A stretch of 34,608 nucleotides of DNA from Candidatus Avelusimicrobium aviculae (lineage in GTDB: Bacteria; Elusimicrobiota; Elusimicrobia; Elusimicrobiales; Elusimicrobiaceae), in contig CALUXF010000016.1 in NCBI GenBank assembly GCA_944324655.1, forward strand, positions 1 through 34,608, read 5' to 3'. The notes under the pieces were generated by a model. The model did not search any database. It saw nothing but the letters and a program-made list of their open reading frames with translations, and was not told where the DNA came from. This document shows positions 1 through 34,608 of the stretch, one piece after another. A program made the position numbers and the translations under genes. Each line of letters opens with the position of its first letter. Position 1 is the stretch's first letter.

Positions 1-40
1 AGAAGATTTGGGGCGAACAATGAAATTGTTCGTATAGAAA

Positions 41-70
41 GAAACCCCGGGCGTAAGCCCGGGGAGTTTC
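41..70 (-). terminator. GC-rich hairpin terminator after the first secreted-protein gene
   Basis: CCCCGGGC and GCCCGGGG pair around a GTAA loop, extended by GAAA/TTTC. The hairpin begins at the stop codon of the minus-strand gene ending at 69. A second small inverted repeat (ATTGTTC arms) lies at 14-32. No long T-run follows, so efficiency is uncertain. Confidence 0.6.
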
Positions 71-1547
71 ATTTAAAACCCGATGTTTTATATAGTCCTA
101 AAATTTCTGTTTGTATTTGTTTGCTGCGCGCGTCCAGTTTGTCTTTCAGTTCCTGCAAGTGCTGCAAATCCAGCTGGCAGTATAATTGGTAGGACAGCTT
201 GTCCATTCTGCTGGTTGGGTCTTGCGGCAGGGGTTGGCGTTTTATTTGCTGCAGCTGGTATTTGCGGGTAATAAAACGTTTTTCTATATGGGATAAACGG
301 TTTTGTAACGTTTCATAATAGCTGGATAAAGCAAATAACCGCCGCTGGCTGCTAAATACCCCTGTTTTGGTTTGCAGAGGGGCTTTTTGAATTATTCCGG
401 CGGAAACAGTCGCCTTTTCACGCGCGGCTTTAATTTCGGCGCGTAATTGATGCGTGATGGCGTTCTCCATCGGGTGCGCCAATAAATAGAAAGCGGCGTT
501 GGGTTCCAAATACGTCAGGGCGGCCAAGATGTCTTTTCTGTTGTCTTGTTTAAGAAAGACGCCTAAATCAAAGAAAGCGTTGGCTTGCTGTTCGCTCCAT
601 TTTTCGCCTTTTTTTAATTTTTCAATTAATACCAGCTGTGTATCCCGCGCATATTGCGTAAGAGAGGGGGACTCCTCCTGTTTTAAAATTCCCGGGGCTT
701 TTAATGCGGGAATTTTGTGAAACACTCCCATATATCCGTATGCTAACTGATAGCCTATCACATCATTTATGTGGGCAAAATGCAGCCACATTTTTTGTTT
801 TTGGTAGGGAGTAAGGGGGGAATAAGTAATAAAATCCATAGCGGCGATGAAATTTTGGGGCGGATTGGCCGCCAATTTATGCAATGTTTCACGCGCGGAA
901 AAAAGAGGATCTTTTTCGTCTTGGGGCATTTGGGCCGGGCCGATGGTAACTTCGTCCCAGTCTTTTTCTCCCCATGAAAATGTATCCTTTCTGTTTTGAG
1001 AGGCTTCTTGTATAAACTCCCATTTTTTGGTTTGTTGGGCGTTGGCCAGGGTGCGCGCATGGCGGCGTTTTAGCCAGTTTATTTTATTGACGGTTAAACT
1101 GGAAACAAATCCATCCTGCGGGCGCATGTGGAGGGTTAAGTGCGCTTCCTCTTCTTGCAGCCGCCGGTTTAAATATTGGTGTACCTGGGTGGCGTAACGT
1201 TGCTTTTCAGCGGCAGAGGCATTGGGCGGCGGAGCCGGGGGAAGTGTTTCCCCAATAAGGGTTAATGTTTGGGCGTATTGCGCAAAATGGGATTCATTCG
1301 GAAGGTTTGGGTTTCGGCGCAGGGTGCGGCTAAGTTCGCTTAACGCCAATAGGCGGTTTTCCAAGGCCACGCTTTCTTCCAGAGAAAGCGGTTTAAGGCA
1401 CGATCCGGCGGAAGTGGAACTGCCTTTCAGTTCTGCTGAGGTTTTTTTGAATAAATTTCCCCATTGTTTTGGGGTTTTTTGCGCATATGAAGGTATGCTA
1501 AATAAACTTATGCATAACAATGCCGTAAAAAATGAAATGTTGTTCAT
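69..1547 (-). CDS. Secreted protein of unknown function, tandem paralog A
   Basis: The 492-residue product starts with a Sec-type signal peptide: a hydrophobic stretch at about residues 5-20 ending in SYAQ. The mature part is rich in Gln, Lys and Leu, is probably mostly helical, and shows no catalytic motif I recognise. It is clearly related to the gene immediately upstream (1558-2943). Shared blocks include WSEQQANAFFDL versus WSEEQANLFLDL and ALTYLEP versus ALTYLDP, in the same order and spacing. It starts 10 nt after that gene's stop, with an AGAGG ribosome site 7 nt before the ATG, so the two are probably co-transcribed. Both probably act in the periplasm or at the surface. Function unknown. 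Confidence 0.8.
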   Translation of the reverse strand: MNNISFFTALLCISLFSIPSYAQKTPKQWGNLFKKTSAELKGSSTSAGSCLKPLSLEESVALENRLLALSELSRTLRRNPNLPNESHFAQYAQTLTLIGETLPPAPPPNASAAEKQRYATQVHQYLNRRLQEEEAHLTLHMRPQDGFVSSLTVNKINWLKRRHARTLANAQQTKKWEFIQEASQNRKDTFSWGEKDWDEVTIGPAQMPQDEKDPLFSARETLHKLAANPPQNFIAAMDFITYSPLTPYQKQKMWLHFAHINDVIGYQLAYGYMGVFHKIPALKAPGILKQEESPSLTQYARDTQLVLIEKLKKGEKWSEQQANAFFDLGVFLKQDNRKDILAALTYLEPNAAFYLLAHPMENAITHQLRAEIKAAREKATVSAGIIQKAPLQTKTGVFSSQRRLFALSSYYETLQNRLSHIEKRFITRKYQLQQIKRQPLPQDPTSRMDKLSYQLYCQLDLQHLQELKDKLDARSKQIQTEILGLYKTSGFK

Positions 1548-1557
1548 AATAATGCCT

Positions 1558-2943
1558 CTAGTTTGCTATTTTGGGAGAAAGGGCTTCCAGGGAGTTTAAC
1601 TCCGCCTCTATATTTTCCAAGTGGTTCCATACCACATTATGCAGTTTTTTTAACCGCATATAATATGCCTTTACATACAATTTTTGGGAAAGGGCCAGCG
1701 GAGTGTTCATAACCGTGTTGGGTTTGTTTTTTTCTTGCTGTTGAAGAAATTCTATTGCCCCTATACGTTGTTTTATATTATTTAAAATATCGGTATAAGC
1801 CGTGTCCCAATGTCTTAATAATTCCAAATGGGCCTGTATTACCTGACGGTTTGCCTGAGCGGAAAGCGGCGCTTTGGAAAATCTTAACCCGGCGCTGCGG
1901 GCTTGTTTCAGTTTTTCTTCTATGGCGCTTCTGCGGACTGTTTCGTTCGGGTTCAGCAGCAGCCATTGGGCGGTGGAAGGGTCCAAATACGTAAGCGCGC
2001 CCAGCACGGCGCCGGATTCTTCTGCCGGCAAAAGGGAAGCCAAATCCAAAAATAAATTGGCTTGTTCTTCACTCCAGGTTTTTCCCTCTTTTAACGGTTC
2101 TATTAACAGCGCTTCTTTATGGCGCAGGTAAGTGAGTAATTCTTTGCCCATAGCCGGGGGGACCCAGCCGTCCATTTTAACCGCGGGTATTTCGTGCAGC
2201 ATATTAATGTATAAAAGGGTTAAATCCGGGCCGGCCAATTCCGCGGTTTTGGCTACATGCCGGCTTAAAGCTAATTTTTGCTGGGTCGTTAAGTTGGTAT
2301 TAAAAATTTTATCAAACACTTGGCTCAAAGAAGAATATTTACCCTGTGAGATCTCTTTTGCGGTTACCCCGCAAGCATAGAGCGGATGCTGCGGATTAAC
2401 CGGGAATTTGGTGGGGCCCATGGAAACGGACTGGCGGCCGGGTGTTTGCCAGGAAAGATGCTTCTGGCCGTTCAAAAAGGCTTCTTGGAAGCGGTTAATG
2501 TGCTGTTCGTTGTCTCTTAAGAATAAGAATTGTTTTTTAGCGGAACGTGCGGGAAAAGATAAGGGAAAAACAAGCCGCTGCGTTTGCTGCGACAGCGGAG
2601 CAATGTTTTGGCTTAATATGTCAAATACGGTTTTTTCGTCCGCTCCTTCCGGGATATATATTCCCAGTTGTTTTAATAAATCCAGTTGGGGTTTAAACTC
2701 TTTATCCTGCAGTATGCCCGGCATGCGGACAAGGGCTCTTCGTACTTGTTGGAAGGCCAGAAGTTGGTTTTCTTTAAGAAAGAATTGTTCCGCTGTTAAC
2801 GCTTTTGTTGAGCCGGCCGTTTCCAGCGCTTTTTGTGCGGCTTGTTTTAAATAACGGCTTTGGGCGAATAAAGAGCCGGACGGCGCTAAAAAACAACCGG
2901 CCAGCAACAAAATAAAAAAATAGTTTTTATCGGCGTGTTTCAT
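1558..2943 (-). CDS. Secreted protein of unknown function, tandem paralog B
   Basis: The 461-residue product has a signal peptide ending near LFAQ (about residue 28). The rest is a Leu/Gln-rich, probably helical protein that parallels its neighbour at 69-1547 along most of its length: an N-terminal block with KENQLLAFQQVRRAL, a central MGPTKFP / HPLYA block, then WSEEQANLFLDL and ALTYLDP. It is the first gene of the pair. A -35 (TTGTTG, 2977-2982) and -10 (TAGCAT, 2953-2958) 18 bp apart lie upstream, directly below a GGCC-rich element. There is no clear Shine-Dalgarno sequence before the ATG. I recognise no family. Confidence 0.8.
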   Translation of the reverse strand: MKHADKNYFFILLLAGCFLAPSGSLFAQSRYLKQAAQKALETAGSTKALTAEQFFLKENQLLAFQQVRRALVRMPGILQDKEFKPQLDLLKQLGIYIPEGADEKTVFDILSQNIAPLSQQTQRLVFPLSFPARSAKKQFLFLRDNEQHINRFQEAFLNGQKHLSWQTPGRQSVSMGPTKFPVNPQHPLYACGVTAKEISQGKYSSLSQVFDKIFNTNLTTQQKLALSRHVAKTAELAGPDLTLLYINMLHEIPAVKMDGWVPPAMGKELLTYLRHKEALLIEPLKEGKTWSEEQANLFLDLASLLPAEESGAVLGALTYLDPSTAQWLLLNPNETVRRSAIEEKLKQARSAGLRFSKAPLSAQANRQVIQAHLELLRHWDTAYTDILNNIKQRIGAIEFLQQQEKNKPNTVMNTPLALSQKLYVKAYYMRLKKLHNVVWNHLENIEAELNSLEALSPKIAN

Positions 2944-2952
2944 ATTCTTTAT

Positions 2953-3018
2953 ATGCTATCAAACAGAATTGTACGCCAACAAGGGTCATAGGGCCTATAT
3001 GGGTTTAGGCCTTTTGGC
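2953..3018 (-). promoter_or_regulatory. Promoter plus GGCC-rich upstream element (copy 1)
   Basis: On the minus strand, TTGTTG at 2977-2982 and TAGCAT at 2953-2958 are 18 bp apart and precede the gene starting at 2943. Immediately upstream (2980-3018) is an element with GCCAAAAGGCCT, ATATAGGCCC and GACCCTTG. Related sequences occur at 18935-18971 and 32545-32579. Confidence 0.45.
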
Positions 3019-3052
3019 GCCGCAACTGTTCCCGGTACTACCGGAAAAACAC

Positions 3053-3082
3053 AAAAAAACCGGGGGCGTTTGCGGCCCCCGG
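3053..3082 (-). terminator. Terminator of the lexA-like gene
   Basis: CCGGGGGC (3060-3067) pairs with GCCCCCGG (3075-3082) around a 7-nt loop. It is followed on the minus strand by a run of seven T (3053-3059). A second GC hairpin (3135-3142 with 3152-3159) lies between it and the stop codon, giving a 3' leader of about 120 nt with no gene in it. Confidence 0.8.
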
Positions 3083-3171
3083 TGAGGTTACGACTAATTG
3101 CCCCAGGGTTTTTTAACCGCTGCGGCGTTTGCAGGCGCGGGGTTTCGGCCTCCCCGCGCGCAGCAGGAAAA

Positions 3172-3780
3172 CTAACAGCTTACGTTTCTTTTGATAATGC
3201 TTCTGACAATGCCTTCTACATGAAAGGTTTGCGGGTCCGCCACAATGGGGGTATAAAACGGGTTTTCGGACTGTAAGATCACGCTGTCCCCGTCTTTGCT
3301 AAAGCGCTTTACCATTACTTCCCCGTTATTTACGCAAACCACCACGTCTTTGTTTTTGGGGGAGTGGTTTATTTCCACAATCAGCCAGTCTTTGGGGGAA
3401 ATGAGATGTTCCATAGAGTCCCCTTTCGCTTCCACCATAAACCCTTTGCAGGCGGGGAAATACACCATGCTGGGGTCCACCGGTACAATGCGGGTGGGGG
3501 TGCCGTCTAAAATGGTTCCGGCGGGGCCGCATTTGGCCATGCCGTACATTTTTAAATAGATGACGTTGCGCTCCGGGTCTTTTAAAATAATATAGTCTCG
3601 CGGGTTGGCCGGGTTGCGTTTTAAATAGCCTTTCTTTTCCAGCTGTTTAATGTGGTGGAAAACCACACTTTTGCCGCATACGTCCAACCGGTCGGCCAGT
3701 TCTTCCATGGTAAGCGGGTCCGAAATATTATTTTTTAAAATTTCCAGCAGTTTGATTTGTTTGGGGTGTAAGGCTTTCAT
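3172..3780 (-). CDS. lexA: LexA-type SOS repressor (S24 peptidase family)
   Basis: The 202-residue protein has the LexA layout. Residues 1-65 form a winged helix-turn-helix. A hinge with an Ala87-Gly88 bond (in CGPAGT) is the expected self-cleavage site. The C-terminal S24 domain has Ser122 in GDSMEH and Lys158 in VMVKRF as the catalytic pair. In the known family, RecA filaments trigger cleavage and derepress DNA-repair genes. The start is supported by GGGAGG 5 nt before the ATG. A strong promoter overlapped by a perfect tandem repeat lies just upstream and suggests autoregulation. It stands alone between terminators. A LexA-like regulator of another regulon is the main alternative. Confidence 0.85.
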   Translation of the reverse strand: MKALHPKQIKLLEILKNNISDPLTMEELADRLDVCGKSVVFHHIKQLEKKGYLKRNPANPRDYIILKDPERNVIYLKMYGMAKCGPAGTILDGTPTRIVPVDPSMVYFPACKGFMVEAKGDSMEHLISPKDWLIVEINHSPKNKDVVVCVNNGEVMVKRFSKDGDSVILQSENPFYTPIVADPQTFHVEGIVRSIIKRNVSC

Positions 3781-3804
3781 AACGCCTCCCGTTTTATACC
3801 TTTT

Positions 3805-3851
3805 ATTTTGTTCTATATTTTGTTCTATAAAATTTTTAGGAAAATTGTCAA
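3805..3851 (-). promoter_or_regulatory. lexA promoter with tandem-repeat operator
   Basis: On the minus strand TTGACA (3846-3851) and TATAGA (3824-3829) are 16 bp apart, a near-consensus sigma-70 promoter. The 12-mer ATTTTGTTCTAT (plus strand) occurs twice back to back at 3805-3816 and 3817-3828, overlapping the -10. This places two GTTC cores 8 nt apart (3810-3813 and 3822-3825), close to the GTTC-N7-GTTC box of alphaproteobacterial LexA. Binding by the adjacent LexA is inferred. Confidence 0.65.
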
Positions 3852-3886
3852 AAATATTTTTGCAGTAGGGGGGGAAGGAGAAATAT

Positions 3887-3916
3887 AAAAACCCCCGCTT
3901 TTAAGACGGGGGTTTT
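3887..3916. terminator. Hairpin terminator after galT
   Basis: AAAAACCCCCG (3887-3897) pairs with CGGGGGTTTT (3907-3916) around a 9-nt loop. T-runs exist on both strands. It lies between the galT end (3941) and the lexA promoter, so it closes the gal operon. Confidence 0.8.
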
Positions 3917-3940
3917 GATGATGGTTTTTTAAGGTTCTTC

Positions 3941-5446
3941 TTACAGTTTCTTTAAAAACCGCTCAAACGCGGCCTGCCCATCGGGCGTGCGTTTATAAAC
4001 GCCGGCGTATTCCAGCACGCGCGCAAACACTTTGCCCACTTCTTTTTGCAGTATTTCCTGCGTGCTCGTTTTGGTAAACGTGTATTTTGCCAGCATTTCT
4101 TGCGCCCAAGGGGCGTGTTTGGCTAAGGCTGGGTCTTTTTGTATGGCTTTTATATCTTTCTTAATAAGAAGCGGCTCTAAATCCGCCAGTTCCTTAGCCA
4201 AACGCGCGGGCAGTACGGCCAGGCCCATTACTTCAATGAGGCCGATATTTTCCTTTTTAATGTGGTGTACTTCCTCGTGCGGGTGGAAAACACCCAGCGG
4301 GAACTCGTCCGTCGTGCGGTTGTTGCGAAGCACGATATCCAGTTCAAACGCTTTGCCGCGGCGGCGGGCAATCGGCGTAACCGTATTATGCGGCGTGCCT
4401 GCGGTTTTGGCTAAAATATCGGCCTTCGGGTCGCTGTAAACGCGCCATTTTTTTAGGATATAGTCCGCCGCTTCAGCCAAGTCTTTTTTGCTGCCTTGCA
4501 GGCGGATGACGCTCATCGGCCATTTGACTATGCCCGCTTTCACGCGCGGGAATTTGGCCAGTTTAAACGTTTTTTCTATGGGGGCTTTTTCCATAGCAAA
4601 TACGTAGCGCCCGCCTTGGAAATGGTCGTGCGTTAAAATGGAGCCGCCCACAATGGGCAAATCCGCGTTGGAGCCTATAAAATAATGGGGGAACACTTCC
4701 ACAAACGCCAGCAAACGCTCAAAGCTTTTTTTAGTCAGCTTCATCGGTTCGTGCGTATCGGAAAGGAAAATGCAGTGCTCGTTATAATACACGTAGGGGG
4801 AGTACTGCAAAAACCAGGGTTTTCCGTCTTGCAGCAAGTCCAGCCCAATTAAACGCAAATTCTGGCGCGCCGGGTGGTTTGTGCGGCCGGCGTAGCCCTC
4901 GTTTTCTTTGCATAACAGGCAGGACGGGTAAGAAGCCGGCGCGGCTTTTAAAGCGGCGGCGATGTCTTTCGGGTCCTTTTCCGGTTTGGACATATTAATC
5001 GTAATGTCCAGCGCGCCGTATGGGGTGCGGGCCTTCCAGTGTTTGTTTTTGGCTACGCGGGCGGTGCGGATATAGTCCAATGCGCGGGCGTCGTGGTAAA
5101 ATTTATCCGTTGCTTTTTTGGGGTTTTGGGCCCAGAGCTCAAAAAATTCGTTTTCCACTTCCGATGGTTTGCGCGCGAACACGCCCATTAATTTGGTGTC
5201 AAACAAATCCCGCTGGGTGACGGTGTCCGGCTCAAAGAGTTTTTGTTTGGCGGCCCAGTCACAAATTTTTGACAGGATTTCACAGGGAAACTCCGGCGTG
5301 GCCCCTTTAAAGCCGGAGGGGGAATAATCGTTCAATTTCAGCAAATCAAGCAATTGGTTGCGGGCCCAAACCTCGTCGGCCGGGGCCAGGAGCTCTTGGT
5401 CTATGGCGTAGGCGATTAGCTGGTCAATTAACAAATAGATGTTCAT
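3941..5446 (-). CDS. galT: UDP-glucose--hexose-1-phosphate uridylyltransferase (type 2 GalT)
   Basis: The 501-residue protein transfers UMP between UDP-glucose and galactose-1-phosphate in the Leloir pathway. Its length and sequence fit the longer Firmicutes-type GalT rather than the roughly 350-residue E. coli type. The active-site block is THDHFQGGR, with His273-x-His275; the C-terminal part has GVFHPHEEVHHIKKENIG. I chose the ATG at 5446 because AGGAGG precedes it; an in-frame start at 5479 would run into galE. It begins 8 nt after the galE stop and is the last gene of galM-galK-galE-galT. A Cys pair (CLLC, 176-179) is present. Confidence 0.9.
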   Translation of the reverse strand: MNIYLLIDQLIAYAIDQELLAPADEVWARNQLLDLLKLNDYSPSGFKGATPEFPCEILSKICDWAAKQKLFEPDTVTQRDLFDTKLMGVFARKPSEVENEFFELWAQNPKKATDKFYHDARALDYIRTARVAKNKHWKARTPYGALDITINMSKPEKDPKDIAAALKAAPASYPSCLLCKENEGYAGRTNHPARQNLRLIGLDLLQDGKPWFLQYSPYVYYNEHCIFLSDTHEPMKLTKKSFERLLAFVEVFPHYFIGSNADLPIVGGSILTHDHFQGGRYVFAMEKAPIEKTFKLAKFPRVKAGIVKWPMSVIRLQGSKKDLAEAADYILKKWRVYSDPKADILAKTAGTPHNTVTPIARRRGKAFELDIVLRNNRTTDEFPLGVFHPHEEVHHIKKENIGLIEVMGLAVLPARLAKELADLEPLLIKKDIKAIQKDPALAKHAPWAQEMLAKYTFTKTSTQEILQKEVGKVFARVLEYAGVYKRTPDGQAAFERFLKKL

Positions 5447-5454
5447 TATTCCTC

Positions 5455-6429
5455 CTAAAATTTGCGGTGCTGTTCCCAATTCCAGGCTGTTTGAATGATT
5501 TTGGTTAAATCATATTTGGGTTTCCAGCCCAGCACTTTTTGGGCTTTGGCGCTGTCCGCCACCAAAACGGCGGGGTCTCCCGCACGGCGTGGGGCTGTTT
5601 CCACCTTAAAATCTATGCCGGTAATTTCTTTGGCTTTTTTGATGAGTTCCGCCACGCTGTATCCGCTTCCGCTGCCTAGGTTGAAGCGTTCGCTTACATT
5701 GTCTTTAAACATTTTTTCCAGGGCTAAAATATGCGCGTCCGCCAGGTCGTTTACGTGGATATAGTCGCGCACGCAGGTTCCGTCGGGCGTGGGGTAATCG
5801 TCGCCAAACATTTTGATGGACGGGCGCTTTCCGGCGGCCGCCTGCAGCACAATGGGGATTAAGTGCGTTTCCGGCGTGTGGGATTCCCCAATGTCGCCCG
5901 ATTCATCGGCCCCGCTGGCGTTAAAATAACGCAAAGCGGTGGATTTTAAGCCGTAGGCGGTGTCAAAATCTTCCAGCATTTTTTCCACCATGAGTTTGGT
6001 GTTGCCGTACGGGTTGATAGGGCTTTGGGGGTGGGTTTCGTCTATTTTGGGCTTAACGGGTTCCCCAAAGGTAGCGGCGGTGGAAGAAAACACAAAATAT
6101 TTAATGTTGTTTTCCACCATGGCGTCTAATAAATTAAGCACTTTGGCTACGTTGTTGTGGTAATATTTTGAGGGTTCTTGCACGCTTTCGCCCACTTCAA
6201 TAAACGCGGCAAAGTGCATAATGGCGTCTATCTTGTGTTTTTTAAACACTTCCGTCAGGCGGGCTTTGTCCCCCAGGTCTCCCAGTTCAAAAGGGTATTG
6301 GGATACGGCTTCTTTATGCCCTTTGGACAGGTTGTCCAGCACCACGGGGTGAAACCCCTTTTCAGCCAGTCTTTTTACGGTGTGGGAGCCGATATACCCC
6401 GCCCCGCCTACTACCAAAATATTTTTCAT
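5455..6429 (-). CDS. galE: UDP-glucose 4-epimerase
   Basis: The 324-residue short-chain dehydrogenase interconverts UDP-galactose and UDP-glucose using bound NAD. The dinucleotide-binding motif GGAGYIGSH is at 8-16. The catalytic set is complete: SSTAATFGEP around 115-124, then Tyr141 and Lys145 in PYGNTK. RYFNASGA and the DYIHVNDLADAH block are typical of GalE. The length is normal for the family. A GGAG site precedes the ATG. It lies third in the gal operon, 48 nt after galK and 8 nt before galT. Its product may also feed glycan or LPS synthesis. Confidence 0.93.
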   Translation of the reverse strand: MKNILVVGGAGYIGSHTVKRLAEKGFHPVVLDNLSKGHKEAVSQYPFELGDLGDKARLTEVFKKHKIDAIMHFAAFIEVGESVQEPSKYYHNNVAKVLNLLDAMVENNIKYFVFSSTAATFGEPVKPKIDETHPQSPINPYGNTKLMVEKMLEDFDTAYGLKSTALRYFNASGADESGDIGESHTPETHLIPIVLQAAAGKRPSIKMFGDDYPTPDGTCVRDYIHVNDLADAHILALEKMFKDNVSERFNLGSGSGYSVAELIKKAKEITGIDFKVETAPRRAGDPAVLVADSAKAQKVLGWKPKYDLTKIIQTAWNWEQHRKF

Positions 6430-6477
6430 AGTTTGTCTCCGTTACAGTAAAACTTTGTTATTAAAAATAAAAGCGCG

Positions 6478-7659
6478 TTAGTAAATTTTTTCCATTTGGC
6501 GCGCCGGGCCGCCAATTTTGGCGATATAAAAATCCGCCTTGAGGCCGGTTTTCTGCGTATAGGTTTTGCCCACGGTGTCTATTAATTGTTTTACCGCGCT
6601 GTCTTTTACCAGGGCTACCGCGCTTCCGCCAAATCCGCCGCCCGTCATGCGCGCGCCCAATACGCCGGGCACCGTCCATGCCGTTTCGGCAATTACGTCC
6701 AGTTCCGGGCAGCTTACTTCGTAATCGTCACGCAGGGAAATGTGGGACTGGTTCATTAACTTGCCAAACGTTTCCACGTCTCCTTTGCGCAGGCACTCGG
6801 TAGCTTGCAGGGTGCGTTGGTTTTCATACACGGCGTGTTTGGCGCGTTTTTGTTCAATGGGGTCTTTAATTAAATCTTTGTGTTTTTCAAACTCCTCAAT
6901 GGACAGTTCCCCCAGCGCTTTAATGGGCAGCTTGGTTTGCAGGGCTTTGAGGGCGTTTTCGCTCTCGCGCCGGCGGTCATTATAGCCGGAATTGACCAGG
7001 GAATGTTTTTTATTGCTGTTAATAATGACAATGGAAATGCCTTTTAAATTCAGCGGTACGTATTCATATTGCAGGGTGTTGCAGTCCAGCAAGATGGCGT
7101 GGTCTTCTTTGCCCATGCCGCTGGCAAACTGGTCCATAATGCCGCAGTTCATGCCCACAAATTTATTTTCGGCTTCCTGCCCCATTTTAACCAGTTCTAT
7201 TTGCGGAATGTTTAGCTGAAACGCCGTATTTAACGCCACGGCGGTGGCCAGCTCTATAGAGGCCGAGGAGGACAGCCCCGCCCCCGCCGGTATATTTCCC
7301 CAAAACAGCATTTCAAAACCTTGGTCTATATTGTAACCGCGGTTTTGCATAACATGCAGTACGCCCAGCGGATAGTTGGCCCAGTCTTGTTCGCGGTGAA
7401 AGGCCACATGGTCTAAATCCGTTTCAATAATGCCTTGGTGCGCCAAATTTAAAGAATGCAGCCTGATTTTGCGGTCATCGCGTTTGCATAATACCACATG
7501 GGTGCCGAAAGACAGCGCGCACGGAAACACGTGCCCGCCGTTATAATCCGTATGTTCCCCGATTAAATTTACCCGCCCCGGGGCGAAAAAATACAGTTTT
7601 GTTTTTTTGAATACTTCGTTAAACTTATTTCTCAGCGCAATCTGGTTCATTTGGTTCAT
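6478..7659 (-). CDS. galK: Galactokinase
   Basis: The 393-residue GHMP-family kinase phosphorylates galactose at C1. The galactokinase signature GRVNLIGEHTDY is at 28-39. The ATP-binding GHMP motif PAGAGLSSSASIE is near 124-136. The likely catalytic base is Asp176 in NCGIMDQFASG, and the C-terminal motif is GARMTGGGFGG. The length matches the family. Two ATG codons lie at the 5' end; the first (7659) is 8 nt after AAGGGG and is preferred. It is 12 nt downstream of galM. Confidence 0.93.
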   Translation of the reverse strand: MNQMNQIALRNKFNEVFKKTKLYFFAPGRVNLIGEHTDYNGGHVFPCALSFGTHVVLCKRDDRKIRLHSLNLAHQGIIETDLDHVAFHREQDWANYPLGVLHVMQNRGYNIDQGFEMLFWGNIPAGAGLSSSASIELATAVALNTAFQLNIPQIELVKMGQEAENKFVGMNCGIMDQFASGMGKEDHAILLDCNTLQYEYVPLNLKGISIVIINSNKKHSLVNSGYNDRRRESENALKALQTKLPIKALGELSIEEFEKHKDLIKDPIEQKRAKHAVYENQRTLQATECLRKGDVETFGKLMNQSHISLRDDYEVSCPELDVIAETAWTVPGVLGARMTGGGFGGSAVALVKDSAVKQLIDTVGKTYTQKTGLKADFYIAKIGGPARQMEKIY

Positions 7660-7671
7660 AAATTATCCCCT

Positions 7672-8610
7672 TTATTTAATAATGATTTTAAACTTCCAGT
7701 TGTACTGCCCCAGCGGCGCGATAACCGCCGCTTTTTTGATTTTGTTTGCTACGTATAAATCGTCATACACGCCGGTGCAGGGCTCTAGAGCAATGTTGTA
7801 GTCCCCGCGGTAGCCGCCTTGGGTTTTCCATACGCCCAGGTAGGGTACTTTGTCCGCGTCGTAGCGGTAGATGATTTTATCTCCGTTGTCCGTATGTTCG
7901 GCCCCGCACCAGCCGGCGGTGTTTTTTCGCGTGAAGTAGAACTTTTCGCAATTATTGGCGCTGACGGGCTCCGTGGCGGCCAGGTCTAACGGCAGGCCGT
8001 TTACGTCGGTAGTCAGCGGGTAATTATGCAGGGTTCCCCACGGGCCCAGGCGTTTGGTGCCGTGTTCCACCGTGATGACTTGGGTTAAATTATCCGGTAT
8101 CAGCAGGCGGGTTTTTGGGGAGCATGCCAAAAGGCAGTGCGGCGTCCAAATAAATTTAAAACCGCCTTCTTCCAAATTGGTTACGGTGTAGTGAAATGTA
8201 ATTTCATTATCCTTAAGCGTAATTAAGCGGGACAGCGTATACGGAAAATTTTCACTCCGCACAGAGGAAATCAGCTTATTTCCTCCGGGGGCCAGTTCCC
8301 ATTTCCATTTCATGGCCCACACTTCGCCGTGGTCCGGCACGGGGATGTTTTTGTATTCTCCGTCCGGGTAGGGGCAGGCGTCTATGGAGGGGAAAACCTC
8401 GTCAAAACCGCTTGAGTCAAATTGGCTAAACGGCGCCCCGTAGTGGGGAAGCGTCAGTTTTTCTTTAGGGCTTTGGAATAAAAATTCCCGCCCCGTGGAT
8501 TTTTTTACCAAGCTGGCCAGTTTGCAGGCGTAATCCGGCAGGAAAGTAAGGCGCAGCTGGTCATTTTCCAAATAAAAGGCGTTTAGACCTTTGTATGTGG
8601 TGTGCAGCAT
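7672..8610 (-). CDS. galM: Aldose 1-epimerase (galactose mutarotase family)
   Basis: The product belongs to the galactose mutarotase-like beta-sandwich fold. It would convert beta-galactose to the alpha anomer used by galactokinase. Residues that fit the catalytic set are the His in VPDHGEVW and the His in IWTPHCL, with a C-terminal Glu in ALEPCTG. The sequence is divergent from E. coli GalM, and assignment leans on fold motifs plus the operon. I prefer the ATG at 8610: GGGGG abuts an earlier ATG at 8616 but lies 6 nt before this one. It is first in the gal operon and 58 nt from the end of cdd. Confidence 0.78.
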   Translation of the reverse strand: MLHTTYKGLNAFYLENDQLRLTFLPDYACKLASLVKKSTGREFLFQSPKEKLTLPHYGAPFSQFDSSGFDEVFPSIDACPYPDGEYKNIPVPDHGEVWAMKWKWELAPGGNKLISSVRSENFPYTLSRLITLKDNEITFHYTVTNLEEGGFKFIWTPHCLLACSPKTRLLIPDNLTQVITVEHGTKRLGPWGTLHNYPLTTDVNGLPLDLAATEPVSANNCEKFYFTRKNTAGWCGAEHTDNGDKIIYRYDADKVPYLGVWKTQGGYRGDYNIALEPCTGVYDDLYVANKIKKAAVIAPLGQYNWKFKIIIK

Positions 8611-8641
8611 AATCATCCCCCATAGCCGCTGACTTCTTAGC

Positions 8642-8668
8642 TAAATAAAAGCGCGGTTGCCCGCGCGT
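8642..8668 (-). terminator. Hairpin terminator after cdd
   Basis: GCGCGG (8651-8656) pairs with CCGCGC (8661-8666) around a 4-nt loop. It starts just after the cdd stop and is followed on the minus strand by a T-rich stretch (8642-8650). The gal operon starts 30-40 nt further on and I see no convincing promoter between, so some read-through from cdd is possible. Confidence 0.6.
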
Positions 8669-9106
8669 TTACTTTTTATGGGTGGTAAGTTGAAAAGCCA
8701 GCGGCAGCAAATCTTTCAAAGTTTTTGTTACCACAACGCGTTTTGTTCCCTCCAGCATACCCATATAAACAGGCGCGTTGGGTTTCATAAATTCGGCCAG
8801 CACCTGCCGGCAGGCCCCGCAGGGGGAGTTTACTTTCGCCCCCGGCAATTTCCCGCTGACCAGCGCCAACGCCAAAATTTCTTTTTCGCCCGCTCCCACG
8901 GCGGCAAATACGGCATTGCGTTCCGCGCAAACGGTTAAACCGAACGAAGCGTTTTCTATATTGGTGCCCGTGTAAACGCGTCCGCTGCGGGCCAAAACAG
9001 CCGCCCCTACCTTAAAATGGGAGTAGGGGGAATAGGAATTTTCCCGCGCCGCCTGGGCCGCGTTTAATAAGGTATTTTGAAGGTCTTTTTTCGTCGGCTT
9101 CTTCAT
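8669..9106 (-). CDS. cdd: Cytidine deaminase
   Basis: The 145-residue protein hydrolyses cytidine and deoxycytidine to uridine forms in pyrimidine salvage. Zinc and catalytic residues are present: Cys60-Ala-Glu62 in TVCAERNA and Cys96-x2-Cys99 in PCGACRQ. FKVGAAVLA and TGTNIENASFG complete the usual substrate site. The length fits the small tetrameric class. There is no Shine-Dalgarno sequence. A promoter (TTGACT / TAAAAT) places the transcription start at about the ATG, so the mRNA may be leaderless. It diverges from the SGNH esterase gene. Confidence 0.92.
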   Translation of the reverse strand: MKKPTKKDLQNTLLNAAQAARENSYSPYSHFKVGAAVLARSGRVYTGTNIENASFGLTVCAERNAVFAAVGAGEKEILALALVSGKLPGAKVNSPCGACRQVLAEFMKPNAPVYMGMLEGTKRVVVTKTLKDLLPLAFQLTTHKK

Positions 9107-9112
9107 ACTCTT

Positions 9113-9140
9113 ATTTTATAATAACAGCCGGAAAAGTCAA
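9113..9140 (-). promoter_or_regulatory. cdd promoter, apparently leaderless
   Basis: TTGACT (9135-9140) and TAAAAT (9113-9118) are 16 bp apart on the minus strand. Only 6 nt separate the -10 from the ATG at 9106, so transcription should begin at or next to the start codon. Confidence 0.6.
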
Positions 9141-9163
9141 TCCCTTCCGGGCGGGATATTTCT

Positions 9164-9169
9164 TATAAT
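9164..9169 (+). promoter_or_regulatory. -10 element of the SGNH esterase gene, apparently leaderless
   Basis: A perfect TATAAT lies exactly 6 nt before the ATG at 9176. There is no room for a Shine-Dalgarno sequence. No good -35 is visible at 16-18 bp. Confidence 0.5.
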
Positions 9170-9175
9170 AAACTT

Positions 9176-9778
9176 ATGCGGAAATATTTTTTATTTATAC
9201 TGTTGCTGCTTGGCGCGGGGTGGTTTATGTTTGGGGGAACAGCGGAAATTAAAAATGTAGGCAACCCGGGCAAAAACATTGTGGCGTTTGGGGACAGCCT
9301 GACCGCCGGCTACGGCGCGGGGAAAGACCGCGCTTACCCGGCCGTGCTAGGCCAAATGGTAAACCGGCCTGTCATTAATTTGGGTTTATCCGGCGACACG
9401 GCCGCCAACGCGCCCAGCCGCCTGCCCCAAGTATTACAAGCCGAACCTTATATGGTGCTGATAGAATTTGGCGGAAATGACTATATGCGCGGCGTTTCGT
9501 TTGCGCAGACAGAGCAAGCCATCCGCCAAATAGTGGACGAAGTCCAATCCGCCGGCGCCATTGCCGTGTTGGTGGACACGGGCGGTTACCCGGCTATGGG
9601 GCGCTACACCAAGCTGTACAAACAAATCGCCAAAGAGAAACAGGCCCTTTTCGTGCCCGGTATTTTGGACGGCATTTTTGGCAAAAGCAAATACAAAGCG
9701 GACCCTATCCACCCCAACGCCGCCGGTTATGAAATGGTGGCGCAAAAAGTACATAAAGCCATAAAGCCTTATTTATAA
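9176..9778 (+). CDS. SGNH/GDSL-family lipase or esterase, exported
   Basis: The 200-residue protein has an N-terminal hydrophobic segment (about 4-20) that could be a signal peptide or anchor. An SGNH hydrolase domain follows, similar in length to TesA-type arylesterase/thioesterase I. All four blocks are visible: Ser41 in FGDSLTAGYG, Gly73 in LSGDT, Asn101 in GGND, and Asp176-x2-His179 in DPIHPN. It should hydrolyse ester or thioester bonds outside the cytoplasm; the substrate cannot be told from sequence. It diverges from cdd and is followed by two hairpins. Confidence 0.85.
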   Translation: MRKYFLFILLLLGAGWFMFGGTAEIKNVGNPGKNIVAFGDSLTAGYGAGKDRAYPAVLGQMVNRPVINLGLSGDTAANAPSRLPQVLQAEPYMVLIEFGGNDYMRGVSFAQTEQAIRQIVDEVQSAGAIAVLVDTGGYPAMGRYTKLYKQIAKEKQALFVPGILDGIFGKSKYKADPIHPNAAGYEMVAQKVHKAIKPYL

Positions 9779-9801
9779 AATAAATCCCATACGCAAACAT
9801 G

Positions 9802-9865
9802 GCCCGGCGTTTCAGCCGGGCTATATTTTTATGTAGAAGCCCCGGCTTAGCCGGGGGATATTTTT
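9802..9865 (+). terminator. Two consecutive hairpins between convergent genes
   Basis: GCCCGGC (9802-9808) pairs with GCCGGGC (9815-9821), followed by TATATTTTTAT. CCCCGGC (9840-9846) pairs with GCCGGGG (9850-9856), followed by a T-rich stretch. Both are oriented to end the SGNH esterase transcript; the second may also serve the converging SIS gene. Confidence 0.75.
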
Positions 9866-9874
9866 ATATGTATG

Positions 9875-10609
9875 TTATAAATGCTTAATGCGGTTTTTGT
9901 AAAGCTGGCTGAGCCGCTCGTTGGTTTCGTCGTTTCCCGGCAGGTTGCTGCTTTGGTATACGGGCAAATTTACGCCTTGCTCGGCCAATATCTGCGCCGC
10001 GCGGAAAAGTACCGCGTGAAAGACGGCGCAGGCCGCCACGGTGGAAAGCGGGGCAAGCTGAAGCCCGTCCAGTTCCAAACAGGTTTCATTGGCGGCGCAG
10101 TGGTTGTCCAGCGCCAGGTCCGCCGCGTCAAAAAGCATAAGCCCGCCGGAGTGGCGGGAGCGGCTTTTTTGGTGGGCGTGCTTGGCTGATACGCTTACCG
10201 TTTTTACGCCTTTTTCTTTAGCGTATAAAACGGCGTCAATGCCGGCCGGGTTGCGCCCGGAGTTGGAAAACACAAATAAAATGTCTCCCTTTTGCAGGTT
10301 GTGTTGGGCCAGTATGCGGGGGGAGTAGCCTTCTTGTCTTTCCAAACGGGTGCCGGTTGCCGCACCGTGCATAAATTGCAGTTCCGGCGCCAAAATAACG
10401 TTTACCGCCGCAAAACAGCCGGAGCGGTGGAACGGCTCCAGCGCCGGGCTTAGGCTGTGCCCGCAGCCAAAGGTGTGGATAATATTTCCTTGGCAAAGCG
10501 TTTGGGCCGTCCACTGGGAGGCGGTTTCTATATAAGGGGCTTCGGCCCCGTCCAGATCTGTGAGCAGGCTGGCTATGGCGTTAAAATAAGGGTGGGTAAA
10601 TTGTTTCAT
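9875..10609 (-). CDS. SIS-domain sugar-phosphate-binding protein (UPF0309-like)
   Basis: The 244-residue protein has a single sugar isomerase (SIS) fold with phosphate-binding motifs HTFGCGHSLSPA and FVFSNSGRNPAGIDA. The order of blocks, including SRHSGG and ALDNHCAANE, resembles the UPF0309 group, whose substrate is not established to my knowledge. A role in binding or isomerising an amino-sugar phosphate is plausible but unproven. I start at the ATG at 10609; an in-frame ATG at 10681 would overlap the divergent gene. No clear Shine-Dalgarno precedes the start, and TACCAT lies 6 nt before it. Confidence 0.75.
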   Translation of the reverse strand: MKQFTHPYFNAIASLLTDLDGAEAPYIETASQWTAQTLCQGNIIHTFGCGHSLSPALEPFHRSGCFAAVNVILAPELQFMHGAATGTRLERQEGYSPRILAQHNLQKGDILFVFSNSGRNPAGIDAVLYAKEKGVKTVSVSAKHAHQKSRSRHSGGLMLFDAADLALDNHCAANETCLELDGLQLAPLSTVAACAVFHAVLFRAAQILAEQGVNLPVYQSSNLPGNDETNERLSQLYKNRIKHL

Positions 10610-10626
10610 GGCTTTATGGTAGCATA

Positions 10627-10654
10627 TTGGGCCGTATACAGGATTTGCTAAAAT
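10627..10654 (+). promoter_or_regulatory. Promoter of the PLD lipoprotein gene, apparently leaderless
   Basis: TTGGGC (10627-10632) and TAAAAT (10649-10654) are 16 bp apart. The -10 is followed by six A and then the ATG at 10661, leaving no leader. Confidence 0.55.
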
Positions 10655-10660
10655 AAAAAA

Positions 10661-12688
10661 ATGAGGTTGAAAATTTTCCATTTCATTTTTTGTTTATTAG
10701 CAACTTTTATGCTGTGCGCCTGCGCCACCCAGCAGCGTAAAGGCCGCCAGGTGTTAAAAGCCGTAGACGGCGGGCAAATCAACCCGTCTCAAGCGTTTAC
10801 TTCCGCCCAAAAATTGTTTATCCGCTATGATATGGAAGGAAAAAGCTTTTACTTGCAGGCCAATTTAAAAGAGCTGGAAGAAAACCCCCGCCTGAGCGTA
10901 TTGGGTTTAAGCGTTCAAGCGGCCGACGGGAGAACCACCCCCGCCCAGGCGCAGGCGGTGGCCTTGGCCGGGACGGATTGGTTTATTTTACTGCGTGATA
11001 CGCTTCTTTCCCTGTTGCCGCAAAACCCCATGGAAGGCCGGGTAATTTTTATTCAAAACTATGAAACCATGCTTTACCGCCGCCAAGACGGCACGGCGGA
11101 TTTGGTAGAGTTAAATGACGCTCCGGCAGACGTAAAACTGGTGGGCAGAGTATCTTCCCAAGCGTTTCGCACGCTGTTGTATGAACGTTTAAAACAGGCG
11201 GTTATTGCCACTCAGGCACCTTATACAAAGTATTTGCTTACGCTGCAGAACGTTCCCTTGTCTCCCTTTTTATATGTAGACGTGGAAAAAGACCAAGTTA
11301 TCCAGTTGAAACTGCCGGATTATTACCAAGTGGAAAAGGAAATGACGGGGCTGGGCTTTTCGCTCTCATTTATTTATTCCTTTTTTGTAAAAAGCCATTT
11401 GTTTGGGGTGATTAAGGCGCCGTTTACGTCCACGCACAGGTTGGTTTCCATGGGCACGTCTACGCTTTATACCGCGCTTCCGCCTAAAATAAATGATTTG
11501 GATCAAGTGCCGCCGCTGGCTTCTTCTGGCGAGGAAATGGATCTGCAAGATTTTAATAAATGGCTGGATAAGCACGTCAGCCGGCAAAATTACAAGGCGC
11601 ATGTTACCCTGCTTATTGACGGGGAAGAATTTTTCCCGCATTTTATTTTAGCCATGCAGCGCGCGCAGGAGTCTATTTTTGTGCGCACCTATATTTTTGC
11701 GGCGGACCCTTACGGCCTGAAAATAGCCGATATGCTGCGTGAACGCTCCAACGACGGGATTGACGTGCGCGTGATAGTGGATGAGTTAAACACCATTTTA
11801 AATTCCGTCAAAGACCCGGAATTTACCCCCGGCGATCATTTCAAAATGCCCAAAAGCATAGACGATTATATTGAAAAAAAATCCAAAGCCGCCGCCCGCA
11901 CCCATTTAAATACCTGGAGTAATTTTGACCACAGCAAAGTGTATATTGTGGACCGCAAAATAGCTTACACCGGCGGCATGAATATAGGGGAAGAATACCG
12001 CTATACTTGGCATGACATGATGCTGGCCCTGCAAGGCCCGGTGGTGGGCCGGCTGGTTAAGAATTTTTATGAAACCTGGTCTTTTACCGGCTGGGGGGGA
12101 GATTACGCCGCCGCCTACCGCAAGCTGTTCAGCAAACGCTCCCGCGACGTAAACCGAGAAGTCCCCGGTATGATAAACGTGCGCCTGATGTATACCAAAC
12201 CTACCGACGCGGAAATCTTTAAAGCCCAGCGGGAAGCCATCCGCCGCGCCAAAAAACGCATTTATATACAAAATGCGTATTTCTCAGATGACCGGATAGT
12301 GGATGAACTGATTAAAGCCCGCGGGCGCGGGGTGGACGTGCGCGTTATTTTGCCGGGTGAGAACGACATCGGCATTATGGACGCCAACAACCGCATTAAA
12401 GCCAACCAGCTTTTTAACAACGGGGTAAAAGTGTATTTTTACAACGGCATGAGCCATGTAAAAGCCGCCCTGTATGACGGATGGGCGGTGGTGGGTTCGG
12501 CCAATTTTGACAAAATGAGCCTGTTTATAAACAGCGAAATGAGCCTGGGGATAGACGACCCCGCCTTTGTGGCCGAGTTGGAACAACGCCTGTTTGAGAA
12601 GGATTTTACCCACTCCAAACCCATGACGCAGGAGTTGGACATCGGCTGGGCGTCTTTCTTGGTGGACGCGTTGACCAACCAGCTGTAA
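10661..12688 (+). CDS. Phospholipase D-family lipoprotein (cardiolipin synthase-like)
   Basis: The 675-residue protein begins with a lipoprotein signal (hydrophobic 7-19, Leu-Cys-Ala-Cys with Cys21 as the lipidated residue). Residues from about 310 form a two-repeat phospholipase D domain. Both HKD motifs are intact: His424-x-Lys426-x4-Asp431 (HSKVYIVD) and His599-x-Lys601-x4-Asp606 (HVKAALYD). In this superfamily these residues cut and transfer phosphatidyl groups, as in cardiolipin synthase. Residues 25-300 have no motif I recognise. Usual cardiolipin synthases have N-terminal membrane helices instead, so an outer-membrane or periplasmic phospholipid or nucleic-acid substrate is possible. 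Confidence 0.82.
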   Translation: MRLKIFHFIFCLLATFMLCACATQQRKGRQVLKAVDGGQINPSQAFTSAQKLFIRYDMEGKSFYLQANLKELEENPRLSVLGLSVQAADGRTTPAQAQAVALAGTDWFILLRDTLLSLLPQNPMEGRVIFIQNYETMLYRRQDGTADLVELNDAPADVKLVGRVSSQAFRTLLYERLKQAVIATQAPYTKYLLTLQNVPLSPFLYVDVEKDQVIQLKLPDYYQVEKEMTGLGFSLSFIYSFFVKSHLFGVIKAPFTSTHRLVSMGTSTLYTALPPKINDLDQVPPLASSGEEMDLQDFNKWLDKHVSRQNYKAHVTLLIDGEEFFPHFILAMQRAQESIFVRTYIFAADPYGLKIADMLRERSNDGIDVRVIVDELNTILNSVKDPEFTPGDHFKMPKSIDDYIEKKSKAAARTHLNTWSNFDHSKVYIVDRKIAYTGGMNIGEEYRYTWHDMMLALQGPVVGRLVKNFYETWSFTGWGGDYAAAYRKLFSKRSRDVNREVPGMINVRLMYTKPTDAEIFKAQREAIRRAKKRIYIQNAYFSDDRIVDELIKARGRGVDVRVILPGENDIGIMDANNRIKANQLFNNGVKVYFYNGMSHVKAALYDGWAVVGSANFDKMSLFINSEMSLGIDDPAFVAELEQRLFEKDFTHSKPMTQELDIGWASFLVDALTNQL

Positions 12689-12745
12689 CGCGCGCCGGCA
12701 AGCTTCCTTTATTAACTGTATTTGCTGTTTTGTATAAAAGCCCAT

Positions 12746-12776
12746 AAAAAACCCCGGCTAAGCCGGGGGTTTTTTA
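12746..12776. terminator. Bidirectional terminator between PLD lipoprotein gene and rimO
   Basis: CCCCGGC (12752-12758) pairs with GCCGGGG (12762-12768) around TAA. A/T runs on both sides give T-tracts on either strand, fitting two convergent genes. Confidence 0.85.
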
Positions 12777-14063
12777 TTTATCGGTTAACGGTTCCAGTTC
12801 CCGCTCGTACCCTTGGGCGGCCACTACGCGGGCTTTGAAAATGCTGCCTGTTTTAACGGGGCGGGTGAAGGTAACGCGCCCGTCAATATCCGGGGCGTCT
12901 TTATAGGTGCGGCCAAAGTCCCTCCCGTCGGCAATGGCTTCCAGCGTACTGCCCAGCAGGCGTTTGTTTAATTTGTCTATCACGCGGCTTTGGGTTTCTT
13001 CCAGCTCCCGCGCGCGCTGGTGTTTCACGGCGGCGGGGATTTGCTTTCTGTCATAAGCGGCGGTGCCTTTCTCGCGGAAGAACTCAAACACGCCCATATT
13101 GTCAAACTCATATTCCCGCACAAATTTTTTAAGTTCCTGAAAATCTTTATTGGTTTCCTGCGGGAATCCCACTATAAAGTTGGTGCGCAGGGAAATGTCC
13201 GGCACTTCTTTTTTAAGCATATCCAGTGTTTGGCGTATTTTGGCCGCATCGCAATGGCGGTTCATGTTTTTAAGCACTGGGTCCGCTATGTGCTGGAGGG
13301 GAATGTCCAAATAATGGAAAATTTTTTCTTCCCCGGCCATTAACCGCGCCAGCTCCCGCGTTACGCGGTGCGGATAGGCGTACATAATGCGCAAACGCCC
13401 CAGCCCGCGTATTTTAAGCAGTTTTTGCAAAAGCTCGGTCAGCTTTAACTCCCCGTATAAATCCAGCCCGTAAGAAGTGGTGTCCTGCGCTATAAGGGAT
13501 ATTTCTTTCACCCCGTTTTGCACCATCAGCCGCGCTTCTTTTATCACCTGCGGCATGGGCTTGGAACGGTACGGCCCGCGTATGGATGGAATGGTACAAT
13601 AAGCGCAGCGGTTGTTGCAGCCGTCCGCCACTTTTAAATAGGCGGTGTGGGGGGCGGTGAGGGTCATTTTAAATTCAGGCAGACAGAGTTTTGCCGCAAG
13701 CGGTTCTAAAAACAAACCGTCTTTATCCAATAAATCTTCTATATGTTCCTGCGCCGCTATGGAAAATATAGTGTCTGCCTGCGGGAAATCTTTCGCCAGC
13801 TTTTGGCGGTAACGCTCCACCATGCAGCCGGTAACGGCTACGCGTTTGATAATGCCTTGGTTTTTTAAGTCCAGCGCACGGCGGATTTCTTTGTTTCCTT
13901 CTTTTACGGCGGAGGAAATAAACCCGCAGGTGTTGATGATAACCGTGTCCGCCTCTTGCGGGGAAAACACCAGTTTATGCCCATGGGCCAGCAAGCGGGC
14001 GGTGAATTCCTCGCTGTTGGTTAGGTTTTTGGGGCAGCCTAAGCTGATTAGAAAGAATTTCAT
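12774..14063 (-). CDS. rimO: Ribosomal protein S12 methylthiotransferase
   Basis: The 429-residue radical-SAM enzyme adds a methylthio group to an Asp of ribosomal protein S12. The start SLGCPKN is diagnostic for RimO. Cys10, Cys46 and Cys80 should hold the auxiliary 4Fe-4S cluster. Cys149-x3-Cys153-x2-Cys156 (GCNNRCAYC) binds the SAM cluster. The C-terminal 60 or so residues fit a TRAM domain. The length is typical. MiaB and MtaB are the close alternatives but lack this N-terminal signature. TAAAAT lies 6 nt before the ATG with no Shine-Dalgarno, so it may be leaderless. Confidence 0.92.
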   Translation of the reverse strand: MKFFLISLGCPKNLTNSEEFTARLLAHGHKLVFSPQEADTVIINTCGFISSAVKEGNKEIRRALDLKNQGIIKRVAVTGCMVERYRQKLAKDFPQADTIFSIAAQEHIEDLLDKDGLFLEPLAAKLCLPEFKMTLTAPHTAYLKVADGCNNRCAYCTIPSIRGPYRSKPMPQVIKEARLMVQNGVKEISLIAQDTTSYGLDLYGELKLTELLQKLLKIRGLGRLRIMYAYPHRVTRELARLMAGEEKIFHYLDIPLQHIADPVLKNMNRHCDAAKIRQTLDMLKKEVPDISLRTNFIVGFPQETNKDFQELKKFVREYEFDNMGVFEFFREKGTAAYDRKQIPAAVKHQRARELEETQSRVIDKLNKRLLGSTLEAIADGRDFGRTYKDAPDIDGRVTFTRPVKTGSIFKARVVAAQGYERELEPLTDK

Positions 14064-14069
14064 AGGTAT

Positions 14070-14075
14070 ATTTTA
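14070..14075 (-). promoter_or_regulatory. -10 element of rimO, apparently leaderless
   Basis: TAAAAT on the minus strand lies 6 nt before the rimO ATG at 14063. No good -35 is seen. Confidence 0.45.
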
Positions 14076-14106
14076 CAAAAAATGCTTTTTATGCCATGTG
14101 CGGCGG

Positions 14107-15483
14107 TTAGATGGCCAGGTCCGCTTTTTCGGTGGGTTCCGGGTCTGGCTCGTCGTCATCATCTCTTAACAGGGCCATACCAAAAGTAATTACACCCACG
14201 CGGCCGATGATCATGGTGATGATAATGATAATCTTGCCCCAGGTACTTAGTTGGGAGGTAAACTCCATAGACAGCCCGGCCGTGGCCAACGCGGAGGCGG
14301 CTTCAAAAAATAAACTTAAGAAAGGCTTGTCCTGCTCGCAATACGTCAACCAAAACACGCTGGCCAAAAGCAAAATGGTGTAAAAAATAAAGGTGGAGGT
14401 GGCCAAATACAGCTTTTGTATGGGAATGCGGCGGTCTAGAAACGAAATGTGTTTGCGGCCCAAAAGGCGGTTATACCAAATGGCCATAATGCTGACAAAT
14501 GCCGTACTTTTAATACCGCCGCCGGTACCGCTGGGGGCGCCGCCGATGCTCATTAAAATAATCATAACCAGTAAGGAACAGGTGGACATGGCGCCAATTT
14601 CCACCGTGTTAAAGCCGGCCGTCGTCATAGCGGAGGTGGCCTGGAAGAACGCTTCCCACAGGCTCATAACCGGGTTGGTAATATAAAGCATCACCGTGCC
14701 AAAGGTAATTACGCTGGTAATGGTAATCAAAATAATTTTAGACGTGTAAGAGAGCCCTTTTGCGCGGCGGGTAATCCAATTAAAAACATCCGTTACCACA
14801 ATAAACCCAATGGCACCCAGTAAAGACAGCAGTGAAATGATAATATTGATGGTTTTGCTGTCGTAAAAGTTAGTCAGGTTGTTGTTCCACAAGCTAAACC
14901 CGGCCGTACAAAAAGCCGATATGCTGTGGAATATGCTGTACCAGGCCGCGCGGAAGATGCCGTAATCATGGTGCATGAAATAGTTAAATAAAAACACGGC
15001 GCCCAAACTTTCCACTACCACGGTAAAGATGATGGCGGCGCGCAAAAAGTCGTGCAGGTTTAGCTCACTGGGGAGGGAAAATTCCGCACTGAGTACTTCT
15101 TTTTGGTGCGGGCGCAACCGGCGGGAAAAAGACAAAAACACAAAGGAGGACATCGTCATATACCCAAGCCCTCCCGCCTGTATTAAAATCAGTATCACCA
15201 GCTGCCCCAGCCAGGAGTAACTATCCGGCGTGCTTATGCTTGTTAAGCCCGTGGTGGTAGCGGCAGAAGCCGCCGTAAACAGGTTGTCTATCCAGGCCAC
15301 GTCCTGCGTGTTCATGAACGGCAAAGAAAGCGCCATCCAGCCCAAAATGGTATATAACAACACGCCCTGCAGCAGGTTTTGGTGGGGGGACAAGTGCAAA
15401 ATCCATAAGGTGTATTTTTTTATGGAGGCTTTGGTTAAATCTTTTAAGGTAACAAGAACTTCTTTCCAGTTTATTTTAGGCAT
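14107..15483 (-). CDS. Potassium uptake channel subunit, TrkH/KtrB family
   Basis: The 458-residue membrane protein has many hydrophobic helices and four pore-loop repeats, each with a central Gly in a Thr/Ala-Gly-Phe/Leu context: ATTTGLTS, CTAGFS, TTAGFNT and ATAGLS. This is the four-fold MPM architecture of TrkH/KtrB/HKT potassium transporters. The length is closer to KtrB. GGAPSGTGGGIKSTA is a typical gating-region block. The partner NAD-binding subunit (TrkA/KtrA) is not in the window. The C-terminus is acidic (DDDDEPDPEP). It lies 43 nt upstream of rimO. Confidence 0.88.
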   Translation of the reverse strand: MPKINWKEVLVTLKDLTKASIKKYTLWILHLSPHQNLLQGVLLYTILGWMALSLPFMNTQDVAWIDNLFTAASAATTTGLTSISTPDSYSWLGQLVILILIQAGGLGYMTMSSFVFLSFSRRLRPHQKEVLSAEFSLPSELNLHDFLRAAIIFTVVVESLGAVFLFNYFMHHDYGIFRAAWYSIFHSISAFCTAGFSLWNNNLTNFYDSKTINIIISLLSLLGAIGFIVVTDVFNWITRRAKGLSYTSKIILITITSVITFGTVMLYITNPVMSLWEAFFQATSAMTTAGFNTVEIGAMSTCSLLVMIILMSIGGAPSGTGGGIKSTAFVSIMAIWYNRLLGRKHISFLDRRIPIQKLYLATSTFIFYTILLLASVFWLTYCEQDKPFLSLFFEAASALATAGLSMEFTSQLSTWGKIIIIITMIIGRVGVITFGMALLRDDDDEPDPEPTEKADLAI

Positions 15484-15504
15484 AGACCTGTGATGAGCTT
15501 TTTA

Positions 15505-15540
15505 TAAATACCCCCGCCGGGGCATAGGCCCGGCGGGGGG
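15505..15540 (-). terminator. Hairpin terminator after the osmC pair
   Basis: CCCCCGCCGGG (15511-15521) pairs with CCCGGCGGGGG (15529-15539) around a 7-nt loop. It is followed on the minus strand by an A/T stretch, separating the osmC genes from the potassium channel gene. Confidence 0.75.
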
Positions 15541-15546
15541 AAAGAT

Positions 15547-15933
15547 TTATTTTACCGTAACGGTATATTCAATATCTTCGCGCAAGCTGTTGTGTACGGG
15601 GCAGGTTTTGGCCACGTTTACATAGAACTTTTTCTGTTCCGGCGTGAAGGTGGACGGAAAGTCAAACTCCAGCCCGATTTTTACTATGCGGGTGTGCTTA
15701 TCGTCAAAGACCGGGTCCAACGTCAGTTTGGTGCCGGCCGCATTATCGCCCCGTTTGGAGGCGGCATAGCCCACCATAGTCAGCGTGCAGGCGCCCAAAG
15801 CGGCGGCCAGTACTTCGCCGGGGTTCATATGTTCGCGCGGGGTTAAAAACTGCGTATCCACCGGGGTGGATACCCCTTCGGTAAGGCTGGTGGTGTGTAA
15901 ATTGTCAGACAGAGTTGTAACGGTTTTTGCCAT
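15547..15933 (-). CDS. OsmC-family peroxiredoxin (copy 1)
   Basis: The 128-residue protein belongs to the OsmC/Ohr family, whose members reduce organic hydroperoxides with two cysteines. Both are present: Cys49 in LGACTLT and Cys111 in KTCPVHNSL. It has the Gly-Glu pair (NPGEVLAAAL) seen before the first Cys in OsmC. Strong AAGGAG ribosome site. It is the last gene of dnaJ-osmC-osmC, starting 14 nt after its paralog. Which hydroperoxide it uses, and what reduces it, cannot be read from the sequence. Confidence 0.85.
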   Translation of the reverse strand: MAKTVTTLSDNLHTTSLTEGVSTPVDTQFLTPREHMNPGEVLAAALGACTLTMVGYAASKRGDNAAGTKLTLDPVFDDKHTRIVKIGLEFDFPSTFTPEQKKFYVNVAKTCPVHNSLREDIEYTVTVK

Positions 15934-15947
15934 AAAATTTTCTCCTT

Positions 15948-16346
15948 TTATTTAATATGGACGGTTAAGCCTATATCGCTGCGCAAACTTTGATGCACGG
16001 GGCAGGCGTTAACAGCCGTTTTATAAAAATTTTTTTGCTCCTGCGTAAAGTGCGCGGGAAAGGTGATGGTGACCTCAAACGCGCCTACACGGCGGGGAGC
16101 TTGCGCCATTTCTTTGGTAATAGTCAGGCGGGCCCCTTGCAGGTTTTCACCCCGGGCGCTCGCCATTTTGCCCATAATGGTTAACACGCAGGAAGCAAAG
16201 GCCGAGGCCAGTAAATCCGTGGGGGAAAACAACCTCCCTTTGCCGCCGTTATCGGGCGGTAAATCCGTATGGATAACCACGCCGGAAGGGCCGTGTTTTA
16301 ATTCGGTCTGTCCGTCCCCTATGTAAGTGCAGGTAATTTCGGTCAT
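15948..16346 (-). CDS. OsmC-family peroxiredoxin (copy 2)
   Basis: The 132-residue OsmC/Ohr-type protein has both redox cysteines: Cys53 in FASCVLTIMG and Cys115 in NACPVHQSL. It is related to the downstream gene but well diverged (different N-terminus, KHGPSGVVIHTDLP), so duplication is not recent. AAGGAG precedes the ATG. It lies 9 nt after the dnaJ-like gene, which points to a shared stress-protection transcript. Confidence 0.85.
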   Translation of the reverse strand: MTEITCTYIGDGQTELKHGPSGVVIHTDLPPDNGGKGRLFSPTDLLASAFASCVLTIMGKMASARGENLQGARLTITKEMAQAPRRVGAFEVTITFPAHFTQEQKNFYKTAVNACPVHQSLRSDIGLTVHIK

Positions 16347-16355
16347 ACAGGCTCC

Positions 16356-17336
16356 TTAAGAAATGGCCGCCAGTTTAGAGAACAAATCTTTTTGTTCTTT
16401 GGTTAAGCTGCGCGGGACATCGATGTTCAGCGTGATAAACAGGCTGCCTTTGGAACTGAGGCCCTTGCCGCTCACTTTTAATTTTTTGCCGTTATGCGTG
16501 CCGGCCGGTACTTTTACTTGAAGCGGGCCGTCCAGCGTGGGCACGTAAATCACGCCGCCCAGGGCCGCCGTCCACGGCATGATGGTAACGGGAACGTGCA
16601 AATCCTCCCCTTCCAACCTAAATTGCGCGTGCGGGCGGATTTTGATAATGAGGTATAAATCCCCGTTTCCGCGCTGGGTGGGGTTGCCCATGCCTTTTAA
16701 TTTGATTTTTTTGCCTTCGCTCACGCCCGCCGGAAGTTTTACGGTAACGTTGCGCCCGTTGGGCAGGGTAAGCTGCATGTTGCCGCCCCGGTGGGCGTCT
16801 TCCAAGTTAAGGGCCAGTTCGGCTTCCACGTCGCCGGATTGGGCTCCCGCCGCGGCGGAGCGGCCAAAATTTTGACCAAAACCGGAAAAACCGCCCATGC
16901 CTCCCATGCCGCCAAAAATGCTTTGAAAGAAATCACTGAAATCCGCCCCGTTAAAATTGCCGCCGGAGCTGCTAAAGTTGTATGAGGCGCCGGAGTTGCC
17001 AAACCCGCCGTATTGCTGGTATTGCTGATAAGGGTTGCCTCCGCCGTATGCGGAGGATCTTGCGCCTCTTGCGCCGCTGGCACCGCCGCCTTTGGCGTAG
17101 TTTTGGTAGCCTTCTTTGCCTACCTGGTCGTAAATAGTGCGTTTTTGTTTGTCGGAAAGAACGGTATAGGCTTCGTTTAAATCTTTAAATTTTTCCGTCC
17201 ATTTGGCTTTTTCGCTTTCCGGGTGCATATCCGGGTGGCATTTGCGCGCCTGGGTTTTGAACGCTTTTTTTATTTCGGCGTCCGAAGCGTTTTTGCCAAC
17301 GCCCAATATATTATAGTAGTCTTTATATTCAGCCAT
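16356..17336 (-). CDS. DnaJ/CbpA-type co-chaperone without zinc finger
   Basis: The 326-residue protein has an N-terminal J domain (about 5-72) with the Hsp70-stimulating His34-Pro35-Asp36. A Gly/Ser/Tyr/Phe-rich linker (85-165) follows, then two beta-sandwich substrate-binding domains with RLEGEDLHVPVTIMPWTAALGG. The four CxxCxGxG zinc repeats of DnaJ are absent, which makes it CbpA-like. It should work with DnaK, which is not in the window. GGGGG lies shortly before the ATG. It heads the operon with two osmC genes. Confidence 0.88.
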   Translation of the reverse strand: MAEYKDYYNILGVGKNASDAEIKKAFKTQARKCHPDMHPESEKAKWTEKFKDLNEAYTVLSDKQKRTIYDQVGKEGYQNYAKGGGASGARGARSSAYGGGNPYQQYQQYGGFGNSGASYNFSSSGGNFNGADFSDFFQSIFGGMGGMGGFSGFGQNFGRSAAAGAQSGDVEAELALNLEDAHRGGNMQLTLPNGRNVTVKLPAGVSEGKKIKLKGMGNPTQRGNGDLYLIIKIRPHAQFRLEGEDLHVPVTIMPWTAALGGVIYVPTLDGPLQVKVPAGTHNGKKLKVSGKGLSSKGSLFITLNIDVPRSLTKEQKDLFSKLAAIS

Positions 17337-17386
17337 AATTCCCCCTTACAACAACATCATTTTATATAATTTTAGGGTAAAATACT

Positions 17387-18613
17387 ATGTTATTATTAAC
17401 TAAATCAGCCAATAAAACCCCTTGGAAATTAATTCTAACAACAGAGGCATTTTCTTCTCTGGCAAACCAGTTCATGCAGATTTTGCTTCCTTGGTATATT
17501 TTAAGCACCACGGGCAGCATATTGTGGACGGGTATTGTGGGGTTTTGTTCGCTGTTGCCAAATGTATTTTCTTCCCTTTTTGGCGCGCAGGTGATTGACC
17601 GTTTCGGCCGTTCCAAAGTGATGTTTGGGTGTGAAGTGTCCCAACTGATATTAATTGGCGCCATTACCGCGCTTGTCTTTGCCGGGCAGGACGCGCCTTG
17701 GCTGGTGGGGGGGCTGATTTTTGCCAGTTCCGTGTTTGACGCGCCCGGCCAGCTGGCCCGCACGGCGCTGTCTCCCACGTTTTCGCGTTATGCGGATGTG
17801 CCCCTTTCCAAAACGTCCGGCATGATAGAAGCGTTTGACGGGGTCATGTCCGTAGCGGGGCCGCTTTTGTGCGGACTGGTGATTGCTTATATGGGGCTGT
17901 TGGGCGCATGGGTTGTGTGTACGGCTTTTTGCGTGGTGATTGTTATCCTGTGTTTGCTGATGTTTACAAACCGCAAGCCCCGTGTTTTGCGCCCCAGCGT
18001 CAGCTTTAAAGAGGCTTTTTCCAATATGTGGGGGGACGAAATTTTAAAAGAAACGGTTTTGTTTACCTTGCCTACTTTTTTGCTGGGGCAGGCGTGGGAG
18101 CTGGTTTTGCTTCCTTCTTATATATATGAAAAGGGGTTTGATTCGGTTTATTTTGGTTTGTTGGGCGGCGCCTTTGGCTTAGGCGCTTTTGGCGGCGCAT
18201 TGTTTTTTGCGGCTGCCGCCAAGCGGTTTACGTTTTTTACTTTATTAAGCGTAAATTACGCCGGGTATTTGCTGTCTGTTTTGGTGCTCCTGCTCAATTT
18301 GCCCAAAGCGGCCGTCTTGGCGGCTACTGTTTTTTGCGGCGTTCCTTTCGGCGCGTTTGGGGCCATGGTTATCAGCATTATTTTATTGCGTACGCCGGAG
18401 GCGCTGCGCAGTAAAACGCTGGGATTGTTTGCCACCGCTTCGTATACGGTGGAAAGCGTTTGCGTGCTGGGCATGGCATACTGTATACATTGGGCCGGGT
18501 TATACGTTACGTTATGCGCGGTATCGGGCATATTTGCTATACTAATATTAATTAGTTTATTGGGCCGTAAACATAATGATTTTTGGACGGTGGTTACGGC
18601 AAAAAACAAATAG
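17387..18613 (+). CDS. MFS transporter
   Basis: The 408-residue membrane protein has about 12 hydrophobic segments. After the second helix comes DRFGRSKVM, a form of the MFS loop motif. Overall it resembles the drug or siderophore exporter branch (EntS/macrolide-efflux-like), but the substrate is unknown. The start is poorly defined: no Shine-Dalgarno, with TATAAT at 17365-17370 and TAAAAT at 17378-17383 close upstream. It ends at a small hairpin with a run of ten T. Confidence 0.8.
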   Translation: MLLLTKSANKTPWKLILTTEAFSSLANQFMQILLPWYILSTTGSILWTGIVGFCSLLPNVFSSLFGAQVIDRFGRSKVMFGCEVSQLILIGAITALVFAGQDAPWLVGGLIFASSVFDAPGQLARTALSPTFSRYADVPLSKTSGMIEAFDGVMSVAGPLLCGLVIAYMGLLGAWVVCTAFCVVIVILCLLMFTNRKPRVLRPSVSFKEAFSNMWGDEILKETVLFTLPTFLLGQAWELVLLPSYIYEKGFDSVYFGLLGGAFGLGAFGGALFFAAAAKRFTFFTLLSVNYAGYLLSVLVLLLNLPKAAVLAATVFCGVPFGAFGAMVISIILLRTPEALRSKTLGLFATASYTVESVCVLGMAYCIHWAGLYVTLCAVSGIFAILILISLLGRKHNDFWTVVTAKNK

Positions 18614-18637
18614 TTGTTTACAAACAATTTTTTTTTT
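18614..18637 (+). terminator. Terminator of the MFS gene
   Basis: TTGTTT (18614-18619) pairs with AAACAA (18622-18627), followed by ten T. The stem is short and AT-rich but the T-tract is strong. Confidence 0.6.
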
Positions 18638-18686
18638 AATAAAATATGTATGTAGTGATTGGGAATATTCCCAACAAACGTTTTAT

Positions 18687-18761
18687 TCCCCGATAGCTCA
18701 ATGGTGGAGCGACCGGCTGTTAACCGGTAGGTTGTAGGTTCGAGCCCTACTCGGGGAGCCA
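18687..18761 (+). tRNA. tRNA-Asn (GTT)
   Basis: A 75-nt cloverleaf can be folded by eye. The acceptor stem is TCCCCGA/TCGGGGA. The anticodon stem ACCGG/CCGGT encloses the loop CTGTTAA with anticodon GTT. The T arm is GTAGG-TTCGAGC-CCTAC, and CCA is encoded at 18759-18761. A perfect 16-bp palindrome lies 12 nt upstream and a strong terminator follows directly. Confidence 0.96.
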
Positions 18762-18764
18762 TTT

Positions 18765-18793
18765 AAGGGGCCTCTTTTAGAGGCCCCTTTTTT
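18765..18793 (+). terminator. Terminator of tRNA-Asn
   Basis: AAGGGGCCTCT (18765-18775) pairs with AGAGGCCCCTT (18779-18789) around TTT, then a T-run. It starts 4 nt after the tRNA CCA end. Confidence 0.9.
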
Positions 18794-18859
18794 GTTCGTC
18801 TAAGAAGTGTTTGGGTCCGTTATGTAACAAAAAACTATACAGCGGATGCTGACAAAAAT

Positions 18860-18891
18860 GCTGACAGTTTTATTTACTGTCGGCTTTTTTT
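18860..18891 (+). terminator. Orphan terminator-like hairpin
   Basis: GCTGACAGT (18860-18868) pairs with ACTGTCGGC (18876-18884) with one G-U pair, followed by seven T. No annotated gene ends here, since the tRNA already has its own terminator. ATGCTGACA occurs twice (18846-18854 and 18858-18866). The stretch 18790-18930 holds no convincing protein gene and could contain a small RNA or a leader. Confidence 0.5.
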
Positions 18892-18934
18892 GTTTGTTTT
18901 ATCTTTTTTATTTAGACAGGAAAGAGCCATTTAT

Positions 18935-18971
18935 GGGACCAAAAGTCCTATATAAAAACAGGCCTTTTGGC
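18935..18971. repeat. GGCC-rich intergenic element (copy 3)
   Basis: CCTATAT, then six variable bases, then AGGCCTTTTGGC, match the element at 2980-3018 with the same spacing on the same strand. The positions 5' of CCTATAT differ. It lies in the gap after the tRNA and before the small gene at 19069. Confidence 0.4.
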
Positions 18972-19068
18972 AGTTGGCGAAATGTCCTAATAATTGTTAG
19001 GCTGAAAGTGCGGGGGGATAGCCCCGGCGGAAGAATATTCCGGCGCGTTAGGTTTTGTTTTTAATCCT

Positions 19069-19335
19069 GTGCTTACGGACAAAGGCTTGGCTATTAAAAT
19101 CAATACCGAGGTATTGGGTTGGGACGGCTTGGATTTAAAAGGCGCTCTTCTTTCCGTAACGGAAGATGAAACCGGATTAAAAGTGAATTTTAAAATGACG
19201 CAGTGCTATAGTAAAAAGAAAGTGGCTCAAAAATCTTTTGAGGTGTTGGTCCCTTCTGAAAAAGACTCTTTAACCGCCCAACAATTAAGCGCAATGGCGG
19301 CTAAAAAGATTCGTTTGGCGTTCGCCGGCAAATAA
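19069..19335 (+). CDS. Small hypothetical protein, probably 5'-truncated or frameshifted
   Basis: From a GTG at 19069 this encodes 88 residues (for example KINTEVLGWDGLDLKGALL). The frame stays open upstream to 19006 and reads like protein (APAEEYSGALGFVFNP), but contains no start codon and no ribosome site. A run of six G at 19012-19017 joins this frame to another open frame upstream, so a single-base indel there could have split the gene. I recognise no family. It is followed by a strong terminator. It may be a pseudogene, or its true start may be disrupted by a sequence error. Confidence 0.4.
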   Translation: MLTDKGLAIKINTEVLGWDGLDLKGALLSVTEDETGLKVNFKMTQCYSKKKVAQKSFEVLVPSEKDSLTAQQLSAMAAKKIRLAFAGK

Positions 19336-19350
19336 AGTTATAGAAATTAA

Positions 19351-19383
19351 AAAATCCCCGGTCTTTTTTAGACCGGGGATTTT
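19351..19383. terminator. Bidirectional terminator
   Basis: AAAATCCCCGGTCT (19351-19364) pairs with AGACCGGGGATTTT (19370-19383) around five T. It separates the plus-strand small gene from the converging minus-strand pilin gene. Confidence 0.9.
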
Positions 19384-19386
19384 GAT

Positions 19387-19848
19387 TTAAAAGCGGATGA
19401 TGTAAGCTTCCTGACCGTCTATTTCCGTTTTATTGTCTTCGGTTGTGCGCGAGAGGCAAAAGTCTTTCCCCGCGTTGTTTATGCCGATGCAGGCCAAGTG
19501 GAGAAAGTTATCGGTAGTGGTTAATTTATACTCCGCGTGGCGGGGTTCCTTTTGCAGAAAGTCCGCTTCCCAGCATACTTCTTTGCCGGGCTCGTTACGG
19601 CATACAATGGCTATATTATAATGTTTTAATTTTCCTTCCCGATTAGATTTTTCTTCTAAGCGGCGGGCGGCTTCTTCATCCATTTGCCGGCCGCGGTAAA
19701 AGTTTTTTGTGCGGCCCCATAAAAGGATGGCTTCCGTATTGCGCGCCGCTTCCACCGCGTTGAAATAATAGGGAATAGCAATACTGGAAAGTACCCCGAT
19801 AATCAAAATAACCACCAATAATTCCACCAACGTAAAACCTGTTTTCAT
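19387..19848 (-). CDS. Type IV pilin-like / pseudopilin protein
   Basis: The 153-residue protein has a class III leader: MKTG, then mature Phe with FTLVELLVVILIIGVLSSIA, the prepilin peptidase site and hydrophobic N-terminal helix, with Glu at position 5 of the mature form. The rest is a globular domain with several Cys. It lies 18 nt after the SUI1-like gene with an AGAGG site, so it is probably last in that operon. It could be a minor pilin or a type II secretion pseudopilin; no assembly ATPase or peptidase is in the window. Confidence 0.85.
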   Translation of the reverse strand: MKTGFTLVELLVVILIIGVLSSIAIPYYFNAVEAARNTEAILLWGRTKNFYRGRQMDEEAARRLEEKSNREGKLKHYNIAIVCRNEPGKEVCWEADFLQKEPRHAEYKLTTTDNFLHLACIGINNAGKDFCLSRTTEDNKTEIDGQEAYIIRF

Positions 19849-19866
19849 ACAAAACCTCTTTGCGTA

Positions 19867-20193
19867 TTATAATGCGCGCACTTTATAGCCTTCTTTTTCT
19901 AAAATTTGCTGCACGCGGGCTTTTTTATCCCCTTGTATTTCCAGCATGCCGTCCTTTACCGTGCCTCCGCAACCGAGGGATTTTTTTATTTTCTTTAGCA
20001 GTTCCTCTTTTCCTTGCGGGTGCAAAGCGAGGCGTTCCACCCGGGTAATTCCGCTGCCTTTGGCCGTGTTGATAAACCGTACGCGGACCGGCTCCGTTTG
20101 GGTTTTGGGCTTGCCCAACTGGTTGCATACGCACGGAATATGCTTGCAGTGCGGGCAGAAAGCCGGATCCGTGGAATAAAAAATTTCACTCAT
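19867..20193 (-). CDS. yciH: SUI1/eIF1-like translation factor (YciH family)
   Basis: The 108-residue protein ends in a SUI1 domain (about 35-108) with GSGITRVERL, KKIKKSLGCGGTVKDG and LEIQGD. Bacterial YciH resembles eIF1 and affects start-site fidelity. The N-terminus has four Cys (C13-x2-C16-x4-C21-x-C23) that could bind a metal. Its ATG overlaps the stop of the AlbA_2 gene by one base (TAATG), so the two are likely translationally coupled. Confidence 0.85.
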   Translation of the reverse strand: MSEIFYSTDPAFCPHCKHIPCVCNQLGKPKTQTEPVRVRFINTAKGSGITRVERLALHPQGKEELLKKIKKSLGCGGTVKDGMLEIQGDKKARVQQILEKEGYKVRAL

Positions 20194-21374
20194 TATTCAA
20201 TGTCTCCCAGAAAACCGTCTACCAATGTTTTTAAAAGCGCACCGTCCGCCGGTATGCCCAAGCCCCAGGCGGCTTCCTGCAAAATACTTTGTATGATGGC
20301 GGAGAGTCCATCCTCCAGTTCGGCCAAGTTGAAGGTTCTGTCCATACGCAGGTAATCTTCTAATACGGTGGCTTTTTGTTTCCCCAGCGATACGCGCAAA
20401 GCGTGGCTGTTACTCATTTTTAAACGGAAGTATAAAGAGCCGCCAAACGATATTTTATTTAAATATTTAATGGCGGTTACAAAAAACAGCACCAGTTCCT
20501 GCGCCAGTTTTTCCACGCTTACTACGCGGGCTTTGTGCCCGTTAAAAGTTTTGGTTTCCCCGGCAATGCGTTTATCCATCAGCAGCCCGTAAACGTTAAA
20601 TTCAGTGGTTTTGTGTATGTCTTGCACGTTGCTGATAACGGTTGCCCCGTCTTGCACGGGCTGGAGGGGGTAGCCTTCCCCGGGCAGGGAGCCAAACCAC
20701 GCCTGGGTGGTGCACTCTTTAATAAGCTGCGGCAGGAGCTTATAGTCCGTCAGTTGTTCTTCCGGGTATAAAGGGGAGACGGACAGCGTCCATACCGGCA
20801 GGCCGTCTTGGCGGATGTTTTTCATTTTTAGATAATTATCAAAATGGCTTTCCGCTTTATCATACAGAATATGGCGCAGGCGTTCGGATTTTTTACGGTG
20901 GTCCAACAGCCAAGGCAGTTTGGAGGGGTGCACAATCATTTCCGGCCGGCTGCTTTGGCCCGTCCTTATATACGCCCGTTTGCTTTTCCCTACTAGGTGG
21001 GGGGTTAAATTGCTTTGGGGAATATTAATGACCACAAACATGCGGTTGTTGGGGCCCACGCAGGTGTTGATGTCCACAAAGACAATAGGGTCTATATATA
21101 CTTGGATAATGTCTTCTATGCTGTTGCGTATTTTTTCGTGATAGGCAATGCCCGTAAAAGGGGGGGCGGGCTTGTCGTTTTTATCATCCTGTACGCCGAT
21201 AATGATGGTGCCCCCCAGCGCGTTGGCGAAAGAAGCGATTGTTTTTGCGAATTTTTCTTTATTTTTAGGCAGCAGGTATTTATAGTCCAGCTGTTTGCCT
21301 TCCGGAATTTCTTTTTTGCAAAAATCCACTACGTCTTGGAAAGTTAAATCGTTAATGGGTTTATTAAAAAGCAT
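20193..21374 (-). CDS. AlbA_2 (Schlafen-type) domain protein
   Basis: The 393-residue protein carries an AlbA_2 domain at about 5-150: an EGKQLDYKYLLP block, then KTIASFANALGGTIIIGVQDD. In known members this domain is linked to nucleic-acid binding, and in the Schlafen relatives to tRNA/rRNA cleavage. The C-terminal 200 or so residues, including EKLAQELVLFFVTAIKYL, match nothing I know. I chose the ATG at 21374 because GAGGTGG precedes it. An upstream in-frame start would run into the divergent MgtE/CBS gene. It is coupled to the YciH gene. Confidence 0.72.
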   Translation of the reverse strand: MLFNKPINDLTFQDVVDFCKKEIPEGKQLDYKYLLPKNKEKFAKTIASFANALGGTIIIGVQDDKNDKPAPPFTGIAYHEKIRNSIEDIIQVYIDPIVFVDINTCVGPNNRMFVVINIPQSNLTPHLVGKSKRAYIRTGQSSRPEMIVHPSKLPWLLDHRKKSERLRHILYDKAESHFDNYLKMKNIRQDGLPVWTLSVSPLYPEEQLTDYKLLPQLIKECTTQAWFGSLPGEGYPLQPVQDGATVISNVQDIHKTTEFNVYGLLMDKRIAGETKTFNGHKARVVSVEKLAQELVLFFVTAIKYLNKISFGGSLYFRLKMSNSHALRVSLGKQKATVLEDYLRMDRTFNLAELEDGLSAIIQSILQEAAWGLGIPADGALLKTLVDGFLGDIE

Positions 21375-21446
21375 ATTCCACCTCACGTTTGGCGTAGGCG
21401 CCTGTTTATTTATTATAATAAAAATAATTACCGTGAAAGAGGTTTT

Positions 21447-22214
21447 ATGCTTTCTCCCGCAGAAACACTGGCCCATTTAATTACCGAAAAATTTATTACC
21501 GCCGCCCCTGAAGCGGCGGCTAAAGCCTTGGCCGGTTTGGCTACGCATGAAACGCTTATTTTAATTTCCCCTTTAAAAGCGCAAACTTTAATTACCTGTT
21601 TTAACCATATGGAGCCATGCAAAGCGGCCGCCGTACTGCGCCGGCTGCCGGCCCGGCAGGGGGCGTATGTGTTTTCCCGCCTGGACGTGGTGCAGGCGGC
21701 GCGCATGATGAGGGAATTTTCCCAGCCGTACCGGGAAAAACTTTCCGCCGCTTTAAAGCCGGAATTTGTGGCTTTGTTAAACCAGGTATTGGCGTATCCC
21801 GCTTCCAGCGTGGGGGCGGTGATGAGTACGGATTTTGTCTCCTTAAAAACAGACGCCAAGGTTTCGGACGCGGTGGAACGCTTAAAAACATTCCCCCGCA
21901 AAAAGATACCCGCGGTTTGTTTTGTAACCGCCAAAGACGGGCAGTTAAAAGGGGTAATCCGCACGGCGGAAATGTTGTTTTACCCGCATTCCAGCGCGTT
22001 GGGTTCGGTCATGAGCGGGGATTTCGCCTCTTTATCCGCGCAGGATTCCCAACAAAAAGCCCTTTTGTTATTTAAGCAAACCCAAAGCCCGCTGTTGCCG
22101 GTAGTGGATAAAAGCGGGAAATTGCTGGGTGTGGTGGCCGTGCCTTTACAGTGCCCCGCCGCCAAAGCCGGTTGGTTTAAACGCTTGCGCGCGCGTTTTG
22201 CAAATAAAAAGTAA
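21447..22214 (+). CDS. Soluble MgtE-N and CBS-pair protein without channel domain
   Basis: The 255-residue protein has an MgtE intracellular N-domain-like region (about 5-115, helical, with AAAVLRRLP). Two CBS domains follow (about 120-240; SSVGAVMSTDFVSL and ALGSVMSGDFASL). This is the cytosolic Mg-sensing half of MgtE channels, but the five-helix membrane part is absent; the protein ends in a basic tail (KRLRARFANKK). AAAGAGG precedes the ATG. It could be a free regulator sensing Mg or nucleotides. It diverges from the AlbA_2 gene with 72 bp between starts. Confidence 0.75.
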   Translation: MLSPAETLAHLITEKFITAAPEAAAKALAGLATHETLILISPLKAQTLITCFNHMEPCKAAAVLRRLPARQGAYVFSRLDVVQAARMMREFSQPYREKLSAALKPEFVALLNQVLAYPASSVGAVMSTDFVSLKTDAKVSDAVERLKTFPRKKIPAVCFVTAKDGQLKGVIRTAEMLFYPHSSALGSVMSGDFASLSAQDSQQKALLLFKQTQSPLLPVVDKSGKLLGVVAVPLQCPAAKAGWFKRLRARFANKK

Positions 22215-22246
22215 ATGCTGCCGGCGGATATTTTTATTTTTTAACG

Positions 22247-22266
22247 GCCCCGGGATATCCCGGGGC
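22247..22266 (+). terminator. Palindromic hairpin after the MgtE/CBS gene
   Basis: The 20 bp from 22247 to 22266 are a perfect palindrome (CCCCGGGAT arms). A moderately T-rich stretch follows. The gap 22215-22376 otherwise holds only this and the next hairpin. Confidence 0.55.
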
Positions 22267-22330
22267 TGTTTGCTTGTTTGGCGGGTTTTTTGCCGGGCCG
22301 GGAATAATTGTTTGGTCCGCCGCCAAATAA

Positions 22331-22359
22331 AAACACCCCGGCTGGCGCGCGGGGTGTTT
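22331..22359 (-). terminator. Terminator of the FKBP-type isomerase gene
   Basis: AAACACCCCG (22331-22340) pairs with CGGGGTGTTT (22350-22359) around a 9-nt loop, followed on the minus strand by TTTATTTGG. Confidence 0.75.
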
Positions 22360-22376
22360 GAAAAAAAGGCGAAAAA

Positions 22377-22793
22377 TTAGTTAATTTCTTTAATTTCCAC
22401 TTCAAAAACCAATTCTTTGCCGGCTAAGGGGTGGTTAAAATCCAGGGTGATTTCCTTTTCCCCAATTTCTTTTACAATAGCGCGGAAAGTATGTTCTCCG
22501 TTGCTGGCGCCTACCATATCGCCCACTTTTAATTCTTCCGCGTTGGATACGGCTTCTTTGGGTACGCGTTTAATGGCGTCTTCGCGCACTAATCCGTAGC
22601 CTTCTTCCGGCTTGACGGTTACGGTTTTTTTGTCGCCCACGTTCATGCCGGCCAGTTCTTTTTCCAAGCCGGGGATAATCATACCCGCCCCGTGCGTGTA
22701 TTCCAGCGGCCCGCGCCCGGAGGAAGTGTCAGCCACTTTACCGTCCACGGTAAGCGTATAGTCAAATTTTGCTTTGGAACCTTCTTTAATCAT
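22377..22793 (-). CDS. FKBP-type peptidyl-prolyl isomerase (SlyD-like)
   Basis: The 138-residue protein has the SlyD layout. An FKBP half (FDYTLTVDGKVADTS, GRGPLEYTHGAGMIIPGLE, KPEEGYG) is followed by an inserted flap chaperone domain (about 70-120) and the closing strand LDFNHPLAGKELVFEV. It should catalyse prolyl bond isomerisation and assist folding. It lacks the His-rich metal-binding tail of E. coli SlyD. AAAGGAG precedes the ATG. It stands alone, between its terminator and guaC. Confidence 0.9.
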   Translation of the reverse strand: MIKEGSKAKFDYTLTVDGKVADTSSGRGPLEYTHGAGMIIPGLEKELAGMNVGDKKTVTVKPEEGYGLVREDAIKRVPKEAVSNAEELKVGDMVGASNGEHTFRAIVKEIGEKEITLDFNHPLAGKELVFEVEIKEIN

Positions 22794-22900
22794 TTATTTT
22801 CTCCTTTGCCGCAGGATACCCTGGGACGTTTAACTTAACCTGTACATTGTATCAGTTTTACCTATATATTGGTATCCGCTTTTTATAAAGCGGAGCCAGG

Positions 22901-23992
22901 CTATTCGTTTCCAAAAATGGTGTTTAATTGGCGGTTTACCCGGTAGAAAGTGGCGCATTTGGGCATATCTTTTAAGCGTTTGGCGCCAATATACGTCATG
23001 CAGCTTCTCATGCCGCCAAGCAGGTGAAGCAGGGTGTGTTCTATGGGGCCGCGGTAAGGCAGCTCCACCACTTTCCCTTCGCTGGCGCGGTATTTTTTCA
23101 TGCCGCCGTAGTGTTTTTCCTGGGCGTATTCGGAACTCATGCCGTAGAATTTTTTATATTGTTTGGTTTCTATGGTCATGGCGCAGGTTTTGTCGTCAAT
23201 AAAATTTACCTCAGGCGTTTGAAAGTGTTTTTCGCACATTTCCCCGCCGCTTTCCGCATGGCCGGCCAGCATGCCGCCCAGCATGACAAAATCCGCCCCG
23301 GCGCAGAAACTTTTGCATACGTCACCCGGTACGGTGCATCCTCCGTCGGCGCAAATCATGCCGCCCACGCCGTGGGCTGCGTCCGCGCATTCTATGACGG
23401 TGGAAAATTGGGGCCGCCCTACGCCGGTTAATTTGCGGGTGGTGCATACGGAGCCGGGCCCAATGCCTACTTTAACGATATCGGCCCCGTTTAAAATTAA
23501 ATCTTCACACATGTCCCCGGTTACCACGTTTCCGGCCATAATTAAGGCCTTGGGCCAGGCTTGGCGCACTTTTTTAATGTAGCTGATTAAATAGGGGGAA
23601 TAGCCGTTTGCCACGTCCACACAAATATTTTGGATTAAGCCGCTTTGCATGACTTGGCTTAGTTTTTCAAAGTCCGCGTCGGACACGCCGGAACTGACAA
23701 ACAAAAACTGGTTGTCTTTGTTATTTTTTAGAAAATCTATGATTTCTTGCGCGGTGTAATGTTTATGCAAAGCGGTGAAAAGATGGAGCTTTTGCATTTC
23801 TTTGGCAATTTCAAAAGTGCCGGTGGTTGCCATGTTGGCGGCAACAACTCCCGTACCTTTTAGCACGGTTGGACACCATTTAAAAATATATTCGCGCTCA
23901 ATATCCACTTCACTGCGTGACGCCAAGGCGGAGCGTTTGGGGCGCAGCAGCACATCACAATAATCTAATTGGATATCGTCATAAATTCTCAT
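22901..23992 (-). CDS. guaC: GMP reductase
   Basis: The 363-residue TIM-barrel enzyme converts GMP to IMP with NADPH. The catalytic loop is GIGPGSVCTTR with Cys183. The ends of the sequence (YDDIQLDYCDVLLRPKRS at the N-terminus, GGMRSCMTYIGA near the C-terminus) and the lack of CBS domains favour GuaC over IMP dehydrogenase. I start at 23992, where GGAGG lies 5 nt before the ATG, instead of an in-frame codon 15 nt earlier. It diverges from the pilin cluster. Confidence 0.88.
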   Translation of the reverse strand: MRIYDDIQLDYCDVLLRPKRSALASRSEVDIEREYIFKWCPTVLKGTGVVAANMATTGTFEIAKEMQKLHLFTALHKHYTAQEIIDFLKNNKDNQFLFVSSGVSDADFEKLSQVMQSGLIQNICVDVANGYSPYLISYIKKVRQAWPKALIMAGNVVTGDMCEDLILNGADIVKVGIGPGSVCTTRKLTGVGRPQFSTVIECADAAHGVGGMICADGGCTVPGDVCKSFCAGADFVMLGGMLAGHAESGGEMCEKHFQTPEVNFIDDKTCAMTIETKQYKKFYGMSSEYAQEKHYGGMKKYRASEGKVVELPYRGPIEHTLLHLLGGMRSCMTYIGAKRLKDMPKCATFYRVNRQLNTIFGNE

Positions 23993-24058
23993 AAAAACCT
24001 CCGGCAAATTGAAGCCTTAAATCCGCCTTATATCATAGCAAATTAAAAGGGGTAAAAC

Positions 24059-24088
24059 TTTACGCTGGGCGGGGTATTTAGTTATAAT
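24059..24088 (+). promoter_or_regulatory. Promoter of the three-gene pilin cluster
   Basis: TTTACG (24059-24064) and TATAAT (24083-24088) are 18 bp apart, followed by a leader of about 45 nt with a GGAGG ribosome site (24131-24135). Confidence 0.55.
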
Positions 24089-24140
24089 TGGTATTGTAAT
24101 TGTTTTAAAAAATCATACACTATGTTTAGTGGAGGTTTGT

Positions 24141-24584
24141 ATGAAGAAAGGTTTTACCCTGATAGAGTTGCTGGCGGTGGTGCTGATTATGGGTATTTTG
24201 TCGGCCATTGCCATGCCGCAGTATCGCCGCAGTTTGAACAGGGCGCGTATGGCGGAAGCGTCCAATATGCTTACCCCTATGTTTGAGTCGCGCGAACGCT
24301 GGGCTATTGAAAACGGGCACCGTTCTTTTGCCGTATCCGGCGGGGCGGGCTTTGCCGCTACCATGTTGGATATTGGCGTAAAAGGGGCCAACAGTGTTTC
24401 AGGTGCTAAAATTACTACGACCAATTATGAGTATGATTTATCCAAACCTACCGTAGTGACTGGCAAACTTCTCAGAGGAAGCGGCGTGAAAGGAACTGTT
24501 TTTGCCTATGACGGCAATAAAATGTATTGCTGCGGAACCTCTTGCGAAGATGTATTTAACTTTGATGAAACAAGATGTTTTTAA
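24141..24584 (+). CDS. Type IV pilin-like protein 1
   Basis: The 147-residue protein has leader MKKG and mature FTLIELLAVVLIMGILSAIA, a class III pilin N-terminus with Glu5. A short variable head with a C-terminal Cys cluster (CCGTSC, then a final Cys) follows. GGAGG lies 5 nt before the ATG at 24141; a GTG 12 nt earlier is rejected because it overlaps that site. It is first of three tandem pilin genes. A minor pilin or competence-type pseudopilin role is likely. Confidence 0.87.
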   Translation: MKKGFTLIELLAVVLIMGILSAIAMPQYRRSLNRARMAEASNMLTPMFESRERWAIENGHRSFAVSGGAGFAATMLDIGVKGANSVSGAKITTTNYEYDLSKPTVVTGKLLRGSGVKGTVFAYDGNKMYCCGTSCEDVFNFDETRCF

Positions 24585-24597
24585 AGGATAGCATGTT

Positions 24598-25080
24598 ATG
24601 AAAAATAAAAAAGGTTTTACATTAATAGAAGTGTTGACGGTAGTGATTATTATAGGTATTTTGTCTTCTTTGGCGTTGCCGCAGTACCGCCGGGTGGTGG
24701 AGCGCGCCCGCGCGGCGGAGGCTATGGCCGCTTTAAAAAACTTGTATGACTCCAGTGAACGCTTGGCTGTGAATTTTGGCTATGATGATTACAATTCCTT
24801 ATTTAATAATCCCCCTACCAACGAAATTGGCATAGGGCGTTTGGATATGTTTCAAGACAGTGGGGCCAGTATGGATAAAAATTCCGTTTTAACTACGGAA
24901 AATTTCCAATATAAATTTATTAGCGGCAGCCGCATCGGCGCTAAAAGAGTTGGCGGACATTATGGGGGCACTTGTATTGTTTTTAACCGGGACGACCAAA
25001 CCCTCTCCTGCGTGGGAGAGCAAGCCGCTTGCGATGTGTATGACTTGCCCCGTACTACCAGCGTGGCTTGTAACTTTTAG
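24598..25080 (+). CDS. Type IV pilin-like protein 2
   Basis: The 160-residue protein has a prepilin leader (MKNKKG, then mature FTLIEVLTVVIIIGILSSLA). PQYRRVVERARAAEAMAALK continues the long N-terminal helix. Four Cys in the last third could form two disulfides. It starts 13 nt after the first pilin gene. Head-domain sequence differs strongly from its neighbours, so these are distinct subunits and not recent copies. Confidence 0.87.
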   Translation: MKNKKGFTLIEVLTVVIIIGILSSLALPQYRRVVERARAAEAMAALKNLYDSSERLAVNFGYDDYNSLFNNPPTNEIGIGRLDMFQDSGASMDKNSVLTTENFQYKFISGSRIGAKRVGGHYGGTCIVFNRDDQTLSCVGEQAACDVYDLPRTTSVACNF

Positions 25081-25090
25081 GAGATATATT

Positions 25091-25573
25091 ATGAAGAAAG
25101 GTTTTACATTAATAGAACTGTTAGTGGCCGTAATTATTATGACGCTGTTGGTTACTATGGCGGTGCCGTTGTATGAAAAAACGGTGGAAAAATCCCGCGC
25201 GGCGGAAGCGCGTGTTTTGCTAAAAAAGATAGCGGATTCCAAAACCCGTTTATTATCTTCCATGGAGTTGGAATCTTTTGCGGGGCATGTTCCTTCCGCC
25301 TTTACGGCCAAGAGCTTAGATGTGCAAATGTCTGGTACCTCCTCCGGGAGAGGATCTGGGGCTATTTTAACGACTGACGCGTTTACTTATCGCTTTTTCC
25401 CAGCCTCAGATGCAGACAAAGTTTGTTGTTCCCGCAGAGCGGGCGATACGGCCGGGGTTTCTTTTTGGTATGACCCTACTCCTGCAACCGGGGGGGATTT
25501 CTATTGTACCGGCGGCGCGGATAAATGCAGTGTATATGGTATGACCAGCCGCAGCGGCGGTACTTGTAACTAA
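25091..25573 (+). CDS. Type IV pilin-like protein 3
   Basis: The 160-residue protein begins MKKG, then mature FTLIELLVAVIIMTLLVTMA. The helix continues with EKSRAAEARVLLKK; the head is Ser/Gly/Thr-rich with several Cys near the end. I start at 25091, 10 nt after the stop of pilin 2, preceded by GGAG; the open frame extends upstream into pilin 2 but that part is not pilin-like. A strong terminator closes the cluster. Confidence 0.87.
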   Translation: MKKGFTLIELLVAVIIMTLLVTMAVPLYEKTVEKSRAAEARVLLKKIADSKTRLLSSMELESFAGHVPSAFTAKSLDVQMSGTSSGRGSGAILTTDAFTYRFFPASDADKVCCSRRAGDTAGVSFWYDPTPATGGDFYCTGGADKCSVYGMTSRSGGTCN

Positions 25574-25597
25574 TCAAACTTTCTGGTTTTAAACAAG

Positions 25598-25627
25598 AAA
25601 CCCCGGGGTACCCGGGGTTTTTTGTTT
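25598..25627 (+). terminator. Terminator of the pilin cluster
   Basis: AAACCCCGGG (25598-25607) pairs with CCCGGGGTTT (25611-25620) around GTA, then TTTTGTTT. Confidence 0.85.
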
Positions 25628-25639
25628 GTGAAAGAAATA

Positions 25640-26467
25640 CTATATTTTGGTGCCGGGCGCCACATCTTTTGTAATCCACTTGTTCGCGCCCAACACGGAG
25701 CCTTTTCCTATGGTTACGTTGCCCAGTACGGTGGTTTCGGCGTAGATAATAACGTTATCTTCTATATTGGGGTGGCGTTTAATGCCTTTTACCGGGTTAC
25801 CGTCTTTGTCTAGCGGGAAACTTTTTGCCCCCAGCGTAACCCCTTGGTAAAGTTTTACGTGTGCCCCTATAACGCATGTTTCCCCAATTACCACGCCTGT
25901 GCCATGGTCAATAAAGAACCCCGGGCCTATCTGGGCCCCCGGGTGGATGTCTATACCGGTTAGGCTGTGGGCGTATTCGGTAATAATGCGGGGAATAAAA
26001 CGCACCCCCTGTTGCTGTAAGGCGTGCGCCATGCGGTAGTAAGCTACGGCCAATACGCCGGGATAGCAAAGAAGCGGTTCCAATTCATCGCAAGCGGCGG
26101 GATCTCCCTCAAACGCGGCCTGTACGTCGGCAATCAGCAAACGCTGTATGTCTGGCAATTGCTGCATAAAGCGGCGGGTAATGGTTTTTGCCTGGGCTTT
26201 GCATATGGCGCACGTGCCGGACCCGTCGCACTGGAAGCAAAGCGCGTTTACCAGTTGTTTTTCCAGCTTCTTGGCGCACCATTCCAAACGGGTCGCGCTG
26301 GCAAAACGCCTTACGGTGGGGGGATATTGGAACAGATAATCTTTTAATTCGGTAATCACTTCTATAACGGTTTTGGCGTCCGGAGTATATTTCGTCCGTT
26401 CGTGAAATTTTTTGCCAAAAGCGTCTTTCAAGGCCGTTAAAATAGTTTTGTAATTTGTTTTTTGCAT
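25640..26467 (-). CDS. cysE: Serine O-acetyltransferase with an N-terminal four-Cys motif
   Basis: The 275-residue protein ends in a left-handed beta-helix acetyltransferase domain with TGIDIHPGAQIG, FFIDHGTGVVIGE and KLYQGVTLGAKSF, diagnostic for CysE/EpsC. It transfers acetyl from acetyl-CoA to serine, the first step of cysteine synthesis. The N-terminal helical domain contains C77-x2-C80 and C86-x2-C89 (CFQCDGSGTCAIC), a zinc-ribbon or knuckle pattern that I do not associate with standard CysE. It begins 2 nt after lptB ends and is last in the LPS gene run; no cysteine synthase is nearby. Confidence 0.85.
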   Translation of the reverse strand: MQKTNYKTILTALKDAFGKKFHERTKYTPDAKTVIEVITELKDYLFQYPPTVRRFASATRLEWCAKKLEKQLVNALCFQCDGSGTCAICKAQAKTITRRFMQQLPDIQRLLIADVQAAFEGDPAACDELEPLLCYPGVLAVAYYRMAHALQQQGVRFIPRIITEYAHSLTGIDIHPGAQIGPGFFIDHGTGVVIGETCVIGAHVKLYQGVTLGAKSFPLDKDGNPVKGIKRHPNIEDNVIIYAETTVLGNVTIGKGSVLGANKWITKDVAPGTKI

Positions 26468-26469
26468 AA

Positions 26470-27189
26470 TTACATTTTAAAATCTTCACCTAAATACAGG
26501 CGGCGGGCGTCTTTATCGTTAAGCAGGGTGTTTTGGTCCCCTTCCACTAAAATTTTACCGTCATAAATCAAATAGGCGCGTTCCGTAAGGGGCAGGGTTT
26601 CGCGTACGTTATGGTCCGTAATTAAAACGCCGATGCCCTTGTCTTTGAGTTTAAAAATCATTTTGCGCAGGTCCGCCACAGTGATGGGGTCAATCCCCAC
26701 GAACGGCTCGTCCAGCAGGATGATTTTGGGGTTACTTATCATGCAGCGGGCAATTTCCATACGGCGCTTTTCTCCGCCGGAAAGCGTCCACGCTTTTTGT
26801 TTGGCCAAACGGGTGAGGCCAAATTCCGCCAGCAGTTCTTCTACCCGGCGTTTTTGTTCTGCCTTGTTGTCCAAAATACGCTCCAGTACCGCCAGCAGGT
26901 TTTCTTCCACCGTCAGCCCTTTAAAAATGGTAGGTTCCTGGGCTAAATAGCCTAAACCATGGCGTGCGCGCTGGAACATGGGCAGCGAGGTCACATCATC
27001 GTTATCAATAAACACTTGCCCGCTGGTGGGGCGGATAAACCCCACCATCATATAAAAAGAAGTGGTTTTCCCGGCGCCGTTGGGGCCCAACAGCCCTACA
27101 ATCTCTCCGGATTTTACGTGAATATTTACCCCTTTTACCACCATGCGGTCTTTGTATACTTTTTTGATTTCTTCGCTGCGCAGTTCCAT
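26470..27189 (-). CDS. lptB: LPS export ABC transporter ATP-binding protein
   Basis: The 239-residue ATPase powers extraction of LPS from the inner membrane with LptFG. Walker A GPNGAGKTT is at 35-43, followed by the LptB-typical SFYMMVG; the Q-loop is AQEPTIF, the signature LSGGEKRRMEIAR, Walker B IILLDEPF and the switch His lies in ITDHNVRE. AAGGGG precedes the ATG. It lies 13 nt after lptA. LptF, LptG, LptD and LptE are not in the window. Confidence 0.93.
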   Translation of the reverse strand: MELRSEEIKKVYKDRMVVKGVNIHVKSGEIVGLLGPNGAGKTTSFYMMVGFIRPTSGQVFIDNDDVTSLPMFQRARHGLGYLAQEPTIFKGLTVEENLLAVLERILDNKAEQKRRVEELLAEFGLTRLAKQKAWTLSGGEKRRMEIARCMISNPKIILLDEPFVGIDPITVADLRKMIFKLKDKGIGVLITDHNVRETLPLTERAYLIYDGKILVEGDQNTLLNDKDARRLYLGEDFKM

Positions 27190-27202
27190 AAATTAACCCC
27201 TT

Positions 27203-28096
27203 TTAAAATTTGTCGTTGATTTCTGCCTTGTTTATTTCGTCTGACACAATCCATCCAGCCACCTTGCCTTTAAACGATACTTTTCGGCTTTCATTATCCA
27301 AATCAGCCCGGTCTGCAATAATGGCAAAGGTGCCTTCTTCCATTTTTCCTTGCCCAAGCACGCGCGAACCATAGGCATAGGAACGGTTGTTTTTGCCGTC
27401 AAATTCTATTGTTTGCGCCGTTAAAGAGTGGTTGGGGGTGGTTACTTTGGCGTTTCCTTCCAATATGGCGTATTCATCCCCCTGGCGGACGGATAATTTA
27501 TCCGCCGTAACCGTGGCCAGCCCGTATTCGGTAGGGCGGCGCAGGGTAACGTTTTGGTATAAATTATACGTTTGGTTATTTATATTAAAAGTTGCCCGGC
27601 GGGCCTGGGCATTGGTGGTTACGTGGTCTATGTCTGTGTATTTTAGACGGACAAAATTATTTTTATTGGTTGAGCGCAGTTCCCCGGTGGCGGAAGTATA
27701 ATTATAGAACCCGCTGTCTGCCTGCGCCTCATACACGGGGCCTTGGGCGGGGGCTTGCTTTATATATACATTGCCAGAAGCGGAAAACGTGCCTTTTTTA
27801 CGGTCAGACAAGGCGTAATCAGAGCGGAAAGTATATACTCCGTTATCATAATATACGTGGCCTTTAAATTCTTCTTGTTCTTTTTCCGGGTAGATTACCC
27901 AGCTGTCACTGGAAACAATGCCTCCCAACGTTTTGGGTACTTCAAACGTGGGCTTTTTTTCTTTGGCCTTTTCTGTGGCTTTTACTACTTTCGGGACGGG
28001 ATTTTTCAATACGGGTCCTTCCATTTTAACGCTGGCGCATCCTGCCGCCAACAGCGGTAAAAGCAAAAAAGGAAAAAAGTAAATGGATTTTTTCAT
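27203..28096 (-). CDS. lptA: LptA-like LPS transport protein, predicted lipoprotein
   Basis: The 297-residue protein has OstA/LptA-type repeats (VYTFRSDYALSDRKKGTFSASG, then ATVTADKLSVRQGDEYAILEG) that build the beta-jellyroll bridge for LPS. It is unusual in carrying a lipobox (LAAG, Cys20), a charged linker (about 25-50) and roughly 100 residues more than typical LptA. Membrane anchoring would tether the bridge. Its start overlaps the lptC stop by 4 nt (ATGA). Order lptC-lptA-lptB supports the call. Confidence 0.82.
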   Translation of the reverse strand: MKKSIYFFPFLLLPLLAAGCASVKMEGPVLKNPVPKVVKATEKAKEKKPTFEVPKTLGGIVSSDSWVIYPEKEQEEFKGHVYYDNGVYTFRSDYALSDRKKGTFSASGNVYIKQAPAQGPVYEAQADSGFYNYTSATGELRSTNKNNFVRLKYTDIDHVTTNAQARRATFNINNQTYNLYQNVTLRRPTEYGLATVTADKLSVRQGDEYAILEGNAKVTTPNHSLTAQTIEFDGKNNRSYAYGSRVLGQGKMEEGTFAIIADRADLDNESRKVSFKGKVAGWIVSDEINKAEINDKF

Positions 28097-28629
28097 GCCG
28101 GGTTTTTTATTTCTTCCACCGTTTGGGGAAGCTGCGTGCTTTGATTTTTAAATTCTATTTTAGTTAATTTGGAATTGGTTTCTATTCCGTTCTTGGCGGT
28201 GGTGCGCACCCCGCCGCGGGTAACCAGGGTTTTTGCGTTAGTCCACACCCGGTCTTTGTCTACATCATAATACATGTAATCGGTTTCTAAAACCAAATTT
28301 TGGGTAAAAGAAAGGGCTTTTACTTTTCCTTTTAAAGTAACTGTTTTTTTAGGGTAATTAAATATACCTCGGGTGGCGGTTATTTTGGCGGAATCCTGTC
28401 CGTTTTCTTTTAAAATAAGCTCCGGGCTGTCCAAGGCGGCGTTTTGCATGTCGGAAAAGTCTACATCTTTGGAATTCAACATCCAGCGTTTTTGGCTGTC
28501 CTTGGACTCAAAAATAGAAACGGTGTTCGCTTTTTGCATACCCGGGTCCTCATTAGGAGAGAAGTTCTTCTCTGAACCGCAAGCGCCCAATGCCAATATT
28601 ATAAAAAGCCAAGAGAGGTTTTTTTTCAT
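28093..28629 (-). CDS. lptC: LptC-like LPS export protein, predicted lipoprotein
   Basis: The 178-residue protein has an N-terminal lipobox (Leu14-Gly15-Ala16-Cys17) and an LptC/OstA-type periplasmic domain: SKDVDFSDMQNAALDSPEL, then ITATRGIFNYPKKTVTLKG. LptC normally accepts LPS from LptBFG and passes it to LptA. In E. coli LptC is anchored by a membrane helix; a lipid anchor here would do the same job. Overlaps kdsD and lptA by 4 nt each. Confidence 0.8.
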   Translation of the reverse strand: MKKNLSWLFIILALGACGSEKNFSPNEDPGMQKANTVSIFESKDSQKRWMLNSKDVDFSDMQNAALDSPELILKENGQDSAKITATRGIFNYPKKTVTLKGKVKALSFTQNLVLETDYMYYDVDKDRVWTNAKTLVTRGGVRTTAKNGIETNSKLTKIEFKNQSTQLPQTVEEIKNPA

Positions 28630-29618
28630 TTTTTGTCCACCAAAGCGATGTATTCTATTAAGTCTTTTTCATCCACAATGCCCACCACTTTACCGTTTTT
28701 GTTTAAAACGGGAAGGTTGTCTACACCGGTGGAGTGAATCATTTTAGCCGCTTCCACGGCGGGGGCGTCCTCGGTTAAAAAGCGGGGGTTTTTAGTCATT
28801 AGCTGGGTGATATTGCATTTTAAAATATCCGCCCCTTTTTGTAAGGCGCGGCGCAAGTCACCGTCTGTAAAATAGCCTTTCAGCTTGCCGTGCTTATCTA
28901 CAATGCTGGTGGCGCCGGCGGCGTCGCTTTGGGTCATTACCAACAGCGCGTCCTGCACGGTGGCGTTTTCCCTCAGGGTGGGGTTTGACTTTCCGGTGCG
29001 CATAACGTCTTTTACTTTTTGCAGTAACAATTTGCCTAAAGAGCCGCCCGGATGGAAAACCGCAAAGTCGCGCTTTTCAAAATGTTTAATTTTCATTAGG
29101 CACAAAGCCATCGCGTCCCCTACGGCCAAGGTGGCGGTGGTGGAGCAGGTAGGGGCTAAATTATAGGGGCAGGCCTCTCGTTTGATATGAATTTGTATAT
29201 GAATATCTGACATTTCCGCCAGTTTAGACTGGGCGTGCCCCGTCATGGAAATAATGGTTAATTTGCGCCGCTCCAAAGAAGGAAGAATTTTGTTTATTTC
29301 TTCCGTCTGGCCGGAAAAAGAAATGGCCAAAATAATGTCTCCCGGCATAATCATGCCCAAATCCCCATGCAAAGCCTCTACCGGGTGTATAAAAATGGCC
29401 GGCGTACCCGTAGAAGCCATGGTGGCGGCTATTTTACGTCCGATAAGCCCGCTTTTCCCTATGCCGATAATGACCACCCTTCCTTTGCATTTGGCAATAG
29501 CGTGCACCGCTTTTAGAAAGTTTTCGTCCAAGCTTTGTTGGGTTAACGCCAACGCTTCGTGTTCCAATTTTAAAACCTGTTTAGCTGTATTTAAAATTTC
29601 TTGTTTTGTGTAAGGCAT
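28626..29618 (-). CDS. kdsD: Arabinose-5-phosphate isomerase
   Basis: The 330-residue protein converts ribulose-5-phosphate to arabinose-5-phosphate, the first Kdo step. An N-terminal SIS domain has VVIIGIGKSGLIGRKIAATM, STGTPAIFIHPVEALHGDLG and ISFSGQTEEI. A linker and two CBS domains follow (about 205-330). This is the KdsD/KpsF/GutQ layout, and the neighbouring kdsA and lpt genes favour KdsD. GGAG precedes the ATG, 3 nt after the 60-residue gene. Confidence 0.92.
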   Translation of the reverse strand: MPYTKQEILNTAKQVLKLEHEALALTQQSLDENFLKAVHAIAKCKGRVVIIGIGKSGLIGRKIAATMASTGTPAIFIHPVEALHGDLGMIMPGDIILAISFSGQTEEINKILPSLERRKLTIISMTGHAQSKLAEMSDIHIQIHIKREACPYNLAPTCSTTATLAVGDAMALCLMKIKHFEKRDFAVFHPGGSLGKLLLQKVKDVMRTGKSNPTLRENATVQDALLVMTQSDAAGATSIVDKHGKLKGYFTDGDLRRALQKGADILKCNITQLMTKNPRFLTEDAPAVEAAKMIHSTGVDNLPVLNKNGKVVGIVDEKDLIEYIALVDKK

Positions 29619-29621
29619 ATA

Positions 29622-29804
29622 TTACTCCGTCAGCCAAGGCGTTGTTTCGGGCACGGGCCGTTTGGGGGCAAAAGTGTCCGGCAATAAATTAAAAGTAATT
29701 TTTAATGCAATAAATAATAACGCCACGCAACCCGCCGCCAGTGCCAGCGTTTTTAAATGCCATTTCAAAGAAGGTTCCCAGCGGGAGGGGGTGTTTTGTG
29801 TCAT
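29622..29804 (-). CDS. Small single-helix membrane protein
   Basis: The 60-residue protein has one hydrophobic segment (about 19-41) with a short polar N-terminus and a Pro-rich C-terminal tail. It is joined to kdsA by a one-base TAATG overlap and ends 3 nt before kdsD, so it is very likely translated. It sits between kdsA and kdsD, in a run where other Gram-negatives often carry kdsC, but it has no phosphatase motif and cannot replace KdsC. Function unknown; a role in inner-membrane LPS assembly is a guess. Confidence 0.7.
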   Translation of the reverse strand: MTQNTPSRWEPSLKWHLKTLALAAGCVALLFIALKITFNLLPDTFAPKRPVPETTPWLTE

Positions 29805-30631
29805 TATTTAAACTTTTTTACCACTGCGTCAATAGCGCAGAGTTGTTTGCACATGGTTTGCGCTTGCTGTAAAGTAAGCGAGTTAGGCCCGTCGGAAAGG
29901 GCGTGGTCCGGGTCTGGGTGGGCCTCAAAAAATACGCCCGCGATGCCTAAAGCGGTTGCCGCTTTGGCCAGTACCGGCGCCATGGCGCGGTTGCCTCCGG
30001 TGGCGCAGCCCAACGCTCCCGGTTTTTGTACGGAGTGGGTCGCGTCAAAAATAACGGGATAGCCAAACCCTTTCATTACTTCCAAAGAGCGCATATCCAC
30101 CACCAAATCCCCATAGCCAAAGCTGGCGCCGCGTTCGGTAAGCATAATATTATGGTTACCCTGGGATTCTATTTTTTTAATGATTTGCTCCATCGCGCCG
30201 GGGGCTAAAAACTGGCCTTTTTTAATGTTTACCGTTTTGCCGGTGGCGGCACAGGCTAAAATCAAATCTGTCTGGCGGCACAAGAACGCCGGGATTTGCA
30301 AAATATCGGCCACTTGGGCGGCTTCTTCGGCTTGCCACGGCTCGTGCACGTCTACCAGCAAAGGAAGCCCGGTTTCTTTTTTGGCTTGGGCTAAAATCTC
30401 AAGCCCCAGGGCCAAGCCGGGGCCGCGGTAAGCGTCCACAGAAGTGCGGTTTGCTTTATCGTAAGAAGCTTTTAAAATATACGGGTGTTTGGTTTTAGCG
30501 ATGATATTTTTAAGCTTTTTAACGGTGGAAAGGTAGTGCTTTTTGCTTTCAATAACACAGGTGCCCGCCATAAACACCAGCGGTAAATGGTTTGCTATTT
30601 TTATATTGCCTATTTTGATTGTTTTTTGCAT
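29804..30631 (-). CDS. kdsA: Kdo-8-phosphate synthase
   Basis: The 275-residue TIM-barrel aldolase condenses arabinose-5-phosphate with phosphoenolpyruvate. Motifs include LKASYDKANRTS, DVHEPWQ and FDATHSVQKPG. Cys25 in AGTCVIES marks the metal-dependent class, as in Aquifex, where E. coli has Asn; the other ligands fit His in DATHSV, Glu in FFEAHPDPDH and the Asp that follows. No strong Shine-Dalgarno is seen; TATCAT lies 7 nt before the ATG. It heads the run to kdsD, lptCAB and cysE. Confidence 0.92.
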   Translation of the reverse strand: MQKTIKIGNIKIANHLPLVFMAGTCVIESKKHYLSTVKKLKNIIAKTKHPYILKASYDKANRTSVDAYRGPGLALGLEILAQAKKETGLPLLVDVHEPWQAEEAAQVADILQIPAFLCRQTDLILACAATGKTVNIKKGQFLAPGAMEQIIKKIESQGNHNIMLTERGASFGYGDLVVDMRSLEVMKGFGYPVIFDATHSVQKPGALGCATGGNRAMAPVLAKAATALGIAGVFFEAHPDPDHALSDGPNSLTLQQAQTMCKQLCAIDAVVKKFK

Positions 30632-30730
30632 ATACCTAATGATAACAAATTTAGAGGGAAAAAGTACCTATACAACCCGCAGGGAAAAACGGGCGGAAAC
30701 CGTGTTTTGCAAAGCGGGGTTGTTTCTAAT

Positions 30731-30754
30731 AAAAACCCGGGCTTGGGCCCGGGT
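30731..30754 (-). terminator. Terminator of dut
   Basis: ACCCGGGC (30735-30742) pairs with GCCCGGGT (30747-30754) around a 4-nt loop, followed on the minus strand by TTTTATT. Confidence 0.8.
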
Positions 30755-30759
30755 AAATT

Positions 30760-31176
30760 TTATTTGTTTCCCGTACTGCCAAAGCCGCCGCTTCCGCGGG
30801 CGGTATCTGTCAGTTCCGCGGCTTCTTCAAAAGAGGGGTAGAGGGTGGGAAGCACGACTAATTGGGCTATTTTCTGCCCGGCCTCAAAAATAAATTCCTG
30901 CGGATTTAAATTGTACATGCATACAATTAATTCCCCGCGGTAAGGGGCGTCTATCAGCCCGGCCATTGCTTTAACCCCTTTGCTTTCCACTGAGCTTTTT
31001 CCCCAAATAACGCCGGATGTGTTTTCCGGCAGTTCTACGGCTATGCCCGTGTGTACGTGGCTGATAGCGTGAGGGGGAAGAACGGTCCGTTCCAGGGCAA
31101 ACAAATCGGCCCCGGAATCCGTGGCGTGGGCGCGCACAGGCAGTTTGGCGTTAGGATGTAATTTTTTTACTTTCAT
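30760..31176 (-). CDS. dut: dUTP diphosphatase
   Basis: The 138-residue trimeric dUTPase hydrolyses dUTP to dUMP and keeps uracil out of DNA. The five motifs are present: DSGADLFAL, GKSSVESKG, GLIDAPYRGE (with the catalytic Asp), AGQKIAQLVV and the C-terminal RGSGGFGSTG that closes over the active site. The length is typical. It starts 2 nt after the HEAT-type gene and probably shares its transcript. Confidence 0.93.
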   Translation of the reverse strand: MKVKKLHPNAKLPVRAHATDSGADLFALERTVLPPHAISHVHTGIAVELPENTSGVIWGKSSVESKGVKAMAGLIDAPYRGELIVCMYNLNPQEFIFEAGQKIAQLVVLPTLYPSFEEAAELTDTARGSGGFGSTGNK

Positions 31177-31178
31177 GG

Positions 31179-32228
31179 TTATTCGCTCAGTTTGGCTATT
31201 TGATAAATGGCGTTGTTGGCGTACACCTTAACGGACGCCGTGTCTTTTTTAGCCATAACTCCCAGTTGGGGCACCAAGGTTTTTAATAAGTTTTTGTCAA
31301 AAGCCGCATCAGTGGAATATTCTTTGGCTTGGTCGCTGCCCAGTACGCCCGCCATATAAGCGGCGGCCCGGGCGGCGTTGATGCGTACTTCCACATCTTT
31401 ATTTTCCAGCGCTTGTTTAATCCCGTTTAAGGCGTTGCCCGTCATAAATCCCAGGGCCAGTGCGTAGGTATTCGCCTGCGGGGTGTCATGGTCTTTGTCT
31501 AAATTTTTTAAACATTCGTCCAAAGTGTATTGTTGGTTTTTGGCTAAAGCCGTGGCAATGGCGGAGGCTACGTCCGCCGTGCGTTCTTTTTTAGCCATTT
31601 TCAACAATATTTTGGTGGCGGCTTGGGTTTGCAAATCGCCCAGCCAAGAGGCGGCCGCCGCGCGCACTTGGGGAATATCGCTGCCGGCAGCCGATTTTAA
31701 ATATTTTAAGGTTTCTTTTTCCGAAGAGCAAAGCAAATTCATGGCGCGCTGCGCAAAAGCCGGGTCATAAATATATAAATTAATCACTAAATCAGCGTAT
31801 TGCGCATCAGACGGGTTGATGATGGTATAGGCCGCACCGGCATAGGATTTAAGGGCATTGTCCTGGCTTTGGGCGGCGTCGGCAAGCAGGGGTAAAAATT
31901 CTTCCCGCGTGCTTCCCATAGAAGTGATAATTACGGCCGCAAAAACTTTTTTTAGTACGTCTCCGTCCCTTAAAATAATGCCGTAGAGGGTGTTTTCTTG
32001 GTTTGGGGGAGGCGGCAAGCGCACCAGACTGGCCCCGGCGGCAAAAACTTCTGCCGGTTTTTTGCCGCGCAAAAATAAATCCAATACGTTTTGGTTTTCT
32101 TTGGCGGAGCGGCTGCTTTTTTGCAACAGCGGTAAGTTCTCATCCAGCCCGTTTTGGGCAAATGCCGCGGCGGAGGGGAAAACAACCGCCGCAGCGAGGA
32201 TAGCGGAAAAGGTTTTTTTTATTGTCAT
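31179..32228 (-). CDS. Secreted HEAT-repeat-like protein
   Basis: The 349-residue protein has a signal peptide ending AAAFAQ (about residue 25). A run of helical repeats follows (for example VRAAAASWLGDL, VRINAARAAAYMAGV and the final VYANNAIYQIAKL) typical of HEAT/Armadillo solenoids, which mediate protein binding. It is probably periplasmic. TATAAT lies 6 nt before the ATG and is preceded by TGA, an extended -10, with no Shine-Dalgarno. The partner is unknown. Confidence 0.75.
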   Translation of the reverse strand: MTIKKTFSAILAAAVVFPSAAAFAQNGLDENLPLLQKSSRSAKENQNVLDLFLRGKKPAEVFAAGASLVRLPPPPNQENTLYGIILRDGDVLKKVFAAVIITSMGSTREEFLPLLADAAQSQDNALKSYAGAAYTIINPSDAQYADLVINLYIYDPAFAQRAMNLLCSSEKETLKYLKSAAGSDIPQVRAAAASWLGDLQTQAATKILLKMAKKERTADVASAIATALAKNQQYTLDECLKNLDKDHDTPQANTYALALGFMTGNALNGIKQALENKDVEVRINAARAAAYMAGVLGSDQAKEYSTDAAFDKNLLKTLVPQLGVMAKKDTASVKVYANNAIYQIAKLSE

Positions 32229-32234
32229 AAATTC

Positions 32235-32240
32235 ATTATA
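32235..32240 (-). promoter_or_regulatory. Extended -10 of the HEAT-type gene, apparently leaderless
   Basis: TATAAT on the minus strand, preceded by TGA, lies exactly 6 nt before the ATG at 32228. No -35 is seen at the normal distance, as expected for extended -10 promoters. Confidence 0.5.
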
Positions 32241-32259
32241 TCATTAGACGGGTCAATAA

Positions 32260-32290
32260 AAAAATCCCCCGTGGAAAACGGGGGATTTTT
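32260..32290. terminator. Terminator after the 54-residue gene
   Basis: AAAATCCCCCGT (32261-32272) pairs with ACGGGGGATTTT (32278-32289), with T-runs on both strands. It lies between the small gene and the promoter of the HEAT-type gene. Confidence 0.85.
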
Positions 32291-32305
32291 ACACACATAA
32301 AATCA

Positions 32306-32470
32306 TCAGCGGTTGGATACGGCTTCGGCCAAACGTTCTACGGAAAGGCGGTTTTTGGAACCGGCGGGATGGTTATCGCTGTATACGTTCAGCTTGTTTT
32401 GTTCTTTCACCACCACTACTTTTTTATTTCCTAGCGCCAGCAAAAAGCGTAAGTTGTTGGTTTTGGTCAT
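32306..32470 (-). CDS. Small conserved-looking protein of 54 residues
   Basis: An ATG at 32470 opens 54 codons. The product is basic (for example LLALGNKKVVVVKEQNKLNV, then a C-terminal LSVERLAEAVSNR) with no signal peptide or membrane helix. Support comes from signals on both sides: a promoter (TTGCTT / TATCTT, 17 bp) with the GGCC-rich element above it, GGAG 9 nt before the ATG, and a strong terminator 16 nt after the stop. I recognise no family; a small nucleic-acid-binding or regulatory protein is possible. Confidence 0.68.
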   Translation of the reverse strand: MTKTNNLRFLLALGNKKVVVVKEQNKLNVYSDNHPAGSKNRLSVERLAEAVSNR

Positions 32471-32518
32471 AAGGCACTGCTCCTAAACTATCAAAATCTT
32501 TCAAGTTCCTTTTATACT

Positions 32519-32579
32519 AAGATAACGTTTTCATCAAACAAAAGCAAGGGCCTTTGGGCCTAGGGCTGGTTTAGGTCCT
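32519..32579 (-). promoter_or_regulatory. Promoter with GGCC-rich upstream element (copy 2)
   Basis: On the minus strand TTGCTT (32542-32547) and TATCTT (32519-32524) are 17 bp apart. Directly upstream (32545-32579) lies GGACCTAAACC, TAGGCCC and GGCCCTTG, matching the order of blocks in copy 1 (2980-3018), and likewise touching the -35. Confidence 0.5.
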
Positions 32580-32617
32580 GTACAATTACTATATGTATTT
32601 TGTTAAAATAATCAAGT

Positions 32618-33592
32618 ATGAAAAAATATTTTTCTCTTTTCTTCTTCTTGTTTGCGGCAATTTCCGCTTTTGCGCAGCTGCAAATAACGGAACCTTTGCT
32701 TTTAATTAACCCCGGGAGGGAAACTTTTATTAATTTCCCTTCCAATACGCTGCCGGGTAAAACGGTAACGTTTTTTCTGCCGGAAGAAAAAGTGCCTTTA
32801 AAAGGGCGCTATCCGGTGGTGTATGTGTTGGGGGCTGTTCCGAAAGACGCCCAAGCGGCCGCCCAGTTCATTGCCCGGGCTGAGCCTAAACCCTTAGTAG
32901 TGGGTATTAATTTAACCCCGGAAGACTTGGCAGATGCCGCCCGTGTAACCCGCTTTTTTACCCAGGAACTAATCCCCTATGTGGACACGAACTACTCCAC
33001 GTTGGCGGACGCTTCCCACCGGGCGCTGATTGCCGTGGGAACAGAAGGGGGAGTGGCTTCTTTCTCTCTTTTGTACCGGCATTTATTGTTTTCCAAAGCG
33101 TTGCTTTTGCAGGTGGACCCGGCGTTATTAAACGCAATGGCTCTGCCGCGGGATTTGCGTTTAATGGCGGTGGGAGACCGGGAGTCTTTGGCCGGTTTTC
33201 AAGCTATGCTGGAGAAAGCCCGTTTTCACTATGGGCAGCATTTTGTTTTAAGGGAAGGAAAAGAAGAAAAACCTTTTGAGGAAACCCCTTTTCCTTATTG
33301 GTTTGCCGATAAGAAACAAGTATCCATTAAAAAATTGGATTGGAATATTTTCCCGCGTAAATTCGCTTTGTCTTCCCCCGGGGCGAAAGTGGACATAGTG
33401 GCCCGTTTGAAGAACGGGGAAAAATACAATTTTTACCCGTCCTCTTTACTAATCAGTCCGCCGGTTTTGGAGTGGAACGCGGAAAAGGGAAGCCTGTCCT
33501 CCATATCCGGCGCGGAGCCTGGGCGCGTAAAACTAACCGTAAAAACGCCTTTAAAAGACTTTTCCGCCAAAATTACGCTTAAAAAACAATAA
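32618..33592 (+). CDS. Secreted esterase-fold protein with altered nucleophile motif
   Basis: The 324-residue protein has a signal peptide ending SAFAQ (about residue 19). Residues 45-220 resemble the esterase D/Fes alpha-beta hydrolase family: YPVVYVLG, PLVVGINL, FFTQELIPYVDTNYST and RALIAVGTEGG. In that family the last block is GxSxGG with the nucleophilic Ser; here Thr takes its place, so activity is doubtful. Residues 235-324 look like a beta-rich Ig-type domain. There is no Shine-Dalgarno, and TAAAAT lies 8 nt before the ATG. Confidence 0.68.
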   Translation: MKKYFSLFFFLFAAISAFAQLQITEPLLLINPGRETFINFPSNTLPGKTVTFFLPEEKVPLKGRYPVVYVLGAVPKDAQAAAQFIARAEPKPLVVGINLTPEDLADAARVTRFFTQELIPYVDTNYSTLADASHRALIAVGTEGGVASFSLLYRHLLFSKALLLQVDPALLNAMALPRDLRLMAVGDRESLAGFQAMLEKARFHYGQHFVLREGKEEKPFEETPFPYWFADKKQVSIKKLDWNIFPRKFALSSPGAKVDIVARLKNGEKYNFYPSSLLISPPVLEWNAEKGSLSSISGAEPGRVKLTVKTPLKDFSAKITLKKQ

Positions 33593-33662
33593 AAAAGGCG
33601 TTTTTTTGCAAAAATTGAACAAAAAAAAGCATACTTGTCAACAGTTTTTTTAAAAAAATGCT

Positions 33663-33730
33663 AAAAAGCCTATTTTTTAGGGTAAATCCATGTTCTTCGA
33701 CGGAGTTTCCCCTTTTTAAATAGGCTTTTT
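33663..33730. repeat. Long inverted repeat inside the candidate origin
   Basis: AAAAAGCCTATTT (33663-33675) is exactly complementary to AAATAGGCTTTTT (33718-33730), separated by 42 nt. It could be a terminator for the esterase-fold gene or a structural element of the unwinding region. Confidence 0.65.
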
Positions 33731-33852
33731 ACTATACAAAAGCCACAGTTATCCACAGATTGGGCGGGTTATCCACAAGCGGGGCGCGGTGAAAAACCAA
33801 AAAGGCCGGGAAAACCCTTTCCGCGGAATTTATTTGTAGAGTAAAAGGGGGG

Positions 33853-33894
33853 TTATCCACAACTTATCAACAGGGTGTTGATAACTGTGGATAA
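33853..33894. repeat. 42-bp near-perfect palindrome made of four DnaA boxes
   Basis: TTATCCACA and TTATCAACA on the left mirror TGTTGATAA and TGTGGATAA on the right around a central GGG; the inner spacers are AC and C. It lies 67 bp before the Pal-like gene. Confidence 0.8.
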
Positions 33895-33961
33895 AACAAT
33901 TCCATAAAATTGTTATGCAGCGTTTCGGGCCTTTTGCTATAATGAGGGCAGGAGGAATATT

Positions 33962-34489
33962 ATGAATTTTACCAAAGCCGCTTTATTATTTTTATTTGCG
34001 TTTTCTTTTGTGGGATGCGCCACTTCTCAAAAAGAAGAAGAAATCCCGGAGGTCAAGCCGGACCCCGTTATTGAGTTGGAGGCCAAACGCAATGCTAAAC
34101 TTTATAGGCAAAGTGAAAAAGAAATGCTTAAAAGTTTAAAGCTCCCCACCATTACATATGAATTTGACTCTATCCGCCCGCCGGATTATGCGTACCCGTT
34201 TTTGGATAAAGTGGCCAATATTATGAAAGACCAGCCCCATCTGCGCTTGATTATTGAGGGGCATACGGACATTTTAGGTTCTAAAGAATATAATTATTGG
34301 CTGAGCGGTTCCCGCGCGGCGGCTATGAAATCTTATTTGGTAAGCCGCGGGGTATCGGCGGAGTCCATCCGCATTCACGCTCATGGAAAAGACCGCCCTT
34401 TAACGTTGGATAATTCCGATGAGGGCCGCCGCACCAACCGCCGGGTGGAATTTACTTTTACCACTAGGGATTGGAACACCGTTTATTAA
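33962..34489 (+). CDS. OmpA/Pal-type peptidoglycan-binding lipoprotein
   Basis: The 175-residue protein has a lipoprotein signal (FVGC, Cys19), a charged linker and an OmpA C-terminal domain (about 65-170) with ITYEFDSIRP, LIIEGHTDILGS, YNYWLSGSRAAAMKSYL and the GRRTNRRVEF end that binds peptidoglycan. The layout matches Pal, which ties the outer membrane to the wall. TolB and the other Tol genes are not in the window, so another OmpA-family lipoprotein remains possible. AGGAGG precedes the ATG and TATAAT lies further upstream. Confidence 0.88.
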   Translation: MNFTKAALLFLFAFSFVGCATSQKEEEIPEVKPDPVIELEAKRNAKLYRQSEKEMLKSLKLPTITYEFDSIRPPDYAYPFLDKVANIMKDQPHLRLIIEGHTDILGSKEYNYWLSGSRAAAMKSYLVSRGVSAESIRIHAHGKDRPLTLDNSDEGRRTNRRVEFTFTTRDWNTVY

Positions 34490-34509
34490 CAGTTTGGTGT
34501 ATATCTTAT

Positions 34510-34539
34510 AAAAACCCGGCTTGTAAAAGCCGGGTTTTT
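34510..34539 (+). terminator. Terminator of the Pal-like gene
   Basis: AAAACCCGGCTT (34511-34522) pairs with AAGCCGGGTTTT (34527-34538), then T. A second hairpin, CCCCCAGC (34554-34561) with GCTGGGGG (34565-34572), follows. It has a T-run only on the minus-strand side, so it may serve a minus-strand gene beyond the window. Confidence 0.85.
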
Positions 34540-34608
34540 GTATGTTGTGAAAACCCCCAGCTAGGCTGGGGGTTCGGTAAAGGTTTCACCGGTAAGGAAG
34601 ATAAAAAA

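What the first reader, a model, noticed from the sequence alone, without database searches (positions are those of the whole stretch)
2980..3018. Recurrent GGCC/CCTA-rich element of about 35-40 bp in three intergenic regions
Copy 1 (2980-3018) and copy 2 (32545-32579) share blocks in order on the minus strand (CCTAAACC, TAGGCCC, then RCCCTTG), and each ends at the -35 of a predicted promoter. Copy 3 (18935-18971) shares CCTATAT and AGGCCTTTTGGC with copy 1 at the same spacing. None lies in a well-supported gene. It may be a binding site for a global regulator or a dispersed repeat family.
Basis: seen in the sequence. Interest (0 to 1): 0.6.

Follow-up and report, generated by a model that had tools for sequence, protein, structure and literature searches.

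The report
Shared promoter element for exported proteins
The three look-alike stretches are copies of one gene-control site, conserved across a class of mostly uncultured bacteria, that sits at a fixed place in the promoters of genes for proteins the cell exports, which points to an unknown master regulator.

Summary
The three copies belong to a family of ~42-bp elements, read towards the gene: GGCCAAAAGRCCYA-N6/7-TATAGGYCYTTTGRCCCTTGTT. A two-part profile finds 22 sites in 434 kb of this Elusimicrobiales genome and 8 in 400 kb of a second genus, against 0 in shuffled and reversed controls.

The element ends in the -35 box. Of 84 non-redundant sites, 57 have a TAnnnT -10 at the two positions expected for a 17-18-bp spacer; in 21 an ATG sits where transcription should start. 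Downstream genes mostly encode signal-peptide proteins without known domains. Copy 1 serves gene 2943-1558. Copy 2 serves a conserved 54-aa protein at 32470-32306. Copy 3, in the sister species, precedes a signal-peptide gene whose 5' part is missing here.

Best reading: a two-dyad operator for an unidentified, class-wide activator binding at about -42 and -67. Activator rather than repressor is inferred from the fixed geometry. The regulator was not found. A dispersed mobile repeat is rejected. The papers searched report no such element.

The parts
2978..3019 (-). Copy 1: full element (left dyad, 6-nt gap, right dyad ending in -35 TTGTTg), pointing to the gene at 2943-1558. Best-scoring member in this genome.
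   Evidence: Profile score 34.5-35.0; R1 54.3 bits, but it is one of the sequences R1 was built from; R2 42.9 bits, likewise
2953..2958 (-). Predicted -10 (TAGCAT) of the copy 1 promoter, offset 19 from the element
   Evidence: Sequence and offsets; inferred
1558..2943 (-). Target of copy 1: 461-aa signal-peptide protein (MKHADKNYFFILLLAGCFLAPSGSLFAQ...), no Pfam family; starts 34 nt after the element
   Evidence: 15 of 25 relatives examined (this one included) keep the element
32543..32585 (-). Copy 2: element with full right dyad and a weaker outer left arm, pointing to the small gene at 32470-32306; -35 at CTTGCT, -10 TATCTT at offset 18
   Evidence: score 18.5-19.7; kept at the same place in 26 of 29 genus loci
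32306..32470 (-). Target of copy 2: conserved 54-aa protein (NLRFLLALG motif), no signal peptide, no Pfam or NCBIfam family
18936..18978 (+). Copy 3: nearly symmetric element, functional direction + by comparison with the sister species; here an orphan operator
   Evidence: Profile 22.5 on -, 17.4 on +; conserved in G151 upstream of a 182-aa signal-peptide gene
19020..19335 (+). Remnant of the copy 3 target: 3' part of the gene that is complete in G151; start codon and signal peptide missing here
   Evidence: Alignment with L241, ORFs
32618..33592 (+). Divergent neighbour of copy 2: 324-aa signal-peptide protein with its own leaderless-looking promoter; the element lies beside it but points the other way

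Best explanation
The element is a DNA operator with two dyads (each GGYC-N4-GRCC-like, arranged as an inverted pair about 24-25 bp apart) for one conserved, still unidentified transcription factor. The factor binds next to RNA polymerase, centred at about -42 and -67, and switches on sigma-70-type promoters. In many cases the mRNA starts at or within a few bases of the ATG. The regulon consists mainly of lineage-specific exported proteins (signal peptide plus an unknown domain, trypsin-like or TraB/Tiki-like proteins, endonuclease I), plus a conserved 54-aa protein in the family of this genome. Shown here: the motif, its intergenic and promoter-fixed position, its phylogenetic conservation, the signal-peptide bias. 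Inferred: that a protein binds it, that the protein is an activator, and the transcription start.
For: Profile hits: 22 vs 0 and 0 in the own-genome sample, 8 vs 0 and 0 in G071, which supplied no sequence to the profile. All 36 own-genome hits >=8 are intergenic although 91% of bases are coding. Fixed geometry: with elements found by R1, which holds no -10, the best -10 peaks at 16-17 nt from model position 1 in 16 of 51. In 84 sites TAnnnT stands at offset 18 (41) or 19 (16), mostly 0-5 and at most 10 at other offsets. ATG stands at offset 30-31 in 21 of 84. Of 16 unique own-genome sample sites >=14, 12 precede signal-peptide genes after correcting miscalled starts, binomial P 2.3e-4 against a 120/405 background. 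Of 6 unique G071 sites >=12, 6 do. In another order of the class 6 of 6 fetched loci have a signal-peptide ORF on at least one side, one with -10 at offset 18 and ATG at exactly +30. Orthologous conservation: 26 of 29 for copy 2, 15 of 25 for copy 1 and relatives of its gene, and upstream of the small protein in three of four genomes of two other genera.
Against: No regulator was found and no binding or expression data exist. The site overlaps the -35, so a repressor is possible. Match to the -35 consensus is not clearly worse than at other promoters, so activator dependence is not visible there. The signal-peptide call is my own loose heuristic (30% of all genes pass) and several starts were chosen by eye; with the gene finder's own starts 7 of the 16 pass. 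Some sites have no recognisable target: 15 of 84 had no ORF >=45 aa at offsets 15-130, several of them second-strand readings of a palindrome or near contig ends. In the own-genome sample two of 16 sites precede non-exported or unclear genes besides copies 2 and 3. At least six same-class families show no R1 hit; these may be true absences or lost sensitivity.
Confidence: 0.7

Rival explanations
1. Same operator, but for a repressor that blocks RNA polymerase at the -35, so that exported-protein genes are off until a signal removes it.
For: The right arm runs into the -35 hexamer. The -35 quality at sites is no worse than at other promoters with a good -10.
Against: The distance to the -10 is nearly constant in 57 of 84 sites, and both dyads lie upstream of or at the -35, as for class II activators; repressor sites usually vary in place. 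This last point is general knowledge, not tested here.
Confidence: 0.2
2. A dispersed repeat family (REP, BIME or MITE-like) that happens to land between genes.
For: Short, palindromic, tens of copies per genome, intergenic.
Against: Copies share a degenerate consensus, not a recent common sequence. They keep a fixed distance to the -10. They stay at orthologous places across species while flanks diverge, and copy 2 is missing where its target gene is missing (6 of 6).
Confidence: 0.03
3. An RNA element (hairpin attenuator, terminator or riboswitch) in the 5' leader.
For: The inverted arms could pair as RNA. Standard pairs in 72.7% of cells against 70.6% in column shuffles; covariation score 0.142 vs 0.112, reached by 3 of 500 shuffles.
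Against: The element lies upstream of the -10, so it should not be transcribed from the promoter it serves. The excess pairing is small. No Rfam match at the gathering score other than a tRNA.
Confidence: 0.03
4. The -35 part of a promoter for an alternative sigma factor.
For: A long conserved block at -35 and a constant spacer.
Against: The -10 looks like sigma-70 (TAnnnT) and the conserved block extends to about -75 with dyad symmetry, more than a sigma -35 contact.
Confidence: 0.04

Closest known systems
Class II activator promoters (CRP-type, activator centred near -41.5; general knowledge, recalled)
   Same: Dyad centred near -42, next to the -35, fixed spacing to the -10; a second dyad further upstream as in tandem-site promoters.
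   Different: Sequence GGYC-N4-GRCC is not a CRP/FNR box; a pair of inverted dyads ~24.5 bp apart; regulator unknown; many starts leaderless.
REP/BIME palindromic repeats (recalled)
   Same: Short intergenic palindromes, tens of copies.
   Different: Promoter-fixed, degenerate, orthologously conserved, upstream of genes with a common property.
CtsR/HrcA-type heat-shock operators (recalled)
   Same: Conserved operators near the -35 across a large group; GGGTCAAAGGRCC recalls the GGTCAAA repeats of CtsR.
   Different: Targets are exported proteins, no chaperone or Clp gene among the targets read; block spacing and dyad symmetry differ.

Membership tests
Conserved transcription-factor operator (regulon) | More copies than chance, outside genes | tested here: met
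   22 vs 0 and 0 in 434 kb, G071 8 vs 0 and 0 at >=14; 36 of 36 own-genome hits >=8 intergenic
Conserved transcription-factor operator (regulon) | Fixed place relative to promoter | tested here: met
   TAnnnT at offset 18/19 in 57 of 84; first seen with R1-only elements
Conserved transcription-factor operator (regulon) | Phylogenetic footprint at orthologous genes | tested here: met
   26 of 29 loci for copy 2, 15 of 25 for copy 1, copy 3 in the sister species
Conserved transcription-factor operator (regulon) | Targets share a function or property | tested here: met
   Signal peptides: 12 of 16 own genome, 6 of 6 G071, 6 of 6 loci of another order
Conserved transcription-factor operator (regulon) | A cognate DNA-binding protein | not testable with these tools
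   No candidate; the 54-aa protein is not co-extensive with the element; the histidine kinase near one site has it in 6 of 28 relatives
Class II activator promoter | Site centred near -41.5 and dependence on the activator | tested here: inconclusive
   Centre about -42 if the ATG is +1 in leaderless cases; dependence not testable, -35 not clearly weaker
REP/BIME/MITE repeat | Copies near-identical and at non-orthologous places | tested here: not met
Structured RNA family | Strong compensatory changes and transcription of the element | tested here: not met
   Weak pairing excess, upstream of -10, no Rfam match

The most novel reading that the evidence does not exclude
A class-wide master regulator of the exported proteome exists in Elusimicrobia. 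It may sit in the membrane (ToxR- or CadC-like), so that leaderless mRNAs for exported proteins are made next to the Sec machinery. That would explain why the common property of its targets is a signal peptide rather than a pathway.
Probability: 0.12. Interest if true: 0.85.

Novelty: new member of a known kind. Interest (0 to 1): 0.62.

Why it matters
Very little is known about gene control in Elusimicrobiota, most of which are uncultured. This gives a clear operator, a precise promoter geometry and a target list, so the regulator can be fished out with one piece of DNA. The element also marks which of the many unknown exported proteins of these gut and environmental bacteria are made together. 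It offers a natural test case for leaderless transcription under activator control.

Tried and rejected
Regulator search: the 54-aa protein behind copy 2 looked like a self-regulated regulator, but it was found in 28 of 149 phylum genomes, all in one family, while elements occur in another family of the order and in another order. In six same-genus genomes it and the site are missing near the neighbour gene (6 of 6), though all six have 4 to 23 R1 matches at E<=1e-3. A single-sequence AlphaFold model has three strands and one helix, mean pLDDT 69.9, too weak to search with; no fold search was run. The histidine kinase beside one site has the element towards it at score >=8 in 6 of 28 loci, its own included (28 of the 29 loci fetched), so it is not a steady target.

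Pfam names for 20 targets: most had none. Literature: 'Elusimicrobi' with promoter and leaderless, with regulon and binding motif, 'Elusimicrobium minutum' with genome and secreted, leaderless and signal-peptide terms, 'Elusimicrobiota' with transcription factor or secretome, E. minutum with complete genome and type IV pili. I saw only search listings and starts of abstracts; none describes this element. No paper was opened.

Searches with a rigid consensus were uninformative because the element is degenerate and its gap varies.

Rows dropped before counts: one search used 25 of 26 loci (one partial gene left out). One search used 29 of the 30 loci fetched (one at a contig end), which are the best-scoring of 51 matching genomes. 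One search used 29 of 30 loci (one was the second strand of copy 1). In the 12-of-16 and 6-of-6 signal-peptide counts I replaced starts miscalled by my gene finder by another in-frame ATG downstream of the site; with the caller's own starts 7 of these 16 pass, plus one read from the other strand of the palindrome. Signal peptides were judged by eye. Of the 12 small-protein targets, one was listed there in a wrong frame.

Full report
What was checked. The three copies are present at the stated coordinates. Their pairwise similarity is only moderately above chance, so I looked for relatives. The genome is an Elusimicrobiales metagenome bin: the best named records for a window protein are an unnamed bin (99% identity) and uncultured Elusimicrobiales (86-87%). 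G000 holds 1,624,153 bases in 53 contigs.

Family. BLAST of window 2900-3200 in 41 genomes returned, besides a conserved stretch behind lexA, the same ~40-bp element at unrelated places of several genomes. An alignment of eight copies gave model R1, which matched in 41 of 41 genomes at E<=1. Fifty-one elements from these searches were refined into a two-part profile. The consensus, read towards the promoter, is GGCCAAAAGRCCYA, a gap of 6 (31 of 51) or 7 (15 of 51), then TATAGGYCYTTTGRCCCTTGTT. The two arms are reverse complements of each other and each is itself close to a palindrome (GGYC-N4-GRCC).

Significance. In 433,687 bases of the own genome the profile gives 22 hits >=14, against 0 in a first-order Markov shuffle and 0 in the reversed sequence. 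In 400,000 bases of G071, a different genus not used for the profile, it gives 8 against 0 and 0. All 36 own-genome hits >=8 are intergenic, with 91% of the sample coding by my own gene finder; in G071, 3 of 15 hits >=8 are genic, all three scoring below 11. A sequence-only model that includes the -10 (R2) lists 36 rows at E<=1e-3 in the whole genome, which are 31 places once both-strand readings are merged. Several strong sites are read on both strands because of the symmetry.

Promoter geometry. In elements found with R1, which contains no promoter, the best TATAAT-like hexamer clusters at 16-17 nt from model position 1, in 16 of 51. In 84 non-redundant sites, TAnnnT stands at offset 18 in 41 and at offset 19 in 16; other offsets hold mostly 0-5 and at most 10. 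Part of these 84 loci were fetched with R2, which knows the -10, so and the G071 and other-order sites are the cleaner evidence. With the -10 at offset 18 the last bases of the element, TTGTTn, are a -35 at a 17-bp spacer. An ATG stands at offset 30 or 31 in 21 of 84; that is where transcription should begin, so those mRNAs would be leaderless. Taking that ATG as +1, the right dyad is centred at about -42 and the left at about -67 (inference).

Targets. Of 16 unique own-genome sample sites scoring >=14, 12 lead to signal-peptide proteins after correcting miscalled starts, against 120 of 405 genes passing the same loose test (binomial P 2.3e-4). The other four are copy 3, copy 2, one 82-aa protein beside a histidine kinase, and one site without a clear target. 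In G071 all 6 unique sites >=12 lead to signal-peptide proteins. In six loci (three genomes) of another order of the class, all 6 have a signal-peptide ORF next to the site, one with the -10 at offset 18 and the ATG at exactly +30. Over all 84 sites, 69 have an ORF in reach, 51 pass the signal-peptide test, and 12 of the 18 failures are the 54-aa protein. Most targets have no Pfam family. Named ones are Trypsin_2 (weak), Endonuclease I, ChaN/TraB-Tiki-like (weak), ankyrin repeats and one receiver domain.

Copy by copy. Copy 1 (score 34.5) points to the 461-aa exported protein 2943-1558, and 15 of 25 loci of that gene and its relatives, this one included, have a site >=8 upstream. Some of the others are second genes of tandem pairs or have little upstream sequence in the search range. 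Copy 2 lies between two divergent genes. In 26 of 29 loci the element is at the same place and points away from the exported protein 32618-33592, to a 50-55-aa protein with the motif NLRFLLALG. The small protein has the element in three of four genomes of two other genera (25.3, 20.2, 25.2; the fourth -2.8), and a weak one (8.1) in a diverged same-genus member. In six same-genus genomes without the small protein the site is gone too. Copy 3 has no complete target here. In the sister genome G151 the same element is followed by a 182-aa exported protein, while the window keeps only the gene's 3' part. So copy 3 is an operator that lost the start of its gene, and its functional direction is +.

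Distribution. With R1 at E<=1e-3, 53 of 149 phylum genomes match, all within one class: this family, a second family of the order, and 4 genomes of a family of another order. No genome outside the class is among the matches.

Mechanism. The constant distance to the -10 and the position of both dyads just upstream of the -35 fit an activator of class II type. Overlap with the -35 leaves a repressor possible, and the -35 boxes are not visibly weaker than elsewhere. RNA pairing is unlikely: the element is upstream of the predicted transcription start and its pairing excess over shuffles is small. A mobile repeat is rejected because of the footprints. The regulator is unknown; the small protein is not co-extensive with the element.

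Novelty. Searches of the open-access library (listings only) returned nothing on such an element. As a kind of thing it is a regulon with an operator, so a new member of a known kind. Its breadth (several families and two orders of a class), its link to signal peptides and its leaderless promoters are what a specialist would find surprising.

Noticed in passing
window 32306-32470 (-): Conserved 50-55-aa protein family (invariant L-R-F, A-L-G, Y in 15 members), no Pfam or NCBIfam match, found in 28 of 149 phylum genomes, all in one family.
   Followed up: partly
window 3053-3111: Stretch 60-120 nt behind the lexA-like gene (3172-3780) conserved in eleven same-genus genomes, containing GGTGAGGTTACGACTAATTGCCCC beside a terminator-like hairpin; no Rfam match.
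   Followed up: no
window 19020-19335: Exported-protein gene complete in the sister species has lost its start and signal peptide here; real deletion or assembly fault not resolved.
   Followed up: partly
window 32590-32618: The gene 32618-33592 and its relatives share leaderless-looking promoters (TTTTGTTAnAATA or GATATGATACAATAA a few bases before the ATG) unrelated to the element.
   Followed up: no
L114:1573-2757: Predicted exported protein with a receiver-like domain (PF00072, E 1.4e-7) behind a signal peptide, an odd combination.
   Followed up: no
L088:2820-2941: Three-armed version of the element between a histidine kinase (dCache, HAMP, HisKA, HATPase) and an 82-aa leaderless-looking gene; the kinase link is not conserved (6 of 28).
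   Followed up: yes

What the first reader, a model, noticed from the sequence alone, without database searches (positions are those of the whole stretch)
3805..3851. Likely LexA operator: perfect 12-bp tandem repeat over the lexA -10
ATTTTGTTCTAT is repeated without a gap across the -10 of a near-consensus promoter. The GTTC-N8-GTTC geometry is a direct repeat, unlike the palindromic boxes of E. coli (CTGT-N8-ACAG) and Bacillus (GAAC-N4-GTTC), and one base longer than the alphaproteobacterial GTTC-N7-GTTC. This could be the SOS box of this lineage.
Basis: partly seen in the sequence, partly recalled or inferred. Interest (0 to 1): 0.6.

Follow-up and report, generated by a model that had tools for sequence, protein, structure and literature searches.

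The report
Direct-repeat LexA operator in Elusimicrobiaceae
A short DNA sequence repeated head to tail in front of the DNA-damage repressor gene lexA is kept in nearly identical form across a family of gut bacteria; it is very probably the switch this repressor binds, a new version of a known kind of switch that in this genus seems to control little or nothing besides the repressor itself.

Summary
The repeat is real: ATTTTGTTCTAT twice without a gap at 3805-3828, or TATAGAAC-N4-TATAGAAC on the lexA strand, under a TTGACA -35. It precedes a LexA-type gene (LexA wHTH + S24; Cys-Gly, Ser, Lys invariant in 9 aligned orthologs). GAAC-N8-GAAC lies upstream of lexA in 67 of 68 orthologs with readable upstream DNA (60 in the genus, 7 in two sister genera, 1 in another family); the exception is GAAT-N8-GAAC. 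Over 57 upstream regions the 20-bp box holds 34 bits (1.71 per column; flanks 0.48) and keeps its form while its place relative to the promoter changes: an operator, not promoter sequence.

'SOS box' holds partly. In 66 genus genomes the core pattern hits lexA upstream 59 times and elsewhere 25 times (reversed-pattern control 47): 24 inside reading frames, one 188 bp before rplJ in one genome. In the genus recA follows clpB by 14-21 nt without a box; dinB loci have none. But in the sister-genus genome G066 the one convincing extra site lies 58 bp before recA. So: an autoregulatory LexA operator, direct repeat of period 12; regulon lexA + recA in G066, apparently shrunk to lexA in this genus. 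The lexA 3' UTR also carries a conserved, covarying two-hairpin RNA of unknown role.

The parts
3172..3780 (-). lexA, 202 aa: LexA-type winged helix plus S24 autopeptidase; putative scissile Cys84-Gly85, nucleophile Ser122, Lys158
   Evidence: Pfam LexA_DNA_bind 34.5 bits and Peptidase_S24 75.5 bits, both over cut-off; TIGR00498 98.5 bits, under its cut-off of 110.95; full-length match to solved LexA, E 3e-13, in which Cys-Gly aligns with E. coli Ala-Gly; residues invariant in 9 aligned orthologs
3810..3829 (-). LexA operator (proposed): TATAGAAC-N4-TATAGAAC, direct repeat, period 12
   Evidence: conserved before lexA in 68 of 68 orthologs, 67 with GAAC-N8-GAAC; 34.2 bits over 20 columns in 57 upstream regions
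3818..3829 (-). first copy TATAGAACAAAA; its TATAGA is the presumed -10
3806..3817 (-). second copy TATAGAACAAAA
3846..3851 (-). -35 hexamer TTGACA (presumed)
   Evidence: sequence; best match 6 of 6 at offset -22 from the box
3888..3916 (-). terminator-like hairpin between galT and lexA, so that lexA starts its own transcript
3059..3171 (-). lexA 3' UTR: hairpin(s), conserved unpaired AATTAGTCGTAACCTCA (3098-3083), terminator hairpin 3083-3059

Best explanation
The tandem repeat is the operator of lexA. A LexA dimer reads the two GAAC half-sites as a direct repeat 12 bp apart, lies over the -10 and start region and shuts off lexA. After DNA damage RecA filaments would make LexA cleave itself at Cys84-Gly85 and the gene would be derepressed. 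Shown by comparison: that a LexA-type repressor with a complete self-cleavage set is encoded; that the direct repeat is under strong selection before lexA in a whole family and in one genome of another family; that it keeps its form while the promoter around it changes; that in one sister-genus genome (G066) the same site overlaps a promoter-like -10 of recA. Inferred: that LexA is the protein that binds, that it binds as a dimer, that cleavage needs RecA. In the window's genus recA sits 14-21 nt behind clpB without a box, so there LexA seems to control chiefly or only itself.
For: LexA domains and PDB match; cleavage residues invariant in 9 orthologs. Site before lexA: 59 of 60 genus genomes with exact WAGAAC-N6-TAGAAC, 20-37 bp before the start codon, the 60th (G003) with one change; G066, G067, G126, G129, G130, G135, G137 and G077 too. 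Box 1.71 bits per column against 0.48 in flanks. Three layouts: over the -10 with TTGACA upstream in most genus members; directly upstream of TTGACA in G066, G129, G130 (and near a TTGACT in G077); upstream of TATAAT in G041, G059 and L130. In G066 TTGCGT-N18-TATAAT runs into AGAACAAAAGATAGAAC, 58 bp before recA, gene confirmed as RecA. The 30%-identical LexA-like paralogs on mobile DNA have no such site in the 11 stretches checked.
Against: No binding data. Bare GAAC-N8-GAAC is not enriched genome-wide: 25 hits against 37 for the reversed pattern in the window's genome, 25 non-lexA hits against 47 in 66 genus genomes. The protein scores below the LexA equivalog cut-off. The recA site rests on one genome; G077's recA and the 24 other order members' recA examined have none. 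Species in the set are related, so 68 of 68 is not 68 independent events.
Confidence: 0.9

Rival explanations
1. It is LexA's operator, but the SOS regulon is wider: other targets carry degenerate or half sites that the pattern scans missed.
For: A wider set of sister-genus targets was not tested.
Against: At up to 3 mismatches, hits do not exceed the reversed control in five of six genomes (7 vs 10, 6 vs 15, 4 vs 22, 8 vs 14; G047 9 vs 8; G066 28 vs 20 is the sixth and higher), and 50 of 56 non-lexA hits lie inside reading frames. Other spacings 2-24 between TAGAAC copies give only two further hits in the window's genome, both in reading frames.
Confidence: 0.35
2. The repeat is promoter sequence: a duplicated -10 region or A+T-rich start region, not a protein site.
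For: TATAGA in each copy resembles a -10, and the box overlaps the -10 in most of the genus.
Against: The GAAC parts, which are no promoter element, are the invariant columns; in G066, G129, G130 and G041 the likely -35 or -10 lies outside the box and the box is unchanged; the same box appears at recA in G066.
Confidence: 0.04
3. The box belongs to another repressor that controls lexA.
For: No binding experiment ties it to LexA.
Against: The box occurs before lexA itself and before recA in G066, the two commonest LexA targets (PMC8565304, passages). None of the 5 genus genomes without a full lexA has a promoter-placed core site: 3 have no hit, 2 have one hit each inside a reading frame.
Confidence: 0.05

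Closest known systems
Alphaproteobacterial LexA box GTTC-N7-GTTC
   Same: Direct repeat of the same GTTC/GAAC half-site before lexA and recA
   Different: Period 11 there (GTTC-N7-GTTC as printed in PMC8565304, passages), 12 here in 68 of 68 orthologs (N8)
Balneolaeota LexA motif TTACACATATTTTWTACATA (PMC7739468, passages)
   Same: A direct-repeat LexA motif in a poorly studied phylum; that paper says such motifs arose several times
   Different: Other half-site; that regulon holds recA and translesion polymerases and was shown by gel shift
Gram-positive (Bacillus) LexA box GAAC-N4-GTTC
   Same: GAAC half-site
   Different: Palindromic there, direct repeat here
Geobacter sulfurreducens LexA proteins, autoregulated but not binding the recA promoter (title of Jara et al. 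2003 seen in the reference list of PMC8565304; paper not read)
   Same: LexA that controls itself but not recA
   Different: Palindromic, different motif; two lexA genes
DinR of Klebsiella (PMC10907235, abstract and passages)
   Same: Precedent for an RNA made from the 3' end of a LexA-controlled mRNA
   Different: From dinI, shown by experiment; the lexA 3'-UTR element here is only a prediction

Membership tests
LexA repressor | LexA DNA-binding winged helix plus S24 peptidase domain | tested here: met
   Both Pfam models over cut-off
LexA repressor | Curated equivalog score TIGR00498 of at least 110.95 | tested here: not met
   98.5 bits; orthologs 102.3, 109.8 and 89.0. LexA in build and best hit, below NCBI's naming threshold
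LexA repressor | Self-cleavage set: small residue-Gly bond, Ser, Lys | tested here: met
   Cys84-Gly85, Ser122, Lys158 align with E. coli LexA and are invariant in 9 orthologs; Cys-Gly rather than Ala-Gly, as recalled for UmuD
LexA repressor | Autoregulation through a site in its own promoter | tested here: met
   By conservation only:
LexA repressor | RecA-dependent self-cleavage and specific binding | not testable with these tools
   Needs purified protein
SOS box (regulon member sites) | Same site before recA | tested here: inconclusive
   Met in G066; not met in the 5 genus genomes and 25 order genomes read
SOS box (regulon member sites) | Same site before Y-family polymerases | tested here: not met
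   None in the window's genome to test; 0 of 11 genus loci carry the core
SOS box (regulon member sites) | Same site before uvrA, uvrB, dnaE2, ruvAB | tested here: inconclusive
   Those genes were not looked up; genome-wide pattern scans found no convincing site before any gene but lexA in the window's genome
Alphaproteobacterial box GTTC-N7-GTTC | Seven bases between GTTC copies | tested here: not met
   Eight in 68 of 68 orthologs
Gram-positive box GAAC-N4-GTTC | Inverted repeat | tested here: not met
   Direct repeat; sequence

The most novel reading that the evidence does not exclude
In this genus LexA is a one-promoter regulator whose output is an RNA: the lexA mRNA carries, in most members, a conserved two-hairpin 3' UTR with an unpaired AAUUAGUCGUAACCUCA loop, so that cleavage of LexA after DNA damage would release a 3'-UTR small RNA acting by base-pairing, in place of a protein-coding SOS regulon.
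Probability: 0.1. Interest if true: 0.85.

Novelty: new variant of a known kind. Interest (0 to 1): 0.52.

Why it matters
LexA is known for changing its binding motif between phyla; PMC8565304 (passages) counts 17 reported motifs. None of the listings from my searches for LexA or SOS with Elusimicrobi or for LexA-binding motifs is a study of this phylum; the library is open-access only. The motif here is a direct repeat with the alphaproteobacterial half-site but a period one base longer, in an unrelated phylum, and it survives in a genus in which LexA's grip on recA and on translesion polymerases is not visible. That gives a dated, testable case of regulon loss down to the autoregulator, and a ready probe for gel shifts.

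Tried and rejected
A wide regulon by pattern: GAAC-N8-GAACNNNW in the window's genome gives 25 hits against 37 for the reversed control, 24 of them inside reading frames of 80 aa or more. At up to 3 mismatches of 17 there are 7 hits against 10; of the 6 others 4 lie in reading frames and 2 between genes (L190 between pseudopilin genes, L192 between an L20-like gene and a convergent gene), neither upstream of a same-strand gene nor with GAAC in both halves. Five more genomes: 55 hits, 5 of them lexA; of the 50 others 46 inside reading frames, 4 between genes; three of the four have GAAC in neither half (two of them, L328 and L330, do lie before a same-strand gene), the fourth is recA's in G066.

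Other spacings or phases: TAGAAC-N2..24-TAGAAC gives lexA and two hits inside reading frames. I did not search for palindromic arrangements genome-wide.

Phage hijacking: 89 viral stretches match TATAGAAC-N4-TATAGAAC exactly; 80 were given as loci and none of those encodes a relative of this LexA at E <= 1. Their hosts and reading frames were not worked out; I treat them as chance.

A known RNA family at the 3' UTR: none reaches Rfam's gathering score in 2800-4100; the nine listed matches are weak. A first look for mRNAs complementary to its loop in 142 kb of the window's genome (overlapping loci counted more than once) gave nothing beyond one GAGGTTA before an L20-like gene; not pursued.

Rows dropped: G022 (lexA cut by the contig end, upstream not held) from all ortholog counts; L131, the same kind. 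For the RNA alignment 32 of the 38 loci with a match were used; L088, L089, L090, L100, L120, L125 were left out.

Full report
What is there. The window is a 34,608-base contig of a 1.62-Mb genome. The named relatives of its lexA in genome contigs are mostly titled Elusimicrobium sp., Elusimicrobiaceae, Elusimicrobiales or Elusimicrobia MAGs, many from rumen or faeces by their titles. On the minus strand lies lexA, 3780-3172, behind a galT gene with a terminator-like hairpin between them (3916-3888). The repeat ATTTTGTTCTAT x2 fills 3805-3828. Read along lexA it is TTGACA-N16-TATAGAAC-AAAA-TATAGAAC-AAAA, then 25 bases to the ATG.

The protein. Pfam LexA_DNA_bind and Peptidase_S24 are both over cut-off; the NCBI equivalog lexA is the best model but at 98.5 bits falls short of 110.95. 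It aligns over its length with solved LexA (E 3e-13); there Cys84-Gly85 stands opposite E. coli Ala-Gly, and Ser122 and Lys158 opposite the catalytic pair. All four residues are invariant in nine orthologs down to 50% identity. It is the only S24-family match in the window's genome.

Conservation of the site. LexA orthologs: 60 genus genomes with a full gene, G066, G067 and G077, and G126, G129, G130, G135, G137: 68. G022, cut by the contig end, is left out. The exact pattern WAGAAC-N6-TAGAAC lies 20-37 bp before the start codon in 59 of the 60 genus genomes; G003 has TATAGAAT-AATA-TATAGAAC at the same place. All eight others have GAAC-N8-GAAC upstream; in G135 the second half is GTGGAAC. G077, of another family by the tool's grouping, has CATAGAACATAGATTAGAACA. 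Over 57 upstream regions (window, 43 loci, 13 more) the 20-bp box sums to 34.2 bits, 1.71 per column, against 0.48 in flanking columns. Both GAAC cores and the A after the first are at or near 2 bits; the four bases between copies vary.

Operator, not promoter. In most of the genus the box overlaps the -10 with TTGACA or a relative about 21 bases upstream of the box start. In G066, G129 and G130 TTGACA starts right after the box; in G041, G059 and L130 a TATAAT lies 28-29 bases after the box start. The box is unchanged through these rearrangements.

Regulon. In the window's genome there is no other site at up to 3 mismatches of 24, and nothing convincing at up to 3 of 17. Genus-wide (66 genomes) the exact core gives 84 hits: 59 before lexA and 25 elsewhere, while the reversed control gives 47. 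Of the 25, 24 lie in reading frames and one (G031) lies between genes, 188 bp before rplJ; it is not repeated in other genomes. In the five genus genomes read at recA, recA starts 14-21 nt after the upstream gene, which in the window's genome is ClpB by its best model (partial sequence), and there is no box. Y-family polymerase genes were found in 11 of 41 genus genomes, not in the window's, and none of the 11 loci holds the core.

The recA site. Of the five further genomes scanned at up to 3 mismatches, G066 (one contig of 1,643,562 bases) had 28 hits (control 20). One is lexA's and one is AATAGAACAAAAGATAGAACG in the 112-nt gap between a ClpB gene and recA, 58 bp before the recA start (RecA). 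TATAAT runs straight into it behind TTGCGT-N18, the layout of lexA in the window's genus. It is the only one of G066's non-lexA hits that is between genes. I take this as the strongest single sign that the motif is an SOS box.

Reading. LexA of Elusimicrobiaceae most likely binds a direct repeat of GAAC half-sites 12 bp apart, represses its own gene in all members that have it, and recA in at least one sister-genus species. In the window's genus the recA link seems lost with the closing-up of clpB and recA. Five of 66 genus genomes show no full lexA at all (G005, G008, G019, G042, G055; two of them 95% and 98% complete), so it is dispensable there, or missing from the assemblies.

A second element. 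The lexA 3' UTR of the genus carries a hairpin, a conserved unpaired AATTAGTCGTAACCTCA and a terminator hairpin. The string AGTYGTAACCTCA was found 112 times (37 distinct contexts) in 1.99 Mb of fetched DNA, every time behind a LexA C-terminus, though that DNA is heavily weighted to lexA loci. A match was found in 38 of 43 loci, one of them (L100) doubtful. In the alignment of 32, 8 of 10 predicted pairs include sequences with both sides changed, and six single sequences fold better than shuffles, z -2.9 to -7.4. It is absent or decayed in five loci and not seen behind lexA in the sister genera or in G077 (by eye; several stretches end soon after the gene). No Rfam family reaches its threshold. 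It may be only an unusually well-kept terminator region, a cis element of lexA, or a 3'-UTR small RNA, for which Klebsiella DinR is a precedent (PMC10907235, abstract and passages).

Limits. Everything is sequence comparison. The relatives are not independent. The reversed-pattern control is the tool's own. Reading frames were called by length, not by annotation. uvrA, uvrB, dnaE2 and ruvAB were not looked up one by one.

Noticed in passing
window 3059-3171, minus strand: Conserved two-hairpin RNA in the lexA 3' UTR with an invariant unpaired GUAACCU core and compensatory stem changes; no Rfam match at threshold.
   Followed up: partly
L293-L298, L397-L401 (G008, G055, G031, G048, G045, G040, G060, G018, G011, G003): A second, about 30%-identical LexA-like S24 protein of 210 aa; where neighbours were read it lies beside a RhuM-family gene or divergent from a DUF5681 gene, so probably on mobile DNA. 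It occurs in two genomes, G008 and G055, that lack the chromosomal lexA.
   Followed up: partly
L132-L136, L145, L146 (order genus g10): A LexA-like S24 gene divergent from recA with a conserved intergenic stretch (GTCAATATCTCCTTAATACTTGACAGAT) that is not the GAAC repeat: possibly another SOS system in the order.
   Followed up: no
L287 1201-1398 (G077): lexA is followed within 2 nt by a Vsr mismatch endonuclease gene (Pfam Vsr, 84.9 bits).
   Followed up: partly
G005, G008, G019, G042, G055: Five of 66 genus genomes show no full chromosomal lexA.
   Followed up: no
G041, G059, L130 lexA upstream: TATAAT lies 6-9 bases before the lexA ATG, which suggests a leaderless lexA mRNA.
   Followed up: no
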